64,000 nucleotides of DNA from Cupriavidus oxalaticus. GTDB taxonomy: Bacteria; Pseudomonadota; Gammaproteobacteria; Burkholderiales; Burkholderiaceae. A model generated the notes under the pieces. That model did not search any database, was not told where the DNA came from, and worked only from the letters and a program-made list of their open reading frames with translations. Location of the stretch: the NCBI RefSeq assembly GCF_016894385.1, contig NZ_CP069812.1, forward strand, positions 868,001-932,000, given 5' to 3'. The position numbers and the translations under genes are program-made. Positions 1 to 64,000 of this stretch are shown one piece after another (positions within the stretch are counted from its first letter, which is position 1; every line of letters starts with the position of its first letter).

Positions 1-521
1 ATGCCTGCCTGGTGGCGATCATGGCGATGGGCCACGGCTACCACCGCGTTTCCGAGCGGCGCCTGCAGGCGCACACCGCCGAGAACGGCGGCGACGCGCC
101 GGTGATCACCAGCGCCGGCGCGCTGGTCGATGCGCTCAAGGTAATGGGTGCGAAGCGTATCGCCGTGGTGGCGCCCTACATGAAGCCGCTGACCGAACTG
201 GTGGTCGACTACATCCGCAACGAAGGCTATGAAGTCGTGGACTACCGTGCGCTGGAGATCCCCGACAACCTCGACGTGGGCCGCCACGACCCGGCGCGCC
301 TGCCGGAGATCGTCGCGCAGATGGATTTCGCCGATGCCGACGTCATCGTGCTGTCCGCCTGCGTGCAGATGCCGTCGCTGCCGGCGGTGGCCAAGGTCGA
401 GGCGATGACCGGCAAGCCGGTGGTCACCGCCGCCATCGCCACCACCTATGCGATGCTCAAGCGCCTGGGCCTGGAGCCGGTGGTGCCGGGCGCGGGCGCT
501 CTGCTGTCCGGCGCCTACTGA
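1..521 (+). CDS. nicE: Maleate isomerase, 5'-truncated by the window edge
   Basis: This would catalyse cis-trans isomerisation of maleate to fumarate, the last step of the nicotinate (maleamate) pathway, in the cytoplasm. The reading frame is open to the left edge, so roughly the first 80 residues are missing; an internal GTG at 12 is not taken as the start. Two cysteines sit where the Asp/Glu racemase-like maleate isomerases keep their catalytic pair: one in ACLVAIMAMG at the left edge and one in SACVQMPS (codon 360-362). The stop at 519-521 is followed at once by an AGGAG that serves nicD. The assignment as nicE rather than a generic Asp/Glu racemase rests on the nicD, nicX and nicF genes that follow. 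Confidence 0.88.
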   Translation, partial: ACLVAIMAMGHGYHRVSERRLQAHTAENGGDAPVITSAGALVDALKVMGAKRIAVVAPYMKPLTELVVDYIRNEGYEVVDYRALEIPDNLDVGRHDPARLPEIVAQMDFADADVIVLSACVQMPSLPAVAKVEAMTGKPVVTAAIATTYAMLKRLGLEPVVPGAGALLSGAY

Positions 522-532
522 AGGAGCTGGCC

Positions 533-1363
533 ATGACCACCAGCACCTTCCTCTACGGCGGCAACGTCCACGCCAACGGCATCCGCCAGCACTACCTGCG
601 CTATGGCGGCCAGGACGGCGCGCGCGCGCGGCGCGATGCCGTGATCATCGTGCCCGGCATCACCAGCCCGGCGGTCACGTGGGGCTTCGTCGGCGAGCAG
701 TTCGGGCGGCAGTTCGATACCTATGTGCTCGACGTGCGCGGCCGCGGGCTGTCGCAGGCCGGGCCTGAGCTGGACTACAGCCTCGATGCACAGGCAGCCG
801 ACGTGATCGCGCTTGCCGAAGCACTCGGGCTGCAACGCTATGCCATCGTCGGCCATTCGATGGGCGCGCGCATCGGCATTCGCGCCGCACGCAGCAAGCC
901 CGCCGGGCTGACGCGGCTGGTGCTGGTCGATCCGCCCGTGTCGGGGCCGGGCCGCCGTGCCTATCCGGCGCAACTGCCGTGGTACGTCGATTCGATCCGG
1001 CTGGCACGGCAGGGCATCGACGCCGAAGGCATGCGCCGCTTCTGCCCCACATGGACCGAAGACCAGCTGCGCCTGCGCGCGCAATGGCTGCATACCTGCG
1101 ACGAGCGCGCGATCCTGGCCAGCTTCAACGGCTTCCATGAAGACGATATCCACGCCGACCTGCCGCAGGTCGACGTGCCGGCGCTGCTGGTGACCGCGGG
1201 CCGCGGCGACGTGATCCGCGCGGAAGACGTGCAGGAAATGCGCAAGCTGCTGCCCGCGCTGCTGGTCGCGCATGTCGCCGATGCCGGCCACATGATCCCG
1301 TGGGACGACGAGCCTGGCTTCTACCGAGCCTTTGGCGACTTCCTCGGCGCTACGCTGAGCTGA
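533..1363 (+). CDS. nicD: N-formylmaleamate deformylase (alpha/beta hydrolase)
   Basis: This 276-residue alpha/beta hydrolase would hydrolyse N-formylmaleamate, the ring-opening product of NicX, to maleamate and formate. A nucleophile elbow GHSMG (Ser109), an acid candidate in LVDPP (Asp133) and a late histidine in DAGHMIPW (His253) make a complete catalytic triad. The start ATG lies 11 bases after the nicE stop, with AGGAG in front. It is followed 13 bp later by nicX. The same gene neighbours are known from Pseudomonas putida. A generic hydrolase such as an enol-lactonase is the alternative if only sequence similarity is considered. Confidence 0.9.
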   Translation: MTTSTFLYGGNVHANGIRQHYLRYGGQDGARARRDAVIIVPGITSPAVTWGFVGEQFGRQFDTYVLDVRGRGLSQAGPELDYSLDAQAADVIALAEALGLQRYAIVGHSMGARIGIRAARSKPAGLTRLVLVDPPVSGPGRRAYPAQLPWYVDSIRLARQGIDAEGMRRFCPTWTEDQLRLRAQWLHTCDERAILASFNGFHEDDIHADLPQVDVPALLVTAGRGDVIRAEDVQEMRKLLPALLVAHVADAGHMIPWDDEPGFYRAFGDFLGATLS

Positions 1364-1376
1364 TCAAGGAGCGAAC

Positions 1377-2465
1377 ATGCCCGTAAGCGATTACGACCTG
1401 ACGGCGGCGTGGAAGCAGGTGCTGACGCTGTCGAAGCTGCAGCCGGGCCAGACCGTCACCGTGCTGACCGGCGCGGCCACGCATCCGCAGACGCTGCGCA
1501 CGGCGATGGTGGCGGCGCAGGCGATGGGCGCCATCGTCAACCGGCTCGACCTGCCGCCGGTCAACGGCGAGAAGGCGCTCAGCCGCGACGCGCTGGCCTA
1601 TCTCGGCACCACGCCGCTGACCGGCAACCCGGCGGCGATTGCCGCATTGAAGGCAAGCGACCTGGTGCTCGACCTGATGACGCTGCTGTTCTCGCCCGAG
1701 CAGCACGAGATCCTGTCCGGCGGCACGAAAATCCTGCTGGCGGTGGAGCCGCCCGAAGTGCTGGCACGGCTGGTGCCGACCGAGGCCGACCGCGCCCGCG
1801 TCAAGGCAGCCACCGAGCGCCTCGGCAGGGCGCGCGAGATGCATATCGCGTCCGACGCCGGCATGGACCTGCGCTGCAGTCTGGGCGAGTTCCCCGCGAT
1901 CAGCGAGTACGGCTTTGTCGACGAGCCCGGCCGCTGGGACCACTGGCCGAGCGGCTTCGTGCTGACCTGGCCGGACGAGGGCGGCACCCACGGCACCATC
2001 GTGCTGGACCGCGGCGACATCCTGCTGCCGATGAAGTCCTATCTGCAGGCGCCGATCCGCATCACGGTCGAAGCGGGCTACGTGCGCCGCATCGAAGGCG
2101 GTGTCGATGCCGAGCTGCTGGCCGACTACATGGCCTCGTTCAACGACCCGGAAGCGTATGCGATGTCGCATATCGGCTGGGGCCTGCAGCCGCGCGCGAG
2201 CTGGTCGGCGCTGGCGATGTACGACCGCGAGGCCACCATCGGCATGGACGCGCGCGCCTACGAGGGCAATTTCCTGTGCTCGTTCGGCCCCAACAACGAA
2301 GCAGGCGGCAGCCGCACCACCGCCTGCCATATCGATATCCCGGTGCGCCACTGCACGGTCAGCCTCGACGGCGAGCCGGTGGTGGTGCGCGGCAAGGTGA
2401 TGGACGGGCACCACGCTCCCGCCGCATCGCTCTACAAGGCAGACAAGGATTCGCGCCATGAATGA
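1377..2465 (+). CDS. nicX: 2,5-dihydroxypyridine 5,6-dioxygenase
   Basis: This is the iron-dependent extradiol-type dioxygenase that opens the ring of 2,5-dihydroxypyridine to N-formylmaleamate. The 362-residue protein has a histidine at 265 (MSHIGWG), a histidine at 318 and an aspartate at 320 (CHIDIP). As I recall, these are the same positions as the iron ligands described for the P. putida enzyme. An AAGGAG lies in front of the ATG. Its 3' end overlaps the nicF start by 8 bases, which suggests translational coupling. Confidence 0.94.
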   Translation: MPVSDYDLTAAWKQVLTLSKLQPGQTVTVLTGAATHPQTLRTAMVAAQAMGAIVNRLDLPPVNGEKALSRDALAYLGTTPLTGNPAAIAALKASDLVLDLMTLLFSPEQHEILSGGTKILLAVEPPEVLARLVPTEADRARVKAATERLGRAREMHIASDAGMDLRCSLGEFPAISEYGFVDEPGRWDHWPSGFVLTWPDEGGTHGTIVLDRGDILLPMKSYLQAPIRITVEAGYVRRIEGGVDAELLADYMASFNDPEAYAMSHIGWGLQPRASWSALAMYDREATIGMDARAYEGNFLCSFGPNNEAGGSRTTACHIDIPVRHCTVSLDGEPVVVRGKVMDGHHAPAASLYKADKDSRHE

Positions 2466-3099
2466 CGCAGTGCAGACCTACCAGCGCCAGGGCTTCGGCG
2501 CGTCGATGGAATTGAAAGCGCCGTACGGCCTGCTGATCATCGACTTCGTCAACGGCTTTGCCGACCCGGCGGTATTTGGCGGCGGCAATATCCCCGAGGC
2601 CATCCGCAACACGCAGCCGCTGCTGCGCGCCGCGCGCAAGCAGGGCTGGCCGGTGGCGCACAGCCGCATCGTGTTTGCCGACGACGACAGCGACCACAAC
2701 ATCTTCACGCTGAAGGTGCCCGGCATGCTGACGCTGAAGGAAGACAGCCACAACAGCCAGATCGTGCCCGAGCTGGCGCCCGCGCCGGGCGAGCTGGTGG
2801 TGCGCAAGACGGTGCCGTCGGCGTTCTTCGGCACCTCGCTGGCGGCGTGGCTGACGCAGCGCGGCGTGCAGACGCTGCTGGTGGCCGGCTGCGTCACCAG
2901 CGGCTGCGTGCGCGCCAGCGTGGTCGATGCGATGTCGCTGGGCTTCCGCCCGCTGGTGCTGTCCGATTGCGTCGGCGACCGCGCCATCGGCCCGCACGAT
3001 GCGAACCTGTTCGACATGGCGCAGAAGTACGCGACCGTGCTCACGCGCGACGAGGCGCTGGCGCAGATTGCGGGTGAAGGCGTCCGCGCTGCCGCTTGA
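2458..3099 (+). CDS. nicF: Maleamate amidohydrolase (isochorismatase family)
   Basis: This hydrolyses maleamate to maleate and ammonia, feeding NicE. The 213-residue protein has the isochorismatase/cysteine hydrolase triad: Asp29 (LLIIDFVNG), Lys117 (VVRKTVPS) and Cys150 (GCVTSGCVRAS), together with the cis-peptide region before the cysteine. The ATG overlaps the end of nicX by 8 bases. It is the last gene of the plus-strand operon and faces the 3' end of the TetR gene only 34 bp away. N-carbamoylsarcosine amidase is the closest alternative by family, but context favours NicF. Confidence 0.92.
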   Translation: MNDAVQTYQRQGFGASMELKAPYGLLIIDFVNGFADPAVFGGGNIPEAIRNTQPLLRAARKQGWPVAHSRIVFADDDSDHNIFTLKVPGMLTLKEDSHNSQIVPELAPAPGELVVRKTVPSAFFGTSLAAWLTQRGVQTLLVAGCVTSGCVRASVVDAMSLGFRPLVLSDCVGDRAIGPHDANLFDMAQKYATVLTRDEALAQIAGEGVRAAA

Positions 3100-3133
3100 G
3101 GTTGGCGTGAGGTTGGCGACCCGGCGCCGCGTC

Positions 3134-3889
3134 TCAGGCTGCAGCCGCCCGCCGGTTGCGTGCGGCCTTGCGCGCCGGCGCAGCCGGCGGCACGCTGGCT
3201 TCCGGCACGGCCCCGGGCACCGTCACCGTGCGCAGCACTGTCTGCTGGATCACATCGCGCCAGTGCGCCAGCGCGGGCGGGCTCATCATGGCCTCTCCCA
3301 GGAAGGCGCCGAGCGTATGATGGTTGGAGTTGTAGAAGTAGCCGAGCGAGGCGATCACCATGTAGACATCGCGCGCGCCGGTCTCGGGGCGGAACAGGCC
3401 GGCGGCCTTGCCGCGCGTGAGGATGCCGTCGAGCACCGACAGCGCGTAGCTGGAGATTTCCCTGAGCCGCACCGACTTCTTGGCGTGCTTGCCCTGGCTC
3501 ATGTTCTCGCTGGACAGGATCGCGACGAACTCCGGGTGGTCGAGGTAGTACTGCCAGATGAAGTCGACCAGCTGCGACAGCGCCCGCACCGGGTCGGCGG
3601 CATCGAGTTCATGTTCCAGCTTCTGCTCGGCTTCGTTGAGCTGCAGGTAGATGGTCTCCAGCACTTCGACAAACAGCTTTTCCTTGCTGCCGAAGTAGTA
3701 GTAGATCATCCGGTCATAGGTCTTGGCCAGCGACGAAATGCGCTCGATGCGGCCGCCGTCGTAGCCGCGCTGGGCGAAGACCTTGATCGCGGCTTTCAGG
3801 ATGCGGTCGCGGCTGTCCTGCGCCTGCCTGGCCCGTGTGCCCGGGGGAGCCCGCTTGGCGGCAGGTTTCGCCGCGGTGGTGTTCGTCAT
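3134..3889 (-). CDS. TetR-family transcriptional regulator, probably of the hydroxylase gene
   Basis: A 251-residue DNA-binding regulator. Residues about 30-75 form the TetR helix-turn-helix (DSRDRILKAAIKVFAQRGYD and MIYYYFGSKEKLF), and the remainder is an all-helical ligand domain. Both ends are basic and Ala/Pro-rich. I chose the ATG at 3889 because it starts just ahead of the family domain; an upstream in-frame start at 4060 would run through the divergent promoter and the neighbouring gene. It is divergent from the NicB-like gene with a 70-bp shared region, the usual layout of a local repressor. In P. putida the TetR protein NicS controls nicAB; equivalence here is inference. Confidence 0.88.
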   Translation of the reverse strand: MTNTTAAKPAAKRAPPGTRARQAQDSRDRILKAAIKVFAQRGYDGGRIERISSLAKTYDRMIYYYFGSKEKLFVEVLETIYLQLNEAEQKLEHELDAADPVRALSQLVDFIWQYYLDHPEFVAILSSENMSQGKHAKKSVRLREISSYALSVLDGILTRGKAAGLFRPETGARDVYMVIASLGYFYNSNHHTLGAFLGEAMMSPPALAHWRDVIQQTVLRTVTVPGAVPEASVPPAAPARKAARNRRAAAA

Positions 3890-3959
3890 GATGGTTGGGT
3901 GGCTCTGACTCTGTTGGCTGGCAGTATAACGGCGCCCCGTTGAAGGAGATTGGAAGACG
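3890..3959. promoter_or_regulatory. Divergent promoter region between TetR and nicB-like genes
   Basis: These 70 bp separate two divergent starts. On the plus strand there is a TATAAC -10-like hexamer at 3925-3930 and an AAGGAG ribosome site at 3943-3948, 12 bases before the nicB-like ATG. No clean -35 box is visible at the right distance, which would fit an activator- or repressor-governed promoter. The TetR operator is presumably here but I cannot define it by eye. Confidence 0.45.
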
Positions 3960-6230
3960 ATGACGGCAACGACCCTGCAACCCGTGGCACAGGCCGATCC
4001 CGCCACGCCGCGCGCGCTGCGGCTGGCGCTGCTGCAGGCAACCGGCGTGCTGCTGGTCACGCGCGCGCCGCAGGCGGCGGCGCGTCCCGCGCCCGGACAG
4101 CCCGGCGCGGCGTCGGACTACGTACCGGCGCTGCCGGATATCTTCATCGCCGTGCGCGACAGCGGCGAGGTGCTGGCCTTCAATGGCCATGTCGACCTGG
4201 GCACGGGCATCCGCACGGCGCTGGCGCAGATCGTGGCGGAAGAACTCGACGTGCCGCTGTCGCAAGTGCACATGGTGCTGGGCCATACCGAAGCCACCCC
4301 CAACCAGGGTCCGACCATCGCCAGCGCATCGATCCAGATTTCCGCCATTCCGCTGCGCCGTGCCGCGGCGCAGGCGCGCGCGTGGCTGCTGGTGCGTGCC
4401 GCACAACAGCTTGGCGTGGCGCCCGACCAGCTTGAAGCGCAGGATGGCGAGTTCCGCGTGCGCGGGTCCGGCGCCGCCGTCGGCTACGGCACGCTGGTGC
4501 AAGGCGGGCATGTCGCGCTGCCGCTGGCCGACGACGTGCCGATCAAGCCGGTCGAGTCCTACCGCATCGTCGGCCGGCCGGCCGGCCGCGTCGATATCCC
4601 CGACAAGGCGCGCGGCGTGCTGACTTTCGTCCATGACGTGCGCGTGCCCGGCATGCTGCATGGGCGCGTGGTGCGGCCTCCTTACGCCGGACGCGACAGC
4701 GGCGACTTCGTCGGCAACAGCCTGCTCGCGGTCGACCGCGAATCGGTGCGCGATGTGCCGGGACTGGTCGAGGTGGTGGTGCAGCGCGACTTCGTCGGCG
4801 TGGTGGCCGAGCGCGAAGAGTACGCGGTGCTTGCCGCGCGCAAGCTGCGGGTGCAGTGGAAACCCGTGCCGCCGATGCCGTCGCTCGCCGACCCTGAACC
4901 CGCGCTGCGCGCCAACCCGGCGACGCGGCGCGAACTGCTGAATGACGGCGAGATGCCTCCGGCGGGAACCGGCAAGACGCTGGAGCGCCATTACGTCTGG
5001 CCATACCAGATGCACGGTTCGATCGGCCCGTCATGCGCGGTCGCGGACTGGCATGACGATGGCCTGACGGTATGGTCGGGCACGCAGAACCCGCACGTAT
5101 TGCGCATCGACCTGGCACGCCTGTGCGGACTGGGCGAGGACAGCATCGAGATCGTGCGCATGGAAGCCGCCGGCTGTTATGGCCGCAATTGCGCGGACGA
5201 TGTCTGCGCCGATGCCGCGCTGCTGTCGCGTGCCGTCGGCCATCCGGTGCGCGTGCAGCTGTCGCGCGAGCAGGAGCACCTGTGGGAACCCAAGGGCGCG
5301 GCGCAGCTGATGGATGTCAGCGCAACGCTGGGCGCCGGCGGCGAGCTGCTCGGCTATGACTTCACCAGCCGCTATCCGTCCAATGACGCGCCGACGCTGG
5401 CGCTGGTGCTCGCCGGCATCGTGCCCAACGCGCCGCGCACGCTGGAGATGGGCGACCGCACCGCGGTGCCGCCGTATGACTACCGCGCGCGCCGCATCGG
5501 CTGCGACGACACGCCGGCCATCGTGCGCGCGTCATGGTTGCGGGGCGTGTCGGCGCTGCCGAATTCGTTCGCGCATGAATGCGTGATCGATGAACTGGCC
5601 GCCGAAGCCGGTGCCGATCCGATCGATTTCCGGCTGCGTCATTTGCCGGACCCGCGCGCCGCCGAACTGCTGCGCGCGGTGGCCGACGCGGCGGGCTGGC
5701 AGCGGGGCGCGCACGGTTCGCGTGGCAAGACTGGCGGCAACGGCATGCTGCGCGGGCGCGGTGTTGCCTATGCGCGCTATATCCACAGCCGCTTCCCGGG
5801 TTTCGGCGCGGCATGGGCGGCGTGGGTGGTCGATGTGGCGGTGGAGGCGGCAACGGGCCGCATCACCGTGGAGAAGCTGGTGGTCGGGCAGGACACCGGC
5901 ATGATGGTCAACCCGGATGGCGTGCGCCACCAGATCCACGGCAACGTGGTGCAGACCTTGAGCCGGGTGTTGAAGGAGCAGGTGCGCTTCGATGCGGATG
6001 GTGTCGCCAGCCGCGAGTGGGGCAGCTATCCGTTGCTCACGTTTCCCGAGATTCCGCCGCTCGAGGTGGTGCTGATGCCACGGCAGGATGAGCCGCCGAT
6101 GGGGGCAGGCGAGTCGGCATCGCTGCCGGGGGCGCCGGCGATTGCCAATGCGCTGTTCGATGCGATCGGGGTGAGGCTGCGGCGGCCGCCGTTCGTGCCG
6201 GAGACGGTGTTGGCGGCGCTGCGGGGCTGA
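3960..6230 (+). CDS. NicB-like molybdopterin-binding subunit of nicotinate hydroxylase
   Basis: A 756-residue xanthine-dehydrogenase-family large subunit, expected to bind molybdenum cofactor and hydroxylate nicotinate to 6-hydroxynicotinate. Family blocks visible in order are the FNGHVDLGTG and QIVAEEL region near residues 75-100, the central KARGVLTFVHDVRVPGMLHG, and near the C-terminus GAGESASLP with the proposed active-site Glu718. P. putida NicB is much longer because it carries C-terminal cytochrome c domains. This protein ends after the molybdenum domains and has no CXXCH motif. No 2Fe-2S partner (NicA type) is adjacent in this window. Another N-heterocycle or aldehyde oxidoreductase large subunit is the alternative. 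Confidence 0.8.
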   Translation: MTATTLQPVAQADPATPRALRLALLQATGVLLVTRAPQAAARPAPGQPGAASDYVPALPDIFIAVRDSGEVLAFNGHVDLGTGIRTALAQIVAEELDVPLSQVHMVLGHTEATPNQGPTIASASIQISAIPLRRAAAQARAWLLVRAAQQLGVAPDQLEAQDGEFRVRGSGAAVGYGTLVQGGHVALPLADDVPIKPVESYRIVGRPAGRVDIPDKARGVLTFVHDVRVPGMLHGRVVRPPYAGRDSGDFVGNSLLAVDRESVRDVPGLVEVVVQRDFVGVVAEREEYAVLAARKLRVQWKPVPPMPSLADPEPALRANPATRRELLNDGEMPPAGTGKTLERHYVWPYQMHGSIGPSCAVADWHDDGLTVWSGTQNPHVLRIDLARLCGLGEDSIEIVRMEAAGCYGRNCADDVCADAALLSRAVGHPVRVQLSREQEHLWEPKGAAQLMDVSATLGAGGELLGYDFTSRYPSNDAPTLALVLAGIVPNAPRTLEMGDRTAVPPYDYRARRIGCDDTPAIVRASWLRGVSALPNSFAHECVIDELAAEAGADPIDFRLRHLPDPRAAELLRAVADAAGWQRGAHGSRGKTGGNGMLRGRGVAYARYIHSRFPGFGAAWAAWVVDVAVEAATGRITVEKLVVGQDTGMMVNPDGVRHQIHGNVVQTLSRVLKEQVRFDADGVASREWGSYPLLTFPEIPPLEVVLMPRQDEPPMGAGESASLPGAPAIANALFDAIGVRLRRPPFVPETVLAALRG

Positions 6231-6256
6231 CAGCCTTAGCCAAATGCAGTCGTGCT

Positions 6257-6280
6257 CCCTCTCCCGCTTGCGGGAGAGGG
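6257..6280. repeat. 24-bp palindromic REP-like element, copy 1
   Basis: An 11-bp perfect stem, CCCTCTCCCGC against GCGGGAGAGGG, with a TT loop. It lies between the convergent 3' ends of the nicB-like gene and the MarR gene. The same stem occurs at 10755-10778. It has no T-tract, so it is more like a dispersed REP hairpin than an intrinsic terminator. Confidence 0.75.
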
Positions 6281-6316
6281 CAGCAAACAGTCGGAATTTG
6301 GAGGGACAGGCCGCAC

Positions 6317-6805
6317 TTACACGCCCCCATTCCCCTCATCGATCTCGCTCATCTTCCGCAGCAGGTAAGTCACCGCCACCCGCTCCGCCGGGTTCAGGCC
6401 GCCAAACGTCTGCTCCGAGATCTGCTTCGCGAACGGCACGGTCTCGTCGATCAACGCCAGCCCACCCGGCGTCACCGTCACCACCACCTTGCGCCGGTCG
6501 TTCGGGTCATGGGACACCGCAATCAGCTTGCGCGCCTTCAGCCGCTCGATGATGCCGCGCACCGTCGCCTGGTCGATCGCCGTGGCGCGCACCACTTCAT
6601 TGAGCGAGCACGGCTGCCGGTCCCTGACCGCGCACAGCACCACGAACTGCGCCGCAGTGAGCTGCGAATCGGGGATGGTCTGCTGGAAGATCGCCACGTG
6701 GCGCTGGTAGGCGCGCCGCAGCAGGTGGCCGACCTGCTCGGTGAAATCGTAGTCGGGGGCGGTCTGGCCTGCTGACGGTGCGGAGGATGCGGAGGGGTTG
6801 GGCAC
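6317..6805 (-). CDS. nicR: MarR-family regulator, NicR-like
   Basis: A 162-residue winged-helix repressor. The segment YDFTEQVGHLLRRAYQRH followed by QFVVLCAVRD, the recognition region ATAIDQATVRGIIERLKAR and the wing HDPNDRRKVVV are MarR features. They closely resemble what I remember of P. putida NicR, which represses nic genes until 6-hydroxynicotinate binds. The start is uncertain: a GTG at 6805 gives a normal-length protein, whereas the nearest upstream ATG (6898) would give 193 residues with an unusual N-terminus. Neither has a good ribosome site. Its position beside the nic genes supports the role. Confidence 0.8.
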   Translation of the reverse strand: MPNPSASSAPSAGQTAPDYDFTEQVGHLLRRAYQRHVAIFQQTIPDSQLTAAQFVVLCAVRDRQPCSLNEVVRATAIDQATVRGIIERLKARKLIAVSHDPNDRRKVVVTVTPGGLALIDETVPFAKQISEQTFGGLNPAERVAVTYLLRKMSEIDEGNGGV

Positions 6806-6980
6806 GTCGATCGGGATGCGTTGGGTGAGCGTGCCCCGAGTATATCCGCTGCTTATTCCACGGTGATCCCCGCCGTCTTCGCCAAAGCGGATCGGCATGA
6901 CCCGCGGCAAGCCGGGGCCGCTGCCGATGCGGTTGCGTCTTTTCGAATACAATCGTCGGGTTGCTTCGCGGGGCCGCGCG

Positions 6981-7000
6981 GGGCCGGTGTACACCGGCCC
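6981..7000. promoter_or_regulatory. Perfect 20-bp palindrome in the divergent region
   Basis: GGGCCGGTGTACACCGGCCC reads identically on both strands. It sits between the divergent MarR and EamA genes, about 25 bp before the chosen EamA start and after a TACAAT -10-like box (6949-6954). It could be an operator, a leader hairpin or a dispersed palindromic repeat. Confidence 0.5.
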
Positions 7001-7025
7001 TACGGCCCGCTTTCCACGTATTCCC

Positions 7026-7952
7026 GTGCCCGCCTCCCAGAAGTCCCTCGCCGCGCCTGCCGCGCTGCCGTCGCCGCAGCGCGCGGGGCTTGCCATCGCC
7101 GCCGTCGGCGCGGTGCTGTTCTCCGCCAAGGCGATCGTCGCCAAGCTGCTGTACCGCTACAACGTCGATGCCGTGATGGTGCTGACACTGCGCATGCTGT
7201 TCGCCGTGCCGCTGTTCATGGCGATCGGCTGGTGGCAGTCGCGGCGCCTGGCGCCGCTGTCGTGGGCGGATCGCGGGCGCGTGGTGTTCCTCGGCTTCAT
7301 TGGCTATTACCTGTCGAGCTTCCTGGATTTCATCGGCCTGCAATACATCACCGCCGGGCTGGAGCGGCTGATCCTGTTCCTGACGCCGTCGTTCGTGCTG
7401 CTGGCCACCGCGCTGGTGTTCCGGCGCCCGATCAGTTCGCGCCAGTGGCTCTCGCTGCTGCTGGCGTATGCCGGCATCGTGCTGGTCTTCGCCCATGACC
7501 TCGACGTCAGCGGCAGCCAGGTGTGGCTGGGCGGCGCGCTGGTCCTGGGCAGTGCCATGACGTACGCTGTCTACCTGATCCTGAGCGGCGAACTGGTGCA
7601 GCGCATCGGCTCGCTGCGGCTGGTGGCTTATGCGATGTGCGTGTCCACCGCCTGCTGCGTGATCCAGTATGTGGCGCTGGGGCGGCCCGTGGCCGAGCTG
7701 GCGCAGCCCGCGCCGGTGATGTGGCTGTCACTCGTCAATGCGGTGTTCTGCACGGTGCTGCCGGTGTCGATGACCATGGTGGCGGTGGCGCGCATCGGTG
7801 CGCCGCTGGCCTCGCAGGCCGGCATGATCGGCCCGGTATCGACGCTGCTGCTTGGCTTCTGGCTGCTGGGCGAGCCGGTGAGCGGCGTGCAGCTGGCAGG
7901 CAGCGCACTGGTGCTGGGCGGCATGTACCTGCTTTCGGCAAAGAAAACCTGA
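7026..7952 (+). CDS. EamA-family (DMT superfamily) inner-membrane transporter
   Basis: A 308-residue drug/metabolite transporter with about ten hydrophobic helices in two EamA repeats. The first starts at GLAIAAVGAVLFSAKAIVAK; the second begins near VWLGGALVLGSAMTYAVYLI and ends with LLGEPVSGVQLAGSALVLGG, a hallmark of the fold. I chose the GTG at 7026 because a longer in-frame start at 6897 would add about 43 residues running across a palindrome and promoter-like sequence, and those residues do not look like this family. No clear ribosome site precedes the GTG. Substrate is unknown. It may be regulated from the divergent region shared with the MarR gene. Confidence 0.85.
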   Translation: MPASQKSLAAPAALPSPQRAGLAIAAVGAVLFSAKAIVAKLLYRYNVDAVMVLTLRMLFAVPLFMAIGWWQSRRLAPLSWADRGRVVFLGFIGYYLSSFLDFIGLQYITAGLERLILFLTPSFVLLATALVFRRPISSRQWLSLLLAYAGIVLVFAHDLDVSGSQVWLGGALVLGSAMTYAVYLILSGELVQRIGSLRLVAYAMCVSTACCVIQYVALGRPVAELAQPAPVMWLSLVNAVFCTVLPVSMTMVAVARIGAPLASQAGMIGPVSTLLLGFWLLGEPVSGVQLAGSALVLGGMYLLSAKKT

Positions 7953-8004
7953 TGCATCGGCCGGATGCCCGGCCGGGACAATACAACCCACAAAGGAGAA
8001 ACAC

Positions 8005-8793
8005 ATGGACCTGGGATTGCGCGGCAAGCATGCGCTGGTGTGCGGCGCCAGCAAGGGCCTTGGACTTGCCTGCGCCGACGCGCTCGCGGCGGAAGGCGTT
8101 GATGTGGTGATCGTGGCGCGCGGCGCCGAGGCGCTGGAGAAGGCCGCCGCCGACCTGCGTGCCCGCCATGGCCGCCGCGTGATCGCGGTCGCGACCGACA
8201 TCACCACGCCCGAAGGCCGCAAGGCTGCGCTGGACGCTGCCGCCAGGCTGGGCAACCTCGACATCCTGGTCAACAACGCCGGCGGCCCGCCGCCGGGCAA
8301 CTTCCGCGACTGGGAGCGCAGCGACTGGCTGGCCGCGCTCGACGCCAACATGCTGACCCCGATCGAGCTGATCAAGGCCACCGTCGACGGCATGATCGCG
8401 CGCAAGTGGGGCCGCATCATCAATATCACCAGCGGCGCGGTCAAGGCGCCGATCGACGTGCTGGGGCTGTCCAACGGCGCGCGCTCGGGCCTGACCGGCT
8501 TTGTCGCGGGGGTGGCGCGCGAAGTGGCGCAGCATGGCGTGACCATCAACAACCTGCTGCCCGGCCCGTTCAATACCGACCGGCTGCGCAAGACCATGGA
8601 AGGCGGTGCGAAGCAGGCCGGCCTGAGCGTCGAGGAAGTGGCGCAGCGCCGGGCCGCGCAGAACCCGACGCGCCGCTTCGGCGAGCCGGCCGAGTTCGGC
8701 GCCGCCTGCGCCTTCCTGTGCAGCCGCAACGCCGCCTATATCACCGGGCAGAACCTGCTGATCGACGGCGGCGCCTACCCCGGCACGTTCTGA
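8005..8793 (+). CDS. SDR-family protein lacking the canonical YxxxK pair
   Basis: A 262-residue Rossmann protein of the short-chain dehydrogenase/reductase family. The nucleotide-binding loop GASKGLG (14-20), NNAGG (90-94), the serine of ITSGAV (143) and the LPGPFNTD and QNLLIDGG segments are all present. Where classical SDRs have Tyr-x-x-x-Lys, this protein has Ser156-Asn-Gly-Ala-Arg160. A normal keto-reductase mechanism is therefore doubtful. I recall a divergent SDR subgroup with a similar SNGAR block, so this may be a real subfamily. An AAAGGAG precedes the ATG, and methylglyoxal synthase follows 47 bp later. Confidence 0.85.
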
Positions 8794-8840
8794 TCTCCAC
8801 CAGCCTGCTGCAGTCTCACCACCCCAACCAGGAATTACTG

Positions 8841-9248
8841 ATGACACGCCCTCGCATTGCGCTGATCGCCCATGACCACAAGAAGGACGACGTCGTCGCC
8901 TTCGCCAAGCGCCACCGCGCGTTTCTCTCGCAATGCGAGCTGCTGGCCACCGGTACCACCGGCGGGCGCCTGATCGACGAGGTGGGATTGGATGTGACGC
9001 GCATGCTGTCGGGGCCATGGGGCGGCGACCTGCAGATCGGCGCGCAGCTGGCCGAAGGGCGCGTGCGCGCCGTGGTGTTCCTGCGCGACCCGATGACGCC
9101 GCAGCCGCATGAACCCGACATCAACGCGCTGGTGCGCGCGTGCGACGTGCACAACGTGCCGTGCGCGACCAACGTGGCCACTGCCGAACTGATGATCGCC
9201 GGCCTGGCCGATGAGGCCAATGCGCCCGACAGCGCGCAGGCAGGCTGA
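8841..9248 (+). CDS. mgsA: Methylglyoxal synthase
   Basis: This converts dihydroxyacetone phosphate to methylglyoxal and phosphate, a glycolytic bypass used when phosphate is limiting. The 135-residue protein carries the family blocks [10 protein letters not shown] (His11, His13), ATGTTGG, the catalytic-aspartate block [10 protein letters not shown] (Asp63), [15 protein letters not shown] (Asp83, His90) and NVATAE. It is slightly shorter than the E. coli enzyme at the C-terminus. The ATG follows AGGAATTACTG. Between an SDR and a quinone oxidoreductase on the same strand, it may belong to a small redox/carbonyl-stress operon. Confidence 0.95.
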
Positions 9249-9288
9249 ATTCCCCCCGATCGATGCAACACAACAAGGAGCGACGCAG

Positions 9289-10266
9289 ATGAGCAAAGCC
9301 ATCCGGATCGAGCAGACCGGCGGTCCTGAAGTCATGCAGTGGGTCGACGTGGACGTAGGCGAGCCCGGCCCCGGCCAGGTGCGCGTGCGCCACGAGGCGG
9401 TGGGCCTGAACTACATCGACGTCTATTTCCGCACCGGCTTGTACAAGCAGCCGCTGCCCGGCGGCCTGGGCATGGAAGGCGCCGGCGTGGTCGAGGCGGT
9501 GGGTGAGGGCGTCGGCCACGTGAGCGTGGGCGACCGCGTCGCCTATGCCGGCCGTCCGACCGGCGCGTATGCGCAGGTGCGTGTCATGCCGGCCGATATC
9601 GTGGTGCGGCTGCCGGACGCGATCCCGTTCGACACCGCCGCGGCGATGATGCTGCAGGGCCTGACCGCGCAATACCTGATCCGCGACAGCTACAAGGTGC
9701 AGCCGGGCGACACGGTGCTGCTGCATGCGGCTGCCGGCGGCGTGGGCCTGATCGTCAGCCAGTGGCTCAAGGCGCTTGGCGTGACCGTGATCGGCACCGT
9801 CGGCACGGATGAGAAGGCCGAGCTGGCGCGCGCCAACGGCTGCGCCCATACCATCGTCTACACGCGCGAGTCGTTCGTTGACCGCGTCAAGGAAATCACC
9901 AACGGCAAGGGCGTGCCGGCGGTCTACGACTCGATCGGCAAGGACACCTTCCAGGGCTCGCTCGACTGCCTGGCGCCGCGCGGCACCATGGTGAGCTTCG
10001 GCAATGCCTCCGGTCCGGTGCCGCCGTTCGATCTCTCGGTGCTGGGCAGCAAGGGTTCGCTGCGGCTGACGCGCCCGACGCTGATGACCTATGTGGTGCA
10101 CCGCGAGCTGCTCGAGCCGATGGTGGCCGACCTGTTCGATGCGGTCACGACGGGCAAGGTCAAGGTCGATATCCGCCAGCGCTATGCGCTGTCGGAAGTG
10201 GCGCAGGCGCACCGCGACCTGGAGTCGCGCAAGACCACCGGCTCGACCATCCTGCTGCCGCGCTGA
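9289..10266 (+). CDS. NADPH:quinone oxidoreductase (zinc-independent MDR family)
   Basis: A 325-residue medium-chain reductase that would transfer hydride from NADPH to quinones or other activated carbonyls. It has GLNYIDVYFRTGLYK near residues 38-52, GMEGAGVVEAVG, the nucleotide-binding AAAGGVGL, and no structural zinc cysteine cluster. Length and motifs match E. coli QorA. The ATG at 9289 is preceded by AAGGAG; an in-frame upstream start overlapping mgsA lacks one. It is followed by an intrinsic terminator. Confidence 0.92.
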   Translation: MSKAIRIEQTGGPEVMQWVDVDVGEPGPGQVRVRHEAVGLNYIDVYFRTGLYKQPLPGGLGMEGAGVVEAVGEGVGHVSVGDRVAYAGRPTGAYAQVRVMPADIVVRLPDAIPFDTAAAMMLQGLTAQYLIRDSYKVQPGDTVLLHAAAGGVGLIVSQWLKALGVTVIGTVGTDEKAELARANGCAHTIVYTRESFVDRVKEITNGKGVPAVYDSIGKDTFQGSLDCLAPRGTMVSFGNASGPVPPFDLSVLGSKGSLRLTRPTLMTYVVHRELLEPMVADLFDAVTTGKVKVDIRQRYALSEVAQAHRDLESRKTTGSTILLPR

Positions 10267-10283
10267 TCCCGGTTCTGCGCAGC

Positions 10284-10324
10284 ATAAAAAAATCCCCGGA
10301 GCACTCGGTGCCCGGGGATTTTTC
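10284..10324. terminator. Bidirectional intrinsic terminator
   Basis: An ATCCCCGG/CCGGGGAT stem sits between a run of A on the left and a run of T on the right. It serves the quinone oxidoreductase gene and, on the other strand, the YkvA gene ending at 10335. Confidence 0.88.
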
Positions 10325-10334
10325 GTTGGCGGCT

Positions 10335-10628
10335 TCAGTGCGGCCGGACCGTGGTGGCGGTCGCGCGCGCCTGCGCCTGGCGCAGGATATGCGGTGGCAG
10401 GCGCTTCAGGATCAGGTGGACGGCCAGCGGGATCAGCACCACGTCATCGATGATGCCGAGGCCCGCGACCACGTCAGGCACGAGGTCGATCGGTGAAATC
10501 GCATACAGCAGCAGCCCGATCGCCGCGGGTTTCAGCCATGCCGGCGCATCCGGGTGGCGCAGCGCATACCAGAACAGCCGCCCGTCGCGGCGTACCAGCG
10601 TCCACAGGGCCGAAAATCGCTTCAACAT
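10335..10628 (-). CDS. YkvA/DUF1232 small membrane protein
   Basis: A 97-residue protein with the DUF1232 signature AISPIDLVPDVVAGLGIIDD in a hydrophobic hairpin (residues about 35-70) and basic ends. Members are small inner-membrane-associated proteins of unknown role. The ATG has GGAGGCC upstream (AGGAGG-like on the minus strand). It faces a shared terminator. Confidence 0.9.
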   Translation of the reverse strand: MLKRFSALWTLVRRDGRLFWYALRHPDAPAWLKPAAIGLLLYAISPIDLVPDVVAGLGIIDDVVLIPLAVHLILKRLPPHILRQAQARATATTVRPH

Positions 10629-10754
10629 GAGAGGCCTCCTTCACATGGTGCGCGCCTGACACTGGCGCATACGCAGAGAGGTTGGGCCGTTGTGGGCGGC
10701 TTCAAGTTCCGCGGGAGGCAATGTGATGGGGGAGGCAGGAGGGTCGGTTTGCTC

Positions 10755-10778
10755 CCCTCTCCCGCGCGCGGGAGAGGG
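10755..10778. repeat. 24-bp palindromic REP-like element, copy 2
   Basis: Same CCCTCTCCCGC stem as the copy at 6257-6280, but with the centre CGCG closing a perfect 24-bp palindrome. It lies downstream of the BMP gene on the minus strand, in the otherwise featureless 10629-10822 gap. Confidence 0.75.
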
Positions 10779-10822
10779 AGAACACCTTGCTTAGGCGAGT
10801 CCGGACGCCTTTGGTGCACCAA

Positions 10823-11962
10823 TCAGCCCGGAATCTTCCCTTCCACCCCTTCGACGTAGAACTTCACGCCGTGCAGGAACTTGTCATCCGCGACCTGATC
10901 CTGTGCCAGTTGCTCCTTGCCCGTGTTGTCCTTGAGCGGACCCTTCCAGATCGGCGCGCTGCCATCGGCGATGCCCTGCTTGCGCTCTTCGACCAGCTTC
11001 TTCACGTCCTCGGGCACGACCGCATTGAACGACTTCAGGTCGATCATGCCTTCTTTCAGCCCCCACCACGTGGTGCTGTTCTTCCACTGGTTGTTCAGCA
11101 CGTCTTCCACCACCTTGTTGTAGTAGACGCCCCACGAGATCACCGACGCGGCCAGGTGGGCCTTGTCGCCGAACTTGGTCATGTCGCTGTCCCAGCCGAA
11201 GGCATACACCCCCTTCTCCTGCGCGGTCTGCACCACGGCGGCTGAGTCGGTGTTCTGCATCAGCATGTCGACGCCCTGGCCGATCAGCGTGGTGGCGGCT
11301 TCGCGTTCCTTGCCCGGATCGAACCACTTGTTGACCCACACTACCTTGACGGTGGCGTTCGGGTTGACGCTGCGCGCGCCCAGCGTGAACGAGTCGATAT
11401 TGCGGATCACCTCGGGGATGGGCACCGAAGCCACCACGCCCATCTTGCCGGTCTTGCTCATCTTGCCGGCGACCACGCCCGCCAGGTACGCGCCTTCATA
11501 GGTGCGCACGTCGTACTGGGCCAGGTTGTCGGCGGTCTTGAAGCCGGTGGCGTGCTCGAACTTCACGTCCGGGAATTCCCTGGCGACCTTGAGCATCGAC
11601 TCCATGTAGCCGAAGGTCGTGCCGAAGATCAGCTTGTTGCCCTGGCTGGCCAGGTCGCGGAACACGCGCTCGGCGTCGGCCGCGGATTCCGGCACGTTCT
11701 CGACATAGGTGGTCTTGACCTTGTCGCCGAACTTCTCTTCCACGGCCTTGCGGCCGTTGTCATGCGCGAAGGTCCAGCCGGCGTCGCCGACCGGTCCGAT
11801 ATAGACGAAGGCAACCTTGAGCGGCTCGGCCTTCTGCTCGGCAGCGGGGGCCTGGCCCGCCGTCTCGGCAGGCTTGTCGGCCTCCTTCTTGCCGCAGCCG
11901 GCCAGGGCCAGCAGGGCGGTGGCGGCAAGCGCCGCCAGGGTCTTCCTGCGCGTGACGATCAT
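10823..11962 (-). CDS. BMP-family ABC transporter substrate-binding lipoprotein
   Basis: A 379-residue exported lipoprotein: basic n-region, hydrophobic helix and lipobox LALAGC (Cys23), then an acidic linker and a BMP/Med periplasmic-binding domain starting at LKVAFVYIGPVGDAGWTFAHD. Family members bind nucleosides, and the paired ATPase and permeases upstream match that importer type. It is the last gene of a four-gene minus-strand set, separated from the permease by 69 bp. Substrate (purine nucleoside) is inferred from the family. Confidence 0.93.
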   Translation of the reverse strand: MIVTRRKTLAALAATALLALAGCGKKEADKPAETAGQAPAAEQKAEPLKVAFVYIGPVGDAGWTFAHDNGRKAVEEKFGDKVKTTYVENVPESAADAERVFRDLASQGNKLIFGTTFGYMESMLKVAREFPDVKFEHATGFKTADNLAQYDVRTYEGAYLAGVVAGKMSKTGKMGVVASVPIPEVIRNIDSFTLGARSVNPNATVKVVWVNKWFDPGKEREAATTLIGQGVDMLMQNTDSAAVVQTAQEKGVYAFGWDSDMTKFGDKAHLAASVISWGVYYNKVVEDVLNNQWKNSTTWWGLKEGMIDLKSFNAVVPEDVKKLVEERKQGIADGSAPIWKGPLKDNTGKEQLAQDQVADDKFLHGVKFYVEGVEGKIPG

Positions 11963-12031
11963 GCTTTCTCCTTGTGATGAATTGTTGGTAGCTCGGGGAT
12001 TTCCGTCAAAAAAGCGATCCGATACCGGCGC

Positions 12032-12952
12032 TCAGGCATTGCCGGGCCGGAACGGCTTGCCCAGCGATGCCGGCATGTTCAGGCGTATCCACGCCGGGTT
12101 GCGCGAGATCAGCGCCAGCACCACGATGGTGGCCGCGTACGGCAGCATCGACAGGAATTGCGACGGCACCGATACGCCGATGCCTTGCAGGTAGAACTGC
12201 AGGATGGTCACGCCGCCGAACAGCCACGCGCCGATCAGCACGCGGCCCGGGCGCCAGGTGGCGAAGGTGGTCAGTGCCAGCGCGATCCAGCCGCGGCCGG
12301 CGACCAGGTTCTCGACCCACATCGGGGTGTAGACCAGCGACAGGTAGGCGCCCGCCAGCCCGCAGCACGCGCCGCCGAACAGCAGCGCGCCGAAGCGGAT
12401 GGTGCGCACCGGGTAGCCGAGCGCGTGCGCGGATTCCGGCGCTTCGCCGATCGCGCGCAGCGTCAGGCCCGCGCGCGTGCGGAACAGGAACCACATGATG
12501 GCAAGGCACAGCAGCAGGCTGAAATACACCATCCAGTGATGCTGGAAAAATGCCGGGCCGACGAAGGGCAGGTCGGCCAGTCCGGGCACGGCCTTGGCCT
12601 GCGCCGGCATGGCGAAGCCGACGAAGCGCTGGCCCATGAAGGCCGACAGCCCGGTGCCGAAGATCGACAGCGCCAGGCCGGTGGCGACCTGGTTGGTGGC
12701 CAGCACCAGCGCCAGCCATGAGAACAGCGTGGCCATCAGCATGCCGGCCAGCGCGCCGGCGGCAAAGCCGAGCAGCGGCGACTGGGTCTGGTAGCCGACC
12801 ATGAAGCCGGCCACCGCGGCGACCAGCATCATGCCTTCGGCGCCCAGATTGAGCACGCCCGAGCGCTCGTTGATCAGCAGGCCGAGTGCCGCCAGCAGCA
12901 GCGGCGTGCCCGCGTTGATGGCGGTGGCGATGAGGGGAGCGAGTTGTTCCAT
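12032..12952 (-). CDS. ABC transporter permease (nucleoside importer), subunit 2
   Basis: A 306-residue hydrophobic protein with eight to nine membrane segments. The block [20 protein letters not shown] near residues 24-43 is the conserved signature of the BPD_transp_2 permeases that pair with BMP proteins. It lies 18 bp downstream of the other permease on the minus strand. It should form a heterodimeric channel with that protein. Confidence 0.93.
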
Positions 12953-12970
12953 GTTCTTTGTGTGCTCCGC

Positions 12971-14080
12971 TCAGGCCGTGGTGGCGCGCCAGCGCAGGCG
13001 GTTTTCGATCAGCGTGTCGCAGGCCAGCAGGAAGAACAGCAGCATGCCCTGGAACACCCAGCCTATGGCCGACGGCAGGCCCAGGCGCGATTGCGCCATC
13101 TCGCCGCCGATATAGAACAGCGACATCATGATGCCGCCGAAGACGGTGCCGACCGGGTGCAGCCGGCCGATGAACGCGACGATGATCGCGGTGAAGCCGT
13201 AGCCCGGCGAGATCGACGGCAGCAGCTGGCCGATCGGCCCGACCACTTCAAACGCCCCTGCCAGTCCCGCCGTGGCGCCCGAGATCAGCAGCGCGCTCCA
13301 CAACGCGCTGCGCGCCGAAAAGCCCGCGTAGCGCGCCGCCGACGGCGCCGTGCCGCCGACCTGCAGGCGATACCCGGCAAAGCTGCGGAACACGAACACC
13401 GTCATCAACACCACCAGCACCAGCATCACCGCAAAGCCGGCATGCAGGCGCGAGCCCGACATCAGGTTGGGCAGCAGGAACTCGGACGAGAACACCTTGG
13501 ACTGCGGGAAGTTCATGCCGTCGGGATCCTTCAGCGGCCCGTTGACCACCCACAGCAGCAGCTGCTGCGCGATATAGGTGAGCATCAGCGAAACCAGGAT
13601 CTCGTTGGCGTTGAACCTGTCCTTCAGCAGCGCCGTGAGCGAGGCCCACGCCATGCCGCCGGCAATGCCGGCGAGCGAGGCCAGTACCAGCACCACGGTG
13701 CCGTTCATGGCCTGCCCCGGCACGTCGAAATACAGCACCGCAGCGCCCGCGCAGATGCCGCCGGCGATCAGCTGGCCGTCGGCGCCGATGTTCCACACAT
13801 TGGCCCGGTAGCACACCGAAAGTCCCAGCGCACACAGCACCAGCGGCACGGTCTTCAGCAGCACTTCGCCGATGGCGCGCTTGTCGCGCAGCGGATCGGC
13901 CAGGAAGACCTTCAGCGCGGCCACCGGGTCCTTGCCAAGCACCAGGAACAGCAGCGCACCGAACAGCAGCGTCAGCGCCAGCGCGACCACCGGCGAGGCA
14001 TAGGCCATGGTGCGCGACGGCAGCCCGCGCGGTGCCAGCGTGAGCGGGGAGCGGGGGAGGAAGTGTCGTACGTCAGCCAT
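12971..14080 (-). CDS. ABC transporter permease (nucleoside importer), subunit 1
   Basis: A 369-residue permease with multiple membrane helices and the family block CYRANVWNIGADGQLIAGG. Its start overlaps the end of the ATP-binding gene by 8 bases, indicating translational coupling. An additional N-terminal basic stretch of about 25 residues precedes the first helix. It is the larger partner of the 12032-12952 permease, as is normal for this family. Confidence 0.93.
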   Translation of the reverse strand: MADVRHFLPRSPLTLAPRGLPSRTMAYASPVVALALTLLFGALLFLVLGKDPVAALKVFLADPLRDKRAIGEVLLKTVPLVLCALGLSVCYRANVWNIGADGQLIAGGICAGAAVLYFDVPGQAMNGTVVLVLASLAGIAGGMAWASLTALLKDRFNANEILVSLMLTYIAQQLLLWVVNGPLKDPDGMNFPQSKVFSSEFLLPNLMSGSRLHAGFAVMLVLVVLMTVFVFRSFAGYRLQVGGTAPSAARYAGFSARSALWSALLISGATAGLAGAFEVVGPIGQLLPSISPGYGFTAIIVAFIGRLHPVGTVFGGIMMSLFYIGGEMAQSRLGLPSAIGWVFQGMLLFFLLACDTLIENRLRWRATTA

Positions 14081-15632
14081 GGCTTGCCACCTCCGCAGTG
14101 CGTGCCTGGGCGGGACCGCCTTCCCACAAGCCGCTCATCCACAGGCCGACCTGCTCGCGCGTGGCGGTCTCGGTCGGCACCGACGGCGACAGGTGGCCCT
14201 TGGCGATCACGTGCAGCCGGTCGCAGATCGCAAACAGCTCGTCGAGTTCTTCCGACACCACCAGGATGGCGCAGCCGGTGGCCTTCAGCGCCAGGATCTC
14301 GTTATGGATCTGCGCCGCGGCGCCCACGTCCACGCCCCAGGTCGGTTGCGCCACGATCAGTACCTTCGGGCCGCTTTCGATCTCGCGGCCGACAATGAAT
14401 TTCTGCAGGTTGCCGCCGGACAGGCTGCGCGCCAGCGCATCCGGCCCGCTGGCCTTGACGCGGAAGCGGTTGATCACCGCCGCCGCCAGCCCGGTCGCCG
14501 CGCGCGGCGAGATCATGCCCTGCCGCACATAGGGAGGCGTCTGGTGCGACAGCAGGATATTGGTGGCCAGGCTCATGCCCGGCACGGCACCACGCCCCAG
14601 CCGCTCTTCCGGCACGAAGGCGAGACCGGCGCGGCGGCGCCGGCGGGCGTCGAGCTTGCCGACCGGCTTGCCGCCAAGCTTCACCGAGACGTTCGACGCG
14701 CGCGTGTCTTCACCTGACAGCGCGGCGAGCAATTCCTGCTGGCCGTTGCCGGAAACGCCGGCGATGCCGACGATCTCGCCCGCATGCACGTCGAGCGAAA
14801 TACGGTTCAGTTCCGTGGCAAACGCATGCGATCGCGGCAGCGACAGCTCCTGCACGCTCAGCCGCACCGGCCCGCGCTCGGCCGCAACGCGCGCTTCACG
14901 CGGCGGCTCCCCGCCGATCATCAGCCGCGACAGCGATGCCGCGGTTTCCTGGCGCGGATCGCATACGCCGGTGACCTTGCCCATGCGCATCACGGTGGCG
15001 TGATGGCACAGCGCGCGGATCTCGTCGAGCTTGTGGCTGATGTAGAGGATGCTGGTGCCTTCGTCGGCCAGCTGGCGCAGCGTGACGAAGAGCGTTTCCA
15101 CTGCCTGCGGCGTCAGCACCGAAGTGGGCTCGTCCAGGATCAGCAGCTGCGGGTTGGCCAGCAGCGCGCGCACGATCTCGACGCGCTGGCGTTCGCCCAC
15201 CGACAGCGTGTGCACGTGGCGGTTCGGCTCCAGCGGCAGGCCATAGCGTTCGGCGGTGGCGCGGATACGCTCGGCCAGCTGCTTCATGTTGCCTTGCTGG
15301 CTGGCCGGCAGGCCGAGCGCGATGTTCTCGGTCACCGTCAGCGTGTCGAACAGCGAGAAATGCTGGAACACCATGGCGATGCCCAGGTTGCGGGCATCGT
15401 GCGGGCTGCTGATCGTGACCGGCGCCCCGTTGAAATGCATCTCGCCGGCATCGGGCCGGACGGCGCCGAAGATGATCTTCATCAGGGTGGACTTGCCGGC
15501 GCCGTTCTCGCCCAGTACGGCGTGGATCTCGCCGGGGGCGACGGTAAGGCTGACGTCGTCGTTGGCAACGACGCCCGGATAGCGCTTGCTGATATGGGCA
15601 AGCGCCAGCCTGGGAGGGGTCTGTGATGTCAC
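14073..15632 (-). CDS. ABC transporter ATP-binding protein with two nucleotide-binding domains
   Basis: A 519-residue ATPase with tandem ABC cassettes, energising the BMP importer. The N-terminal cassette has Walker A GENGAGKST, signature LSVGERQR and Walker B LLILDEP. The C-terminal cassette has a degenerate Walker A (GVSGNGQQE), LSGGNLQK and AQPTWGVD, as is usual for this family. The start is uncertain: GTG at 15632 leaves a short leader before LALAHISKRYPG. An ATG further upstream (15848) would add about 70 residues that look non-coding and would approach the pirin terminator. The region up to 15860 would then hold its promoter. Confidence 0.9.
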   Translation of the reverse strand: MTSQTPPRLALAHISKRYPGVVANDDVSLTVAPGEIHAVLGENGAGKSTLMKIIFGAVRPDAGEMHFNGAPVTISSPHDARNLGIAMVFQHFSLFDTLTVTENIALGLPASQQGNMKQLAERIRATAERYGLPLEPNRHVHTLSVGERQRVEIVRALLANPQLLILDEPTSVLTPQAVETLFVTLRQLADEGTSILYISHKLDEIRALCHHATVMRMGKVTGVCDPRQETAASLSRLMIGGEPPREARVAAERGPVRLSVQELSLPRSHAFATELNRISLDVHAGEIVGIAGVSGNGQQELLAALSGEDTRASNVSVKLGGKPVGKLDARRRRRAGLAFVPEERLGRGAVPGMSLATNILLSHQTPPYVRQGMISPRAATGLAAAVINRFRVKASGPDALARSLSGGNLQKFIVGREIESGPKVLIVAQPTWGVDVGAAAQIHNEILALKATGCAILVVSEELDELFAICDRLHVIAKGHLSPSVPTETATREQVGLWMSGLWEGGPAQARTAEVASHG

Positions 15633-15863
15633 TGAGGCGGCTCGGGTTGTTGTGAGGGCAGCAACGTCGGGATGAGTCAAAGCGCGGCAGTGCGTGGCGC
15701 AGGATCGCCGCGACGCATTGCAGCATTCATCATGAACTGGTGATGCTCGATATTGGTGACGAATTATATAAGTGCGCGGGGTCTGGAAGGCCCGAAACGG
15801 GCGAGTGTCCAGTCCCCGCAACGGTTGCAGGCAGGTTGCAAGTCGCATGCCGGCTGCGGCACG

Positions 15864-15900
15864 AAAAAAAGCCGCCGCCTCCTTGCGGAGGCGGCGGCTT
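15864..15900 (-). terminator. Intrinsic terminator of the pirin gene
   Basis: A 12-bp GC-rich stem (GCCGCCGCCTCC against GGAGGCGGCGGC) with a TTGC loop. On the minus strand it is followed by seven T, just downstream of the pirin stop at 15933. Confidence 0.9.
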
Positions 15901-15932
15901 GCAGTGCAGGGAGCAGCCCGATGGGCCCGGCG

Positions 15933-16871
15933 TCAGGCGCCGCTGGCAGCCGCGCTGGTCGCGAACCGCCCGTCCCGGAAATCAGCCAGCGTCTGGTAGA
16001 TCTGCTCCTGCGTGTTCATCACGAACGGGCCGTACTGCGCGATCGGCTCATTCAGCGGCTTGCCGGCGATCAGCAGGAAGCGCGCGTCGGCGTCGGCCCG
16101 CACCACCACGCCGTCGGCCACGCCGGCGTTGTCCAGCACGCCCATGCGCTGGGCCTCGACCACCGCGCGGTCGCCCTCGTCGCCGATCGAGACCTCGCCC
16201 TGGTAGACATACACAAAGGCGTTGTGCCCGGCCGGCAGCGCTTGCGTGAACGCCTGTCCAGCCGGCAGGTGCACGTCGAGGTAGAGCGGCTCGGTCACCG
16301 GACGCGTCACCGCGCCGGCCACGCCGTGGCTGGCACCGGCCAGCACACGAACCGTGCCGCCGTTCCCGCCGCTCCCCAGCGCTACCGTTGGAATCTCGGC
16401 CGAGGGCATGTCGCGGTACCACGGCGCGGTCATCTTGTCCGCGGCCGGCAGGTTCAGCCAGAGCTGGAAGCCTTCCATGCGGCCGTCTTCCTGCTCGGGC
16501 ATTTCCGAGTGCACCACGCCGGCGCCGGCCACCATCCACTGGGCGCCGCCATTCTGCAGCAGGCCTTCGTTGCCGGCGCTGTCGCGATGGCGCATGCGGC
16601 CAGCCAGCATGTAGGTGATGGTCTCGAAGCCGCGGTGCGGGTGATCGGGGAAACCGCCGATGTAGTCGTCCTTGCTGTCGGTGCCGAAGGCATCGAGCAT
16701 CAGGAACGGGTCCAGCCGGCGCTGCAGGTTCTGCGTCAGCACGCGGGTCAGCTTGACGCCGGCGCCGTCGGACGTGGCGATGCCCCGCACGACGCGGTCC
16801 ACGGTGCGCGAGCGCTGCACGCTTTCCGCGGCGGTGGCGGGAATGGTGGTGATGGGGGTACGGGGGTCCAT
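15933..16871 (-). CDS. Pirin family protein
   Basis: A 312-residue bicupin. The N-terminal cupin has the metal-binding series DHPHRGFET followed by GVVHSEMPE, giving the three histidines and glutamate of pirins; the C-terminal cupin lacks a metal site. Bacterial pirins such as E. coli YhhW have quercetinase activity in vitro, but the physiological substrate is unknown. A ribosome site (AGGAGAAAGAC) precedes the ATG on the minus strand. It ends in a strong terminator. Confidence 0.93.
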   Translation of the reverse strand: MDPRTPITTIPATAAESVQRSRTVDRVVRGIATSDGAGVKLTRVLTQNLQRRLDPFLMLDAFGTDSKDDYIGGFPDHPHRGFETITYMLAGRMRHRDSAGNEGLLQNGGAQWMVAGAGVVHSEMPEQEDGRMEGFQLWLNLPAADKMTAPWYRDMPSAEIPTVALGSGGNGGTVRVLAGASHGVAGAVTRPVTEPLYLDVHLPAGQAFTQALPAGHNAFVYVYQGEVSIGDEGDRAVVEAQRMGVLDNAGVADGVVVRADADARFLLIAGKPLNEPIAQYGPFVMNTQEQIYQTLADFRDGRFATSAAASGA

Positions 16872-17131
16872 GTCTTTCTCCTGTGGGCGGGAGGCGCTGC
16901 GATCGTGCCGCGCTATCCCGTCGTTTCAGCTACCTCGTCAATTTAGTGGTTTGGCTGGGAAAGAGTAGAGGGCGGGAAGGCAACAGATTGTTCCATCCAT
17001 GGGTCGGCGTTGGCAGGGGCTGCTATCGAAATTGGAACAAAGCAAGCGCGGCGCAAACGCCGGCGACCAGTGCCGCGAACGCCTCGTGGAAGCATAAAAT
17101 TGCCGCAAAACAGGGGCGGGAAAGCGGGAAG
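16872..17131. other. Intergenic stretch between pirin and the osmoprotectant promoter
   Basis: About 260 bp that must contain the pirin promoter on the minus strand. I see no convincing ORF, RNA gene or repeat here. Confidence 0.5.
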
Positions 17132-17164
17132 ATGACAGGATCGAAGAAGATCGCTATAATAGCG
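17132..17164 (+). promoter_or_regulatory. Sigma-70 promoter with palindromic operator over the -10 box
   Basis: ATGACA (17132-17137) and TATAAT (17155-17160) are separated by 17 bp. The -10 box lies inside a 13-bp perfect palindrome CGCTAT-A-ATAGCG (17152-17164), a likely repressor site. The downstream gene starts at 17548, so the leader would be near 380 nt. Confidence 0.65.
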
Positions 17165-17547
17165 CTCTCTTTGTCATCCGTTGATGTGAATTGCAAGGTG
17201 GCCGAATCCGCGCCAGCCCTTGCCAGTCAACGGCCAATAGATCGGCGGCGCGTCGAAAAACCTCAATACCTGCGCTGCCACTGGCCAACCGGTCGCCACG
17301 CTTGCGCGTCGCCGGTTGCGCCGCTTCAGGGAAGGCCCGGCTGCATATGCCGGCATCCCGTCAATCGGGCTCCCCGCCACGGCGGAAGAGCCCACAGACC
17401 GTCCGCCGGCAATCGTGCCGGTCATGGCGGCAATGCAATCTGAACCGGGTCGGTGGCGCCTCCATCTTCGCAATCACCAGCCCATATTGTTTTCCGTTGT
17501 TGGAAAGTGGCGTCTTGCGCTCTTTTCTGGCCGGAGGAGGGGAGAGT
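17165..17547 (+). other. Long 5' leader of the osmoprotectant operon
   Basis: About 380 bp between the promoter-like sequence and the first start codon. It is GC-rich with several possible local hairpins, but I recognise no known riboswitch or tRNA and no convincing small gene. A second promoter closer to the gene could exist. Confidence 0.4.
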
Positions 17548-18264
17548 ATGTCAAAGCAATCGGCACGGGCTTTTGCCTGGGCAGGACTGACGCTTGCCGC
17601 GCTGGCCGGATTAGTCGCGTGGATCGGCGTCGATGTGATTCAGAAATATCAGGAACGCCTGCTGTACGACGTGGTTGACCATCTGCGCCTGGTGGCGATG
17701 TCCATGGCGCTGGCGCTGGCGACCGGCATTCCGGCCGGCATCGCGCTGAGCCGTCCGTGCATGCGCCGCTGGGCCGACCGGCTGATGCAGGTCTTCAACG
17801 TCGGCAACACGGTGCCGTCGCTGGCGGTGCTGGCGCTCGCGCTGGCGGTGCTCGGCATCGGCGAGCGCCCGGCGATCCTGGCGCTGTGGCTGGCTTCGCT
17901 GCTGCCGATCGTGCGCAACACCTACGAGGGGCTGCGCAACGTCTCGCCCACGCTGCTGGAAGCGGCGCGCGGCATCGGCATGACGCCGGCGCAGCGGCTG
18001 GTGCGCGTGGAACTGCCGAACGCGCTGCCGGTGATGCTGGCCGGCATCCGCATCGCGCTGGTGATCAACGTCGGCACCGTGCCGCTGTCGTTCCTGATTG
18101 GCGCCAACAGCCTGGGCGAACTGATCTTCCCGGGCATTTACCTGAACAACCAGTCGCTGCTGCTGCTGGGCGCGGCCGCCACCGCGCTGCTGGCGCTGGC
18201 GCTGGATGCGCTGTTTGCCGCTGCCGGCCAGATGTACCTGCGCCGCCGCGGGCTGGCGCGCTGA
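17548..18264 (+). CDS. Osmoprotectant ABC transporter permease (OpuB/OsmU type), first
   Basis: A 238-residue inner-membrane permease with about six helices. The segment RNTYEGLRNVSPTLLEAARG, with the following GMTPAQRL and ELPNALP, is the EAA-loop signature of BPD_transp_1 proteins of glycine betaine/choline importers. The ATG at 17548 is preceded by a very strong GGAGGAGGGGAG ribosome site, which decides the start over an open frame reaching back to 17191. It is the first gene of an operon of permease, binding protein, permease and ATPase. Confidence 0.92.
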   Translation: MSKQSARAFAWAGLTLAALAGLVAWIGVDVIQKYQERLLYDVVDHLRLVAMSMALALATGIPAGIALSRPCMRRWADRLMQVFNVGNTVPSLAVLALALAVLGIGERPAILALWLASLLPIVRNTYEGLRNVSPTLLEAARGIGMTPAQRLVRVELPNALPVMLAGIRIALVINVGTVPLSFLIGANSLGELIFPGIYLNNQSLLLLGAAATALLALALDALFAAAGQMYLRRRGLAR

Positions 18265-18279
18265 TCCGAGGGGGCCGAC

Positions 18280-19242
18280 ATGAAAGACCCGATGCAATTC
18301 ATCCGCCGCCGTGCGCGGCGCGCCGCGATGCTGGTGGCAGCCGTCACCGCGTTCGCGGCAGGACTGGCGCTGGCCACGGCGCCCGATGCGCACGCCGCCG
18401 CTGCCGCCGATACTGCCGCGGCACCGATCCGTGTAGGCGGCAAGAACTTTACCGAGCAGCTGCTGCTGTCGTCGATGACGTCGAAGTACCTGCGCGCCAA
18501 GGGCTTCAGCACCGAGCTGACCGCCGGCCTGGGCAGCACGCTGATGCGCCAGGCCATGGAAAGCAACCAGCTCGACGTGGTCTGGGACTACACCGGCACC
18601 GCACTGATCGTGTTCAACAAGGTCCAGGAAAAGCTGGGCGCGAAGGAAAGCTATGAGCGCGTCAGGCAGATGGACGGCGCGCGCGGGCTGGTGTGGCTGG
18701 ATGCCTCGGGCATCAACAACACCTACGCGCTGGCGATGCCGAAGGAGCGTGCCGGCAACGGCGTGACCACGCTGTCGGGGTTTGCCGAGCAGATGCGCAA
18801 GGCCGGCCCCGACGCCAGCCACCCGTTCGCGGTCGACATGGAGTTCGCCGCGCGCCCGGATGGCCTGGAGCCGCTCAAGGAACTGTACACGCTGCCGTTC
18901 TCGCGCCGCGACGTGATCCAGCTCGACCCGGGCCTGGTCTACACCGCGCTGAAGAACAACCAGGTCGAGCTGGGGCTGGTCTACGCCACCGACGGCCGCG
19001 TCAAGGGCTTCGACCTCGTGCTGCTGGAAGACGACCTGAATTTCTTCCCGCCGTACAACGCGGTGCCGGTGGTGCGCAAGGCGGTGCTCGACAAGCACCC
19101 GGAGCTGGCGGGCCTGCTCAATGCGCTCGCCGCCAGGCTCGACAACGAGAGCATGACCGACATGAACTACAAGGTGGACATCGGCCAGCAGCCGGTGGAC
19201 AAGGTCGCGGAGGACTTCCTGCGCAGCCACGGACTGATCTGA
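18280..19242 (+). CDS. Glycine betaine/choline-type ABC substrate-binding protein
   Basis: A 320-residue periplasmic protein of the OpuAC/OsmF type. An Arg-rich n-region, a hydrophobic helix and an AHA-A-type cleavage region near residue 40 form the signal peptide. The mature part opens with IRVGGKNFTEQLLLSSM and contains LDVVWDYTGT, both typical of the family. It lies 15 bp after the first permease. The ligand (betaine, choline, carnitine or another quaternary amine) cannot be told from sequence alone. Confidence 0.92.
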   Translation: MKDPMQFIRRRARRAAMLVAAVTAFAAGLALATAPDAHAAAAADTAAAPIRVGGKNFTEQLLLSSMTSKYLRAKGFSTELTAGLGSTLMRQAMESNQLDVVWDYTGTALIVFNKVQEKLGAKESYERVRQMDGARGLVWLDASGINNTYALAMPKERAGNGVTTLSGFAEQMRKAGPDASHPFAVDMEFAARPDGLEPLKELYTLPFSRRDVIQLDPGLVYTALKNNQVELGLVYATDGRVKGFDLVLLEDDLNFFPPYNAVPVVRKAVLDKHPELAGLLNALAARLDNESMTDMNYKVDIGQQPVDKVAEDFLRSHGLI

Positions 19243-19252
19243 GGAGGGCCGC

Positions 19253-19903
19253 ATGGACTTGTTCTCGTACCTGCAACACAGCTGGCCCACGCTGCTGAAA
19301 ATGACCGGCGAGCATCTCGCGCTGGTCGGCTCGGCGGTGGGGCTGGCGATCCTGATCGGCGTGCCGCTCGGCATCGTGATCACGCGCTTCCGCGCGCTGG
19401 CCACGCCGCTGCTGGCCTTGGCCACCATCGTGCTGACGCTGCCGTCCATCGCGCTGTTCGGGCTGATGATCCCGGTCTTCGCGCGCTTCGGCCATGCGCT
19501 CGGCTATGTGCCGGCGGTGACGGCGGTGTTTCTGTACTCGCTGCTGCCGATCATGCGCAACACCTACACCGCGCTGGCCAATGTCGATCCCGGCATCCAG
19601 GAGGCGGGCCGCGGCATCGGCATGACCACCTGGCAGCGCATGCGGCTGGTCGACCTGCCGCTGGCCGTGCCGGTGATCCTCGGCGGCGTGCGTACCGCCG
19701 TGGTGATGAATATCGGGGTTGCCACCATTGCCGCCATCATCGGCGCGGGTGGCCTTGGGGTGCTGATCCTGCAGGCGATCAGCCAGAGCAACATGAGCAA
19801 GCTGGCCGTGGGCGCGGTCCTGGTCAGCCTGCTCGCCATCGTGGCGGACGCCTTCCTGCAGTGGTTGCAGCGGGCGCTGACGCCGAAGGGGATCCGTCTA
19901 TGA
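19253..19903 (+). CDS. Osmoprotectant ABC transporter permease, second
   Basis: A 216-residue permease with the EAA-loop equivalent RNTYTALANVDPGIQEAGRG. It pairs with the 17548 permease to form the channel. GGAGGG precedes the ATG 10 bp after the binding-protein stop, and its stop overlaps the ATPase start as ATGA, showing tight coupling. Confidence 0.92.
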   Translation: MDLFSYLQHSWPTLLKMTGEHLALVGSAVGLAILIGVPLGIVITRFRALATPLLALATIVLTLPSIALFGLMIPVFARFGHALGYVPAVTAVFLYSLLPIMRNTYTALANVDPGIQEAGRGIGMTTWQRMRLVDLPLAVPVILGGVRTAVVMNIGVATIAAIIGAGGLGVLILQAISQSNMSKLAVGAVLVSLLAIVADAFLQWLQRALTPKGIRL

Positions 19904-21075
19904 TCGAACTCGACCAACTCACCAAGTCCTTCCAGCAGAAAGACGGCACCGAAGTGCGTGCCGTCGACGCTGTGTCGCTGACGGTGCCGAACGGCGAGAT
20001 CTGCGTCTTCCTCGGCCCGTCGGGCTGCGGCAAGACCACCACGCTGAAGATGATCAACCGGCTGATCGAGCCGACCTCGGGCACGGTGCGCATCGAGGGC
20101 GAGGACACGCGCGGCATCGACGGCGTGACCCTGCGCCGCAAGATCGGCTATGTGATCCAGCAGATCGGCCTGTTCCCCAACATGACCATCGAAGAAAACA
20201 TCATGGTCGTGCCGCGCCTGCTCGGCTGGGACAAGAAGCAGTGCCGCGAGCGCGCGCGCGAGCTGATGGCGATGGTGCAGCTCGATCCCAACCTGATGCT
20301 CGGCCGCTACCCGCGCGAGCTGTCGGGCGGGCAGCAGCAGCGCATCGGCGTGATCCGCGCGCTGGCGGCCGATGCGCCGGTGCTGCTGATGGACGAGCCC
20401 TTCGGCGCGGTCGACCCCATCAACCGCGAAAGCATCCAGAACGAGTTCCTGCAGATGCAGCGCCAGCTCGGCAAGACCGTGATCATGGTCTCGCACGATA
20501 TCGACGAGGCGATCAAGCTGGCCGACAAGGTGGCGGTGTTCCGCCGCGGCAGGCTGGTGCAGTTCGACCACCCCGACGCGCTGCTGGCGCACCCGGCCGA
20601 TGAGTTCGTGCAGGCCTTCGTCGGCCACGACAACACGCTCAAGCGCCTGCTGCTGGTGCGCGCCGGCGACGCCGCCACCATGCCGCCGAGCTGCCGCCCC
20701 GACATGCCGCTGGCCGAGGCGCTGGGCGTGATGGACGATGCCGATGTGCGCCACCTGCCGGTGGTGGACGACGCGCAGCGTGCACTGGGCTACGTCACGC
20801 GCCGCGATGCGCGTTCGGGTCAGGGCGTGTGCAGCGAAGTGATGCGCCCGTTTGCAGTCACCGCGGCGTTCGACGAGCACCTGCGCATCGTGCTGTCGCG
20901 CATGTACCAGCACAACACCAGCTGGCTGCCGGTGATGGGTGCGGACGGCGATTACCTGGGCGAAGTGACGCAGGAATCGATCGCGGGCTACCTCAGCTCG
21001 GGCCGTTCGCGCGGCCAGTCGGCGCTGGCAATGCCCACGGCTGCCGCGCCGGCGCCGCTGCGCGCGGCTGCCTGA
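19900..21075 (+). CDS. Osmoprotectant ABC transporter ATP-binding protein with CBS domains
   Basis: A 391-residue ATPase. Walker A GPSGCGKT (39-46), Q-loop QQIGLFPN, signature LSGGQQQR (141-148) and Walker B VLLMDEP are intact. The C-terminal part from about residue 265 contains a CBS pair (LGVMDDADVRHLPVVDD and the TSWLPVMGADGDYLG segment). In OpuA-type importers, CBS domains sense ionic strength. The start at 19900 overlaps the upstream stop by 4 bases. Confidence 0.94.
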   Translation: MIELDQLTKSFQQKDGTEVRAVDAVSLTVPNGEICVFLGPSGCGKTTTLKMINRLIEPTSGTVRIEGEDTRGIDGVTLRRKIGYVIQQIGLFPNMTIEENIMVVPRLLGWDKKQCRERARELMAMVQLDPNLMLGRYPRELSGGQQQRIGVIRALAADAPVLLMDEPFGAVDPINRESIQNEFLQMQRQLGKTVIMVSHDIDEAIKLADKVAVFRRGRLVQFDHPDALLAHPADEFVQAFVGHDNTLKRLLLVRAGDAATMPPSCRPDMPLAEALGVMDDADVRHLPVVDDAQRALGYVTRRDARSGQGVCSEVMRPFAVTAAFDEHLRIVLSRMYQHNTSWLPVMGADGDYLGEVTQESIAGYLSSGRSRGQSALAMPTAAAPAPLRAAA

Positions 21076-21135
21076 GCGCAGGGCAAGGCAGGGCGGGGCA
21101 AGGCAGGGGGCGAGCATCCGGGCTATGCTTGACGC

Positions 21136-21510
21136 ATGCTCCGCTATTGCCGCTCCCCGCTCTGCCTCGTCGTCGAAACCCGCTGGCTGATCCCGCGCGG
21201 GTTTGACGGCTTCACGCCCGGCCCGCTGATCCTGCTGCGGCCCGGCGCCAGCGACGCGCTGATCGAGCACGAGAAGGTCCACGTGCGCCAGTTCTGGCGC
21301 AGCTGGGGGCTGATGGGCGTGCTCTATCTCGCCAGCCGGCGCTGGCGGCTGCGCTATGAAGTGGAGGCGTACCGGGAGCAACTGCGGCATTGTCACCCGG
21401 ACTCGGCACACGCCTTTGCGCGCGTGCTGGCCCAGAAATACCGGCTGAGGATTTCAGAGGCCGAAGCCTACCGGCTGCTGACGCAGTGTCCGGAAGGCTC
21501 GCCCAAATAA
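21136..21510 (+). CDS. Small protein with an HExxH zinc-binding motif
   Basis: A 124-residue protein of unknown function. It contains EHEKVHVRQFW, an HExxH motif (His45, Glu46, His49), and downstream YEVEAYREQ with candidate third-ligand glutamates (75, 77). That spacing resembles minimal gluzincin metalloproteases. There is no signal peptide or long membrane helix, only a weakly hydrophobic stretch after the motif (GLMGVLYLAS). Codon use matches its neighbours. Whether it is proteolytic is unknown. A terminator follows directly. Confidence 0.75.
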   Translation: MLRYCRSPLCLVVETRWLIPRGFDGFTPGPLILLRPGASDALIEHEKVHVRQFWRSWGLMGVLYLASRRWRLRYEVEAYREQLRHCHPDSAHAFARVLAQKYRLRISEAEAYRLLTQCPEGSPK

Positions 21511-21512
21511 AA

Positions 21513-21548
21513 ACGGCCCGCACCGGTTGCCTGGTGCGGGCCGTTCTG
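21513..21548. terminator. Bidirectional intrinsic terminator
   Basis: Stem ACGGCCCGCACC against GGTGCGGGCCGT, with A-rich sequence to the left. It separates the HExxH gene (plus) from tRNA-Ser (minus) and can serve both. Confidence 0.85.
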
Positions 21549-21553
21549 CTGTC

Positions 21554-21643
21554 TGGCGGAAGCGGTGAGATTCGAACTCACGGATGGGTCACCCCATCGG
21601 CAGTTTTCAAGACTGCTGCCTTAAACCACTCGGCCACGCTTCC
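21554..21643 (-). tRNA. tRNA-Ser (anticodon TGA)
   Basis: A 90-nt class II tRNA read on the minus strand. It has a GGAAGCG/CGCTTCC acceptor, D-loop GCCGAGTGGTTTAAGG, anticodon stem GCAGTCTTGAAAACTGC, a long variable arm (GATGGGGTGACCCATC), T-loop GTTCGAATC and an encoded CCA. Confidence 0.97.
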
Positions 21644-21928
21644 GGAAAGTGCGGGCATTGTAGCGCGAAAGGGTGGGCCCTTTGGCGCATTGTTGCCATC
21701 GACCTGATGGTCAGGCCGCGCATTATACAAGGGCCTGCATGCCAGCGGGTGGCCTGCGTTGCGGCGAACGCGCGCGCGTAAGCCTCCTGCCACACCGCCG
21801 GCCGTGACTGTCGGCGTCTGTCTGACATTGCGGAACCTTCACATGCGGTCGCCGCTCATATTGGAGTGCCCGGGGGCGCAGTGTGTGCCGCATTCCCGGC
21901 TTCGGCTGGCAACAGAGGAGAACTCAAT

Positions 21929-22435
21929 ATGCGAATGGAAAGCAAGAAATGGCTGATCCTGCCGGCAGCTACCGCGGTGGCGGTGCTGGCCGGTTGTGCT
22001 GCGCCGTACAACGGCGGCTACAGCAATACCGGATACAACACGGCGCCGCCTCCGGGCTACCAGACCCCCAACACCACGCAGGCGCCTGCCGGCTCGGTGT
22101 ACTACGGCCGCGTCGAGTCGATCGAGCCGATCACCACCACGCAAGACAGCTCGGGCCTGCTGGGCACGGTCATCGGCGGTGCCGCCGGCGGCCTGCTGGG
22201 CCACCAGATCGGTGGCGGGCGCGGGCAGACCGCGGCCACCATCGGCGGTGCCGTGGTCGGCGCGGTGGCGGGCAACCAGATCGAGAAGCGCGCGGGCAGC
22301 AATACGCAGAACGCGTATCGCGTCAATGTGCGGCTGGACGATGGCCGCGTCGCGACCGTGACGCAGTCGAACCTGGGCAACCTGCAAGTCGGCATGCGTG
22401 CACGCGTGGCCAACGACATGGCGACGCCGTATTGA
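21929..22435 (+). CDS. Glycine-zipper outer-membrane lipoprotein (SlyB-like)
   Basis: A 168-residue lipoprotein. The signal ends in the lipobox VLAGC, followed by a Gly/Tyr/Pro-rich linker. A glycine-zipper hairpin (GLLGTVIGGAAGGLLGHQIG, then a second GGAVVGAVAGNQIE) comes next, and then a small beta-rich domain (YRVNVRLDDGRVATVTQ). This matches the 17-kDa antigen/SlyB-type lipoproteins that contribute to envelope stability. The ATG at 21929 has GAGGAG upstream. Confidence 0.92.
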   Translation: MRMESKKWLILPAATAVAVLAGCAAPYNGGYSNTGYNTAPPPGYQTPNTTQAPAGSVYYGRVESIEPITTTQDSSGLLGTVIGGAAGGLLGHQIGGGRGQTAATIGGAVVGAVAGNQIEKRAGSNTQNAYRVNVRLDDGRVATVTQSNLGNLQVGMRARVANDMATPY

Positions 22436-22452
22436 CGCAAACTTCCGTCTGG

Positions 22453-22490
22453 AAGCAGAAAGGCCACGCGATTGCGTGGCCTTTCTGCTT
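22453..22490. terminator. Long hairpin terminator between convergent genes
   Basis: A 17-bp stem (AAGCAGAAAGGCCACGC and complement) with a short loop. It lies between the lipoprotein gene and the 3' end of hemW and can act in both directions. Confidence 0.8.
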
Positions 22491-22512
22491 GGGGCACCGC
22501 TGCGTCCGCAAC

Positions 22513-23757
22513 TCAGTCCTTCAGGAACATCTCCTGCAAGTCATTGAGGAAGCGCCGCCCCAGTTCCGTCGGCCGGATGACCGTCAGGTCCGCTTCCAGC
22601 AGTCCCTTCTTCTCGGCCTCGGCCAGCTGCTTGCTGATGGTGTGCAGCGGCAGCCCGGTGTAGTCCTGGAAGCTCGATGCAGGCACGCCATCGGTGAGCC
22701 GCAGCGCATTGAGCATGAACTCGAACGGCAACTCATCCGCGCTCACGTCGCGCGCTTCCTGCACGGCGTTGCCCGCAAGCGCCTGCGCCATGTAGGTGGC
22801 CGGATGCTTGTGCCGCATCTGGCGCAGGATGCGGTGCGGGAACGACAGCTTGCCGTGCGCGCCCGCGCCGATGCCAAGGTAGTCGCCGAAACGCCAGTAG
22901 TTGAGGTTGTGGCGCGCCTCGCGATGCGGCCTGGCATAGGCCGAGGTCTCGTAGTGGCGATAGCCCGCCCCGGCCGTGCGTGCCTCGATCAGGTCCTGCA
23001 TCTCGTACGCGCTGTCGTCGTCCGGCAGCGCGGGCGGGAACTTGGCGAACAGCGTGTTCGGCTCCAGCGTCAGGTGGTACAGCGACAGATGCGTGGTGCC
23101 GTACGACAGCGCGGCTTCCAGGTCTTGCCGGCACTCTTCCAGCGTCTGCCCGGGCAGGGCGTACATCACGTCGAGGTTGATGTTGTCGAAGCTCGCCTGC
23201 GCGATATCGATCGCCTTGCGCGCCTCGGCGCCGCCATGGATGCGGCCGAGCGCCTGCAGGTGCCGGTCGTTGAAGCTCTGGATGCCGATCGACAGCCGGT
23301 TGATGCCGCTGGCGCGGTAGCTGGCGAACTTGTCGGCCTCGAAGGTGCCGGGGTTGGCCTCCATCGTGATCTCGGCATCGGCATCGAGCGGCAGCAGGGC
23401 GCGGAGATCGGACAGCAGCCGGTCCATGCCGGCGGCCGACAGCAGGCTGGGGGTGCCGCCGCCGATAAACACGGTATGGACAGGGCGGCCCCACACCAGC
23501 GGCAGCGATTGCTCCAGGTCCGCGCGCAGGGCGTCCAGGTAGATCTCTTCGGGGATCTCGTGGTTGTCGGCACCCGGCGCCGCGTGCGAATTGAAATCGC
23601 AATACGGGCACTTGCGCACGCACCAGGGGATATGCACGTACAGCGACAGCGGCGGCGAGCCGGGCAGGCTGATCTGCCCGGGCTTGAGCCATAGCTGCTT
23701 GCTGTCGACGGGAGCAGCGGCGGACGGCGCGCTGCCGGCCGGTACGATCGGGATCAT
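22513..23757 (-). CDS. hemW: Radical SAM heme chaperone HemW
   Basis: A 414-residue radical SAM protein, long annotated as oxygen-independent coproporphyrinogen oxidase-like and now considered a heme chaperone for respiratory enzymes. The cluster motif is CVRKCPYC (Cys46, Cys50, Cys53), followed by IGGGTPSLL, EANPGTFE and the C-terminal HemN domain. It has the HemW-type CxxxCxxC without the extra cysteine of true HemN. The ATG at 23757 overlaps the rdgB stop by 4 bases, which fixes the start; longer in-frame starts would lie inside rdgB. Confidence 0.94.
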   Translation of the reverse strand: MIPIVPAGSAPSAAAPVDSKQLWLKPGQISLPGSPPLSLYVHIPWCVRKCPYCDFNSHAAPGADNHEIPEEIYLDALRADLEQSLPLVWGRPVHTVFIGGGTPSLLSAAGMDRLLSDLRALLPLDADAEITMEANPGTFEADKFASYRASGINRLSIGIQSFNDRHLQALGRIHGGAEARKAIDIAQASFDNINLDVMYALPGQTLEECRQDLEAALSYGTTHLSLYHLTLEPNTLFAKFPPALPDDDSAYEMQDLIEARTAGAGYRHYETSAYARPHREARHNLNYWRFGDYLGIGAGAHGKLSFPHRILRQMRHKHPATYMAQALAGNAVQEARDVSADELPFEFMLNALRLTDGVPASSFQDYTGLPLHTISKQLAEAEKKGLLEADLTVIRPTELGRRFLNDLQEMFLKD

Positions 23758-24371
23758 CGTCCGTTGCGCTGCGCGGCGTCGGCCTGCAGCCTGGCCACCA
23801 GTGCGCGCAGTGCCTGCGCGCGGTGGCTGACCGTGTTCTTCTCTTCCGCCGACAGCTCGGCGGCAGTCTTGCCCAGCCCCGGCAGCAGGAAGTGCGGATC
23901 GTAGCCAAAGCCGCCCGCGCCGCGGGGCGCGTCGACGACCTCGCCATGCCACACGCCTTCGGCGATCAGCGGGCAGGGATCCTCGGCATGGTGCACGAAC
24001 ACCAGCACGCAGTAGTAGTGCGCGTGGCGATCCAGCTTGCCGGCCAGTTGCGACACCAGGTGCGCGTTGTTGGCCGCATCCGACCTGGGCTTGCCGGCCA
24101 TCTGCGCATAGCGCGCCGAATAGACGCCGGGTGCGCCGCCGAGCGCGCGCGCGCTGATGCCGGAATCGTCGGCCAGCGCGGGCAGGCCGGACAGCCGGCT
24201 GGCGTGGCGCGCCTTGGTCAGCGCGTTCTCGACAAAGGTGACGAAGGGCTCTTCGGCCTCGGGAATGCCCAGGTCACCCTGCGGCACCACATCGAAGCCG
24301 AGCGGGGCCAGCAGCGTGCCGAACTCGCGCAGCTTGCCGGGATTGTTGGAGGCGAGTACCAGTCGTTGCAT
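23754..24371 (-). CDS. rdgB: XTP/dITP diphosphatase (non-canonical purine NTP pyrophosphatase)
   Basis: This hydrolyses dITP, ITP and XTP to monophosphates and so keeps deaminated purines out of nucleic acids. The 205-residue protein opens with LASNNPGKLREF, has the SGISARALGGAPGVYSARYA block and SHRAQALR at the end, all typical of the HAM1/RdgB family. It follows rph by 14 bp and overlaps hemW. Confidence 0.96.
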   Translation of the reverse strand: MQRLVLASNNPGKLREFGTLLAPLGFDVVPQGDLGIPEAEEPFVTFVENALTKARHASRLSGLPALADDSGISARALGGAPGVYSARYAQMAGKPRSDAANNAHLVSQLAGKLDRHAHYYCVLVFVHHAEDPCPLIAEGVWHGEVVDAPRGAGGFGYDPHFLLPGLGKTAAELSAEEKNTVSHRAQALRALVARLQADAAQRNGR

Positions 24372-24385
24372 CGTCGGATCCTGCT

Positions 24386-25105
24386 TCAGGCCAAACCGAG
24401 CGCGTCGCGCTGATGCTGCACCAGGCGGGCGATGCCGGCTTCGGCAAGGCGCGTCATGGCGTCCAGGTCGGCGCGGCTGAAGGGGGCGCCTTCGGCGGTG
24501 CCCTGCACCTCGACAAAGCCGCCGCTGCCGGTCATGACCACGTTCATGTCGGTGTCACAGCTGCTGTCCTCGGCGTAGTCGAGGTCGAGCACCGGCACGC
24601 CGTCGACCATGCCGACCGAGACCGCGGCCACGTGGTCCCGGATCGGGCTGGCGGCGATCAGGCCATCGCGCAGCATGGTGGCGACCGCGTCGTGCGCGGC
24701 GACAAAGGCGCCGGTGATGGCCGCGGTGCGGGTGCCGCCGTCGGCCTGCAGCACGTCGCAGTCGAGGTGGATGGTGTGCTCGCCCAGCGCCGCCAGGTCG
24801 AATACCGAGCGCATGGCGCGGCCGATCAGGCGCTGGATTTCCTGCGTGCGGCCGGTCTGCTTGCCGCGCGCGGCCTCGCGGTCCGAGCGCGTGTGGGTGG
24901 CGCGGGGCAGCATGCCGTACTCGGCCGTGACCCAGCCTTCGCCGCTGCCTTTCTTGTGCGGCGGCACCTTGGCGAGCACGCTGGCGGTGCACAGCACCTT
25001 GGTGTCGCCAAAGGCACAGAGGACGGAGCCCTCGGCGTGGCGGGTGTAGTGGCGGGTAAGGCTGATGGAACGCAGCGCATCGGCTGCGCGGCCGCTGGGT
25101 CGCAT
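24386..25105 (-). CDS. rph: Ribonuclease PH
   Basis: A 239-residue phosphorolytic 3' exonuclease that trims tRNA precursors. It contains [30 protein letters not shown], the phosphate-binding [18 protein letters not shown] and [17 protein letters not shown], in the normal order for the family. It is the first gene of rph-rdgB-hemW on the minus strand. Confidence 0.97.
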
Positions 25106-25214
25106 GGGATGTTCGGGTCGGAATCGGGGGAGAGACCGCGATTCTAACGCCGCCGGCCCGCGCGCGCTGCATACCCGCGCGCGGCGACAGGCAGAGGCCG
25201 TCCCGGCGAACAGG

Positions 25215-26129
25215 TCAGCGCATCAGGTTGCTGGTCTTGTCGATGGCCGCGCGGATCTCGGCGATCGAGCGCTCGATCTCTTCCTCGGACAGCAGGTCGC
25301 TGTCCGTGCCGGTGCGGTCCAGGATCGACGTGGTGAACGCATTCAGCGGCAACGTATCGGTCATCACCGAATCCGGCCCGGTGGCGTTGTTGTCGAGCTC
25401 CCACATCATGGCGATGCCGGTGGTGTTGTCGGCACCTTCGCCGGCGTTCTGCAGCGCCAGCTCGATCAGCGCCGGCACCGCCTGCACCACCGACAGCCGC
25501 GACAGCCTGTCGACCAGCGCCTGCTCGTCCAGCGGCCCCCACAGGCCGTCGGAGCAGAGCAGGGCGACGTCGCCGGGCTCCAGCCGCACCGGGCCGCCCA
25601 GGTCGATCAGCGGCAGGTTGGGCGAGCCCAGGCAGTTGTAGAGCTTGTTGCGCTCGGGGTGGTTGGCCACGTGCATCGGCAGCACGCGTTCCTGCTGCAG
25701 CAGGTTCTCGATCTTGGAGTGGTCGCGCGTGCGCGTCAGCAGCCGGCCCTTGCGCAGCAGGTAGTAGCGGGAGTCGCCGGCATGGGCCCAGTAGACCTGG
25801 CCGTGCTGGACCAGGCAGCAGACCACCGTGGTGCGCGGCACGTCGGGCATCCGGTTGGCTTCCGCGTAGCGGTGGATTTCGCGGTGCGCCAGCATGATGG
25901 CGTCCTGCAGGAACTCCGCGGGGTTGCGCACCACCGGGCGCGCCTGGGTCTGGAACTGGCGCGCCAGCGTCTGCAATGCCTGCTGCGCCGCGACTTCGCC
26001 GTGCGCATGGCCGCCCAGCCCGTCGGCCAGCACCATCAGCAGCGCATCGCGCGTGAAGCAATAGCCCATGCGGTCCTGGTTGACACGGCGGCCGCCTTTC
26101 CTGCTTTCCTGGTAGACAGAGAATCGCAT
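25215..26129 (-). CDS. PP2C-family Ser/Thr protein phosphatase
   Basis: A 304-residue metal-dependent phosphatase. PP2C motifs are in order: [38 protein letters not shown] and GADNTTGI, giving the aspartates that bind the metal pair. The last about 60 residues are acidic and predicted to be flexible. It lies 55 bp downstream of the kinase gene on the same strand and is very likely its counter-enzyme. Confidence 0.94.
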
Positions 26130-26184
26130 GTTGGCTTTTGAAATTCAGTAAGGTCACCGCGCCACGGTGGGCGCGATCTGTGAT

Positions 26185-27222
26185 TTATTCTGCGCTCGCG
26201 CCGGGGGCCGGCTCGTCGCGGCGGCGCAGCAGCGTGAGGAAGCGCGAAGCGGGGGCAGGGCGCTCGGCAGGGGCTGGCGGCGCGGCCGCCAGCAGCGCCT
26301 GTTCGCTCAGCGCGTTGGTCTGCTCGCGCAGTTCCTTCTGCAGCCGGAACACGCTCTGTGGCCGCTCCGACGGCGCCAGCCGCAGGCACCATTCGACCAG
26401 GTCGACCAGGCCGTTGGTATAGCTGCTGCGCAGCCGCACCAGCGCCTCGCCCATGCGGTCTTCTTTCTCGCGCTGGTTGGCTTCCTGCGGCGGCATGCCG
26501 GCCATGCAGGCATAGAGCGTGGCCCCCAGGCTGTAGATATCGGACCAGGGACCCAGGTCGGAATGCTTGCCGTACAGCTCGGGCGCGGCGAAGCCGGGCG
26601 TGTACATCGGCTGGAAGCGCGCCGCTTCCATGGTCAGCGTCTGCCGTGCGGCGCCGAAATCCAGCAGGATCGGCGACTCGTCCTCGCGCAGGTAGATATT
26701 GCCGGGCTTGATGTCCAGGTGCAGCAGCTTGTGGATATGCACTTCGCGCAGGCCGCTCATCAGGTCGTGGAAGACCTTGCGCATGAAATGCTCGCGCAGC
26801 ACCTTGGCGCGGCCCTGCTGCCGGGCCGCCAGCACGTGCTCCTGCAGCGTCTTGCCCAGCTCGTAGTTCATCACCATGTAGACCGTGGCGTTCTCGCGGA
26901 AGAAGTTCACCACGCGCACCACGCTGGGATGGGAAATGCGGGCCAGCGAGCGGCCCTCTTCAAAGAAATACTTGAGGCCGAGCCGGAATGCCGCGGCGTT
27001 TTCCTCGGGTACCACCGGGATCAGCTCGCCCGGGTTGCGCCGCGCCAGCGACGACGGCAGGTACTCCTTGATCGCGACCGGCGCGCCGGTTTCATCGGTG
27101 GCCAGGTAGACGAAACTGAACCCCCCGCTGGCCAACTTCTTTACAATACGATAGTTGGACAACAGCGTGCCGACGGGCAGCGGTGCACTCTTCGGTTGTG
27201 TCGTGCCCTTGGACTCTGTCAT
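26185..27222 (-). CDS. Ser/Thr protein kinase (Hanks type)
   Basis: A 345-residue eukaryotic-like kinase. It has a glycine loop ASGGFSFVYLA (31-41), catalytic Lys52 (VAIKEYLP), HLDIKPGNI with Asp170, DFGAAR (188-193) and an APE equivalent in GFAAPELYG. No membrane helix follows the kinase domain; the C-terminus is Ala/Pro-rich and basic, so it is probably cytosolic. It is divergent from yicC and precedes the PP2C gene. Substrates are unknown. Confidence 0.94.
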   Translation of the reverse strand: MTESKGTTQPKSAPLPVGTLLSNYRIVKKLASGGFSFVYLATDETGAPVAIKEYLPSSLARRNPGELIPVVPEENAAAFRLGLKYFFEEGRSLARISHPSVVRVVNFFRENATVYMVMNYELGKTLQEHVLAARQQGRAKVLREHFMRKVFHDLMSGLREVHIHKLLHLDIKPGNIYLREDESPILLDFGAARQTLTMEAARFQPMYTPGFAAPELYGKHSDLGPWSDIYSLGATLYACMAGMPPQEANQREKEDRMGEALVRLRSSYTNGLVDLVEWCLRLAPSERPQSVFRLQKELREQTNALSEQALLAAAPPAPAERPAPASRFLTLLRRRDEPAPGASAE

Positions 27223-27439
27223 GGAAATAGGGGCCGGATTTGCCTCCGCGGATGACTCCGCGGATTTGCCAACGGATTGTCCGGGCTAATCGGTCACTTG
27301 TAAAGAACACAAATACGGGCATTGTTGCCCTCCTTTCAACGTTTTGAGAGCGCTCCCGGGGTCCGGTTGCGGGAGGCTCGAGGAGGGTGCCCGCGGGCCG
27401 CCAGCGCCCCGGGGCCGCCTCCACTCACGAGAACATCCA

Positions 27440-28375
27440 ATGATCCACAGCATGACAGGCTATGGCCTGGCGACGCGCCAGGCGCCACTGACCAACGCAC
27501 AGGGCGAGCCGAGCGGGCGCACCGCCTCCGTTTCGGTGGAATTCCGCACTGTCAATTCGCGTTTCCTCGACCTGTTGTTCCGGGCCCCGGAAGAATGCCG
27601 CGCCTTTGAGCCGGCGCTGCGCGAGATGCTGATGGCCGAGCTGTCGCGCGGCAAGCTGGAATGCCGCATCAACCTGCAACGCACCGATTCTGGCGGCGCC
27701 ACGCTGGCGCTCAACGATGGCCTGCTGTCGCAGATCCGTGCGCTGGAGACCACCGTGGCCGGCACCTTCCCCAGCGCCGGCACGCTGCGCATGGGCGAGA
27801 TCCTGCGCTGGCCGGGCGTGCTGGTCGAGCCCGAGCTGTCGCAGGAAGCATTGCGCGAAGCCGTGACCGGCGCCGCACGCGAGGCGCTGGACCAGCTGCT
27901 CGAAGCGCGCCGCCGCGAGGGCGAGGCGCTCAAGGCGACGCTGATGGAGCGCGTCGATGCCATGCTGGCGATCGTCGAGCGCCTGACGCCGGCGATCCCG
28001 CAACTGATCGCGCACCACCAGCAGAAGCTGACCGAGCGCCTGCAGGAAGCGTTCAACCTGGCCGCGCCCACCGGCATGCCGTCGATGAGCCGCGACGAGA
28101 TCGCCGAGCGCATCCGCCAGGAAGCCACCGTCTACGGCATCCGCATCGACATCGCCGAAGAGCTGTCGCGGCTGCAGGCGCACCTGAACGAGACCCGCCA
28201 CATCCTGAAGAAGGGTGGCCAGGTCGGCAAGCGCCTGGACTTCATGATGCAGGAACTGAACCGCGAGGCCAACACGCTCGGTTCCAAGGCCGCCGCCAAG
28301 GAGCTGGCCGATGCGTCGATGGAGCTCAAGCTGCTGATCGAGCAGATGCGCGAGCAGGTCCAGAACCTCGAATAA
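27440..28375 (+). CDS. yicC: YicC-family endoribonuclease
   Basis: A 311-residue protein with the family start MIHSMTGYG, the FRTVNSRFLDL block and the C-terminal GKRLDFMMQELNREANTLGSK. YicC proteins have been shown to cleave RNA endonucleolytically in E. coli. The ATG at 27440 coincides with the family start, so longer upstream frames are discarded. gmk follows 45 bp later, a common pairing. Confidence 0.95.
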   Translation: MIHSMTGYGLATRQAPLTNAQGEPSGRTASVSVEFRTVNSRFLDLLFRAPEECRAFEPALREMLMAELSRGKLECRINLQRTDSGGATLALNDGLLSQIRALETTVAGTFPSAGTLRMGEILRWPGVLVEPELSQEALREAVTGAAREALDQLLEARRREGEALKATLMERVDAMLAIVERLTPAIPQLIAHHQQKLTERLQEAFNLAAPTGMPSMSRDEIAERIRQEATVYGIRIDIAEELSRLQAHLNETRHILKKGGQVGKRLDFMMQELNREANTLGSKAAAKELADASMELKLLIEQMREQVQNLE

Positions 28376-28420
28376 CGCAGTAAAAAACCAGAATCACCCC
28401 GAAGTCACCGAATCATCATC

Positions 28421-29083
28421 ATGAGCCAAACGTCTCAAACCGCGCCGCATCCTCCCATCGACACCGTCTACCCGGGCAACCTGTTCATGGTGGTGGCGCC
28501 GTCGGGAGCCGGCAAGTCGACGCTGGTCAACGCGCTGCTGGCGCAGGATCCGGCCATCCGCCTGTCGATCTCGCATACCACGCGCGCACCGCGCCCGGGC
28601 GAGCAGAACGGCCGCGAGTACCATTTCGTCAGCGTCGACGATTTCCGCGCAGCGCGTGACCGCGGCGAATTCCTGGAGTGGGCCGAAGTTCATGGCAACT
28701 ACTATGCGACCTCGCGCGTGTGGATCGAGCAGCAGATGGCGCAAGGCAACGACGTGCTGCTCGAGATCGACTGGCAGGGCGCGCAGCAGGTGCACCAGCG
28801 CTTTTCCAACGCGGTCGAGATCTTTATCCTGCCGCCGTCGCTGACCGCGCTGGAAGAGCGCCTGAAGAAACGCGGCAAGGATGAGCCCAACGTGATCGTG
28901 CGCCGCCTGCTGGCGGCGGGCAGCGAGATGTCGCATGCGTCGGAGTCGGACTACGTCATCATCAACGAGGTCTTCGACGATGCGCTGGAAGAGCTGCGCA
29001 ACGTGGTTCGGGCTACCCGTCTGCGCTTTTCGTCGCAAAAGGCACGTCACACGGAGCTGTTCATCGAGCTCGGCATCCACTGA
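28421..29083 (+). CDS. gmk: Guanylate kinase
   Basis: This phosphorylates GMP to GDP. The 220-residue protein has the P-loop APSGAGKST near residue 28, the GMP-binding [19 protein letters not shown], and [11 protein letters not shown], all diagnostic. It belongs to a plus-strand series yicC-gmk-rpoZ-spoT linking purine nucleotide pools to the stringent response. Confidence 0.97.
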
Positions 29084-29178
29084 GCCGAGGCACGCGAGCG
29101 CAGGCGCCGCCGGCGTTTTCCGCCGCGTGCTGTAAAATAGCAACCCAACACAAGGTTTTGTCCCAAGGTGGATTTGAT

Positions 29179-29382
29179 ATGGCGCGTATTACCGTCGAAG
29201 ATTGTCTGAAACACATCCCGAATCGTTTCGAGCTCGCCCTGGCGGCCACGTACCGTGCGCGCCAGCTGGTGCAGGGCCACACGCCCAAGGTCGAGGCCAA
29301 GGACAAGCCGACCGTGGTGGCACTGCGCGAGATCGCGTCGGGCCAGGTCGGCATCGAGATGCTGAAGAAGGTCCCGACCTGA
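29179..29382 (+). CDS. rpoZ: RNA polymerase omega subunit
   Basis: A 67-residue protein beginning [20 protein letters not shown] and containing AATYRARQL, the canonical omega sequence. It stabilises RNA polymerase beta-prime and forms part of the ppGpp site. The ATG at 29179 is preferred over an in-frame start at 29158 because it matches the family N-terminus. A TAAAAT -10-like box lies upstream near 29132. Confidence 0.97.
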
Positions 29383-29473
29383 TCGACCCGATCGAGCGGC
29401 CGGCCCATGGCTCATCCTCGCAACGTGCCAGCATATTTCCAGGCTTCCCAGCCGGATTCCAGGGGCCGCCGCC

Positions 29474-32005
29474 ATGCCTTCGCCGCATCTGCCCTCCCAG
29501 CCTTCCCCTCCGCCAGCGCCCGCGGCAGGCGCGCACGGCGATGCGTCGCCGCCCGCGGCGCGTAAGCCCACCATCCCGGGCCAGTCTTCCGTGAACGCGC
29601 GCACCGGCGCTCCCAATCTTCCCGATCCGCTCGGCGACGATGTCGTCGGGGAGCGTGCCGTCGCGCCCGCGCTGGCGCCGGGCAAGTCGAGGGCGCCCGC
29701 GGTGCAGGACGAGCTGGCGGCAGTGCAGGAAGCGGCGCCTCCGGTGGCGGACAGCCTCTTTATCGATGCAGTGCTGGCGCAGTCATACCGGCACTTCTTC
29801 GGCCCGACCTCGCAGCCGGCGGTGCCGCCGCGCCAGCAGGTCATTTCCATCACCCGGCTGATGGAAAAGCTCGCGTACCTGAAGGCGCCCGACCTGGCGC
29901 GCGTACGCGAGGCCTTCCAGTTTTCCGACGAGGCCCACCTGGGCCAGTACCGCCAGAGCGGCGAGCCCTACATCACCCATCCGGTGGCCGTGGCCGAGCT
30001 GTGCGCGGACTGGAAGCTGGATGTGCAGTCCATCATGGCGGCGCTGCTGCACGATGTGATGGAAGACCAGGGCATCACCAAGAGCGAGCTGGCCGAGAAA
30101 TTCGGCCCCAAGGTCGCCGAACTGGTCGATGGCCTGACCAAGCTGGACAAGCTCGAATTCCAGAGCCGCGAGCAGGCGCAGGCGGAAAGCTTCCGCAAGA
30201 TGCTGCTGGCGATGGCGCGCGACGTGCGCGTGATCCTGGTGAAGCTGGCCGACCGTACGCACAACATGCGCACGCTCGACTTCGTGCCGCCGGAGAAGCG
30301 CCGCCGCATCGCGCTGGAGACCATGGAGATCTATGCGCCGATCGCGCACCGTCTCGGTCTCAACACGATCTACCGCGAGCTGCAGGAGCTGTCGTTCAAG
30401 GTCGGCTCGCCGTTCCGCTACGCCACGCTTGAAAAAGCGGTCAAGGCAGCGCGCGGCAACCGGCGCGAGGTGGTCAAGCGCATCCTCGAGGCCGCGCAGA
30501 AGGGACTGGCCGATGCCGGCATCGTGGCCGAACTGTCCGGCCGCGAGAAAACGCTGTACAGCATCTACCGCAAGATGCACGACAAGCAGCTGTCGTTCTC
30601 GCAGGTGCTGGACGTGTACGGTTTCCGCGTGGTGGTGGAAACGCAGATGCACTGCTACATGGCGATGGGCGCGCTGCACGGCCTGTACAAGCCGATGCCC
30701 GGCAAGTTCAAGGACTACATCGCGATCCCCAAGATCAACGGCTACCAGTCGCTGCACACCACGCTGGTGGGTCCGTTCGGCACGCCGGTCGAGTTCCAGA
30801 TCCGCACGCGCGACATGCACCAGATCGCCGAGGCCGGCGTGGCCGCGCACTGGATGTACAAGCACCAGGCCGACCACGCCAACGATATCCAGCAGCAGGC
30901 GCACCAGTGGCTGCAGTCGCTGCTCGATATCCAGAGCCAGACCGGCGATTCGCAGGAATTCCTCGAGCACGTCAAGATCGACCTGTTCCCGGATGCGGTC
31001 TACGTGTTCACGCCCAAGGGCCATATCCGCGCGCTGCCGCGCGGCGCCACCGCGCTGGACTTTGCCTACGCGGTGCACAGCGACCTGGGCAACCAGTGCG
31101 TCGCGGTCAAGATCAACAACGAGCTGCTGCCGCTGCGCACCGAACTCAAGAGCGGCGATATCGTCGAGGTGGTGACGGCGCCGTACTCCAAGCCGAATCC
31201 GGCGTGGCTGTCGTTCGTGCGCACCGGCAAGGCGCGCGCGGCGATCCGCCATTACCTGAAGACCACCAAGCTGGACGAAGCGATCCAGCTCGGCGAGCGG
31301 CTGCTGGAACAATGCGCGCGTCAGCTCGGCATCGAGCTGAAGGCGGTGCCGCAGTCGGTGTGGGACCGCATGATCCAGTGGACCGGCAACAAGCAGCGCG
31401 AAGACATCTTCGCCGACCTGGCCCTTGGCCGGCGCGTGCCGGCGGTGGTGGCCAAGCGCATGGAGATCCTGCTGCAGGAGCTGTCCGGCGACGTCGACAG
31501 CGCGCTGCTGGCGGCGGTGCAGACCTTTGCCGGCGAAGAGGCGCCCGCGGTGCCGATCACCGGCGACGAAGGCATGTCGATGATCTTCTCGGCATGCTGC
31601 CGCCCGATCCCGGGCGATTCGATCGTCGGCTACCTGGGCAAGGGCGAAGGGCTGCAGATCCACGTGCAGGACTGCAAGATCGCCAAGCGCCTGCACAGCA
31701 AGGATCCGGAGCACTGGATCGACGTGATGTGGGCCAAGAAGACCACGCGTGCCTTCGACGTGTCGATCAAGGTGATGGTGCGCAACGTCAAGGGCATCGT
31801 CGCGCGCGTCGCCGCGGACCTGACCGCTGCCGATGCCAACGTCGCGCACGTGGCGATGGAGCAGCAGGACGGCAGCCACCAGGAAGCCACCTACATGCAG
31901 TTCGTCATCCAGGTGCAGAGCCGCCTGCACCTGGCCAACGTGATGCGCGGGCTGCGCCGCAACCCGGATGTCATCCGCATCTTCCGCGACCGCAACGACG
32001 GCTAG
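29474..32005 (+). CDS. spoT: Bifunctional (p)ppGpp synthetase/hydrolase
   Basis: An 843-residue RSH protein. The HD hydrolase is near residues 150-300 (AALLHDVMED and KLADRTHNMRTL). The synthetase follows (VYGFRVVVET and GKFKDYIAIPKINGYQSLHT), then a TGS domain (YVFTPKGHIRALPRGATALD) and a C-terminal ACT/RRM region. An intact HD motif predicts ppGpp hydrolysis. The first about 110 residues are Pro/Ala-rich and unlike the E. coli protein; I kept the first ATG but a later start is possible. It follows rpoZ, as in most proteobacteria. Confidence 0.95.
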   Translation: MPSPHLPSQPSPPPAPAAGAHGDASPPAARKPTIPGQSSVNARTGAPNLPDPLGDDVVGERAVAPALAPGKSRAPAVQDELAAVQEAAPPVADSLFIDAVLAQSYRHFFGPTSQPAVPPRQQVISITRLMEKLAYLKAPDLARVREAFQFSDEAHLGQYRQSGEPYITHPVAVAELCADWKLDVQSIMAALLHDVMEDQGITKSELAEKFGPKVAELVDGLTKLDKLEFQSREQAQAESFRKMLLAMARDVRVILVKLADRTHNMRTLDFVPPEKRRRIALETMEIYAPIAHRLGLNTIYRELQELSFKVGSPFRYATLEKAVKAARGNRREVVKRILEAAQKGLADAGIVAELSGREKTLYSIYRKMHDKQLSFSQVLDVYGFRVVVETQMHCYMAMGALHGLYKPMPGKFKDYIAIPKINGYQSLHTTLVGPFGTPVEFQIRTRDMHQIAEAGVAAHWMYKHQADHANDIQQQAHQWLQSLLDIQSQTGDSQEFLEHVKIDLFPDAVYVFTPKGHIRALPRGATALDFAYAVHSDLGNQCVAVKINNELLPLRTELKSGDIVEVVTAPYSKPNPAWLSFVRTGKARAAIRHYLKTTKLDEAIQLGERLLEQCARQLGIELKAVPQSVWDRMIQWTGNKQREDIFADLALGRRVPAVVAKRMEILLQELSGDVDSALLAAVQTFAGEEAPAVPITGDEGMSMIFSACCRPIPGDSIVGYLGKGEGLQIHVQDCKIAKRLHSKDPEHWIDVMWAKKTTRAFDVSIKVMVRNVKGIVARVAADLTAADANVAHVAMEQQDGSHQEATYMQFVIQVQSRLHLANVMRGLRRNPDVIRIFRDRNDG

Positions 32006-32111
32006 GAGGCCGTTTTAGGACGGCCCTGGCGTCGTTGCGCGGCCTTGCCGCACACTTGTACTGTCTGCGGCCGCGCGCCTGGCCAGGACCGCCCTAAAAC
32101 GGCCTCCTGGC
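32001..32111. terminator. Large nested inverted repeat between spoT and greB
   Basis: Two arms of 31 bases (32001-32031 and 32081-32111) pair with 27 matches and contain both stop codons. Inside lies a second perfect 8-bp stem (GCGCGGCC at 32037 and GGCCGCGC at 32069). It probably acts as a bidirectional terminator for the convergent genes. Confidence 0.7.
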
Positions 32112-32674
32112 TATTGTTCCCGGCGCGGGTAGCTGACTTCCAGGATGTCGATCTGCTCGACCCCGGCCGGCGTGCGCAGCGGCACGGTGTCGCCTTCGCG
32201 CGCCTTGATCAGCGCCTTGGCGATCGGCGAGATCCAGCTCACGCGGTTGCTGTCCAGGTCCACTTCGTCCATGCCCACGATGGTGATGGTGGTCTCTTCG
32301 CCGGCGCGGTTGGCGTAGGTGACGGTGGCGCCGAAGAAGATCTGGTCGTTGTCGCCCTGCAATGAGGGATCGACCACCTCGGCCTTGTCCAGGCGGCGCG
32401 TCAGGAAGCGGATGCGGCGGTCGATCTCGCGCAGGCGCTTCTTGCCGTAGAGATAGTCGCCGTTCTCGGAGCGGTCGCCATTGGATGCCGCCCACGACAC
32501 GATCTGCACCACATCGGGCCGGTCGACGTCGATCAGCTGCATCAGCTCATTGCGCAGGCGGTTGTAGCCTTCGGCGGTGATGTAGTTCTTGGTGCCGGGT
32601 GGCAGCGGCGTCGCGCCTTCGGGGAGGTCGTCGTCCTCGTCGCCAGAGGACTCTTTGACAAATGCCTTGTTCAT
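32111..32674 (-). CDS. greB: Transcription elongation factor GreB
   Basis: A 187-residue Gre factor that stimulates cleavage of backtracked RNA. The coiled-coil block ITAEGYNRLRNELMQL and SENGDYLYGKKRLREIDRRI, and the C-terminal FKBP-like domain ending in ISPIAKALIKAREGD, are typical of GreB. I chose the ATG at 32674 (MNKAFVKESS); a GTG four codons earlier is also possible. On the minus strand a TATAAT box (32701-32706) lies about 30 bp upstream. It converges with spoT. Confidence 0.94.
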   Translation of the reverse strand: MNKAFVKESSGDEDDDLPEGATPLPPGTKNYITAEGYNRLRNELMQLIDVDRPDVVQIVSWAASNGDRSENGDYLYGKKRLREIDRRIRFLTRRLDKAEVVDPSLQGDNDQIFFGATVTYANRAGEETTITIVGMDEVDLDSNRVSWISPIAKALIKAREGDTVPLRTPAGVEQIDILEVSYPRREQ

Positions 32675-32766
32675 GGTCCGGATCACATCTTCGGGTTCCC
32701 ATTATAGAAAAACGCTGCGGGCAGGCTCACGCTCGCAAAAAGATGCGAAAAAAGTGTCGAGGGGGG

Positions 32767-32794
32767 TTCACAAATCTGAAATCTCAGATATAAT
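32767..32794 (+). promoter_or_regulatory. Promoter of tRNA-Arg
   Basis: TTCACA and TATAAT separated by 16 bp, ending 14 bp before the first base of the tRNA. Confidence 0.7.
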
Positions 32795-32808
32795 CTCTTT
32801 TCTCGAGT

Positions 32809-32885
32809 GCGGCTGTAGCTCAGTTGGATAGAGTACTTGGCTACGAACCAAGGGGTCGTGGGTTCGAATCCTGCCAGCCGCGCCA
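32809..32885 (+). tRNA. tRNA-Arg (anticodon ACG)
   Basis: A 77-nt cloverleaf with acceptor GCGGCTG/CAGCCGC, D-loop AGCTCAGTTGGATAGAG, anticodon arm CTTGGCTACGAACCAAG, T-loop GGTTCGAATCC and encoded CCA. The ACG anticodon would be edited to inosine. Confidence 0.97.
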
Positions 32886-32899
32886 CCTATGCAGTAAGA

Positions 32900-32929
32900 A
32901 AAGGGCTTCCGGAAACGGAAGCCCTTTTT
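32900..32929 (+). terminator. Intrinsic terminator of tRNA-Arg
   Basis: Stem AAGGGCTTCCG against CGGAAGCCCTT with a GAAA loop followed by a T run, 15 bp after the CCA end. Confidence 0.92.
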
Positions 32930-33071
32930 GTTTTCCTGCCTCTCTCCCTGTCTTTCCCATCGCTTGTAGTCCCCGCGCCGCCAGCGTTTTTGCTGCGCCA
33001 CGGCTTGCGCGCGTCCTTGCCGCCTCCTAGGCTCGACTCAAGGGCAGTACAAGCCAAACCGGAGCAATGGC

Positions 33072-33332
33072 ATGGAAAACGACTGGCGCGTCGAGCAGTA
33101 CCGCGACATGGATGTCTACGTCCAGGTGTCGCCGCAGGGCCAGGGCAGCATCGGTCGATGGGGCTATGAAGTGCGCGTGGCCCAGGAGGGCGTCGATCCC
33201 GCCGATGCGGGCGATACCGAAGTGCTGGTGAGCGGCTCGCAGCAGTTCGCCACGCGCCATGCGGCGGAGGTGGCGGCATTCGGTGCCGGCTATGCGCTGG
33301 TGGACCGCCTGCTCGGGCCGCCGCCCGAGTGA
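33072..33332 (+). CDS. Conserved small hypothetical protein
   Basis: An 86-residue soluble protein of unknown function, starting MENDWRVEQYRDMDVYVQVS. It looks like an alternating beta-strand domain (DVYVQVSPQG, WGYEVRVAQEG, EVLVSG) followed by one helix (HAAEVAAFGAGYALVDRLLG). No signal or metal motif is visible. It lies between two tRNA genes and may be transcribed on its own. Confidence 0.7.
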   Translation: MENDWRVEQYRDMDVYVQVSPQGQGSIGRWGYEVRVAQEGVDPADAGDTEVLVSGSQQFATRHAAEVAAFGAGYALVDRLLGPPPE

Positions 33333-33401
33333 TGCCGGTGCGCGCTTCGCCATGGCATAGATCACGGCATGATCCATGGTGATCGATGGCCAAGAAAAGA
33401 C

Positions 33402-33430
33402 TTGCCAGATGTGCGTGAATCCGGCATAAT
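33402..33430 (+). promoter_or_regulatory. Promoter of initiator tRNA
   Basis: TTGCCA (33402-33407) and CATAAT (33425-33430) with a 17-bp spacer, ending 13 bp before the tRNA. Confidence 0.7.
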
Positions 33431-33443
33431 CTTTTTCTTCAGA

Positions 33444-33519
33444 CGCGGGGTGGAGCAGTTGGCAGCTCGTCGGGCTCATAACCCGAAGGTCGCAGGTTCA
33501 AGTCCTGCCCCCGCAACCA
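33444..33519 (+). tRNA. Initiator tRNA-fMet (anticodon CAT)
   Basis: A 76-nt tRNA with the initiator hallmarks: an unpaired C opposite A at the acceptor end (CGCGGGG/CCCCGCA), three G-C pairs in the anticodon stem (TCGGGCTCATAACCCGA), T-loop GGTTCAAGTCC and encoded CCA. Confidence 0.96.
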
Positions 33520-33646
33520 ACACCTTTCGCGGCATCCGCCGCAATTCTTCAGGGTGTTGTTCACAAGGCCGTCCGGCCTGATTCATTCCCAGCTCCGAAC
33601 TGAACTGCGAACCTCCGCGATGATCGCGCGCGGTGCTTGCTCGTCG

Positions 33647-33928
33647 TCAGGCCGGCAATCGTTGCGCCGCCTGCAGGAAGGTATTGCGCACCAGCGACTG
33701 GTCTTCGCGCTCGGCTGCATCGGCGCGCTCCTGCAATCGCTTGGCCAGCACCGCCAGTGTGCCTTGTGCCTGCGGACCGCCTGCCGCCTGGCATTTGGCT
33801 ACCGCTTCGCGCATCACGGCATCGAGCTCGGCGCTAACATCGGCACCATCGAAGGCGCTCACAGACAGGGCTGAAATTCGTTCCAGATAGAGATTGACCA
33901 GCGCTTCGTCGTGCAGCGGTTCGGACAT
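33647..33928 (-). CDS. Small hypothetical protein
   Basis: A 93-residue, predicted all-helical, acidic protein (MSEPLHDEALVNLYLERISA). No recognised domain. The ATG at 33928 has a clear AAGGAG on the minus strand; an in-frame start at 34000 would enter the Fur-box region. It is divergent from the PKHD hydroxylase gene and might share iron-dependent control, but its role is unknown. Confidence 0.65.
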   Translation of the reverse strand: MSEPLHDEALVNLYLERISALSVSAFDGADVSAELDAVMREAVAKCQAAGGPQAQGTLAVLAKRLQERADAAEREDQSLVRNTFLQAAQRLPA

Positions 33929-33996
33929 GTCTTCTCCTTGGCGATGACGGGAATACAAAAACCATTGTAGTGGAGCCGGCGCCTGCGCAAGCTCAA

Positions 33997-34015
33997 ACAA
34001 TAATGATTCTTGTTC
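33997..34015. promoter_or_regulatory. Putative Fur box
   Basis: ATAATGATTCTTGTT (34000-34014) matches 11 of 15 positions of the classical Fur consensus segment ATAATGATAATCATT. It lies about 95 bp before the PKHD hydroxylase start and about 70 bp before the divergent small gene. PKHD/PiuC hydroxylases are commonly iron-regulated, which supports the reading. Confidence 0.55.
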
Positions 34016-34108
34016 GAGAGATATCCGGGTTCACATACAATACGCGTTCACGACGCGTCCGTCCGGCGTGCGCGCTTTCCCCATTCTTGCCCAAAGGTTG
34101 TCGCCACC

Positions 34109-34792
34109 ATGTTGCTGCAGATTCCAGACGTACTTTCCAAGGCCCAGGTGGCGCAGGTCCGGCAGATCATCGACGCCGCGCCATGGACCGATGGCAATGA
34201 AACCTCGGGCTACCAGTCGGCGCTGGCCAAGCGCAACCTCCAGCTGCCCGAAGGCTCGCCAGCGGCGCGCCAGGTTGGCGACCTGATCCAGGATGCGCTG
34301 GGCAACAACGCGTTGTTCTTCTCGGCGGCACTGCCGCTGAAGGTCTATCCGCCGCTGTTCAACCGCTACGAGGGCGGGCACACCTTTGCCAACCATGTCG
34401 ACAACGCGATCCGCTACCTGCGTGGCACCAGCTTCCGCATCCGCAGCGACCTGTCGGCAACGCTGTTCCTGACCGAGCCGGACCAGTACGACGGCGGCGA
34501 GCTGGTGGTCGAGGACACTTACGGCCAGCAACGCGTGAAGCTGCCGGCCGGGCATATGGTGCTGTACCCGGCCACCAGCGTCCACCACGTGACGCCGGTC
34601 ACGCGCGGCGCGCGGGTGTCGTCGTTCTTCTGGATCCAGAGCATGGTGCGCGACGATGGCCAGCGCTCGCTGCTGTTCGAGATGGACGGGCGCATCCGCC
34701 AGACGGCGCAGGAACTCGGCCAGTCGCATGAAGCCGTGATCGGCCTGACCGGCGTCTACCACAACCTGCTGCGCCGCTGGGCGGACGCCTGA
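34109..34792 (+). CDS. Fe(II)/2-oxoglutarate PKHD-type hydroxylase (PiuC/YbiX family)
   Basis: A 227-residue dioxygenase. Iron ligands are His96 and Asp98 (FANHVDN) and His159 (TSVHHVTPV), with Arg169 (GARVSSFF) for 2-oxoglutarate. The family fold opens with [14 protein letters not shown]. In other proteobacteria, such genes are co-regulated with TonB siderophore receptors. Here no receptor is adjacent, but a Fur-like box lies upstream. The ATG at 34109 matches family length, against longer upstream frames. Confidence 0.93.
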
Positions 34793-34862
34793 GCGCCGCC
34801 GGCGCCCGGCGCCGGTTACCGGATATCGGCGGGGCGCTGCGTCGATGCAACGAAGGGCGCGG

Positions 34863-35177
34863 CTATTCGTCGCGCCGTCGTCGCATCTGCAGCTGCAACT
34901 GCTCGATCGGGGAGGGTTGGATGCGGCGCCGTGCCGCCCGCAGGGCGCGGTTCGGCCACAGCACGTAGTTGGTGTGCGGGTCCAGCGGCTTGCCGAGATA
35001 CGAGACCCAGACCTGCACGCCGTGTTCGGTTTCGGCGATCACGGCCGCGACGGCGCGCGCCGCGGCGGAAGGGGACTTGAGCAGTTCCGCCAGGGCTTCG
35101 ACGCCCTGCACGACATGATGCTTTACCCCTGAAAACCATGCGTACTGACGCATGGCGGACAACAAACGCTTGGTCAT
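34863..35177 (-). CDS. Hypothetical protein
   Basis: A 104-residue basic protein (MTKRLLSAMRQYAWFSGVKH) with a helix-rich N-terminal half (LAELLKSPSAAARAVAAVIAE), a short strand pair (GVQVWVSYLG) and an Arg-rich C-terminus. No domain recognised. Codon usage looks coding. It sits alone between the PKHD gene (tail to tail) and a MocR gene on the same strand. Confidence 0.6.
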   Translation of the reverse strand: MTKRLLSAMRQYAWFSGVKHHVVQGVEALAELLKSPSAAARAVAAVIAETEHGVQVWVSYLGKPLDPHTNYVLWPNRALRAARRRIQPSPIEQLQLQMRRRRDE

Positions 35178-35332
35178 GAACGCGACTCTGGTGTGGTTGG
35201 AAGTGCGAATGAGACTGCGCTCCGTTTGATTTGTTCAACGGAAGCTTGCGGACGCCAGTATGACGGTGCGTGCGCTCCCACGCATTCGGTGCGTACCCTG
35301 AGGCCGGCACTTTTGCCGGGGTGGCGGCAGCA

Positions 35333-36781
35333 TCACACGACGCGCGCCGGCTCGGGGGCCAAGGCAGAGAGTACCATTGCCAGCCGGTCGAGCGCCGGGT
35401 CGATGTCGAGCAGGTCGATGGCGCCGAAGCCGAGCAGCAGGCCGGCGCAGGTTGGCGGCGGCGTGACATAGAAGGGGTCAAGGGTGGCCAGTTCCAGGTC
35501 CGCGAGCCGTGCCATCGCCACCAGCGCGTCGCTGGCCACGGGCACGCGCAACCGCGCCGCCAGGTGAAAGCCCGCCATGGCCGGCAGGGCTTCGAGCCAC
35601 GGTGACAGGTCGCCGTGCAGCCGCGCCAGCAGCCGCGCGCGCCGCTGTGCATGGCGCGCGTGCGAGCGCCGGATATGGCGCAGCAGGTGTCCCTCCGACA
35701 GGAAGCGCGCCAGCGCCTGCTGGATCAGCGTCGGGGTGTACCAGTCCATCAGGTGCTTGACCTTGCGCGCCGCCGGCATCAGCCATGGCGGCACCACCAG
35801 GTAGCCGCCGCGCAGGCTGGCCAGCAGCGTCTTGGAAAACGTGCCCAGGTACACCACGCGCCCGTGGCGGTCCAGTGTCTGCAGCGCGTCCAGCGCTTGC
35901 CCGCCATAGCGGAACTCGCTGTCGTAATCGTCCTCCAGGATCACTGCGTGGCGGCGCGCGGCCCAGTCGAGCAGCGCCTGCCGCCGCGCCAGGCTCATCG
36001 GCACGCCCAGCGGCGACTGGTGCGACGGCGTGACGAAGACCAGTGTCGCCTCGCCGGGCAGCGCCTCCACCACCAGTCCTTCGCCGTCGACCGGCACCGG
36101 CACCACGCGCGCGCCCAGCCCCTGGAACAGCGCGCGCGCCATCGGGTAGCCGGGATCCTCCATGGCCACCGCGGCGCCCGGCCCCAGCAGCAGCCGGGCG
36201 GCCAGGTCGATGCCCTGCTGCGCGCCGCCGGTGACCAGGATGTCGGTGGGCGCACTCTGCACGCCACGGGTGAAGGCGATATGGGTGGCAATGGCCTGCC
36301 GCAGCGGCATCTCGCCGGCCGGGTCGGCGGGGCCGGGCGGGCGCTGCCGCTCCGCCGCCAGTGCCGCGCGCACGCAGCGCGACCAGGCTTCGTGCGGGAA
36401 GCGCGCGGCATCGGACTGGCCCGGCTGGAAGGCATAGCGCGCACCACTGACCGGCCCGAGGAAGGGCGTCTCGACCGCCATCCAGCGCTGCACCGCCGGC
36501 GGCAGCACCGGCGCGGCGGCGATGCGCACCGGCTTGCGCGCCAGCCCCTCGGCAACATAGGTGCCGTCGCCGACGCGGGCGTGCAGCCAGCCCTCCGCCA
36601 CCAGCCGCTCGTAGGCGGTGGTCACGGTCTTGCGCGCGACGCCCAGCTGCGTGCCGAGCAGCCGCGTGGGCGGCATGCGCGCGCCGGCTTCCAGGCGCCC
36701 GGCCTGGATGGCGTCGCGGATCTGGTGGACGATCTGCGCGGTCAGGTCGCCGGCGTGGTCCAGCGCGAGATGGAGCTCCAT
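35333..36781 (-). CDS. MocR-family (GntR-aminotransferase fusion) regulator
   Basis: A 482-residue PLP-dependent regulator. Residues about 10-75 form a GntR winged helix (RMPPTRLLGTQLGVARKTV). The rest is a class I aminotransferase fold with a PLP lysine in YLGTFSKTL (Lys317) and LEDDYDSEFRY. The start at 36781 is chosen because an earlier frame (36883) spans the divergent promoter. It is divergent, with 144 bp between starts, from a carboxymuconolactone-decarboxylase-like gene, its most likely target. Confidence 0.92.
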   Translation of the reverse strand: MELHLALDHAGDLTAQIVHQIRDAIQAGRLEAGARMPPTRLLGTQLGVARKTVTTAYERLVAEGWLHARVGDGTYVAEGLARKPVRIAAAPVLPPAVQRWMAVETPFLGPVSGARYAFQPGQSDAARFPHEAWSRCVRAALAAERQRPPGPADPAGEMPLRQAIATHIAFTRGVQSAPTDILVTGGAQQGIDLAARLLLGPGAAVAMEDPGYPMARALFQGLGARVVPVPVDGEGLVVEALPGEATLVFVTPSHQSPLGVPMSLARRQALLDWAARRHAVILEDDYDSEFRYGGQALDALQTLDRHGRVVYLGTFSKTLLASLRGGYLVVPPWLMPAARKVKHLMDWYTPTLIQQALARFLSEGHLLRHIRRSHARHAQRRARLLARLHGDLSPWLEALPAMAGFHLAARLRVPVASDALVAMARLADLELATLDPFYVTPPPTCAGLLLGFGAIDLLDIDPALDRLAMVLSALAPEPARVV

Positions 36782-36925
36782 GGTCGTTGTCCGAAATTGG
36801 TCTACCAAGTTTGACGCAAATTGGCAGTGTACGGAGCCAATCGCGAAGCCTATCGTTGAGTCCAACGGGCCAGCGCCCGCCAATCACTCAACTCAATCAC
36901 TCAACCGGATCCCTGGAGAATCGAC

Positions 36926-37369
36926 ATGGAAGAACGCATGAACTGGCAAGACGTGGCCCCTGACGCCTACAAGGCCATGATCGGCGTGGAGATCTACATT
37001 GCCCGCTGCGGGCTGGAAAACAGCCTGAAGGAGCTGGTGAAGATCCGTGCCTCGCAGATCAACGGCTGTGCCTTCTGCCTCGACATGCACGTGACCGACG
37101 CGCGCAAGCACGGCGAGAGCGATCGCCGCCTGAGCCTGCTGCCGGCATGGCGCGAAGTGAGCTGGTTCACCGCGCGCGAGCGTGCCGCGCTGGCGTGGAC
37201 CGAGGCGCTGACGCTGCTGCCGCAGAGCCAGGCGCCTGACGCCGACTACAACGCGGTGCGCGAGCAGTTCTCGGAAAAGGAAATTGCCGACCTGACCCTG
37301 CTGATCTCGATGATCAATGCGTGGAACCGCTTCGGCGTCGGTTTCCGCCGCCAGCCGCCGGCGCTCTGA
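36926..37369 (+). CDS. Carboxymuconolactone decarboxylase/AhpD-like protein
   Basis: A 147-residue protein of the AhpD-like family. It has the redox motif CAFC (Cys48, Cys51) followed by DMHVTDARKHGE (His55 and later His62), the pattern of alkylhydroperoxidase-like members. It would reduce peroxides or act as a thiol carrier in the cytoplasm. Next to a divergent MocR regulator, it is probably induced by that protein. Confidence 0.92.
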   Translation: MEERMNWQDVAPDAYKAMIGVEIYIARCGLENSLKELVKIRASQINGCAFCLDMHVTDARKHGESDRRLSLLPAWREVSWFTARERAALAWTEALTLLPQSQAPDADYNAVREQFSEKEIADLTLLISMINAWNRFGVGFRRQPPAL

Positions 37370-37505
37370 CCGCAGCACCACGGTTCGCAGCGCCACAGTT
37401 GCCGCCGCGGCCGGTCGATTGACAAGCCGCGGCGCGCTGCATTAGCTTGTGCCACAGAAGCTGCACATATGGCACAACCGCCGGCGCGCCGGCAGGGGAG
37501 GCATC

Positions 37506-38978
37506 GTGGCGATACGGCAAGACGCGGAAACGGATGGCGGCCCGGGAAGGGACCCGGCAAGCGGCGCGGATCCCCAGGATGCCGTCGAGGTGCGCCGCGA
37601 TCGCGGCAAGGCCGTTCGCCAGCAGGTGCCACGCGGGGCGCACGAGGCGCTGGGCAACCTGGACCGCGATCCCGTCAAGCTGCTCGAGATCAGCAGCGAG
37701 GGGCGCGTGCCCCGGCTGGTGCCGCTGCGCTACGGCCGCATGCTGGAATCGCCGTTCGCCTTCTACCGCGGCACCGCCATCATCCAGGCGCACGACCTCG
37801 CCGGCACGCCCGACACGGGCCTGACCATGCAGGTCTGCGGCGATGCCCATGTGGCCAACTTCGGGGGCTATGCCACACCCGAACGCGCGCTGCTGTTCGA
37901 CCTCAACGATTTCGACGAAACCAGCCCCGGTCCGTGGGAATGGGACCTGAAGCGGCTGTGCGCCAGCTTCGTGGTGGCTGCGCGCCATTTGCGCCATCCC
38001 GCCGACACCGCCGACGACCTGGTGCGCCAGGCGGCGCGCAGCTACCGGGACCGGATGCAGGCCTACGCCGGGATGGGCATGCTCGACACCTGGTACGACC
38101 GCATCACCTTCGAGCGGCTGCTGGACGAAGAGACCTCGCCCAATGTGCAGAAACGCATCCGCCGCGGCATCGAGCGCGCGGCCGACCGTACCCACGAAAC
38201 GCTGCTGCCCAAGCTGGCCGAACGCGTCGAAGGCCGCTGGCGGATCCTGGACGCGCCTCCCGCCGTGTTTCATGTACGCGGCAAGCAGACGCTGTTCGAT
38301 CCGGGCGACGACTGGCTGACCGCGGCAGATCCCGAACAGACGCTGGAACAGTCGTTCAAGGACTACCTGTCGACGCTGGCGCCCGACCGGCGCCGGCTGC
38401 TGGGCCACTTCACGCGCCACGACCAGGCCTTCAAGGTGGTCGGGGTCGGCAGCGTCGGCACGCGCTGCATGATCCTGCTGATGGTCGACCAGCACGACAA
38501 GCCGCTGTTCCTCCAGGTCAAGGAAGCCAGGCGCTCGGTGGTGGCGCGCTTTTTCAAGGGGCCGCAGGCGGCGCACGAGGGGCGCCGCGTGGTCGAGGGC
38601 CAGCGCCTGATGCAGGCGGCCAGCGACCTGTTCCTGGGCTGGACCAAGGGGCCGTTCGGGCGGCACTTTTACATGCGGCAGTTGCGCGACATGAAGCTCT
38701 CGCCCCAGCTCGAACTGATGGATGCGGAAGTCTTCGGCCGCTACGCCGCGCTGTGCGGCTGGGTGCTGGCGCGGGCGCATGCCAAGGGCAGCGGGCTGGC
38801 CGCCGAGGTCAGCGGCTACCTGGGGCGCAGCGACCGGATGACCGATGCGATGGTAGGCTACGCCAATGGCTATGCCGACCAGGTCGAGCGCGACTATGGG
38901 CAGTTCGTCGCCGCGTGCCGGTCGGGCCGTCTGGAGGCGCGCACCGACGCCGACATGGCGGGGGAATTCCGCGTATAG
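37506..38978 (+). CDS. DUF2252 family protein
   Basis: A 490-residue protein with family blocks RMLESPFAFYRGTA, CGDAHVANFGGYA, FDLNDFDETSPGPWEWDLKR and KEARRSVVARF. DUF2252 proteins are kinase-like in fold (aminoglycoside-phosphotransferase relatives) but of unknown function. The GTG at 37506 has GGGGAGG upstream and is preferred over an ATG at 37449 lacking one. The following small gene is 35 bp away and may be co-transcribed. Confidence 0.9.
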   Translation: MAIRQDAETDGGPGRDPASGADPQDAVEVRRDRGKAVRQQVPRGAHEALGNLDRDPVKLLEISSEGRVPRLVPLRYGRMLESPFAFYRGTAIIQAHDLAGTPDTGLTMQVCGDAHVANFGGYATPERALLFDLNDFDETSPGPWEWDLKRLCASFVVAARHLRHPADTADDLVRQAARSYRDRMQAYAGMGMLDTWYDRITFERLLDEETSPNVQKRIRRGIERAADRTHETLLPKLAERVEGRWRILDAPPAVFHVRGKQTLFDPGDDWLTAADPEQTLEQSFKDYLSTLAPDRRRLLGHFTRHDQAFKVVGVGSVGTRCMILLMVDQHDKPLFLQVKEARRSVVARFFKGPQAAHEGRRVVEGQRLMQAASDLFLGWTKGPFGRHFYMRQLRDMKLSPQLELMDAEVFGRYAALCGWVLARAHAKGSGLAAEVSGYLGRSDRMTDAMVGYANGYADQVERDYGQFVAACRSGRLEARTDADMAGEFRV

Positions 38979-39013
38979 CAACGTTGCGTTCACGCTTTGC
39001 CAGGAGTCTGCCC

Positions 39014-39337
39014 ATGACAGAAGACACCCTGCTGCAACTGATGGCCGAGGTCGAGAAGGAAGACCCGATCGACTACGCCGACCTGCCGTTCGATGACCGC
39101 GCGCTGCGCCAGCTGGCCTGCCGGCTGATCGCGGAGCGCTCGGAGCAGATGGAAGCGTCCGGCATGCCGATGGAAGCGCTGCTGGCCACGATGTGGGCCT
39201 CGACCGCGAAGCTGGTGCTCGAGAACCTGGTGCTCAACGCCCGCCTGCTGACGCTGCAGGGCATGCCCGAAGATGCCCAGGCACTGATCGACCGGATTGC
39301 GCGCCAGTCGCGCGGCGGGCCCGATCGCGAGTCCTGA
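39014..39337 (+). CDS. Small hypothetical protein downstream of DUF2252
   Basis: A 107-residue acidic, predicted helical protein (MTEDTLLQLMAEVEKEDPID, then a long helix MEALLATMWASTAKLVLENL). AGGAG precedes the ATG. No recognised domain; it could be an accessory of the DUF2252 protein, judging only from spacing. Confidence 0.7.
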   Translation: MTEDTLLQLMAEVEKEDPIDYADLPFDDRALRQLACRLIAERSEQMEASGMPMEALLATMWASTAKLVLENLVLNARLLTLQGMPEDAQALIDRIARQSRGGPDRES

Positions 39338-39475
39338 CAGCCTCCCGTTGCGATGTGCCGCAGTCACCACTGTCTGCGGTGCGCCGTCCATTTCGCTAAA
39401 ATACCGGTTTTCGCCCAGCCGGCCCGCCGCGCCCGTCATCGTGCGCGCCAGGGCGGCCAACCAGGAGGATTTCGG

Positions 39476-40378
39476 GTGATCAAGTGGATAATCGTCGCGG
39501 GCTACCTCGGTGCCATCCTGTATGTGCACTTCCGCGGCAAGGTAAGGCTGAAGATCTGGCGCCAGCTGCTGGACCATTCGGCGCTGGTCGCGCCGATCAA
39601 CTGCTTCATGTACGCGTTCTCGGGCGTGCCGCGCACGCCATATATCCCGGTCGATCGTTTCCCGGACCTGGAGAAGCTGCGCGCCGCGTGGCCGGAGATC
39701 CGCGACGAAGGCCTGGCGCTGGCCGCGATGCGCAAGATCAAGGCCGCGGACAAGAACGACGACGCCGGCTTCAATTCGTTCTTCAAGTACGGCTGGAAGC
39801 GCTTCTACCTGAAGTGGTACGAGGCCCAGCACCCGTCCGCCGAAGTGCTGTGCCCCAAGACCGTGGCGCTGCTGCGCGAGCTGCCGAGCGTGAAGGCCGC
39901 GATGTTCGCCGAGCTGCCGCCGGGCGGCAAGCTCAATCCGCACCGCGACCCGTTCGCCGGCTCGCTGCGCTACCACCTGGGCTTGTCCACGCCCAACGAT
40001 GACCGCTGCTTCATCGAGGTCGACGGCGAGCGCCACAGCTGGCGCGACGGCGAGGGCGTGGTGTTCGACGAGACCTACCTGCACTGGGCCGAGAACCGCA
40101 GCGACGCCAACCGGCTGATCCTGTTCTGCGATATCGAGCGGCCGATGCGCTATGGCTGGGCCGCCAGGTTCAACCACTGGATGGGCCGCAAGGTCATGAC
40201 CGCGGCCAGCTCGCCCAACGACGAGCACGACCAGACCGGCATGATCAACAAGCTGTTCCGCTTTGTCTGGCTGGGCGGGCAATATCGCCGCCGCTTCAAG
40301 GCGTGGAACCGCCAGCTGTACTACGTGGCGAAGTTCGGGCTGATCGTGGGGGGCGTGGCGCTGGTCATCTTCCTGTAG
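39476..40378 (+). CDS. lpxO: Aspartyl/asparaginyl beta-hydroxylase family, LpxO-like lipid A hydroxylase
   Basis: A 300-residue Fe(II)/2-oxoglutarate enzyme anchored by an N-terminal membrane helix (IIVAGYLGAILYVHF) and ending in another hydrophobic segment. It has HRDPFAGSLRYHLGL (His-x-Asp plus family block) and HWAENRSDANRLILFCD. LpxO hydroxylates secondary acyl chains of lipid A at the inner membrane. The GTG start at 39476 has AGGAGG upstream. The terminator that once followed it was split by a MITE insertion. Confidence 0.88.
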   Translation: MIKWIIVAGYLGAILYVHFRGKVRLKIWRQLLDHSALVAPINCFMYAFSGVPRTPYIPVDRFPDLEKLRAAWPEIRDEGLALAAMRKIKAADKNDDAGFNSFFKYGWKRFYLKWYEAQHPSAEVLCPKTVALLRELPSVKAAMFAELPPGGKLNPHRDPFAGSLRYHLGLSTPNDDRCFIEVDGERHSWRDGEGVVFDETYLHWAENRSDANRLILFCDIERPMRYGWAARFNHWMGRKVMTAASSPNDEHDQTGMINKLFRFVWLGGQYRRRFKAWNRQLYYVAKFGLIVGGVALVIFL

Positions 40379-40403
40379 TACGCGATGTCATCAGCAAAAG
40401 AGC

Positions 40404-40551
40404 CGGCGCAAGCCGTAATACCGTTCAGTTAATGCATCAAGCACCACTGTCATTCCCGCGCAGGCGGGAATCCAGCGTCTTTTGAAGTCACTGGGTTCCC
40501 GCCTTCGCGGGAACGACAGTGGTTAACTGAACAGCATTACGGCGCAAGCCG
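40404..40551 (+). mobile_element. MITE-like element 1 (124 bp) with 12-bp target duplication in a terminator loop
   Basis: The element is 40416-40539. The left end TAATACCGTTCAGTTAA and the right end TTAACTGAACAGCATTA are near-perfect inverted repeats. Inside are two dRS3-like hairpins, ATTCCCGCGCAGGCGGGAAT (40452-40471) and GTTCCCGCCTTCGCGGGAAC (40495-40514). CGGCGCAAGCCG is duplicated on both sides (40404-40415, 40540-40551). Removing the element and one copy restores the hairpin AAAAGAGCCGGC-GCAA-GCCGGCTCTTTT, so the insertion is at the apex of a bidirectional terminator between lpxO and the cyclase gene. It encodes no protein. Confidence 0.9.
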
Positions 40552-40572
40552 GCTCTTTTGCGTCGGGTTGCT

Positions 40573-42084
40573 TCAGTTCTCGCGCCGACGCTCCTTGCCC
40601 AGCGCCTCGTAGTGCGCGCGCTTGGCTTCGTACATGCGGCTGTCGGCCACCTTGACCGCGTCGGTGAGGCGCTCGCCCTGCACGCAGGTGGCGTGGCCGA
40701 TGGAAAAGCTCAGGCGCACGCCGGGATAGAAGGTGTTGTTCAGCTCGACCACCTTTTCGATCTGCTCGACCACCGTGGCGGCGCCGCGCTCGTCGCGGCC
40801 GGGCAGCAGCACCATGAATTCGTCGCCGCCGATGCGCGCCACGCAGGCCTGCTCGCCCACCGCCTTCTTCAGCACCTCGCCGGTGCGGCGCAGCAGGCCA
40901 TCGCCGTCGCCGTGGCCGAACTGGTCGTTGACCACCTTGAGCCCGTTCAGGTCCACCGCCACCACGCTGACCGGCCACGGGCCCTTGCGGCCCAGCCGCG
41001 ACAGTTCGTCTTCGTAGTAGGCGCGGTTGTAGAGCTTGGTCAGCACGTCGTGCTTGCCCAGGAATTCAACATAGGCCTCGGCCTTCTTGCGCGCGGTGAT
41101 ATCGGTCAGCGACACCAGCACCTGGTCCCAGTCGGCCTCGCAGCCGGGGAAGACCGACCACTGCATGAAGACGTCGACCTGGCGGCCGTCGAGCGCGTAG
41201 TTGATGACCTCGCGCTGCTGCCACAGCTTTTCGTGCCAGAGGTCGATCAGCTGCTCGGCGAAATGGATGCGCATGTCGTCGCGGAACACGTCGCCCAGGC
41301 GCGACAGCAGGATCTCCCTGGACTCGGCGCCGAACATCAGCAGCGTCTGCCGGTTGACGTCGAGCACGCGGATCTCCTGCATGCAGCGCGAGACGAAGTC
41401 CGGATGCACGTTGAGGAAGGTGCGGAAGTCGGTGATGCCGGCCGCGCGCACTTCATCGAGCAGCACCTTGACCGCGCTGAAGTCTTCCACCCACAGCGAC
41501 ACCGGCGAGTGCTCGAACAGGCCGACGGCGTATTGCTCGCTGCGGCGCAAGTCGCGTTCGGTGCGCGCGCGCGCGGTGATGTCCTCGATCGACAGCAGCA
41601 CGCGCTCCCATGTGCCTTCATGGCCGGGCATCACCGTGGCTTCGAGCCGGATGTCGAGGCGTTCGCCGTCCAGCGTGTAGTTGACGGTCTGGCTGGCGAA
41701 GCGGTTGGCGCCGTCCCAGAGCTGGCCGAGTTCTTCCACGTGCTGGTCGAACATGTCGTCGCGGAAGACCGTCTCGAGGTTGGCGACGAGGTCGTCGAGG
41801 TCGGCCGCATGGAACAGGTCGAGCGTGCGCTGGTTGACGTCGATCACGCGGATCAGCGACGAACACTGCGCCACCTGGTGCGGATTGGCGCGCAGGTAGG
41901 CGCGCAGGTCGGTGACCCCGTCGCGGCGCAGTTGTTCGAAATGCACCCGCACGTCGCTGAAGTCTTCCAGCCACAGTGACACGGGGGCGAGTCGGAACAG
42001 CGTCCGGTAATCGTCGAGGCTGTTGTCCGGCCCGGTGCCGACAGGGCGGTTGCGCGATGCCGCGGATAGACTGCTCAAGGCCAC
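40573..42084 (-). CDS. Diguanylate cyclase with duplicated PAS-like sensory domains
   Basis: A 503-residue protein with two homologous PAS-type modules (both contain APVSLW or SPVSLWVEDFS, then VFRDDM, then ITAR) and a C-terminal GGDEF domain with the intact active site RIGGDEF. No RxxD inhibitory site is seen five residues upstream, so product feedback may be absent. The GTG at 42084 has AAAGGAGA upstream and is preferred over an ATG at 42171. No membrane helices: a cytoplasmic c-di-GMP synthase. Confidence 0.9.
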   Translation of the reverse strand: MALSSLSAASRNRPVGTGPDNSLDDYRTLFRLAPVSLWLEDFSDVRVHFEQLRRDGVTDLRAYLRANPHQVAQCSSLIRVIDVNQRTLDLFHAADLDDLVANLETVFRDDMFDQHVEELGQLWDGANRFASQTVNYTLDGERLDIRLEATVMPGHEGTWERVLLSIEDITARARTERDLRRSEQYAVGLFEHSPVSLWVEDFSAVKVLLDEVRAAGITDFRTFLNVHPDFVSRCMQEIRVLDVNRQTLLMFGAESREILLSRLGDVFRDDMRIHFAEQLIDLWHEKLWQQREVINYALDGRQVDVFMQWSVFPGCEADWDQVLVSLTDITARKKAEAYVEFLGKHDVLTKLYNRAYYEDELSRLGRKGPWPVSVVAVDLNGLKVVNDQFGHGDGDGLLRRTGEVLKKAVGEQACVARIGGDEFMVLLPGRDERGAATVVEQIEKVVELNNTFYPGVRLSFSIGHATCVQGERLTDAVKVADSRMYEAKRAHYEALGKERRREN

Positions 42085-42280
42085 TCTCCTTTGTTCTTGT
42101 TCCCGTCTGGTGGCGGGGCCTGGCAGCGTTTCCGGGAACCAGCCGGGGCCAAGGCCGCCGCGCCAGCGCATTAGGATAGGCGAGGCGGCGCCAAATGGGG
42201 CAAACGGGGCGTAAAAAGCAGGTCAATCCGGTCGCGCGGTCGCGCGCGTGTTGCAAAAATGCGCGTGGCCCCGCGCGCGG

Positions 42281-43717
42281 CTAGCCGGCCAGGCGGTGCA
42301 CAATGCCGGCCAGCGTGGCCAGTGCCCGCTCGATCTGCGCCGAGCGCGGCGTGCCGCAGTTGATGCGCAGGCAATGGTCGAAGCGCCCGGCGTTGGAGAA
42401 CATCACCCCGGGCATCACGCGGATGCCAGCCTGCAGCGCCTGGTCGAACACCGCCTCGGACGATACCTGCGCGGGCATCTCGACCCACAGGTGCATGCCG
42501 CCGCGCGGCGCACCCAGCCGTGTGCCCGCCGGAAAGCTGGCCGCCACCGCCTGCGCGAACCATTCGCGCTGCAGCTGCAGCCGCGTGCGCAGACGGCGCA
42601 GGTGCCGTTCATGCGCGCCGCTGGCGAGGAAGTCCGCCGCGGCCATCTGCGACAGCATCTCGTTGGGCCGCGACAGCCCGAACTTGAGCATTTCGACGCG
42701 CGGCTGCCATTTGCCGGCAGCGATCCAGCCGAGCCGCATGCCCGGCGCCAGCACCTTGTGCAGCGAGGCGCAGTGGATCACGTTGCCGCTGCCATCCCAG
42801 GCCTTGGCCGCCGCCGGCTGGGTATCGCCGTCGGCGGTGGCGGAGAAGCAGTCGTCCTCGATCAGCGCGATGCCGCGCGCCTCGCACCACTGCACCAGCC
42901 GCGCCTTGTGCGCGTCCGGCATGATGCAGCCGAGCGGGTTCTGCAGGTTGGGCACCACCGCCACCGCGCGGATATTGTCGTAGTGCTGCGCCGCCAGCTC
43001 GAGCGCCTCGAGCGAGATCCCGGTCTGCGGGCTGCACGGGATTTCCAGCGCGCGCATGCCGAGGCTTTCGAGGATCTGCAGCAGGCCGTAGTAGGTGGGA
43101 GACTCCACCGCGATCACGTCGCCCGGGCCGGCCACCGCGCGCAACGCCAGGTTGAGCGCCTCGGTGCAGCCGTGCGTGATGACGATCTCCTCCGGCGCCA
43201 GCTGCATCCGCGCGTGCAGCGCCTGGCGCGCGATGGCGCCGCGCAGCGGCGCATGGCCTTCCGGCTCGACCGCCTCGGCGAACAGCATCGGATGCCGGCG
43301 CAGGGCGCGCGCCGCGGCGCCGCGCAGCGCATCGGCGGGATAGAGCGAGGGCGCGCAGTAGGCACCGCCCAGGTTGGTATGGACATGCTGGTGCTGGCTG
43401 CGGGCCAGCAGTCCCGAAATGCGCTGGTGGATGCCGACGTACTGCGCGGGGTCGGGCAGCGCGGCGTCGGGTTCGGTCAGCGGTGCCAGCGGCGCGCGCA
43501 GCGGCGCCGAAACAAAATAGCCGGCGCGCGGACGGGCTTCGAGCAGGCCGTCGCTCTCCAGCTGGCGGCAGGCCTGCAGCGCCGTGGACAGGCTGACGCC
43601 GTGCAGTCCCATCAGCGCGCGCACGGACGGCATGCGGTCGCCGGCGGTCAGCGTGCCGGATTCGATGGCGCGGCGGTAGTGGCCGGCAACCTGGCGGTAG
43701 AGCGGGGTGGATTCCAT
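42281..43717 (-). CDS. MocR/PdxR-type GntR-aminotransferase regulator
   Basis: A 478-residue regulator with a GntR winged helix at the N-terminus (STPLYRQVAGHYRRAIESG, RMPSVRALMGLHGVSLST) and an aminotransferase-like domain carrying PLP Lys321 (CASLHKVLAPGMRLGW) and VVPNLQNPLGCIM. It is divergent from a DUF2917-like gene; the 175-bp gap between the two starts holds the likely promoters. Its target and effector are unknown. Confidence 0.92.
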   Translation of the reverse strand: MESTPLYRQVAGHYRRAIESGTLTAGDRMPSVRALMGLHGVSLSTALQACRQLESDGLLEARPRAGYFVSAPLRAPLAPLTEPDAALPDPAQYVGIHQRISGLLARSQHQHVHTNLGGAYCAPSLYPADALRGAAARALRRHPMLFAEAVEPEGHAPLRGAIARQALHARMQLAPEEIVITHGCTEALNLALRAVAGPGDVIAVESPTYYGLLQILESLGMRALEIPCSPQTGISLEALELAAQHYDNIRAVAVVPNLQNPLGCIMPDAHKARLVQWCEARGIALIEDDCFSATADGDTQPAAAKAWDGSGNVIHCASLHKVLAPGMRLGWIAAGKWQPRVEMLKFGLSRPNEMLSQMAAADFLASGAHERHLRRLRTRLQLQREWFAQAVAASFPAGTRLGAPRGGMHLWVEMPAQVSSEAVFDQALQAGIRVMPGVMFSNAGRFDHCLRINCGTPRSAQIERALATLAGIVHRLAG

Positions 43718-43892
43718 GGCGGCATGGTGGCGCGGTTGGCCATCGGGGTACAGATACAGAGGCGGGGCGCCTGTATCGTAACAGTCCCGATTTTGTCCTG
43801 CTGTTCCGGTAGAGGTTGCGCGGGGATGTGCCTGCCGCTTGCTGGGGCCCGCCGATAGGCTGGAGGCCTGAATCTGTTACCGGAGCCAAGCC

Positions 43893-44282
43893 ATGCCAAG
43901 CGTATCGATCGACACTTCAGGGCGCGTCTTGCCGGCGTCCGCCACGCGCCTGTCCGCCGGACAATGCCTGCAGCTGTGCGTGCCGGCCGGCACGGTGCTG
44001 CATGCCGGCGCCGGCCGGATCGAGGTCAGCGGGCCGCCGCAATGGCTGGCCGAAAGCTGGCACGTCCCGCGCTGGCGCCTGCGCGCGGGCGAGACGCTGG
44101 CCATACCGGCGCGTGGCTGGCTGCAGGTCGTGGCGCGCGGCGACGCCGCCTTCACCATCGCCATGCCGCTCGGCGTGATCGACCGCCTGGCGGGCCTGCT
44201 GGCGTGGCGCAGGCGCCGCGTGCCGTCGCCATGGCGGCACCGGCCGCAACCGATTGCCGACCCGGCGCCGGAAAAACTATAA
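43893..44282 (+). CDS. DUF2917-like small protein
   Basis: A 129-residue protein, probably a small all-beta barrel (LSAGQCLQLCVPAGTVLHAG, RLRAGETLAIPARGWLQVVA, FTIAMP) with a basic tail RRRRVPSPWRHR. I assign it tentatively to DUF2917. GGAG lies upstream of the ATG. It is divergent from a MocR gene, and such pairs are frequent in this lineage. Confidence 0.72.
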   Translation: MPSVSIDTSGRVLPASATRLSAGQCLQLCVPAGTVLHAGAGRIEVSGPPQWLAESWHVPRWRLRAGETLAIPARGWLQVVARGDAAFTIAMPLGVIDRLAGLLAWRRRRVPSPWRHRPQPIADPAPEKL

Positions 44283-44349
44283 AATTGCGCTCCGGCCGGC
44301 CTGGCACATTGGTGTGCCCAACCCCCCGGCCGCAGTTCCCGGGTTCCCC

Positions 44350-45975
44350 ATGCTACGTCTAAGTGAAGTCAAACTCCCGCTCGACCATACCGAAGCCGAC
44401 CTGGACGCCGCCGTGCGTGCCGGCGCCGCGCAGATCGGCGTCAAGGGAGACGGCCTGATCGGCTATACCGTATTCCGCCGCGCCCACGATGCGCGCAAGC
44501 GCTCCGATATCAAGCTGACCTACATCATCGATCTCGAAGTCAGCGACGAAGCCGCGGCGCGCAAGCGCATGGCCGGCAAGCCCAACTGGAGCGTGACGCC
44601 CGACATGGAGTACCACTTCGTCGCGCGCGCCCCGCAGGGCGGGCCCGCGCTGCGCCCGGTGGTGATCGGCATGGGCCCGTGCGGGCTGCTCGCCGGCCTG
44701 ATCCTGGCGCAGTCGGGCTTCCGCCCGATCGTGCTGGAGCGCGGCAAGGAAGTGCGCGAGCGCACCAAGGACACGTTCGGCCTGTGGCGCAAGAGCGTGC
44801 TCAACCCGGAGTCGAACGTGCAGTTCGGCGAAGGCGGCGCGGGCACGTTCTCGGACGGCAAGCTGTACAGCCAGATCAAGGACCCGAAGCACTACGGGCG
44901 CAAGGTGCTGAACGAGTTCGTGCGCGCCGGCGCGCCGGAAGACATCCTGTACAAGGCGCGCCCGCATATCGGCACCTTCCGCCTGGTCAGCATGGTCGAG
45001 AAGATGCGCGCCGAGATCATCGAGCTGGGCGGCGAGATCCGCTTCGAGACCCGCGTCGACGATATCGAAATCGATGGCGGCCGGGTGCGCGGCCTGAAGC
45101 TGTCCAACGGCGAATACCTCGAGGCCGACCACGTCATCATGGCGGTGGGCCACAGCGCGCGCGACACCTTCCAGATGCTGCACGAGCGCGGCGTGTTCAT
45201 GGAGGCCAAGCCGTTTTCGCTGGGCTTCCGCATCGAGCATCCGCAGGGGCTGATCAACCGCAGCCGCTTCGGCAAGTTCGCCGGCAACAAGCTGCTGGGC
45301 GCCGCCGACTACAAGGTGGTGCACCATTGCAGCAACGGGCGTTCGGTGTACAGCTTCTGCATGTGCCCGGGCGGCACGGTGGTGGCGGCGGCGTCGGAGC
45401 CGGGGCGCGTGGTCACCAACGGCATGAGCCAGTACAAGCGCGCCGAGCGCAATGCCAACGCCGGCATCGTGGTCGGGATCACGCCGGACGACTATCCGGG
45501 CGGCCCGCTGGCCGGCATCGAGTTCCAGCGCAAGTGGGAAGAGCGCGCGTTCGAGCTGGGCGGCAGCAACTACAACGCGCCGGGCCAGCTGGTGGGCGAC
45601 TTTATCGCCGGCCGTGCGTCGACGTCGCTGGGCTCGGTCGAGCCTTCGTACAAGCCGGGCGTGACGCCGACCGACCTGAGCACGTCGCTGCCAGACTACG
45701 TGATCGAGGCGATCCGCGAAGGCATTCCGGAGATCGACAAGAAGCTGCCGGGCTTCGCGCTGCATGACGCGGTGCTGACCGGCGTGGAGACGCGCACCTC
45801 GTCGCCGCTGCGCATCCGCCGCAACAACGACGATTACCAGAGCATCAATGTCAGGGGCCTGTACCCGGCGGGCGAGGGCGCGGGCTATGCCGGCGGCATC
45901 TACTCGGCCGCGATCGATGGCATCGAGGTCGCTGAAGCGGTGGCGCTCAGCATCGTCGGCGGCAAGCAGGCTTAG
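44350..45975 (+). CDS. FAD-dependent dehydrogenase family protein
   Basis: A 541-residue flavoprotein. After an N-terminal small domain of about 100 residues (LRLSEVKLPLDHTEADLDAA) comes a dinucleotide-binding site VVIGMGPCGLLAGLILAQSG, then a conserved VQFGEGGAGTFSDGKLYSQI block and the C-terminal GLYPAGEGAGYAGGI. This matches the large family often labelled 'NAD(P)/FAD-dependent oxidoreductase, uncharacterised'. Substrate is unknown. It overlaps the convergent HI0933-like gene by 4 bases at the stop codons. Confidence 0.9.
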   Translation: MLRLSEVKLPLDHTEADLDAAVRAGAAQIGVKGDGLIGYTVFRRAHDARKRSDIKLTYIIDLEVSDEAAARKRMAGKPNWSVTPDMEYHFVARAPQGGPALRPVVIGMGPCGLLAGLILAQSGFRPIVLERGKEVRERTKDTFGLWRKSVLNPESNVQFGEGGAGTFSDGKLYSQIKDPKHYGRKVLNEFVRAGAPEDILYKARPHIGTFRLVSMVEKMRAEIIELGGEIRFETRVDDIEIDGGRVRGLKLSNGEYLEADHVIMAVGHSARDTFQMLHERGVFMEAKPFSLGFRIEHPQGLINRSRFGKFAGNKLLGAADYKVVHHCSNGRSVYSFCMCPGGTVVAAASEPGRVVTNGMSQYKRAERNANAGIVVGITPDDYPGGPLAGIEFQRKWEERAFELGGSNYNAPGQLVGDFIAGRASTSLGSVEPSYKPGVTPTDLSTSLPDYVIEAIREGIPEIDKKLPGFALHDAVLTGVETRTSSPLRIRRNNDDYQSINVRGLYPAGEGAGYAGGIYSAAIDGIEVAEAVALSIVGGKQA

Positions 45976-47246
45976 GTTTGCCTCAGATACGCCGCGGCGC
46001 CCAGCGCCGCGGTGCGTCCGCTGGCGAAGCAGGCCGTCAGCAGGTAGCCGCCGGTGGGCGCTTCCCAGTCCAGCATTTCGCCCGCGCAGAACACGCCGGG
46101 CAGGGCGCGCAGCATCAGCCGTTCATCCATCGCTTCGAAACGCACGCCGCCGGCGCTGCTGATGACCTCGTCAATCGGCCGCGGGCGCAGCAGGCGCAGC
46201 GGCAGCGCCTTGAGCGATACGGCCAGCGTGCCGGGATCCTGCATCGCATCTTTCGCCAGGCATTCGCGCAGCAGTCCGGCCTTGACGCCGGTGATGCCGA
46301 GCCGGCTCTGCAGGTGGCTGGACAGCGAACGCGACCCGCGCGGATGGTTCACTGCGTTGCCGACCTGTTCCGCGGTGTGCGAGGGCAGCAGGTCGAGGTG
46401 GATCACCGCGCTGCCATCGGCTTCGATCCGGTCGCGGATCGGCGCCGACAGCGCATAGACCACGCTGCCTTCGATGCCGGTGGCGCTGATGACGAACTCG
46501 CCCTGGCGGTAGTGTGCGTTGCCGTCGCGATCGGTCAATGCGATCGCCACCGGCTTGACCGGCGTGCCGGCGAAACGGTCGGCAAACGATTCGCTCCATG
46601 CCGCATCGAAACCGCAGTTGGCGGGACGCAGCGGTGCGACATCGACGCCACGCTCCGTCAGCCGCGGCACCCACGCGCCATCCGATCCCAGCCGCGCCCA
46701 GCTTGCGCCGCCGAGCGCCAGCACCACGGCACGTGCGGACACGGATGCTTCGCCCTGCGGCGTGGCAAAACGCAGCGTATGCGGCGCGCCCTCATGACAG
46801 TCCAGCCAGTCCAGCCAGCGATGGCGCATATGGAACTGCACGCCGGCCTCGCGCAACCGGTGCAGCCACGCGCGCAACATCGGCGCGGCCTTCATGTCGG
46901 TCGGGAAAACGCGGCCCGAGCTGCCGACGAAGGTGTCGATGCCAAGCCCGTGCACCCACTCGCGCAGCGCCTGCGGGCCGAAGTCCCCAAGCATCGGCGC
47001 GATCTGCGCGGCACGGTCGCCATAGCGGCCGAGGAAGGCGGGTTCCGGCTCGGCATGCGTGAGGTTCATGCCGCCCTTGCCGGCCATCAGGAACTTGCGC
47101 CCGACCGACGGCATCGCGTCATAGACCGCCACGCTGAGGCCTTGCGCCACCAGTACCTCGGCCGCCATCAGCCCGGCCGGGCCGCCGCCGATGATTGCCA
47201 CGTCGGGGCGGTTGGAAAGCGAAGGGGAAGGATTGGCGAGGGACAT
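45972..47246 (-). CDS. HI0933/YhiN-family flavoprotein
   Basis: A 424-residue FAD protein with VAIIGGGPAGLMAAEVL near residue 16, the family block GRKFLMAGKGGMNLTHAE and the C-terminal GVFCAGEMLDWEAPTGGYLL. The biochemical role of these proteins is mostly unknown; related BaiN proteins reduce steroid-type double bonds. The gene shares its stop region with the convergent FAD gene. Confidence 0.92.
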   Translation of the reverse strand: MSLANPSPSLSNRPDVAIIGGGPAGLMAAEVLVAQGLSVAVYDAMPSVGRKFLMAGKGGMNLTHAEPEPAFLGRYGDRAAQIAPMLGDFGPQALREWVHGLGIDTFVGSSGRVFPTDMKAAPMLRAWLHRLREAGVQFHMRHRWLDWLDCHEGAPHTLRFATPQGEASVSARAVVLALGGASWARLGSDGAWVPRLTERGVDVAPLRPANCGFDAAWSESFADRFAGTPVKPVAIALTDRDGNAHYRQGEFVISATGIEGSVVYALSAPIRDRIEADGSAVIHLDLLPSHTAEQVGNAVNHPRGSRSLSSHLQSRLGITGVKAGLLRECLAKDAMQDPGTLAVSLKALPLRLLRPRPIDEVISSAGGVRFEAMDERLMLRALPGVFCAGEMLDWEAPTGGYLLTACFASGRTAALGAAAYLRQT

Positions 47247-47333
47247 TGGCGGTCGGGCGAGGGCAGGGTGTTTCCGCGCGGATTATAGAGCCTGCGGCAG
47301 CGCTAGAATGACGGTTTCCCCCGTATTGCCATC

Positions 47334-47948
47334 ATGTCTTCCGCCGCCACTTCCGCAGCCGCCGCAGATTCCGTTATCGCCGCCACCCGCCACTGGCTGG
47401 AACGCGCGGTGATCGGCCTGAACCTGTGCCCCTTTGCCAAGAGCGTCTATGTGAAGGAGCAGGTGCGCTACGTGGTCAGCACGGCGACCGAAGCGCCGGA
47501 TGTGCTGGATGAGCTTGAGCGCGAGCTCCGCCTGCTCGATGAGACGGATCCGGCGGAGATCGACACCACGCTGCTGATCCTGCCCCGCGCGGTGGCCGAT
47601 TTCCTCGACTACAACGACCTGCTGTACTTCGCCGACCGCCTGCTCGGCAGCCTGGGCCTGGCAGGCACGCTGCAGATCGCCAGCTTCCATCCGCAGTACC
47701 AGTTTGCCGATAGCGAGCCGGACGATATCGAGAACTACACCAACCGCGCACCGTATCCGATCCTGCACTTGCTGCGCGAGGACAGCATCGCGCGCGCGGC
47801 GGCGGCCTTCCCGGATGCGGCGGATATCTACGAGCGCAACCAGGCGACCATGCGCCGCCTGGGGCATGCGGGCTGGCGCCGTGTGATGGCGGGCGAGGAC
47901 GAAGCCGAAGACAAGGCCACCGGCAAAAACCCGCTCCCGAAAGACTAA
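47334..47948 (+). CDS. DUF1415 family protein whose stop codon comes from a mobile element
   Basis: A 204-residue cytosolic protein with the DUF1415 hallmark GLNLCPFAKSVYVKEQVRYVV and SFHPQYQFAD. Function unknown. It ends ..LPKD-TAA, where TAA is the first three bases of MITE-like element 2. The ancestral stop TGA is still present at 48082-48084, after the second target copy. The protein sequence was therefore unchanged by the insertion. Confidence 0.92.
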   Translation: MSSAATSAAAADSVIAATRHWLERAVIGLNLCPFAKSVYVKEQVRYVVSTATEAPDVLDELERELRLLDETDPAEIDTTLLILPRAVADFLDYNDLLYFADRLLGSLGLAGTLQIASFHPQYQFADSEPDDIENYTNRAPYPILHLLREDSIARAAAAFPDAADIYERNQATMRRLGHAGWRRVMAGEDEAEDKATGKNPLPKD

Positions 47949-48081
47949 TGCCGTTCAGTTAGCCGCCGTCGTTCCCGCGAAGGCGGGAACCCAGTGACTT
48001 CAAAAGACGCTGGATTCCCGCCTGCGCGGGAATGACGGTGGGGCTTGATCCCTTAACTGAACGGCATTACCCCCGAAAGAC
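47934..48081 (-). mobile_element. MITE-like element 2 (124 bp) inserted exactly at a stop codon
   Basis: The element is 47946-48069, the same length as element 1 but in the opposite orientation. Ends are TAATGCCGTTCAGTTAG and TTAACTGAACGGCATTA. Target copies CTCCCGAAAGAC (47934-47945) and CCCCCGAAAGAC (48070-48081) match at 11 of 12 positions. It contains the same two dRS3-like hairpins. It separates two convergent genes whose stop codons were originally one base apart. Confidence 0.9.
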
Positions 48082-48085
48082 TGAC

Positions 48086-48952
48086 TTACGCTGGCTCGGC
48101 CGGCGTGACCGGCGTGACCGAAACCGGAGCGGTGAAGAAGCGCTCGTTCATCTCTTCCAGCCCCAGCGTTTCCAGCACGTTCTGCAGCCGCTCCGCCGGG
48201 CGCCGGCGCGGCAGGTCCTTGTACTGGGCGATGATGAGCTCGTTCTTCATCGAGTGCTCCCATCCCACCAGCTCGGTCACGCTGACCTGGTAGCCATGCG
48301 CCTCCAGCTGCAGGCAGCGCAGCACATTGGTCACCTGGCTGCCGAATTCGCGCGTATGCAGCGGATGGCGCCAGATCTCGGTCAGCGGATTGCCCGCCAG
48401 CAGCTTGCCCTTGTGCTTGCGCAGCACGCTGGCCACTTCGGCCTGGCAGCAGGGCACCAGCACGATGTGCTGCGCGCGCTTGGCCAGCGCGAAGCGGATG
48501 GCGTCGTCGGTGGCGGTATTGCACGCATGCAGCGCGGTGACCACGTCGACGGTCGGCGGCAGCTGCGGCGAGGTGATCGAGTCCGCCACCGACAGGTTCA
48601 GGAACGACATCCCGGGAAAGCCCAGCCGCGCTGCCAGCGCCTGCGAGGTCTTCACCAGTTCCTCGCGCGTCTCGATGCCGTAGATATGGGAGTCGTCCTT
48701 CAAAGCCTTGAAGAACAGGTCATACAGGATGAAACCGAGGTACGACTTGCCGGCGCCGTGGTCGACCAGCGTGACGCGGCCGCGCTCATCCTTGACCTGC
48801 TGCAGCAGCGGCTCGATGAACTGGAACAGGTGGTAGACCTGCTTGAGCTTGCGCCGGCTGTCCTGGTTCATCTTGCCGTCGCGCGTCAGGATATGGAGTT
48901 CCTTGAGCAGCTCGAGGGACTGGCCGGGGCGGATTTCGTGGGTATTTGACAT
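48086..48952 (-). CDS. Class I SAM-dependent methyltransferase-like protein
   Basis: A 288-residue protein with the SAM-binding block LVDHGAGKSYLGFILYD near residue 60, DVVTALHACNTATDDAIRFA and VPCCQAEVA, which together resemble the Methyltransf_32 (PF13679-type) domain. The double Cys after VP is typical of that family. The ATG at 48952 (MSNTHEIRPGQSLELL) is preferred over one at 49063. The substrate, RNA or protein, is unknown. Confidence 0.85.
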   Translation of the reverse strand: MSNTHEIRPGQSLELLKELHILTRDGKMNQDSRRKLKQVYHLFQFIEPLLQQVKDERGRVTLVDHGAGKSYLGFILYDLFFKALKDDSHIYGIETREELVKTSQALAARLGFPGMSFLNLSVADSITSPQLPPTVDVVTALHACNTATDDAIRFALAKRAQHIVLVPCCQAEVASVLRKHKGKLLAGNPLTEIWRHPLHTREFGSQVTNVLRCLQLEAHGYQVSVTELVGWEHSMKNELIIAQYKDLPRRRPAERLQNVLETLGLEEMNERFFTAPVSVTPVTPAEPA

Positions 48953-49192
48953 GAGGACTGCACAGGCTGCGGGACGCGGCGCGCCCCGGAAATGCCGATA
49001 GTTTACCGAAGTTCCGGCCCACCCCCACCTCGGCAGGGGGCGTTGTGCGCTCAAGTTTCGCAACCACGCTGCCGATGGTCATGGATCGATAACAAGTGGA
49101 GCGCCAGCCGCCCGGGCCTGCGCTGTCCGCCAGCGCGGGCAGGCTGCCGTGGCCGATCGGCATGCAGCTCCGCACCAAATGTCAGGGGACTC

Positions 49193-50806
49193 ATGATGCA
49201 CGAGTCGGGTTTGCGCCTGGAGCTGACCGAGCCAGGCGAGCAGGTGCATGCGCGCTACGTACCGGAGCCAGGCAGGCTGGCGCCGGATCATGCCAGCCTG
49301 AAACAGTGCCTGGACCGCCAGGGCTGGGCCGGCGCCAGGCTGGATGCACGCGCTGTCGCGCAGTTCCTGCAGCAATGCCAGCGCGCCGAACATGAAATCG
49401 ACGCCGCTATCGGTGTACTGGTCGATGGCGCGTTCGAACTCGATATCACGAACGACGGCCTGGCCGTGCGGCTCACGCTGATGCCCGCCGAAGGCGGCCG
49501 CCCGGTCACGCAGGACGATATCCGCCGCGCCGTCGCCGAGCGCGGCGTGGTGCCGCCGCTCCAGGCGCTGGCGCTCGACGCCGCGCTGGCCGAAGGCCGC
49601 TGCGAGCTGCGCACCATTGCCGCCGGCGTCGCGCCGCGCCAGGGCGAGCCGGCGCGCTTCCTCAACCTGCTGCAGCCGCGCAAGCCGGCGCAGGCCGATG
49701 AAGGCGATTCGCGCGTCGACCTGCGCGACCTTGGCAACCTGCTGCTGGTCAGCCCCGGCACGCCGCTGATGCGCCGCGTCCCGGCGGTGCCCGGCCATGA
49801 CGGCGTGGACGTGTTCGGCAAGCCCATTACCGCCGATCCCATGGACGATCCACCCTTTGCCGAGGGCCTGACCGGTGCCGCCGCCGATCCCGACGACCCT
49901 GACCTGCTGGTCGCCGTGATCGCCGGCGCGCCGGTGGTCGGCGTGCATGGCATTGCGGTGAGCCCGGTGGTGCAGGTGGAGGCAGTCGACCTGCATTCGG
50001 GCAACGTTGCCTTTGACGGCACGCTGCGCGTGGCGGGCGATATCCGTACCGGGATGTCGGTGCGCGTCAGCGGCGACGTGCTGGTCGAAGGCACCATCGA
50101 AGCCGCCGACATCGACGCCGGCGGCAATGTCGTGGTCAGGGGCGGCATCATCGGCAAGGCCGAGACCGGCCGTTCCGACGGCGGCATCAGCCGCGCCAGC
50201 GTGCGCTGCAAGGGCGCGGTCAAGGCGCGCTTCATCGAGAATGCCGTGGTCGAGGCCGGCACCGAGGTGAACGTCGACAGCGGCATCCGCCAGAGCGACG
50301 TTGCCGCGGGCGAGCGCATCGTGGTCGGCGGCCCCGGCGTGCAGGGCAGCATCAGCGGCGGGCGCACGCGCGCCATGCTGGCGGTGCGCGCCGCGGTGCT
50401 CGGCAGCCCTGCCGGCAGTGCCACCAACGTGCAGGTGGGCTTGAACCCTTACGCGGACGCGCAACGTGCCGCGCTCGAGGCCGACCGCCGCAGGCTGCTG
50501 GAAGAGCAGAACAAGGTCAAGCAACTGGTCGCGTTCTTTGCCGCGCATCCGGAGAAGGCCGTCGGCGACCTGCGCGAGAAGGCGCGCGCGACGCTGTTCA
50601 AGCTGTCGCGCGACCTGTTCGAGCTGGAAGGGCGCCTGGCCGAACTGGGCCAGCAAATGCAGCCATCGGCCGATGCCGTGATCGACGCCGCGCGCCGCAT
50701 CCATGGCGGCGTCACGCTGCAGGTGGGCAGCCGCGTGCTCAAGGTGATGGAAGACAAGCCTGGTGGGCAGATCCGCCTGGTCGAGGACCGTATTGCCGTG
50801 ACCTGA
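49193..50806 (+). CDS. FapA family protein (DUF342)
   Basis: A 537-residue protein. After a less conserved N-terminal part comes PGTPLMRRVPAVPGHDGVDVFGKPI, then a right-handed beta-helix region rich in Gly/Val repeats (VRVSGDVLVEGTIEAADIDA and GGNVVVRGGIIGKAE), and a C-terminal coiled coil (EADRRRLLEEQNKVKQLVAFF). FapA-like polymer-associated proteins bind nucleic acids or membranes and are often found with motility genes; none are here. Start is at the first of two consecutive ATGs, with AGGGGA upstream. Confidence 0.85.
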   Translation: MMHESGLRLELTEPGEQVHARYVPEPGRLAPDHASLKQCLDRQGWAGARLDARAVAQFLQQCQRAEHEIDAAIGVLVDGAFELDITNDGLAVRLTLMPAEGGRPVTQDDIRRAVAERGVVPPLQALALDAALAEGRCELRTIAAGVAPRQGEPARFLNLLQPRKPAQADEGDSRVDLRDLGNLLLVSPGTPLMRRVPAVPGHDGVDVFGKPITADPMDDPPFAEGLTGAAADPDDPDLLVAVIAGAPVVGVHGIAVSPVVQVEAVDLHSGNVAFDGTLRVAGDIRTGMSVRVSGDVLVEGTIEAADIDAGGNVVVRGGIIGKAETGRSDGGISRASVRCKGAVKARFIENAVVEAGTEVNVDSGIRQSDVAAGERIVVGGPGVQGSISGGRTRAMLAVRAAVLGSPAGSATNVQVGLNPYADAQRAALEADRRRLLEEQNKVKQLVAFFAAHPEKAVGDLREKARATLFKLSRDLFELEGRLAELGQQMQPSADAVIDAARRIHGGVTLQVGSRVLKVMEDKPGGQIRLVEDRIAVT

Positions 50807-50833
50807 CGGCGACCTTCCCCGCTCCCGAATTTG

Positions 50834-51000
50834 TACTATCCTGCAGGTATGTCCTGGGGTGCCGCAGGATGGGCGAGAGAGCTAGTTTCGGGCAGTGAAT
50901 GCAGAAGCGGACCAGCAAACTGTGGAAGCGTTACACGGAACCGAATCACGTGGCACTTGAGATACCGGAAGGCCAGCCAATGCGGCTGGCCTTCCTCTTT
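50834..51000 (+). ncRNA. Possible small RNA or 3' UTR ending in a terminator
   Basis: The 264-bp gap after the FapA-like gene has a TACTAT -10-like box (50834-50839), a hairpin ATCCTGC/GCAGGAT (50838-50870) and about 100 nt later a strong terminator. No ORF fits. It might be an independent short transcript or only the 3' UTR of the upstream gene. Confidence 0.3.
50967..51000 (+). terminator. Intrinsic terminator
   Basis: A 12-bp stem GGAAGGCCAGCC against GGCTGGCCTTCC with an AATGC loop, followed by CTCTTTT. Confidence 0.9.
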
Positions 51001-51070
51001 TGCACGCACGTGCATCGCGCGCGATCCGACCTACACTGAAGGTGCAACCAGTCTCTCACAGGAGGTTGCC

Positions 51071-51226
51071 ATGACTGCCGCACTGATCACGGCACTGGCG
51101 CTGATCGCTCTGGTCGCCTGCGCCGCCATTGTCATCTGGATCCTGCGCGAGAAGAACCCGACGCTGCTGCAGCAGCAGGAGCAGTCGGTGCGCACATGGT
51201 TCGACCATATGATCCACCGCCACTAG
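51071..51226 (+). CDS. Small single-pass membrane protein
   Basis: A 51-residue protein: a short N-terminus, one hydrophobic helix (ALITALALIALVACAAIVIW) and a polar C-terminal tail (LREKNPTLLQQQEQSVRTWF). AGGAGG precedes the ATG. No known family. It lies alone, with a terminator upstream and a former terminator just downstream that now carries MITE-like element 3. Confidence 0.7.
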   Translation: MTAALITALALIALVACAAIVIWILREKNPTLLQQQEQSVRTWFDHMIHRH

Positions 51227-51265
51227 CGGCTGCACCGCCGCCTGACGGTACGTGCCGCATGAGCC

Positions 51266-51433
51266 CGCCGTGCAGGCTAATGCCGTTCAGTTAACCACCG
51301 TCGTTCCCGCGTAGGCGGGAACCCAGCGACTTTTTGTCCCCCATCGGGGGGCTTTAAGACGCTGGATTCCCGCCTGCGCGGGAATGACAGTAGTGATTGA
51401 TACCTTAACTGAACGGTATTACGCCGTGCAGGC
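51266..51433 (-). mobile_element. MITE-like element 3 (144 bp) with 12-bp target duplication in a terminator loop
   Basis: The element is 51278-51421, with ends TAATGCCGTTCAGTTAA and TTAACTGAACGGTATTA. CGCCGTGCAGGC is duplicated perfectly (51266-51277, 51422-51433). It has the two dRS3-like hairpins plus a third, central hairpin (CCCCCATCGGGGGG) that accounts for its 20 extra bases. Removing it rebuilds GAGCCCGCC-GTGCA-GGCGGGCTTTTT, an intrinsic terminator serving the small membrane gene. Confidence 0.9.
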
Positions 51434-51455
51434 GGGCTTTTTCGTGGCGCCGGCC

Positions 51456-52586
51456 CTATGGCACGTCTCCTGCTGCCGACATGTGCAGTTCGTGCAGCCC
51501 GCTGCGCTCGACACGCGTGCCGAGCGCGCGTCCTTCGTAGGCGAACATCGCCAGCAGCCATGCGATGTCGACTTCACCCGCATATTCGAGACGGAAATGG
51601 CTGCGCCGCAGCGGCACCAGCCGCAGGTCTGCGTTGCCTGCCGCATCGAAGCTGACGAACACCATCAGCGCCAGGTCCGGCCGATAGTCGTCGTAGCCGC
51701 CGATGCCCTCGTAGTCGTTGATGAAGTCGCCACAGCCGTAGAGGATGGGTTTGCCCGCATGCAGCTCGATGCCGAGTGGATGGTGCGAGGAATGTCCATG
51801 CACGATATCCACGCCGGCCCGTTCCACCAGCCGGTGCGCGAAGGCGCGTTGCGCCGGATCGATATGGTAGCCCCAGTTGGCACCCCAATGGATCGATGCC
51901 ACCACGAGGTCGCCGGCACGCCTGTCCTTGCCGATCCGCGCGGCAATGCGGTCGCACGAGGCGGCGGACCAGTCATCCAGCAGGTTTACGCCGGAGTGGC
52001 CGGCGGTGGCGCGCCATGCCGCCGGCGTGCCGCAGTTGTGCATGGCGAAGGCGAACACCGCGATGCGGCCGGCCTGGCCGCCCGGCCGCGGCAGCCACGC
52101 GGGCTGCATCGCGCTGTCCTCGTCGGGGCCGGCACCGGCGTGCGCAATCTGCGCAGCATCGAGCGCCGCCAGCGTATCGGCCAGGCCCGCACGTCCCCAG
52201 TCGAGCACATGGTTGTTCGCCAGTGATACGCAGTCGATGCATGCCGCCTGCAGGCAATCGACATTGTCCGGATGCATGCGGTAATGCACGGCCTTGCCGG
52301 GCCAGGCGTCGTCGCTGGTGGTGATCGCCGTTTCCAGGTTGGCAATGCGCGGCCATGCGCCGCGGCGGTCGAGTTCCGCGAGCGCGTCGCCCCACGGATA
52401 CGCCGGCGCCACCGGGCGCGCCATCGGGCCCGCCTTGCGCTCGGCCAGGCGCACGTAGTCGAGCGCCGAATGCACATATGACTCATGCAGCAACGGCTCG
52501 CTGGGATGCGCCAGGATCTGGTCGATGCCGCGCCCGGTCATCACATCGCCACACAGGAACAGGGGAGGGGGGCTGGTTGTGTCCAT
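51456..52586 (-). CDS. CapA family protein (metallophosphoesterase-like)
   Basis: A 376-residue protein of the CapA/PgsA family, related to poly-gamma-glutamate capsule proteins. It has the start block LFLCGDVMTGRGID, ANLETAITTSDDAW, SLANNHVLDWGRAGL, IHWGANWG and VDIVHGHSSHHPLG. The histidines, asparagine and aspartates form the calcineurin-like metal site. No capsule genes are adjacent, so the role is open. I start it at the ATG at 52586; an in-frame start up to 52703 is possible. No signal peptide is visible. Confidence 0.87.
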   Translation of the reverse strand: MDTTSPPPLFLCGDVMTGRGIDQILAHPSEPLLHESYVHSALDYVRLAERKAGPMARPVAPAYPWGDALAELDRRGAWPRIANLETAITTSDDAWPGKAVHYRMHPDNVDCLQAACIDCVSLANNHVLDWGRAGLADTLAALDAAQIAHAGAGPDEDSAMQPAWLPRPGGQAGRIAVFAFAMHNCGTPAAWRATAGHSGVNLLDDWSAASCDRIAARIGKDRRAGDLVVASIHWGANWGYHIDPAQRAFAHRLVERAGVDIVHGHSSHHPLGIELHAGKPILYGCGDFINDYEGIGGYDDYRPDLALMVFVSFDAAGNADLRLVPLRRSHFRLEYAGEVDIAWLLAMFAYEGRALGTRVERSGLHELHMSAAGDVP

Positions 52587-52827
52587 TGCGTAGCCGGTCG
52601 GCGCCGTTTTGCACCGTGCCGGCAGTGCTTCCATGATAGGCGGGCGCGGCGCCATGATCGTGTTGCGGCACCTGGACGGGGCGCACTGCACGTCGCCGAT
52701 CATGCCGCGTTTACATTCGGCAGGGCCCTGCCTTAAATGGTGAAGTCATCGGTCCTCGTGGCCATCTTCCTGCACCCCGGCAGCCGCGCGTCGTCCGATG
52801 GTTTCAACCCGCATCGGGAGGCAGATC

Positions 52828-54216
52828 ATGGGCCAGTTATCCCAAGAACATGTTGAGTCACTGAAGGCGCGCCTACGCGGCCGGCTGCTGCAGCCTGCCG
52901 ACGCCGCCTACGACGAAGCGCGCCGCATCTGGAACGCGATGATCGACCGCCGGCCGCAACTGATCGTGCAGGCCGCCGGCGTCGCCGACGTCGTCGCCGC
53001 GGTCAACGTTGCGCGCGAGCACGGCGTGCTGCTGGCGATACGCGGCGGCGGCCACAATATCGGCGGGCTGGCGATCTGCGATGGCGGCATGGTGCTCGAC
53101 CTGACGGCGATGCGCTCGGTGCGCATTGACCCGCAGGCACAGCGTGCCTGGGTCGAACCCGGCGCCACGCTGCGCGACTTCGACCATGAGGCGCAGGCCT
53201 TCGGGCTGGCCACGCCGCTGGGCATCAACTCGACCACCGGCGTCGCGGGTCTGACCCTCGGCGGCGGCTTCGGCTGGCTCAGCCGCAAGTTCGGCACCAC
53301 CGTCGACAACCTCGTCTCCGCGCAAGTGGTCACTGCCGACGGCAAGCTGGTGCGCGCCAGCGCCGACGAGCACCCCGACCTGTTCTGGGCACTGCGCGGA
53401 GGCGGCGGCAATTTCGGCGTGGTCACAATGTTCGAGTTCCGGCTGCACCCGGTCGGCCCCGAGGTCTATGGCGGCCTGATCATCTACCCGCTCGAGCAGG
53501 GTCCCACCGTGCTGCCGGCCTTTCGCGAGCAGTTCAAGTCGATGCCGGATGAATTGACGGTATGGGCGGTGTTGCGCCAGGCGCCACCGCTGCCGTTCCT
53601 GCCACCGGAGGCGCATGGCAAGCCGATCGTCGCGCTGGCGATCTGCTATATCGGCCCGCCGGAGCATGGCGCCGCGCTGGTCGAGCCGCTGCGCAAGCTG
53701 GGCACGCCTTATGGCGAGCATGTCGGACCGATGCCGTTCACGGCATGGCAGCAGGCCTTCGATCCCTTGCTGACGCCGGGGGCGCGCAACTACTGGAAGT
53801 CGCACAACTTCGCCGGGCTCGACGACGGCCTGATCGCGATGCTGGTCGAGCAGATCGGCAAGCTGCCGTCGCCGCAATGCGAGGTGTTCGTCGGCGCGAT
53901 GGGCGGCCAGACCAACCGCGTGGCGCCGGACGCCACCGCCTATGCCAACCGCGACGCGCAGTTCATCATGAACCTGCACGGGCGCTGGGACACGCCGGCG
54001 GAAGACGACGCCTGCATCGGCTGGGCCCGCGAGGTGTTCCGCGCCGCGGCGCCGTTCGCGCTGGGCAGCGTCTACGTCAACTTCCTGACGCAGGAAGAAA
54101 CCGACCGCGTCGGCGCCGCCTACGGTCCCAACTTCGCACGGCTGGTCGAGGTCAAGCGCCGCTACGACCCGGGCAACCTGTTCCGCCACAACCACAACAT
54201 CAACCCGGCGGCATAG
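52828..54216 (+). CDS. FAD-binding oxidoreductase with berberine-bridge domain
   Basis: A 462-residue flavin oxidase of the FAD_binding_4/BBE type. His76 in RGGGHNIGG is placed to bind FAD covalently; TGVAGLTLGGGFGWLSRKFG follows, with no cysteine at the second covalent site. The C-terminal BBE segment ends VEVKRRYDPGNLFRHNHNIN. It would oxidise an alcohol or sugar substrate with oxygen; the substrate is unknown. The ATG at 52828 has GGGAGG upstream; an ATG ten codons earlier lacks it. Confidence 0.9.
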   Translation: MGQLSQEHVESLKARLRGRLLQPADAAYDEARRIWNAMIDRRPQLIVQAAGVADVVAAVNVAREHGVLLAIRGGGHNIGGLAICDGGMVLDLTAMRSVRIDPQAQRAWVEPGATLRDFDHEAQAFGLATPLGINSTTGVAGLTLGGGFGWLSRKFGTTVDNLVSAQVVTADGKLVRASADEHPDLFWALRGGGGNFGVVTMFEFRLHPVGPEVYGGLIIYPLEQGPTVLPAFREQFKSMPDELTVWAVLRQAPPLPFLPPEAHGKPIVALAICYIGPPEHGAALVEPLRKLGTPYGEHVGPMPFTAWQQAFDPLLTPGARNYWKSHNFAGLDDGLIAMLVEQIGKLPSPQCEVFVGAMGGQTNRVAPDATAYANRDAQFIMNLHGRWDTPAEDDACIGWAREVFRAAAPFALGSVYVNFLTQEETDRVGAAYGPNFARLVEVKRRYDPGNLFRHNHNINPAA

Positions 54217-54293
54217 CGCGCAGCCGTTCACGCGGCTGCAACACTGGCGTGCCAGCATCGGCGCGACCGCGATGTATCCGACAGGAGGAGCAG

Positions 54294-55211
54294 ATGAGAC
54301 CGGGCGAGGCAGAGCTGGTACGGCGTATCCACAACGAAGTGGCCGACTACTACGACGAAGAGATCGAACTGGAACTGGACGACCGCGAAGCCAGCGAAGC
54401 CTTCGGCGACCCGGTACACCTGCCCGACGGGGCCGAACAGGACAGCCGCCGCCACTATTTCCGCGAGCTGTTCCGCCTGCAGGGCGAACTGGTGCGGCTG
54501 CAGAGCTGGGTCGCGGCCACCGGCCACAAGCTGGTGATCCTGTTCGAGGGGCGCGACGCCGCCGGCAAGGGCGGCGTGATCAAGCGCATCACGCAGCGGC
54601 TGAATCCGCGCGTGTGCCGCGTGGCCGCGCTGCCCGCGCCCAACGACCGCGAACGCACCCAGTGGTACTTCCAGCGCTACGCGGCGCACCTGCCCGCAGC
54701 CGGCGAGATCGTGCTGTTCGACCGCAGCTGGTACAACCGCGCGGGCGTGGAGCGCGTGATGGGCTTCTGCAACGACGACCAGTACGAAGAATTCTTCCGC
54801 TCAGTGCCCGAGTTCGAGAAGATGCTGGTCCGCTCCGGCATCCAGGTCGTCAAGTACTGGTTCTCGATCACGCACGACGAACAGCGCCTGCGCTTCCTCA
54901 GCCGCATCCACGACCCGCTCAAGCAATGGAAGCTCAGCCCGATGGACCTGGAATCGCAGCGGCGCTGGGAGGACTACACCAAGGCCAAGGAGACCATGCT
55001 CGAACGCACCCACATCGCCGAGGCGCCGTGGTGGGTGGTGCAGGCCGACGACAAGAAGCGCGCACGGCTGAACTGCATCCACCACCTGCTCAGCCTGGTG
55101 CCCTACCAGGACGTGGATGCACCCACGATCGTGCTGCCGGCGCGCGAGCGGCATGAGGACTATGTGCGGCATCCGGTACCGCACGAGATGTTCGTGCCGG
55201 AGGTGTACTGA
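54294..55211 (+). CDS. ppk2: Polyphosphate kinase 2
   Basis: A 305-residue PPK2 protein that interconverts nucleotides and polyphosphate. It has the Walker A GRDAAGKGG (86-94), LPAPNDRERTQWYFQRY and the lid/Walker B FDRSWYNRAG (Asp143, Arg144). The single-domain length and N-terminal extension suggest a class I enzyme (nucleoside diphosphate kinase type). GGAGGAG lies before the ATG at 54294, which decides against longer upstream frames overlapping the oxidase gene. Confidence 0.94.
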   Translation: MRPGEAELVRRIHNEVADYYDEEIELELDDREASEAFGDPVHLPDGAEQDSRRHYFRELFRLQGELVRLQSWVAATGHKLVILFEGRDAAGKGGVIKRITQRLNPRVCRVAALPAPNDRERTQWYFQRYAAHLPAAGEIVLFDRSWYNRAGVERVMGFCNDDQYEEFFRSVPEFEKMLVRSGIQVVKYWFSITHDEQRLRFLSRIHDPLKQWKLSPMDLESQRRWEDYTKAKETMLERTHIAEAPWWVVQADDKKRARLNCIHHLLSLVPYQDVDAPTIVLPARERHEDYVRHPVPHEMFVPEVY

Positions 55212-55274
55212 TCCACCTTGCCTGGTTAGGGTAAGTGCGGGGTGCGGTATCGTCCCCGCAGCGGCAGCGCTCCC

Positions 55275-55280
55275 TATAAT
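55275..55280 (+). promoter_or_regulatory. -10 box upstream of a possible micro-gene
   Basis: A perfect TATAAT at 55275-55280, followed by a GGCCACC/GGTGGCC hairpin and a GTG-started 46-codon frame. No good -35 is visible. Confidence 0.4.
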
Positions 55281-55318
55281 GAAAACGGCCACCTGGCAAA
55301 CAAGGGTGGCCGTGCATC

Positions 55319-55459
55319 GTGGACCTGTTTGCTTTTTGGGCGACCATGCTTGTCGCCTACCTCCTGATGAAGCACGCTGGCTGCTTCAGCCAGCCGGTGC
55401 TCTATCCCGACTTCGACCATCCGTTCCGGTATTGGTGGGCGCGGCGGTTGGGGCGGTAG
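55319..55459 (+). CDS. Possible 46-residue membrane-associated small protein
   Basis: A GTG-started frame encoding MDLFAFWATMLVAYLLMKHA, then a Cys/Pro-containing segment and a Trp/Arg-rich end (FRYWWARRLGR). The composition (one hydrophobic helix, aromatic C-terminus) looks protein-like, and a TATAAT lies about 40 bp upstream. No ribosome site better than GGTGGCCG is visible. It could also be chance. The rest of the 55212-55756 gap shows nothing else before the promoter at 55717. Confidence 0.35.
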   Translation: MDLFAFWATMLVAYLLMKHAGCFSQPVLYPDFDHPFRYWWARRLGR

Positions 55460-55716
55460 CCTGTCTCATCCCCGTTCGCTGGAACGTCTTGGCCGACGCG
55501 TCTGCGGCTGCACCGTGCGCGCCATTGCGTCCCGCTGTCTGATGGCTGACAACCAGTCTGGCTGGCAGGCCGTGCGATTGATCCCCTTCTGAAACTACCT
55601 GGTGCGTCCGGCCGGCGCTGAAGGCACTGCCTAGAATGCCCCGTCCGCACGAGCTTTGCGACCACGGACACCGATAGCGCTGTCGCGTCGTTTCATCACC
55701 CAAGCGCGTGTCAGCA

Positions 55717-55753
55717 TTGCTTCCGTTTCTGGATCAACCTATAATTTTTATAG
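55717..55753 (+). promoter_or_regulatory. Promoter and operator-like palindrome of the DUF4258/HTH pair
   Basis: TTGCTT (55717-55722) and TATAAT (55740-55745) are spaced by 17 bp. The -10 lies inside the palindrome CTATAATTTTTATAG (55739-55753). A transcript would begin only about five bases before the ATG at 55757, so translation would be leaderless or nearly so. Confidence 0.65.
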
Positions 55754-55756
55754 CTC

Positions 55757-56056
55757 ATGCCGTGGGCCAAAAGAGACTGGGAAACGCATATCCGCAAACT
55801 CTGCCGCGACACCGCGCGGATCTTCTGGACCTCGCATGCGGAGCAGCAGATGCAGGAGAGGCATATCGCCAAGGCCGTTGCACTCGACGTACTACGGCTC
55901 GGCGTCATCCGTCGCGAGCCCGAGCCTGATATCAGGACCGGCCACACCTTATGCAGGATGGAGCGGTTCTGTGCCGGCGCTCCCATTGGCATTGTCGTGG
56001 CGCTCGAGGCGGAAGGCGCCTCGGCCTGCATCGTCGTGACGGCTATCAACCTATAG
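55757..56056 (+). CDS. DUF4258-like protein, possible toxin of a toxin-antitoxin pair
   Basis: A 99-residue protein with a compact alpha/beta layout (FWTSHAEQQMQERHIAKAVA, ALDVLRLGVIRREPEPDI, APIGIVVALEAEGASACIVVTAI), matching DUF4258, a family with a RelE-like arrangement. A gene with an HTH follows 41 bp later. No toxicity can be read from sequence. If the promoter above is right, the mRNA is nearly leaderless. Confidence 0.75.
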   Translation: MPWAKRDWETHIRKLCRDTARIFWTSHAEQQMQERHIAKAVALDVLRLGVIRREPEPDIRTGHTLCRMERFCAGAPIGIVVALEAEGASACIVVTAINL

Positions 56057-56097
56057 CGACTTCAGGGACTTCAGGGACTTCAGGGACTTCGCTATCC
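56057..56097 (+). repeat. Tandem 10-bp repeats between toxin-like and antitoxin-like genes
   Basis: About three and a half head-to-tail copies of GACTTCAGGG fill the spacer, ending 8 bp before the antitoxin-like ATG. The ribosome site of the second gene lies within or next to them, so copy number changes could alter its expression. Confidence 0.75.
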
Positions 56098-56553
56098 ATG
56101 CACCACTACACCGACGGCGGGCTGCCAAATATCTGGTTGGCCAACGGCTATGAAATCAAGCACACGCCCTACGGCGACGCGGTCTCGATCCAGGACCTGG
56201 ATGGGCTGGTCAAGGCGATCTGTGGCGCGCTGATCCGCAAGAGCGCCAAGCTGACCGGCGCCGAATTCCGATACATCCGCCAGGCCATGCTGATGTCGCA
56301 AGCGACGCTGGGCCAGGCGCTCGGGCGTACGGACCAGGCCGTCGCCATTTGGGAAAAGAAGGACTGTGTTCCGAAGGCCGCCGATCTGGTCCTGCGCGTC
56401 CTGTATGCCGCGCATATGGATGGCAACGAGCGGGTGAAGAGCCTTGTGAAGGCCATGAACGCGATCGACCGCACGATCCATATCGTCATGCGCGAGACGC
56501 CGCGAGGATGGGAGCCTACCGAGACGGAAGAAGACCCGCTTGCGCTGGCTTGA
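56098..56553 (+). CDS. HTH-domain protein, possible antitoxin
   Basis: A 151-residue protein. The N-terminal part (YTDGGLPNIWLANGYEIKHT) resembles the zinc-less start of YgiT/MqsA-like antitoxins, and residues about 60-95 form an XRE-type helix-turn-helix (FRYIRQAMLMSQATLGQALG and RTDQAVAIWEKK). It probably binds the palindrome at 55739-55753 and controls the operon. Start at the ATG at 56098 is chosen because an earlier in-frame start would lie within the upstream gene. Confidence 0.78.
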   Translation: MHHYTDGGLPNIWLANGYEIKHTPYGDAVSIQDLDGLVKAICGALIRKSAKLTGAEFRYIRQAMLMSQATLGQALGRTDQAVAIWEKKDCVPKAADLVLRVLYAAHMDGNERVKSLVKAMNAIDRTIHIVMRETPRGWEPTETEEDPLALA

Positions 56554-56587
56554 TTCGCACCGCTCGCGCCGCGCAGGAGCAGGCAAC

Positions 56588-56623
56588 AAAAAACCCCGGA
56601 GAGCGTGACGCTGTCCGGGTTTG
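56588..56623 (-). terminator. Intrinsic terminator downstream of tRNA-Thr
   Basis: Imperfect stem AACCCCGGAGAGCG against CGCTGTCCGGGTT. On the minus strand it ends in a run of T after the tRNA; it may also stop the plus-strand HTH gene. Confidence 0.75.
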
Positions 56624-56647
56624 TGTGGGCGATGCCCTGAATTCTTT

Positions 56648-56723
56648 TGGTGCCGAAGAGAGGAATCGAACCCCCGACCTTCTCATTACGAATGAGCTGC
56701 TCTACCGACTGAGCTACTTCGGC
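56648..56723 (-). tRNA. tRNA-Thr (anticodon CGT)
   Basis: A 76-nt cloverleaf on the minus strand: GCCGAAG/CTTCGGC acceptor, D-loop AGCTCAGTCGGTAGAGC, anticodon arm CTCATTCGTAATGAG, T-loop GGTTCGATTCC and encoded CCA. Confidence 0.97.
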
Positions 56724-56833
56724 AACAAGTTCCGGTGAACTGGAACAGCCCGCAATACTAGCAGCGTTTTTACGGCTTGGGAAGCCCTTTTGTGTCGCCG
56801 GTGCCATCCGGCGGGGGGCGGGGGGAGCCGACA

Positions 56834-56928
56834 CGTCGTTCCCGCGAAGGCGGGAGCCCAGTGACGTTTCGTCCCCTCACCGAGGGGGCTTAAAAGACGC
56901 TGGATTCCCGCCTTCGCGGGAATGACAG
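56834..56928 (-). repeat. Hairpin core related to the MITE-like elements, without terminal repeats
   Basis: Starts with CGTCGTTCCCGCGAAGGCGG and ends with ATTCCCGCCTTCGCGGGAAT plus GACAG, with a central CCCCTCACCGAGGGG-type hairpin as in element 3. The TAATRCCGTTCAGTTAA ends are absent on both sides. It lies between tRNA-Thr and the end of fbp. Confidence 0.85.
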
Positions 56929-56953
56929 CAGCCTCGGCAAGGTCCGCAAACGA

Positions 56954-57970
56954 TCAGGCCTTGCCTTCGGCTTCGTGGTGGTAGCGGGTGACGCGTTCCA
57001 CTTCGTTCTTCGAGCCCAGGATCACCGACACGCGCTGGTGCAGCTTTTCCGGCTGCACGTCCATGATGCGGATCTGTCCGTTGGTGGCGGCGCCGCCGGC
57101 CTGCTCGACCAGCATCGCCATCGGGTTGGCTTCATACATCAGGCGCAGCTTGCCGGCCTTTTCCGGCTCGCGCTTGTCCCACGGGTACATGAACACGCCG
57201 CCGCGGGTCAGGATGCGGTGCACGTCGGCGACCATCGAGGCGATCCAGCGCATGTTGAAGTTCTTGCCGCGCGGGCCTTCGTCGCCTGCCAGGCATTCGT
57301 CGATGTACTTGCGCACCGGCGGGGCCCAGTGGCGCATGTTCGACATGTTGATGGCGAATTCCTTGGTGTCTTCCGGAATCATCAGGTTGGACTGCGTCAG
57401 CACGAAGCTGCCGGCCTCGCGGTCCAGCGTGAACACGTGCACGCCGTTGCCGACGGTCAGCACCAGCGTGGTCTGCGGGCCGTACACGGCGTAGCCGGCG
57501 GCGACCTGGTGGGTGCCCGGCTGCAGGAAGTCGGCCTCGGTCACGGTCTGGCCGGGCTTGGGCATGTGCAGCACCGAGAAGATGGTGCCGATCGACACGT
57601 TGACGTCGATGTTGGACGAGCCGTCGAGCGGATCGAACAGCAGCAGGTATTCGCCCTTCGGGTAGCGGTTGGGAATCTCGTAGAACGATTCCATTTCCTC
57701 CGACGCCATCGCGGCGAGGTGGCCGCCCCACTCGTTGGCGTCGAGCAGCACTTCATTGGCGATCACGTCCAGCTTCTGCTGGGTTTCGCCCTGCACGTTG
57801 CCGGTGCCGGCCGAGCCGAGCACGCCGGCGAGCGCGCCCTTGTTGACGGCGTTGGAAATGGCCTTGCAGGCGCGCGCGACCACTTCGATCAGCAGCCGCA
57901 GTTCGGGCTGGATCGTGTTGTGCTTGCGCTGCTCCTCGACCAGGTAGCGGGTGAGGCTGATGCGAGTCAT
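56954..57970 (-). CDS. fbp: Fructose-1,6-bisphosphatase class I
   Basis: A 338-residue gluconeogenic and Calvin-cycle enzyme. It shows [20 protein letters not shown] (metal-binding aspartates) and [17 protein letters not shown]. No Calvin-cycle genes adjoin it, so it is the housekeeping gluconeogenic copy. It lies downstream of pepN on the same strand, with 96 bp between. Confidence 0.96.
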
Positions 57971-58066
57971 GGTTGGTTCTCCTTGGATGGCCGCAATTCT
58001 ACATGCCCGGCCGGCCCCGGCCGGGCAAAGGGGGCGTTGCGGGGCCTCCCTGACATACTCCGCGGT

Positions 58067-60781
58067 TCAGGCGGCCAGCGCCTTGCCGACGATCTCCCTG
58101 ACGTCGCGCGACAGCGAGCTGCTGGCGGCCACGCGCTCCAGTTCGGCGCGCATGCGGTCGCGCAGCGCCAGCTCGTATTTCTGCCAGCGGTCCATCACCC
58201 GCGCCAGCCGTGCGGCCACCTGCGGGTTGATGGCGTCGAGCGCCAGTACCTGGTCGGCCCAGAAACGGTAGCCCGAGCCGTCTTCGGCGTGGAACTGCGC
58301 CGGGTTGCCGGAGCAGAAGCTGAAAATCAGCGAACGCGCGCGGTTGGGGTTGCGCAGGTTGAACGCCGGGTGCTCCATCAGCCTGAGCACGGTGTCGATG
58401 GTGCGCTTGCCGGCGTGCGGGCCTCCCGGTTGCGGCCCCACGCTGCCGCGCTGCATGCCTTGCAGCGAGAACCACTTGTCGATCACCAGCGGGTCGTCCT
58501 CGAAGCGCTCGTAGAAATCGGTGAGCGCATGCTCGCGCCCGGGCGCGAAGCTGTTCACCAGCGCCGACAGCGCGGCGAAGCGGTCGGTCATGTTGTCGGC
58601 AGCCTGGTACTGCTGGTCGGCCAGCGCGTGCATGTCGGCGTCGCCGCTGTCGGCGAGGTAGCCGAGCGCGAGGTTGCGCAGCGCGCGCTTCGCGGCGGAG
58701 GTCGCATCCGGCGAATAGGGGCCGGGCGTGGCGTTGGCCTCGTAGGCCGCCAGCCAGTCGGCCTTGAGCGCGCGGGCCAGGCCTTCGCGCATGAACTGGC
58801 GGGCGCGGTGGATGGCGGCAGGATCGGCCACGCCCATGCGCTCGGCCAGGTAGGCTTCGGCGGGCAGCACCAGCGCCTGCTCGCGGAAGGCGGGGTTGAG
58901 CGTGTCGTCGGTCAGCACCGCGCGCATGGCCTGCACCAGCGCCGGGTCGAGCCTGAGTTCGCGGCCGGCCTGCACGTCGCCGACCAGCTGCAGCAGCGCG
59001 CGCGTGGCCAGGCGCTGGCCGGCTTCCCAGCGGTTGAAGGCGTCGCTGTCGTGCGCCAGCAGGAAGGTCAGCTGCGCGTCGGTGTACTCGGCATCGACGA
59101 TCACCGGCGCGGAGAAATTGCGCAGCAGCGAGGGCAGCGGCGCTTCGCTCCCGCGCGGCAGATTGATGAAGCGGAAGGTCTGCTCGGCCTGCGTGAGGTC
59201 GAGCACGCGCGTGGTCGCGCCGCGCGCGCTTTCGCCCTCGAGCTGCAGCGGCAGGTCCGTGCCGTCGGCGCCGAGCAGGCCGAGCGCGAATGGGATGTGG
59301 AAGGGCTGCTTCTCGGGCGTGCCGGCGCGGGTCTCGATGCCGACCTTGGGGCAGCGCTGCGTGAGCGTCAGGGTCAGGCTGCCGTCGTCGGCGTTCCAGG
59401 CGGTGCGCGCGGTTACCACCGGCGTGCCGGCCTGGCTGTACCACAGGCCGAACTGCGTCAGGTCGCGGCCGTTGGCATCGGCCATCGCCGCGCGGAAGTC
59501 GTCGCAGGTGACGGCCTGGCCGTCATGGCGCTGGAAGTACAGGTCCATGCCCTTGCGGAAGCCGTCGCGGCCCAGCAGGGTCTGGTACATGCGCACGACC
59601 TCGGCGCCTTTCTCGTACACCGTGACGGTGTAGAAGTTGTTGATCTCTTCGTAGCTGTCCGGGCGCACCGGGTGCGCCATCGGGCCGGCGTCCTCGGGGA
59701 ACTGCACCTGGCGCAGCACGCGCACGTCTTCGATGCGCTTGACCGCTCGGCCCGATTCCGAACCCATCATGTCGGCGGAGAATTCCTGGTCGCGGAATAC
59801 GGTCAGGCCTTCCTTCAGCGACAGCTGGAACCAGTCGCGGCAGGTCACGCGGTTGCCGGTCCAGTTGTGGAAATATTCGTGGCCGACCACTGCCTCGATA
59901 TTGGCGAAGTCCGTGTCGGTGGCGGTTTCGGCATTGGCCAGCACGTACTTGGTGTTGAAGATGTTCAGGCCCTTGTTCTCCATCGCGCCCATGTTGAAGT
60001 CGCCGACGGCGACGATCATGAAGCGGTCGAGATCGAGTTCCAGCCCGAAGCGCTGTTCATCCCAGCGGATCGAGTGGACCAGCGAATCCATCGCGTGGCG
60101 GGTCTTGTCCAGGTCGCGCGCCTCGACCCAGACCTGCAGCAGCTTGTCCTTGCCGGAGGCGGACTGGATCCGTTCCTCGATGCGTTCGAGCTTGCCGGCC
60201 ACAAGCGCGAACAGGTACGACGGCTTGCGGAACGGGTCTTCCCACACGGCTTCGTGGCGGCCGTCGGGCAGGTCCTGCTGGCTGACCAGGTTGCCGTTGG
60301 ACAGCAGCACCGGGTAGGCGTCGCGCCTGGCGCGCAGCGTGACGCGGAAGGTCGCCATCACGTCCGGGCGGTCGAGGAAGTAGGTGATGCGGCGGAAGCC
60401 CTCGGCCTCGCACTGGGTGAAGAAGTTGCCGTTGGACACGTACAGGCCCGACAGCGTGGTATTGGCCGCGGGCTGGCACGCGGTGGTGATCTCGAGCGTG
60501 CCCTGCGCGGGCAGCCCGGGGATGGTCAGCGTGCCGGCGTCCTGGGTGGCGTTGGCCACGGGCTTGCCGTCCAGGCTGACGCCGACCAGTTCGAGTTCGT
60601 CGCCGCACAGCACCAGCGGCGCGTCGGCCGCGGCGCCGGGCTGCCGCGCGAAACGCAGCGTGCTGGTGACGACGGTGCGCTGGGGATCGAGATCGAGCAC
60701 CAGGTCGGCATGGTCGATGGCGAACGGGGGCGCGGTATAGTCCTTGCGATAGACGGTAACGGGCGTGTCGGTGCGCAGCAT
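58067..60781 (-). CDS. pepN: Aminopeptidase N
   Basis: A 904-residue M1-family zinc aminopeptidase. It has the substrate-binding GAMENKGLN and the zinc motif HEYFHNWTGNR near residue 300 (HExxH, with the third ligand 19 residues later in the LKEGLTVFRDQEFS region). Length and order match E. coli PepN. The ATG at 60781 (MLRTDTPVTVYRKDYT) is preferred; an in-frame start at 60901 adds 40 residues with no family likeness. Confidence 0.95.
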   Translation of the reverse strand: MLRTDTPVTVYRKDYTAPPFAIDHADLVLDLDPQRTVVTSTLRFARQPGAAADAPLVLCGDELELVGVSLDGKPVANATQDAGTLTIPGLPAQGTLEITTACQPAANTTLSGLYVSNGNFFTQCEAEGFRRITYFLDRPDVMATFRVTLRARRDAYPVLLSNGNLVSQQDLPDGRHEAVWEDPFRKPSYLFALVAGKLERIEERIQSASGKDKLLQVWVEARDLDKTRHAMDSLVHSIRWDEQRFGLELDLDRFMIVAVGDFNMGAMENKGLNIFNTKYVLANAETATDTDFANIEAVVGHEYFHNWTGNRVTCRDWFQLSLKEGLTVFRDQEFSADMMGSESGRAVKRIEDVRVLRQVQFPEDAGPMAHPVRPDSYEEINNFYTVTVYEKGAEVVRMYQTLLGRDGFRKGMDLYFQRHDGQAVTCDDFRAAMADANGRDLTQFGLWYSQAGTPVVTARTAWNADDGSLTLTLTQRCPKVGIETRAGTPEKQPFHIPFALGLLGADGTDLPLQLEGESARGATTRVLDLTQAEQTFRFINLPRGSEAPLPSLLRNFSAPVIVDAEYTDAQLTFLLAHDSDAFNRWEAGQRLATRALLQLVGDVQAGRELRLDPALVQAMRAVLTDDTLNPAFREQALVLPAEAYLAERMGVADPAAIHRARQFMREGLARALKADWLAAYEANATPGPYSPDATSAAKRALRNLALGYLADSGDADMHALADQQYQAADNMTDRFAALSALVNSFAPGREHALTDFYERFEDDPLVIDKWFSLQGMQRGSVGPQPGGPHAGKRTIDTVLRLMEHPAFNLRNPNRARSLIFSFCSGNPAQFHAEDGSGYRFWADQVLALDAINPQVAARLARVMDRWQKYELALRDRMRAELERVAASSSLSRDVREIVGKALAA

Positions 60782-60986
60782 GGAGAGATCCTGTCTTCGG
60801 AAGACCGTTGAAAAGGGCAGGCCATGCGCGCGCGGGCGAAGCATGGCGCCGAAGTCCTCATTGTAGCCAAGGGGGTGGCGGGGCATTGTCAGCCGCCGCA
60901 CCCCGGTCGGCGGGAATTCCGCCGGTGCCGCGTGGTCTCAGAGACACGCGGGACGATTTCGAGCGTGTGGAAAGCGAGGTAGCACT

Positions 60987-61694
60987 ATGTGGCAGCGCGC
61001 AGGCGGTGTCGGCAATGAAAAAAAACGAAGCGCTGGGTCCATGGGATTCCCTGGGCTCTGGGGCGCGCTGGCGCTGCTGGTGGCGCTGCTGCTGTCAGGC
61101 TGTGCCAGCACCGTGGTGACCGATGTCACCGCCTTCAGCCAGCCCGGCTGGCAGAACGACGCGCCGCGCACCTACAGCTTCGAGCGCACGCCGGAGCAGG
61201 CGGGCCAGCTGGACCGCCAGACCTACGAACAATGGCTGGCCGAGGCGCTGTACGACGCCGGCTACGAGCAGGTGCCGGAGAAGCAGGCGCGCTACCGCAT
61301 CAGCATGGACTACGACGCCGCGCCCGGCATCGTGCGCGTGGCCGAGACGGTCTATCCCGATCCCTGGTACGGCCCGTGGGGACCGTATTGGGGGCCGTAC
61401 TGGGGGCCGGGCTATTACCGCCCATGGGGTCCGTGGGGGCCGTGGGGGCCGGGCTACTGGCCGCCGCAGACGGTGGTGCGCGACGTGCCGGTGCTGTTCT
61501 CTAACCTTCGCGTCTACTTCCGGGACGCCGCCAGCGGCAAGCGCGTCTACCAGGTCACGGCGCAGAACCAGACCGAGAACGGCAGCCTGCCGGCGACGAT
61601 GCCATACCTGATCCGCAGCGCCTTCACGGACTTCCCGGGGGACAGCGGGCGGCCGCGGCGGGTCAAGCTGGAGGTCGAGAAGCCGCAGAAATAG
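60987..61694 (+). CDS. DUF4136 lipoprotein with a Trp/Pro/Gly-rich insert
   Basis: A 235-residue lipoprotein. After the signal (ALALLVALLLSGC lipobox) comes the DUF4136 domain (YSFERTPEQAGQLDRQTYEQ, then ARYRISMDY). A WGP-repeat segment, WYGPWGPYWGPYWGPGYY and onward for about 30 residues, interrupts it before the strands VLFSNLRVYFRD. It is probably periplasmic or attached to the outer membrane. The start is uncertain: ATG at 60987 (weak AGGT) or 61041. Confidence 0.88.
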   Translation: MWQRAGGVGNEKKRSAGSMGFPGLWGALALLVALLLSGCASTVVTDVTAFSQPGWQNDAPRTYSFERTPEQAGQLDRQTYEQWLAEALYDAGYEQVPEKQARYRISMDYDAAPGIVRVAETVYPDPWYGPWGPYWGPYWGPGYYRPWGPWGPWGPGYWPPQTVVRDVPVLFSNLRVYFRDAASGKRVYQVTAQNQTENGSLPATMPYLIRSAFTDFPGDSGRPRRVKLEVEKPQK

Positions 61695-61987
61695 GGCTGC
61701 GTGCAAATGCGTGCAGAAGCATGCCTCTGGCGTTCATTGCATACCCATTGGTAAAAGCTGTTTAACTGGGACATTCCGCCCAAAATACGGCTTTCGGACT
61801 GGCTTTGGTGGCACTTTGCACGAAGCCGGGGCTAGAATAACTGTTCGATTTTTCCGGCCTTGTGGTCGGAGTCGCCAGTTTCGCTGCCAGGTTTTTCTTC
61901 GCTTCCGGTCCTTCTCCCGATTGCGGCCGATACGAATCAGGGCGGGAGAAGGGCGCTTCCGGCACGGGCCACTTTCCGGACGAGCCA

Positions 61988-64000
61988 ATGAGCAGCCAGA
62001 ACAGCGGTGATGCACCGCAACATGCCCCGAACAGTCCTGAAGCGCAACTGCGCCTCGCTGCACTGGAATACCACCGCAGTCCCACCAAGGGAAAGATCCA
62101 GGTCACCGCGACCAAGGCGCTGTCCAACCAGCGCGACCTGTCGCTGGCCTACTCGCCGGGCGTCGCGTACGCCTGCGAGGAGATCGCGAAGGATCCCGCC
62201 ACCGCCGCCGAATACACCTCGCGCGCCAACCTGGTGGCGGTGGTGACCAACGGCACCGCCGTGCTGGGCCTGGGCGACATCGGCCCGCTGGCCGGCAAGC
62301 CGGTGATGGAGGGCAAGGGCTGCCTGTTCAAGAAGTTCGCCGGCATCGATGTGTTCGACATCGAGCTCGACGCACGCGACCCGGACAAGATCGTCGAGAT
62401 CGTCGCCGCGCTGGAGCCCACGCTGGGCGGCGTGAACCTGGAAGACATCAAGGCGCCGGAATGCTTCTACATCGAGCAGAAGCTGCGCGAGCGCATGAAC
62501 ATCCCCGTCTTCCATGATGACCAGCATGGCACCGCCATTATTTCGACGGCGGCGCTGCTCAATGGCCTGAAGGTGGTTGGCAAGGATGTCGCCAAAGTGA
62601 AGCTGGCCGTGTCCGGCGCCGGCGCGGCGGCGATTGCATGCCTGGACACCATGGTGAGCCTGGGCGTGAAGCGCGAGAACATCTCGGTGGTGGACTCCAA
62701 GGGCGTGATCTACGTTGGCCGCGACGCCAACATGGAAGCCAACAAGGCCCGCTACGCGCAGGACACCTCGGCGCGCACGCTGGCCGACATCGTCAAGGGC
62801 GCCGACGTCTTCCTGGGCTGCTCGACCGCCGGCGTGCTGACCGGCGACATGGTCAAGACCATGGCCGACAAGCCCATCATCCTGGCGCTGGCCAACCCCG
62901 AGCCGGAAATCCGCCCGGAAGTGGCCAAGGCCGCGCGCCCGGACTGCATCATCGCGACCGGCCGTTCGGACTATCCGAACCAGGTCAACAACGTGCTGTG
63001 CTTCCCGTACATCTTCCGCGGCGCGCTCGATTGCGGCGCGACCAAGATCACGGAAGCGATGAAGCTGGCCTGCGTGAAGGCGATCGCCGAGCTGGCCGAA
63101 GCCGAGCTGAACGATGCCGTGGCTGCCGCCTACGGTGGCCGCGAGCTGAAGTTCGGTCCCGACTACATCATCCCGACGCCGTTCGACCAGCGCCTGATCG
63201 AGAAGATCGCGCCGGCGGTGGCCAAGGCCGCTGAAGAGTCCGGCGTGGCCACGCGCCCGATCCAGGACCTGGAGGCGTATCGCCAGCAGCTGTCGACCTA
63301 CGTCTACCACACCGGCCTGATCATGAAGCCGGTGTTCTCCGCCGCCAAGGCCGCGCCCAAGCGCGTCGCCTACGCCGAGGGCGAGGAAGAACGCGTGCTG
63401 CGCGCGGTGCAGAGCGTGGTCGACGAAGGGCTGGCACGCCCGACCCTGATCGGCCGTCCGCACGTGATCCAGATGCGCATCGAGAAGGCCGGCCTGCGTC
63501 TGAAGGCCGGCGTGGACTTCGATCTGGTCAACCCGGAAGAAGACCCGCGCTACCGCGCCTACCACGAGGCCTACCACGCGCTGCGCGGCCGCGATGGCGT
63601 CACGCCCGACATGGCCAAGGTGGCGCTGCGCCGCTCCAACACGCTGATCGGCACCATGCTGATGCACATGGGCGACGCCGACGCGCTGCTGTGCGGCACC
63701 GTGGGCCGCTTCGAGGCGCACCTGGAGCATGTGCGCGACGTGATCGGCCTGGCGCCGGGTGCCAAGGTGTTCGCGGCGATGAACGCGCTGATGCTGGAAA
63801 AGTACACGCTGTTCATCACCGACACCTTCGTCAACGACGATCCCACCGCGGAAGAGCTGGCGGCGATCGCGCAGCTGGCCGCCGAGGAGATCAGGCGCTT
63901 CGGCCTGCATCCCAAGGCCGCGTTGATGTCGCACTCGATGTTCGGCTCGTCGACCCGTCCGTCCGCGCGCAAGATGCGCGAGGCTGCCGCGATTTTGGCC
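61988..64000 (+). CDS. maeB: NADP-dependent malic enzyme with phosphotransacetylase-like domain, 3'-truncated by the window
   Basis: At least 671 codons are open to the right edge. The N-terminal malic enzyme domain ([63 protein letters not shown]) is followed by the NADP domain ([24 protein letters not shown]). From about residue 430 comes a PTA-like domain ([27 protein letters not shown]). It oxidatively decarboxylates malate to pyruvate; the PTA domain is regulatory. The C-terminal about 90-100 residues lie outside the window. The 293-bp gap upstream presumably contains its promoter. Confidence 0.95.

Follow-up and report, generated by a model that had tools for sequence, protein, structure and literature searches.

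The window, the whole 64,000-nucleotide stretch of Cupriavidus oxalaticus DNA that we analyzed, contains three short repeats whose reported positions and lengths in the initial annotation hold to the base: W1 (40416..40539) and W2 (47946..48069), both exactly 124 bp, and W3 (51278..51421), 144 bp. W1, assigned by convention to the minus strand, is oriented opposite to W2 and W3 on the plus strand. All six termini match the 17-bp inverted end TAATRCCGTTCAGTTAA, with 0, 1, 1, 0, 0 and 0 mismatches; shuffled windows yield a mean of 0.01 end matches at up to 3 mismatches, and no fourth pair of ends occurs in the window at that threshold. The 12-bp direct repeats reported at the borders are likewise present, perfect at W1 (CGGCGCAAGCCG, 40404..40415 and 40540..40551) and W3 (CGCCGTGCAGGC, 51266..51277 and 51422..51433) and 11/12 identical at W2 (47934..47945 and 48070..48081). 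At W1 and W3 the left repeat belongs to a terminator-like hairpin split by the element, and at W2 it comprises the last codons of a plus-strand open frame (47334-47948). The first three bases of W2, TAA, are the present stop codon of that frame.

An inverted REP pair between IS4-type ends

The two hairpins originally noted inside each copy are TTCCCGC-N4-GCGGGAA palindromes, at 40453..40470 and 40496..40513 in W1, 47972..47989 and 48015..48032 in W2, and 51304..51321 and 51367..51384 in W3, where an additional, third hairpin separates the two units. These palindromes are the cores of an inverted pair of CGTC-1 REPs, the class known as dRS3 in Neisseria. One unit reads CGTC-ATTCCCGC-GAAG-GCGGGAAT-CCA, with the CGTC tag, 8-bp stem, 4-base loop and CCA tail of the class, and its partner has G-C as the first stem pair. 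In the sections of Di Nocera et al. (2013, PMC3733652) that describe CGTC REPs, CGTC-1 stems start almost invariably with A-T, inverted partners are unequal as they are here, and C. taiwanensis is among the recorded hosts. Those sections report no association with transposase genes, whereas here the inverted pair is enclosed by IS4-type ends and 12-bp duplications; the nearest precedent they offer is a set of H. neapolitanus CGTC-1 dimers within 41-bp palindromes. On contig C1, 27 of 65 perfect REP palindromes fall outside end-bearing elements. Decayed IS4-type ends adjoin a few of these outside palindromes (L140, L145, L152).

The initial annotation recognized no named family in the ends, which are in fact of the IS4-subgroup type: TAATGCCGTTCAGTTAA agrees with the pattern -AATR--------WTW (Table 1 of PMC2266710), which the portions of De Palmenaer et al. 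(2008, PMC2266710) that define this subgroup of the IS4 family list together with direct repeats of 10-13 bp, a range that includes the MITE duplications. The two ends of E. coli IS4 depart from the 17-mer by 1 and 2 mismatches, the element makes a 12-bp duplication in MG1655, and the E. coli copies read share an A/T-armed target with the elements described here. The window elements differ from IS4-subgroup members in being too short for a transposase and in carrying REP hairpins. A scan of 40200-51700 against Rfam gave nothing at gathering scores, and the W3 stretch had no match among phage sequences. Six plasmid records match the W1 stretch, three from Cupriavidus, two from Neisseria and one from Photobacterium, the Neisseria and Photobacterium matches covering part of the W1 query only.

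A mobile family and its full-length relatives

The 17-bp end recurs across the genome, with 38 + 37 matches when as many as 2 mismatches are allowed and 0 + 0 for a reversed control sequence, so that the proposed genome-wide search does recover a family. Ends are paired at 34 of the 42 places examined (up to 4 mismatches per end), delimiting elements of 80-201 bp, and 33 of these 34 are flanked by a target duplication of 11-13 bp, which is perfect at 15 of them and carries 1-3 mismatches at 18 and which measures 12 bp in 27 cases, 11 bp in 1 and 13 bp in 5; the remaining element, L014, lacks a duplication and was left out, giving 33 elements for analysis. Short, with paired terminal inverted repeats and no room for a transposase, the elements are MITEs. 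They share these repeats, their shortness and the target duplication with the classical bacterial MITEs characterized in the relevant sections of PMC10969869, but differ from them in having a known REP repeat as interior and no recognizable remnant of a parent IS.

Movement is borne out by empty sites, which the initial annotation had proposed to seek in sister strains. The comparison covered W1, W2 and W3 of the 34 paired copies, and at all three loci sister Cupriavidus genomes carry an empty site with a single copy of the 12-bp target; the two flanks share an overlap of precisely 12 bp in 3/6 relatives for W1, 2/6 for W2 and 4/6 for W3.

An IS with the same terminal repeats, also suggested as something to look for, exists in other Cupriavidus genomes. 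Complete-length elements there measure 1,408-1,417 bp, have 0-1 end mismatches and are bordered by 12-13 bp duplications; the 17-bp ends of a 1,409-bp IS are identical to those of the MITE. Complete copies in three genomes (G019, G020, G025) contain 442-aa open frames, and the transposase of the 1,409-bp G025 element combines Nterm_IS4 and DDE_Tnp_1 domains with a YREK motif, YKRRWEIETSYRELK. A DDE transposase with YREK and a size within about 1,400-1,650 bp place this IS in the IS4 subgroup, and the earlier suggestion of an IS4-type enzyme is upheld. Beyond the terminal 17-20 bp, no long stretch is common to the tested MITE and the complete IS. A 191-bp element in another genome (G015) resembles an internal-deletion derivative of a full-length IS4-type element.

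Searches of the C. oxalaticus genome itself brought up no IS4-subgroup transposase, and the helper enzyme is therefore inferred. The PF13006 profile has no match there and PF01609 has 11. Ends were read for three of these 11, all copies of one element with a 457-aa open frame and ends CATCTCGTTATACA; this element is not the parent. One of its copies sits inside a one-REP MITE copy whose left end is no longer recognizable.

A/T arms and hairpins at the target

The predicted IS4-like 12-bp duplication length fits the IS4 subgroup; what the initial annotation missed, besides the closeness of the ends to those of E. coli IS4 and the CGTC-1 identity of the REP pair, is the nature of the targets, which conform to AAA-N20-TTT and in many cases coincide with the axis of a hairpin resembling an intrinsic terminator. 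AAA-N20-TTT is the target consensus of E. coli IS4. The term AAAN20TTT itself was not met in the literature searched.

We scored the arms with a measure devised after inspecting the same 33 MITE targets, for which the full-length IS and E. coli sets serve as independent tests. A score of at least 5 was reached at 19/33 MITE sites, 27/28 IS sites and, among the matches listed, 12/12 distinct E. coli IS4 sites, against 0.5% of positions in the C. oxalaticus genome and 1,711/49,910 positions in E. coli. The IS set derives from 72 loci. Of these, 25 had no end pair, 10 lacked a duplication and 2 were at the edge of a contig; five duplicate sites were also left out, together with L062 and L068, which had 10 end mismatches, duplications of 10 bp, arm scores of 4 and 1 and hairpin scores of 2 and 3. 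The E. coli sample, drawn from 5,360 IS4 places, comprised MG1655 and 18 of 50 listed rows, apparent repeats of the K-12 site being passed over, and 7 of its 19 copies repeat an already counted site, leaving 12.

A strong hairpin is centered on the cut axis at 13/33 MITEs, 25/28 distinct full-length relatives and 6/12 distinct E. coli IS4 sites (among the matches listed), compared with 2% of C. oxalaticus positions; the IS sites, from other hosts, are set against these own-genome controls only. It is missing at 20/33 MITE targets, W2 included, and was seen at only 2 of the 11 paired MITEs read in other Cupriavidus genomes; among MITEs with perfect duplications, 9/15 have one. A simple scan for terminators around the empty sites of one relative gave 4 sites, where shuffled sequences gave 5.2, and its list included neither the W1 nor the W3 hairpin; hairpins were scored at the target axis in its place.

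We found no statement that IS4-type elements target terminators in the literature searched, which was mostly without subscription journals and is weak evidence of novelty. The word "terminator" is absent from the main text of PMC2266710, and the sections of PMC9330008 consulted contain nothing on such targeting. A related behavior is described in the pertinent part of Tobes and Pareja (2006, PMC1525189) for ISRm22, an IS4-family element that inserts in REP sequences of Sinorhizobium meliloti. Insertion at a palindrome axis is common to both cases, but ISRm22 targets REPs and duplicates 6 bp, whereas the targets here are A/T-armed, often terminator-like hairpins and the duplication is 12 bp.

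Proposed transposition by an IS4-type helper and the choice of target

We consider it highly likely (probability about 0.88) that the repeats are MITEs with IS4-subgroup ends and a REP-pair interior, moved by an IS4-subgroup transposase into A/T-armed targets, preferably terminator hairpins. Terminal repeats of 17-20 bp bracket the inverted CGTC-1 REP pair in an element too short for a transposase, and a complete IS, formerly present in the lineage and presumably since lost from it, would have supplied the DDE enzyme in trans. This enzyme would have bound the MITE termini and transposed the element into its target with a 12-bp stagger. It would read the target through an A-tract and a T-tract about 20 bp apart, with a strong added preference for arms flanking a GC hairpin centered on the cut, that is, for intrinsic terminators at the ends of genes, which are often bidirectional. 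Landing in its loop, the element would leave the terminator functional; termination after insertion was assessed by folding in silico.

Could the REPs themselves be the mobile units, copied in clusters by a RAYT, a Y1 tyrosine transposase, with the IS4-like ends incidental? The occurrence of same-type palindromes apart from IS4-type ends, some beside decayed ones, would fit, and we nevertheless judge this highly improbable: it is the IS4 ends, not the REPs, that set the element borders and the position of the duplications, the genome holds a single Y1 transposase match (PF01797) with no REP of this type in the 3.3-kb locus around it, and the CGTC sections of PMC3733652 give no transposase association.

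How the target is chosen leaves more room for argument. The A/T arms alone might decide, terminators simply being common among runs of A and T so spaced in a GC-rich genome. The arms are indeed the most constant feature: each of the 12 distinct E. coli IS4 sites read has them, even the two that fall within genes (yicI and ygeA), against a strong hairpin at half of the 12, and strong hairpins are absent from all 14 MITE targets whose arm score is at most 4. We nonetheless regard this explanation as rather unlikely, since arm-matched intergenic controls have a hairpin in only 45/894 cases in the C. oxalaticus genome, against 13/19 of the targets with arm scores of at least 5, and in 11/247 in E. 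coli, against 6/12 IS4 sites. Less probable again is an absence of any terminator targeting, with selection having purged insertions elsewhere and left terminators as harmless havens. The elements do occur at gene ends: where both flanks could be called (12/33 elements), 8 lie between convergent genes, 4 between co-directional and 0 between divergent ones, against 33/186 convergent pairs in the background. Harmlessness by itself would, however, permit any intergenic position, whereas 25/28 IS sites are cut within one base of the hairpin axis at a fixed spacing to the arms, and E. coli IS4 is found within yicI and ygeA.

The preferred reading of A/T-armed targets with a hairpin preference can be extended to a more tentative proposal, which we hold at slightly less than even odds: that IS4-subgroup transposases land on intrinsic terminators, recognizing A-arm, hairpin and T-arm and cutting at the axis, so that with the element in the terminator loop both neighboring genes would keep a terminator, and that CGTC REP dimers have been carried through Cupriavidus as passengers enclosed by IS4-type ends.

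These results give one class of REP a concrete route of movement, a point left open by the 2013 REP paper in its treatment of the class (PMC3733652), and make the long-known insertion sequence IS4 a testable example of a terminator-seeking transposon. Terminators are targets that many genes have at their ends, and hits there may be of little cost to the host; should termination survive insertion, this would account for the build-up of elements between convergent genes.

Family size, structure and movement

MITEs and IS4 ends are already known. Three MITE copies lie in the window, at 40416-40539 (minus strand by convention, W1), 47946-48069 (plus strand, W2) and 51278-51421 (plus strand, W3), and the initial annotation's description of them is correct to the base. 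Its reading of them as members of one family was borne out across the C. oxalaticus genome (G000; 6.69 Mb in two contigs, with the window at C2:868001-932000), where a search for the 17-bp end with at most two mismatches gave 38 forward and 37 reverse matches and a reversed control gave none. We examined 42 places, 39 of them fetched in addition to the three window copies: ends are paired at 34, and a single recognisable end is present at the remaining 8. The paired elements comprise nine of 80-82 bp, 14 of 124 bp, seven of 140-146 bp, three of 157 bp and one of 201 bp, and at L022 an 81-bp copy is nested within a longer one. A target duplication is present in 33 of the 34, with a best length of 12 bp in 27, 13 bp in five and 11 bp in one, and with no mismatch in 15, one in nine, two in six and three in three. 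The 124-bp copies with a duplication (n = 13) differ from their nearest neighbours by 1 to 10 bases, so that movement appears to have been partly fairly recent and partly old. The 124- and 81-bp classes differ by 43 bp, the same distance as separates the two REP palindromes, so the short form probably arose by deletion from palindrome to palindrome.

Some copies carry insertions of their own. Among the one-ended places, L051 (G000:C1:2255700-2258300) holds a one-REP copy interrupted, with a 9-bp duplication, by an IS that has a PF01609 transposase, a 457-aa open frame, ends CATCTCGTTATACA and two further copies in the genome. In three MITE copies from two genomes (L022 and L039 in C. oxalaticus, L230 in G049), a REP unit is interrupted by some 60 bp of inserted sequence, similar in the three and containing several short hairpins.

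When the region was aligned to 60 genomes of the genus, the best-matching relatives broke off at the element borders. The mobility proposed in the initial annotation is upheld by a full reading of six relatives: an exact 12-bp overlap of the left and right flanks is seen in three of them at W1, in two at W2 and in four at W3; in the other combinations of relative and locus the flanks aligned only partly or lay further apart. Inspected sequence from four of the six has a single target copy and no element. In one relative, G025 (93-99% identical in the flanks), all three window sites are empty, yet a complete IS is present.

REP hairpins in the interior

According to Di Nocera et al. (PMC3733652), a CGTC-1 REP has the tag CGTC, an 8-bp stem, a 4-base loop and a CCA tail, a description that both interior hairpins of the MITE fit. 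In that paper dRS3 is the CGTC-1 of Neisseria, which makes the initial annotation's term "dRS3-like" apt; C. taiwanensis is also listed there as a carrier. On contig C1, 38 of the 65 perfect palindromes lie within elements having IS4-type ends and 27 outside, some element borders in this tally being estimated; among 20 places read that lack such ends, a decayed end was seen at a few. Since the palindromes also occur outside IS4-type ends, the REP pair looks like an independent repeat caught between them. Only one match to a Y1 transposase was found in the genome, and its surroundings contain no such REP.

The window contains a fourth REP pair (56839-56922), whose first palindrome has one mismatch and whose units are separated by a hairpin; it has no IS4-type ends. 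The genome also carries a second end family, TTTCC-NN-AWTTCRCGACRA, with 5 + 4 matches at up to two mismatches (control 0) and facing pairs spanning 134-156 bp. The pairs are at G000:C1:1390122-1390277 (L147) and G000:C1:1437529-1437683 (L148), both with REP units between the ends, and at G000:C2:3489844-3489977 (L239). L145 combines a second-family left end with a decayed right end of IS4 type.

Target sites and gene context

Conserved target arms are known for the IS4 subgroup, and palindromic targets for the IS4 family, with ISRm22 in REPs, from PMC2266710 and PMC1525189, respectively. Aligned empty sites of the MITE have A 4-7 bases to the left of the duplication and T 4-7 bases to its right (AAA-N20-TTT), and both W1 and W3 interrupt a perfect terminator-like hairpin, that of W1 being AAAAGAGCCGGC-GCAA-GCCGGCTCTTTT. 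We scored arms from 0 to 8 and, on the axis of the cut, the number of hairpin pairs from 0 to 7, allowing an axis shift of at most one base, against a 464-kb background from the C. oxalaticus genome that included the window and had rough gene calls. Arms of at least 5 occur in 19 of 33 targets versus 0.5% of the background positions sampled (n = 65,644) and 1.1% of the intergenic positions (n = 10,613), and hairpins of 6 or 7 pairs in 13 of 33 versus 1.8% and 2.0%. Given arms of at least 5, the hairpin is found in 13 of 19 targets, compared with 45 of 894 intergenic positions (Fisher p about 1e-12) and 62 of 2,441 positions overall. Counting against a hairpin preference, 20 of the 33 targets lack a strong hairpin.

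These 33 sites themselves served to shape the arm score, so more weight falls on the sets from full-length IS and from E. coli. Seventy-two loci of full-length IS4-type elements, from Cupriavidus, other genomes of its bacterial family, one Duganella, one Rhodocyclales and two more betaproteobacterial assemblies, reduced to 30 distinct sites with a duplication and, once two with badly matching ends were dropped, to 28; arms are present in 27 and the hairpin in 25, the controls for this set being those from C. oxalaticus. For E. coli IS4 (2,739 records with a match), 19 copies read represent 12 distinct sites, all with arms and six with the hairpin; in a 50-kb control from MG1655, arms occur at 1,711 of 49,910 positions, and the hairpin accompanies them at 18 of these 1,711 overall and at 11 of 247 intergenic ones. 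Against the preference stand the MITEs of other Cupriavidus (15 places in five genomes), whose 11 paired elements, from four genomes, have arms in six and the hairpin in two, three of the 11 being without a good duplication. The literature searched, which lacked most subscription journals, yielded no paper linking the IS4 subgroup to intrinsic terminators and none describing CGTC REP pairs captured by IS4-type ends; an older report is quite possible for both.

For 12 of the 33 elements, gene calls were possible in both flanks; eight of the pairs are convergent, four co-directional and none divergent, an excess of convergent pairs over background (33 of 186; p 0.0002). At W2 (47934-47948), the terminal TAA of the MITE replaces the TGA stop that the upstream frame has in G025; no residue is added, and the last codon is GAC in both genomes. 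Folded as RNA, occupied W1 and W3 are predicted to retain the old hairpin stem as the base of one long element hairpin.

Insertion sequences with similar ends

IS4 of E. coli MG1655 has the ends TAATGCCGATCAGTTAA and TAATGCCAGTCAGTTAA and a 12-bp duplication. The IS4 transposase's N-terminal domain (PF13006) is present in nine of the 60 genus genomes; a search of the C. oxalaticus genome did not find it. An IS sharing the MITE's ends, for which the initial annotation had proposed looking, does exist in relatives: G019, G020, G025 and G030 carry complete-length elements of 1,408-1,417 bp with 0-1 mismatches to those ends. The elements of G019, G020 and G025 have a 442-aa open frame, which is interrupted in the G030 element and in a second G019 copy; both IS4 domains and the YREK motif are present in the transposase of G025. 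The right end of the G025 IS and one MITE copy (L018) have 20 outer bases in common, and no long interior stretch. In another relative, G015, a 191-bp element has two parts, one matching each end of several full-length IS4-type elements, the longer part with 69-78% identity to seven of eight compared; the element resembles such an IS with its interior deleted. Alongside the REP-carrying MITE, this deletion-like element indicates that the genus has MITEs of both kinds.
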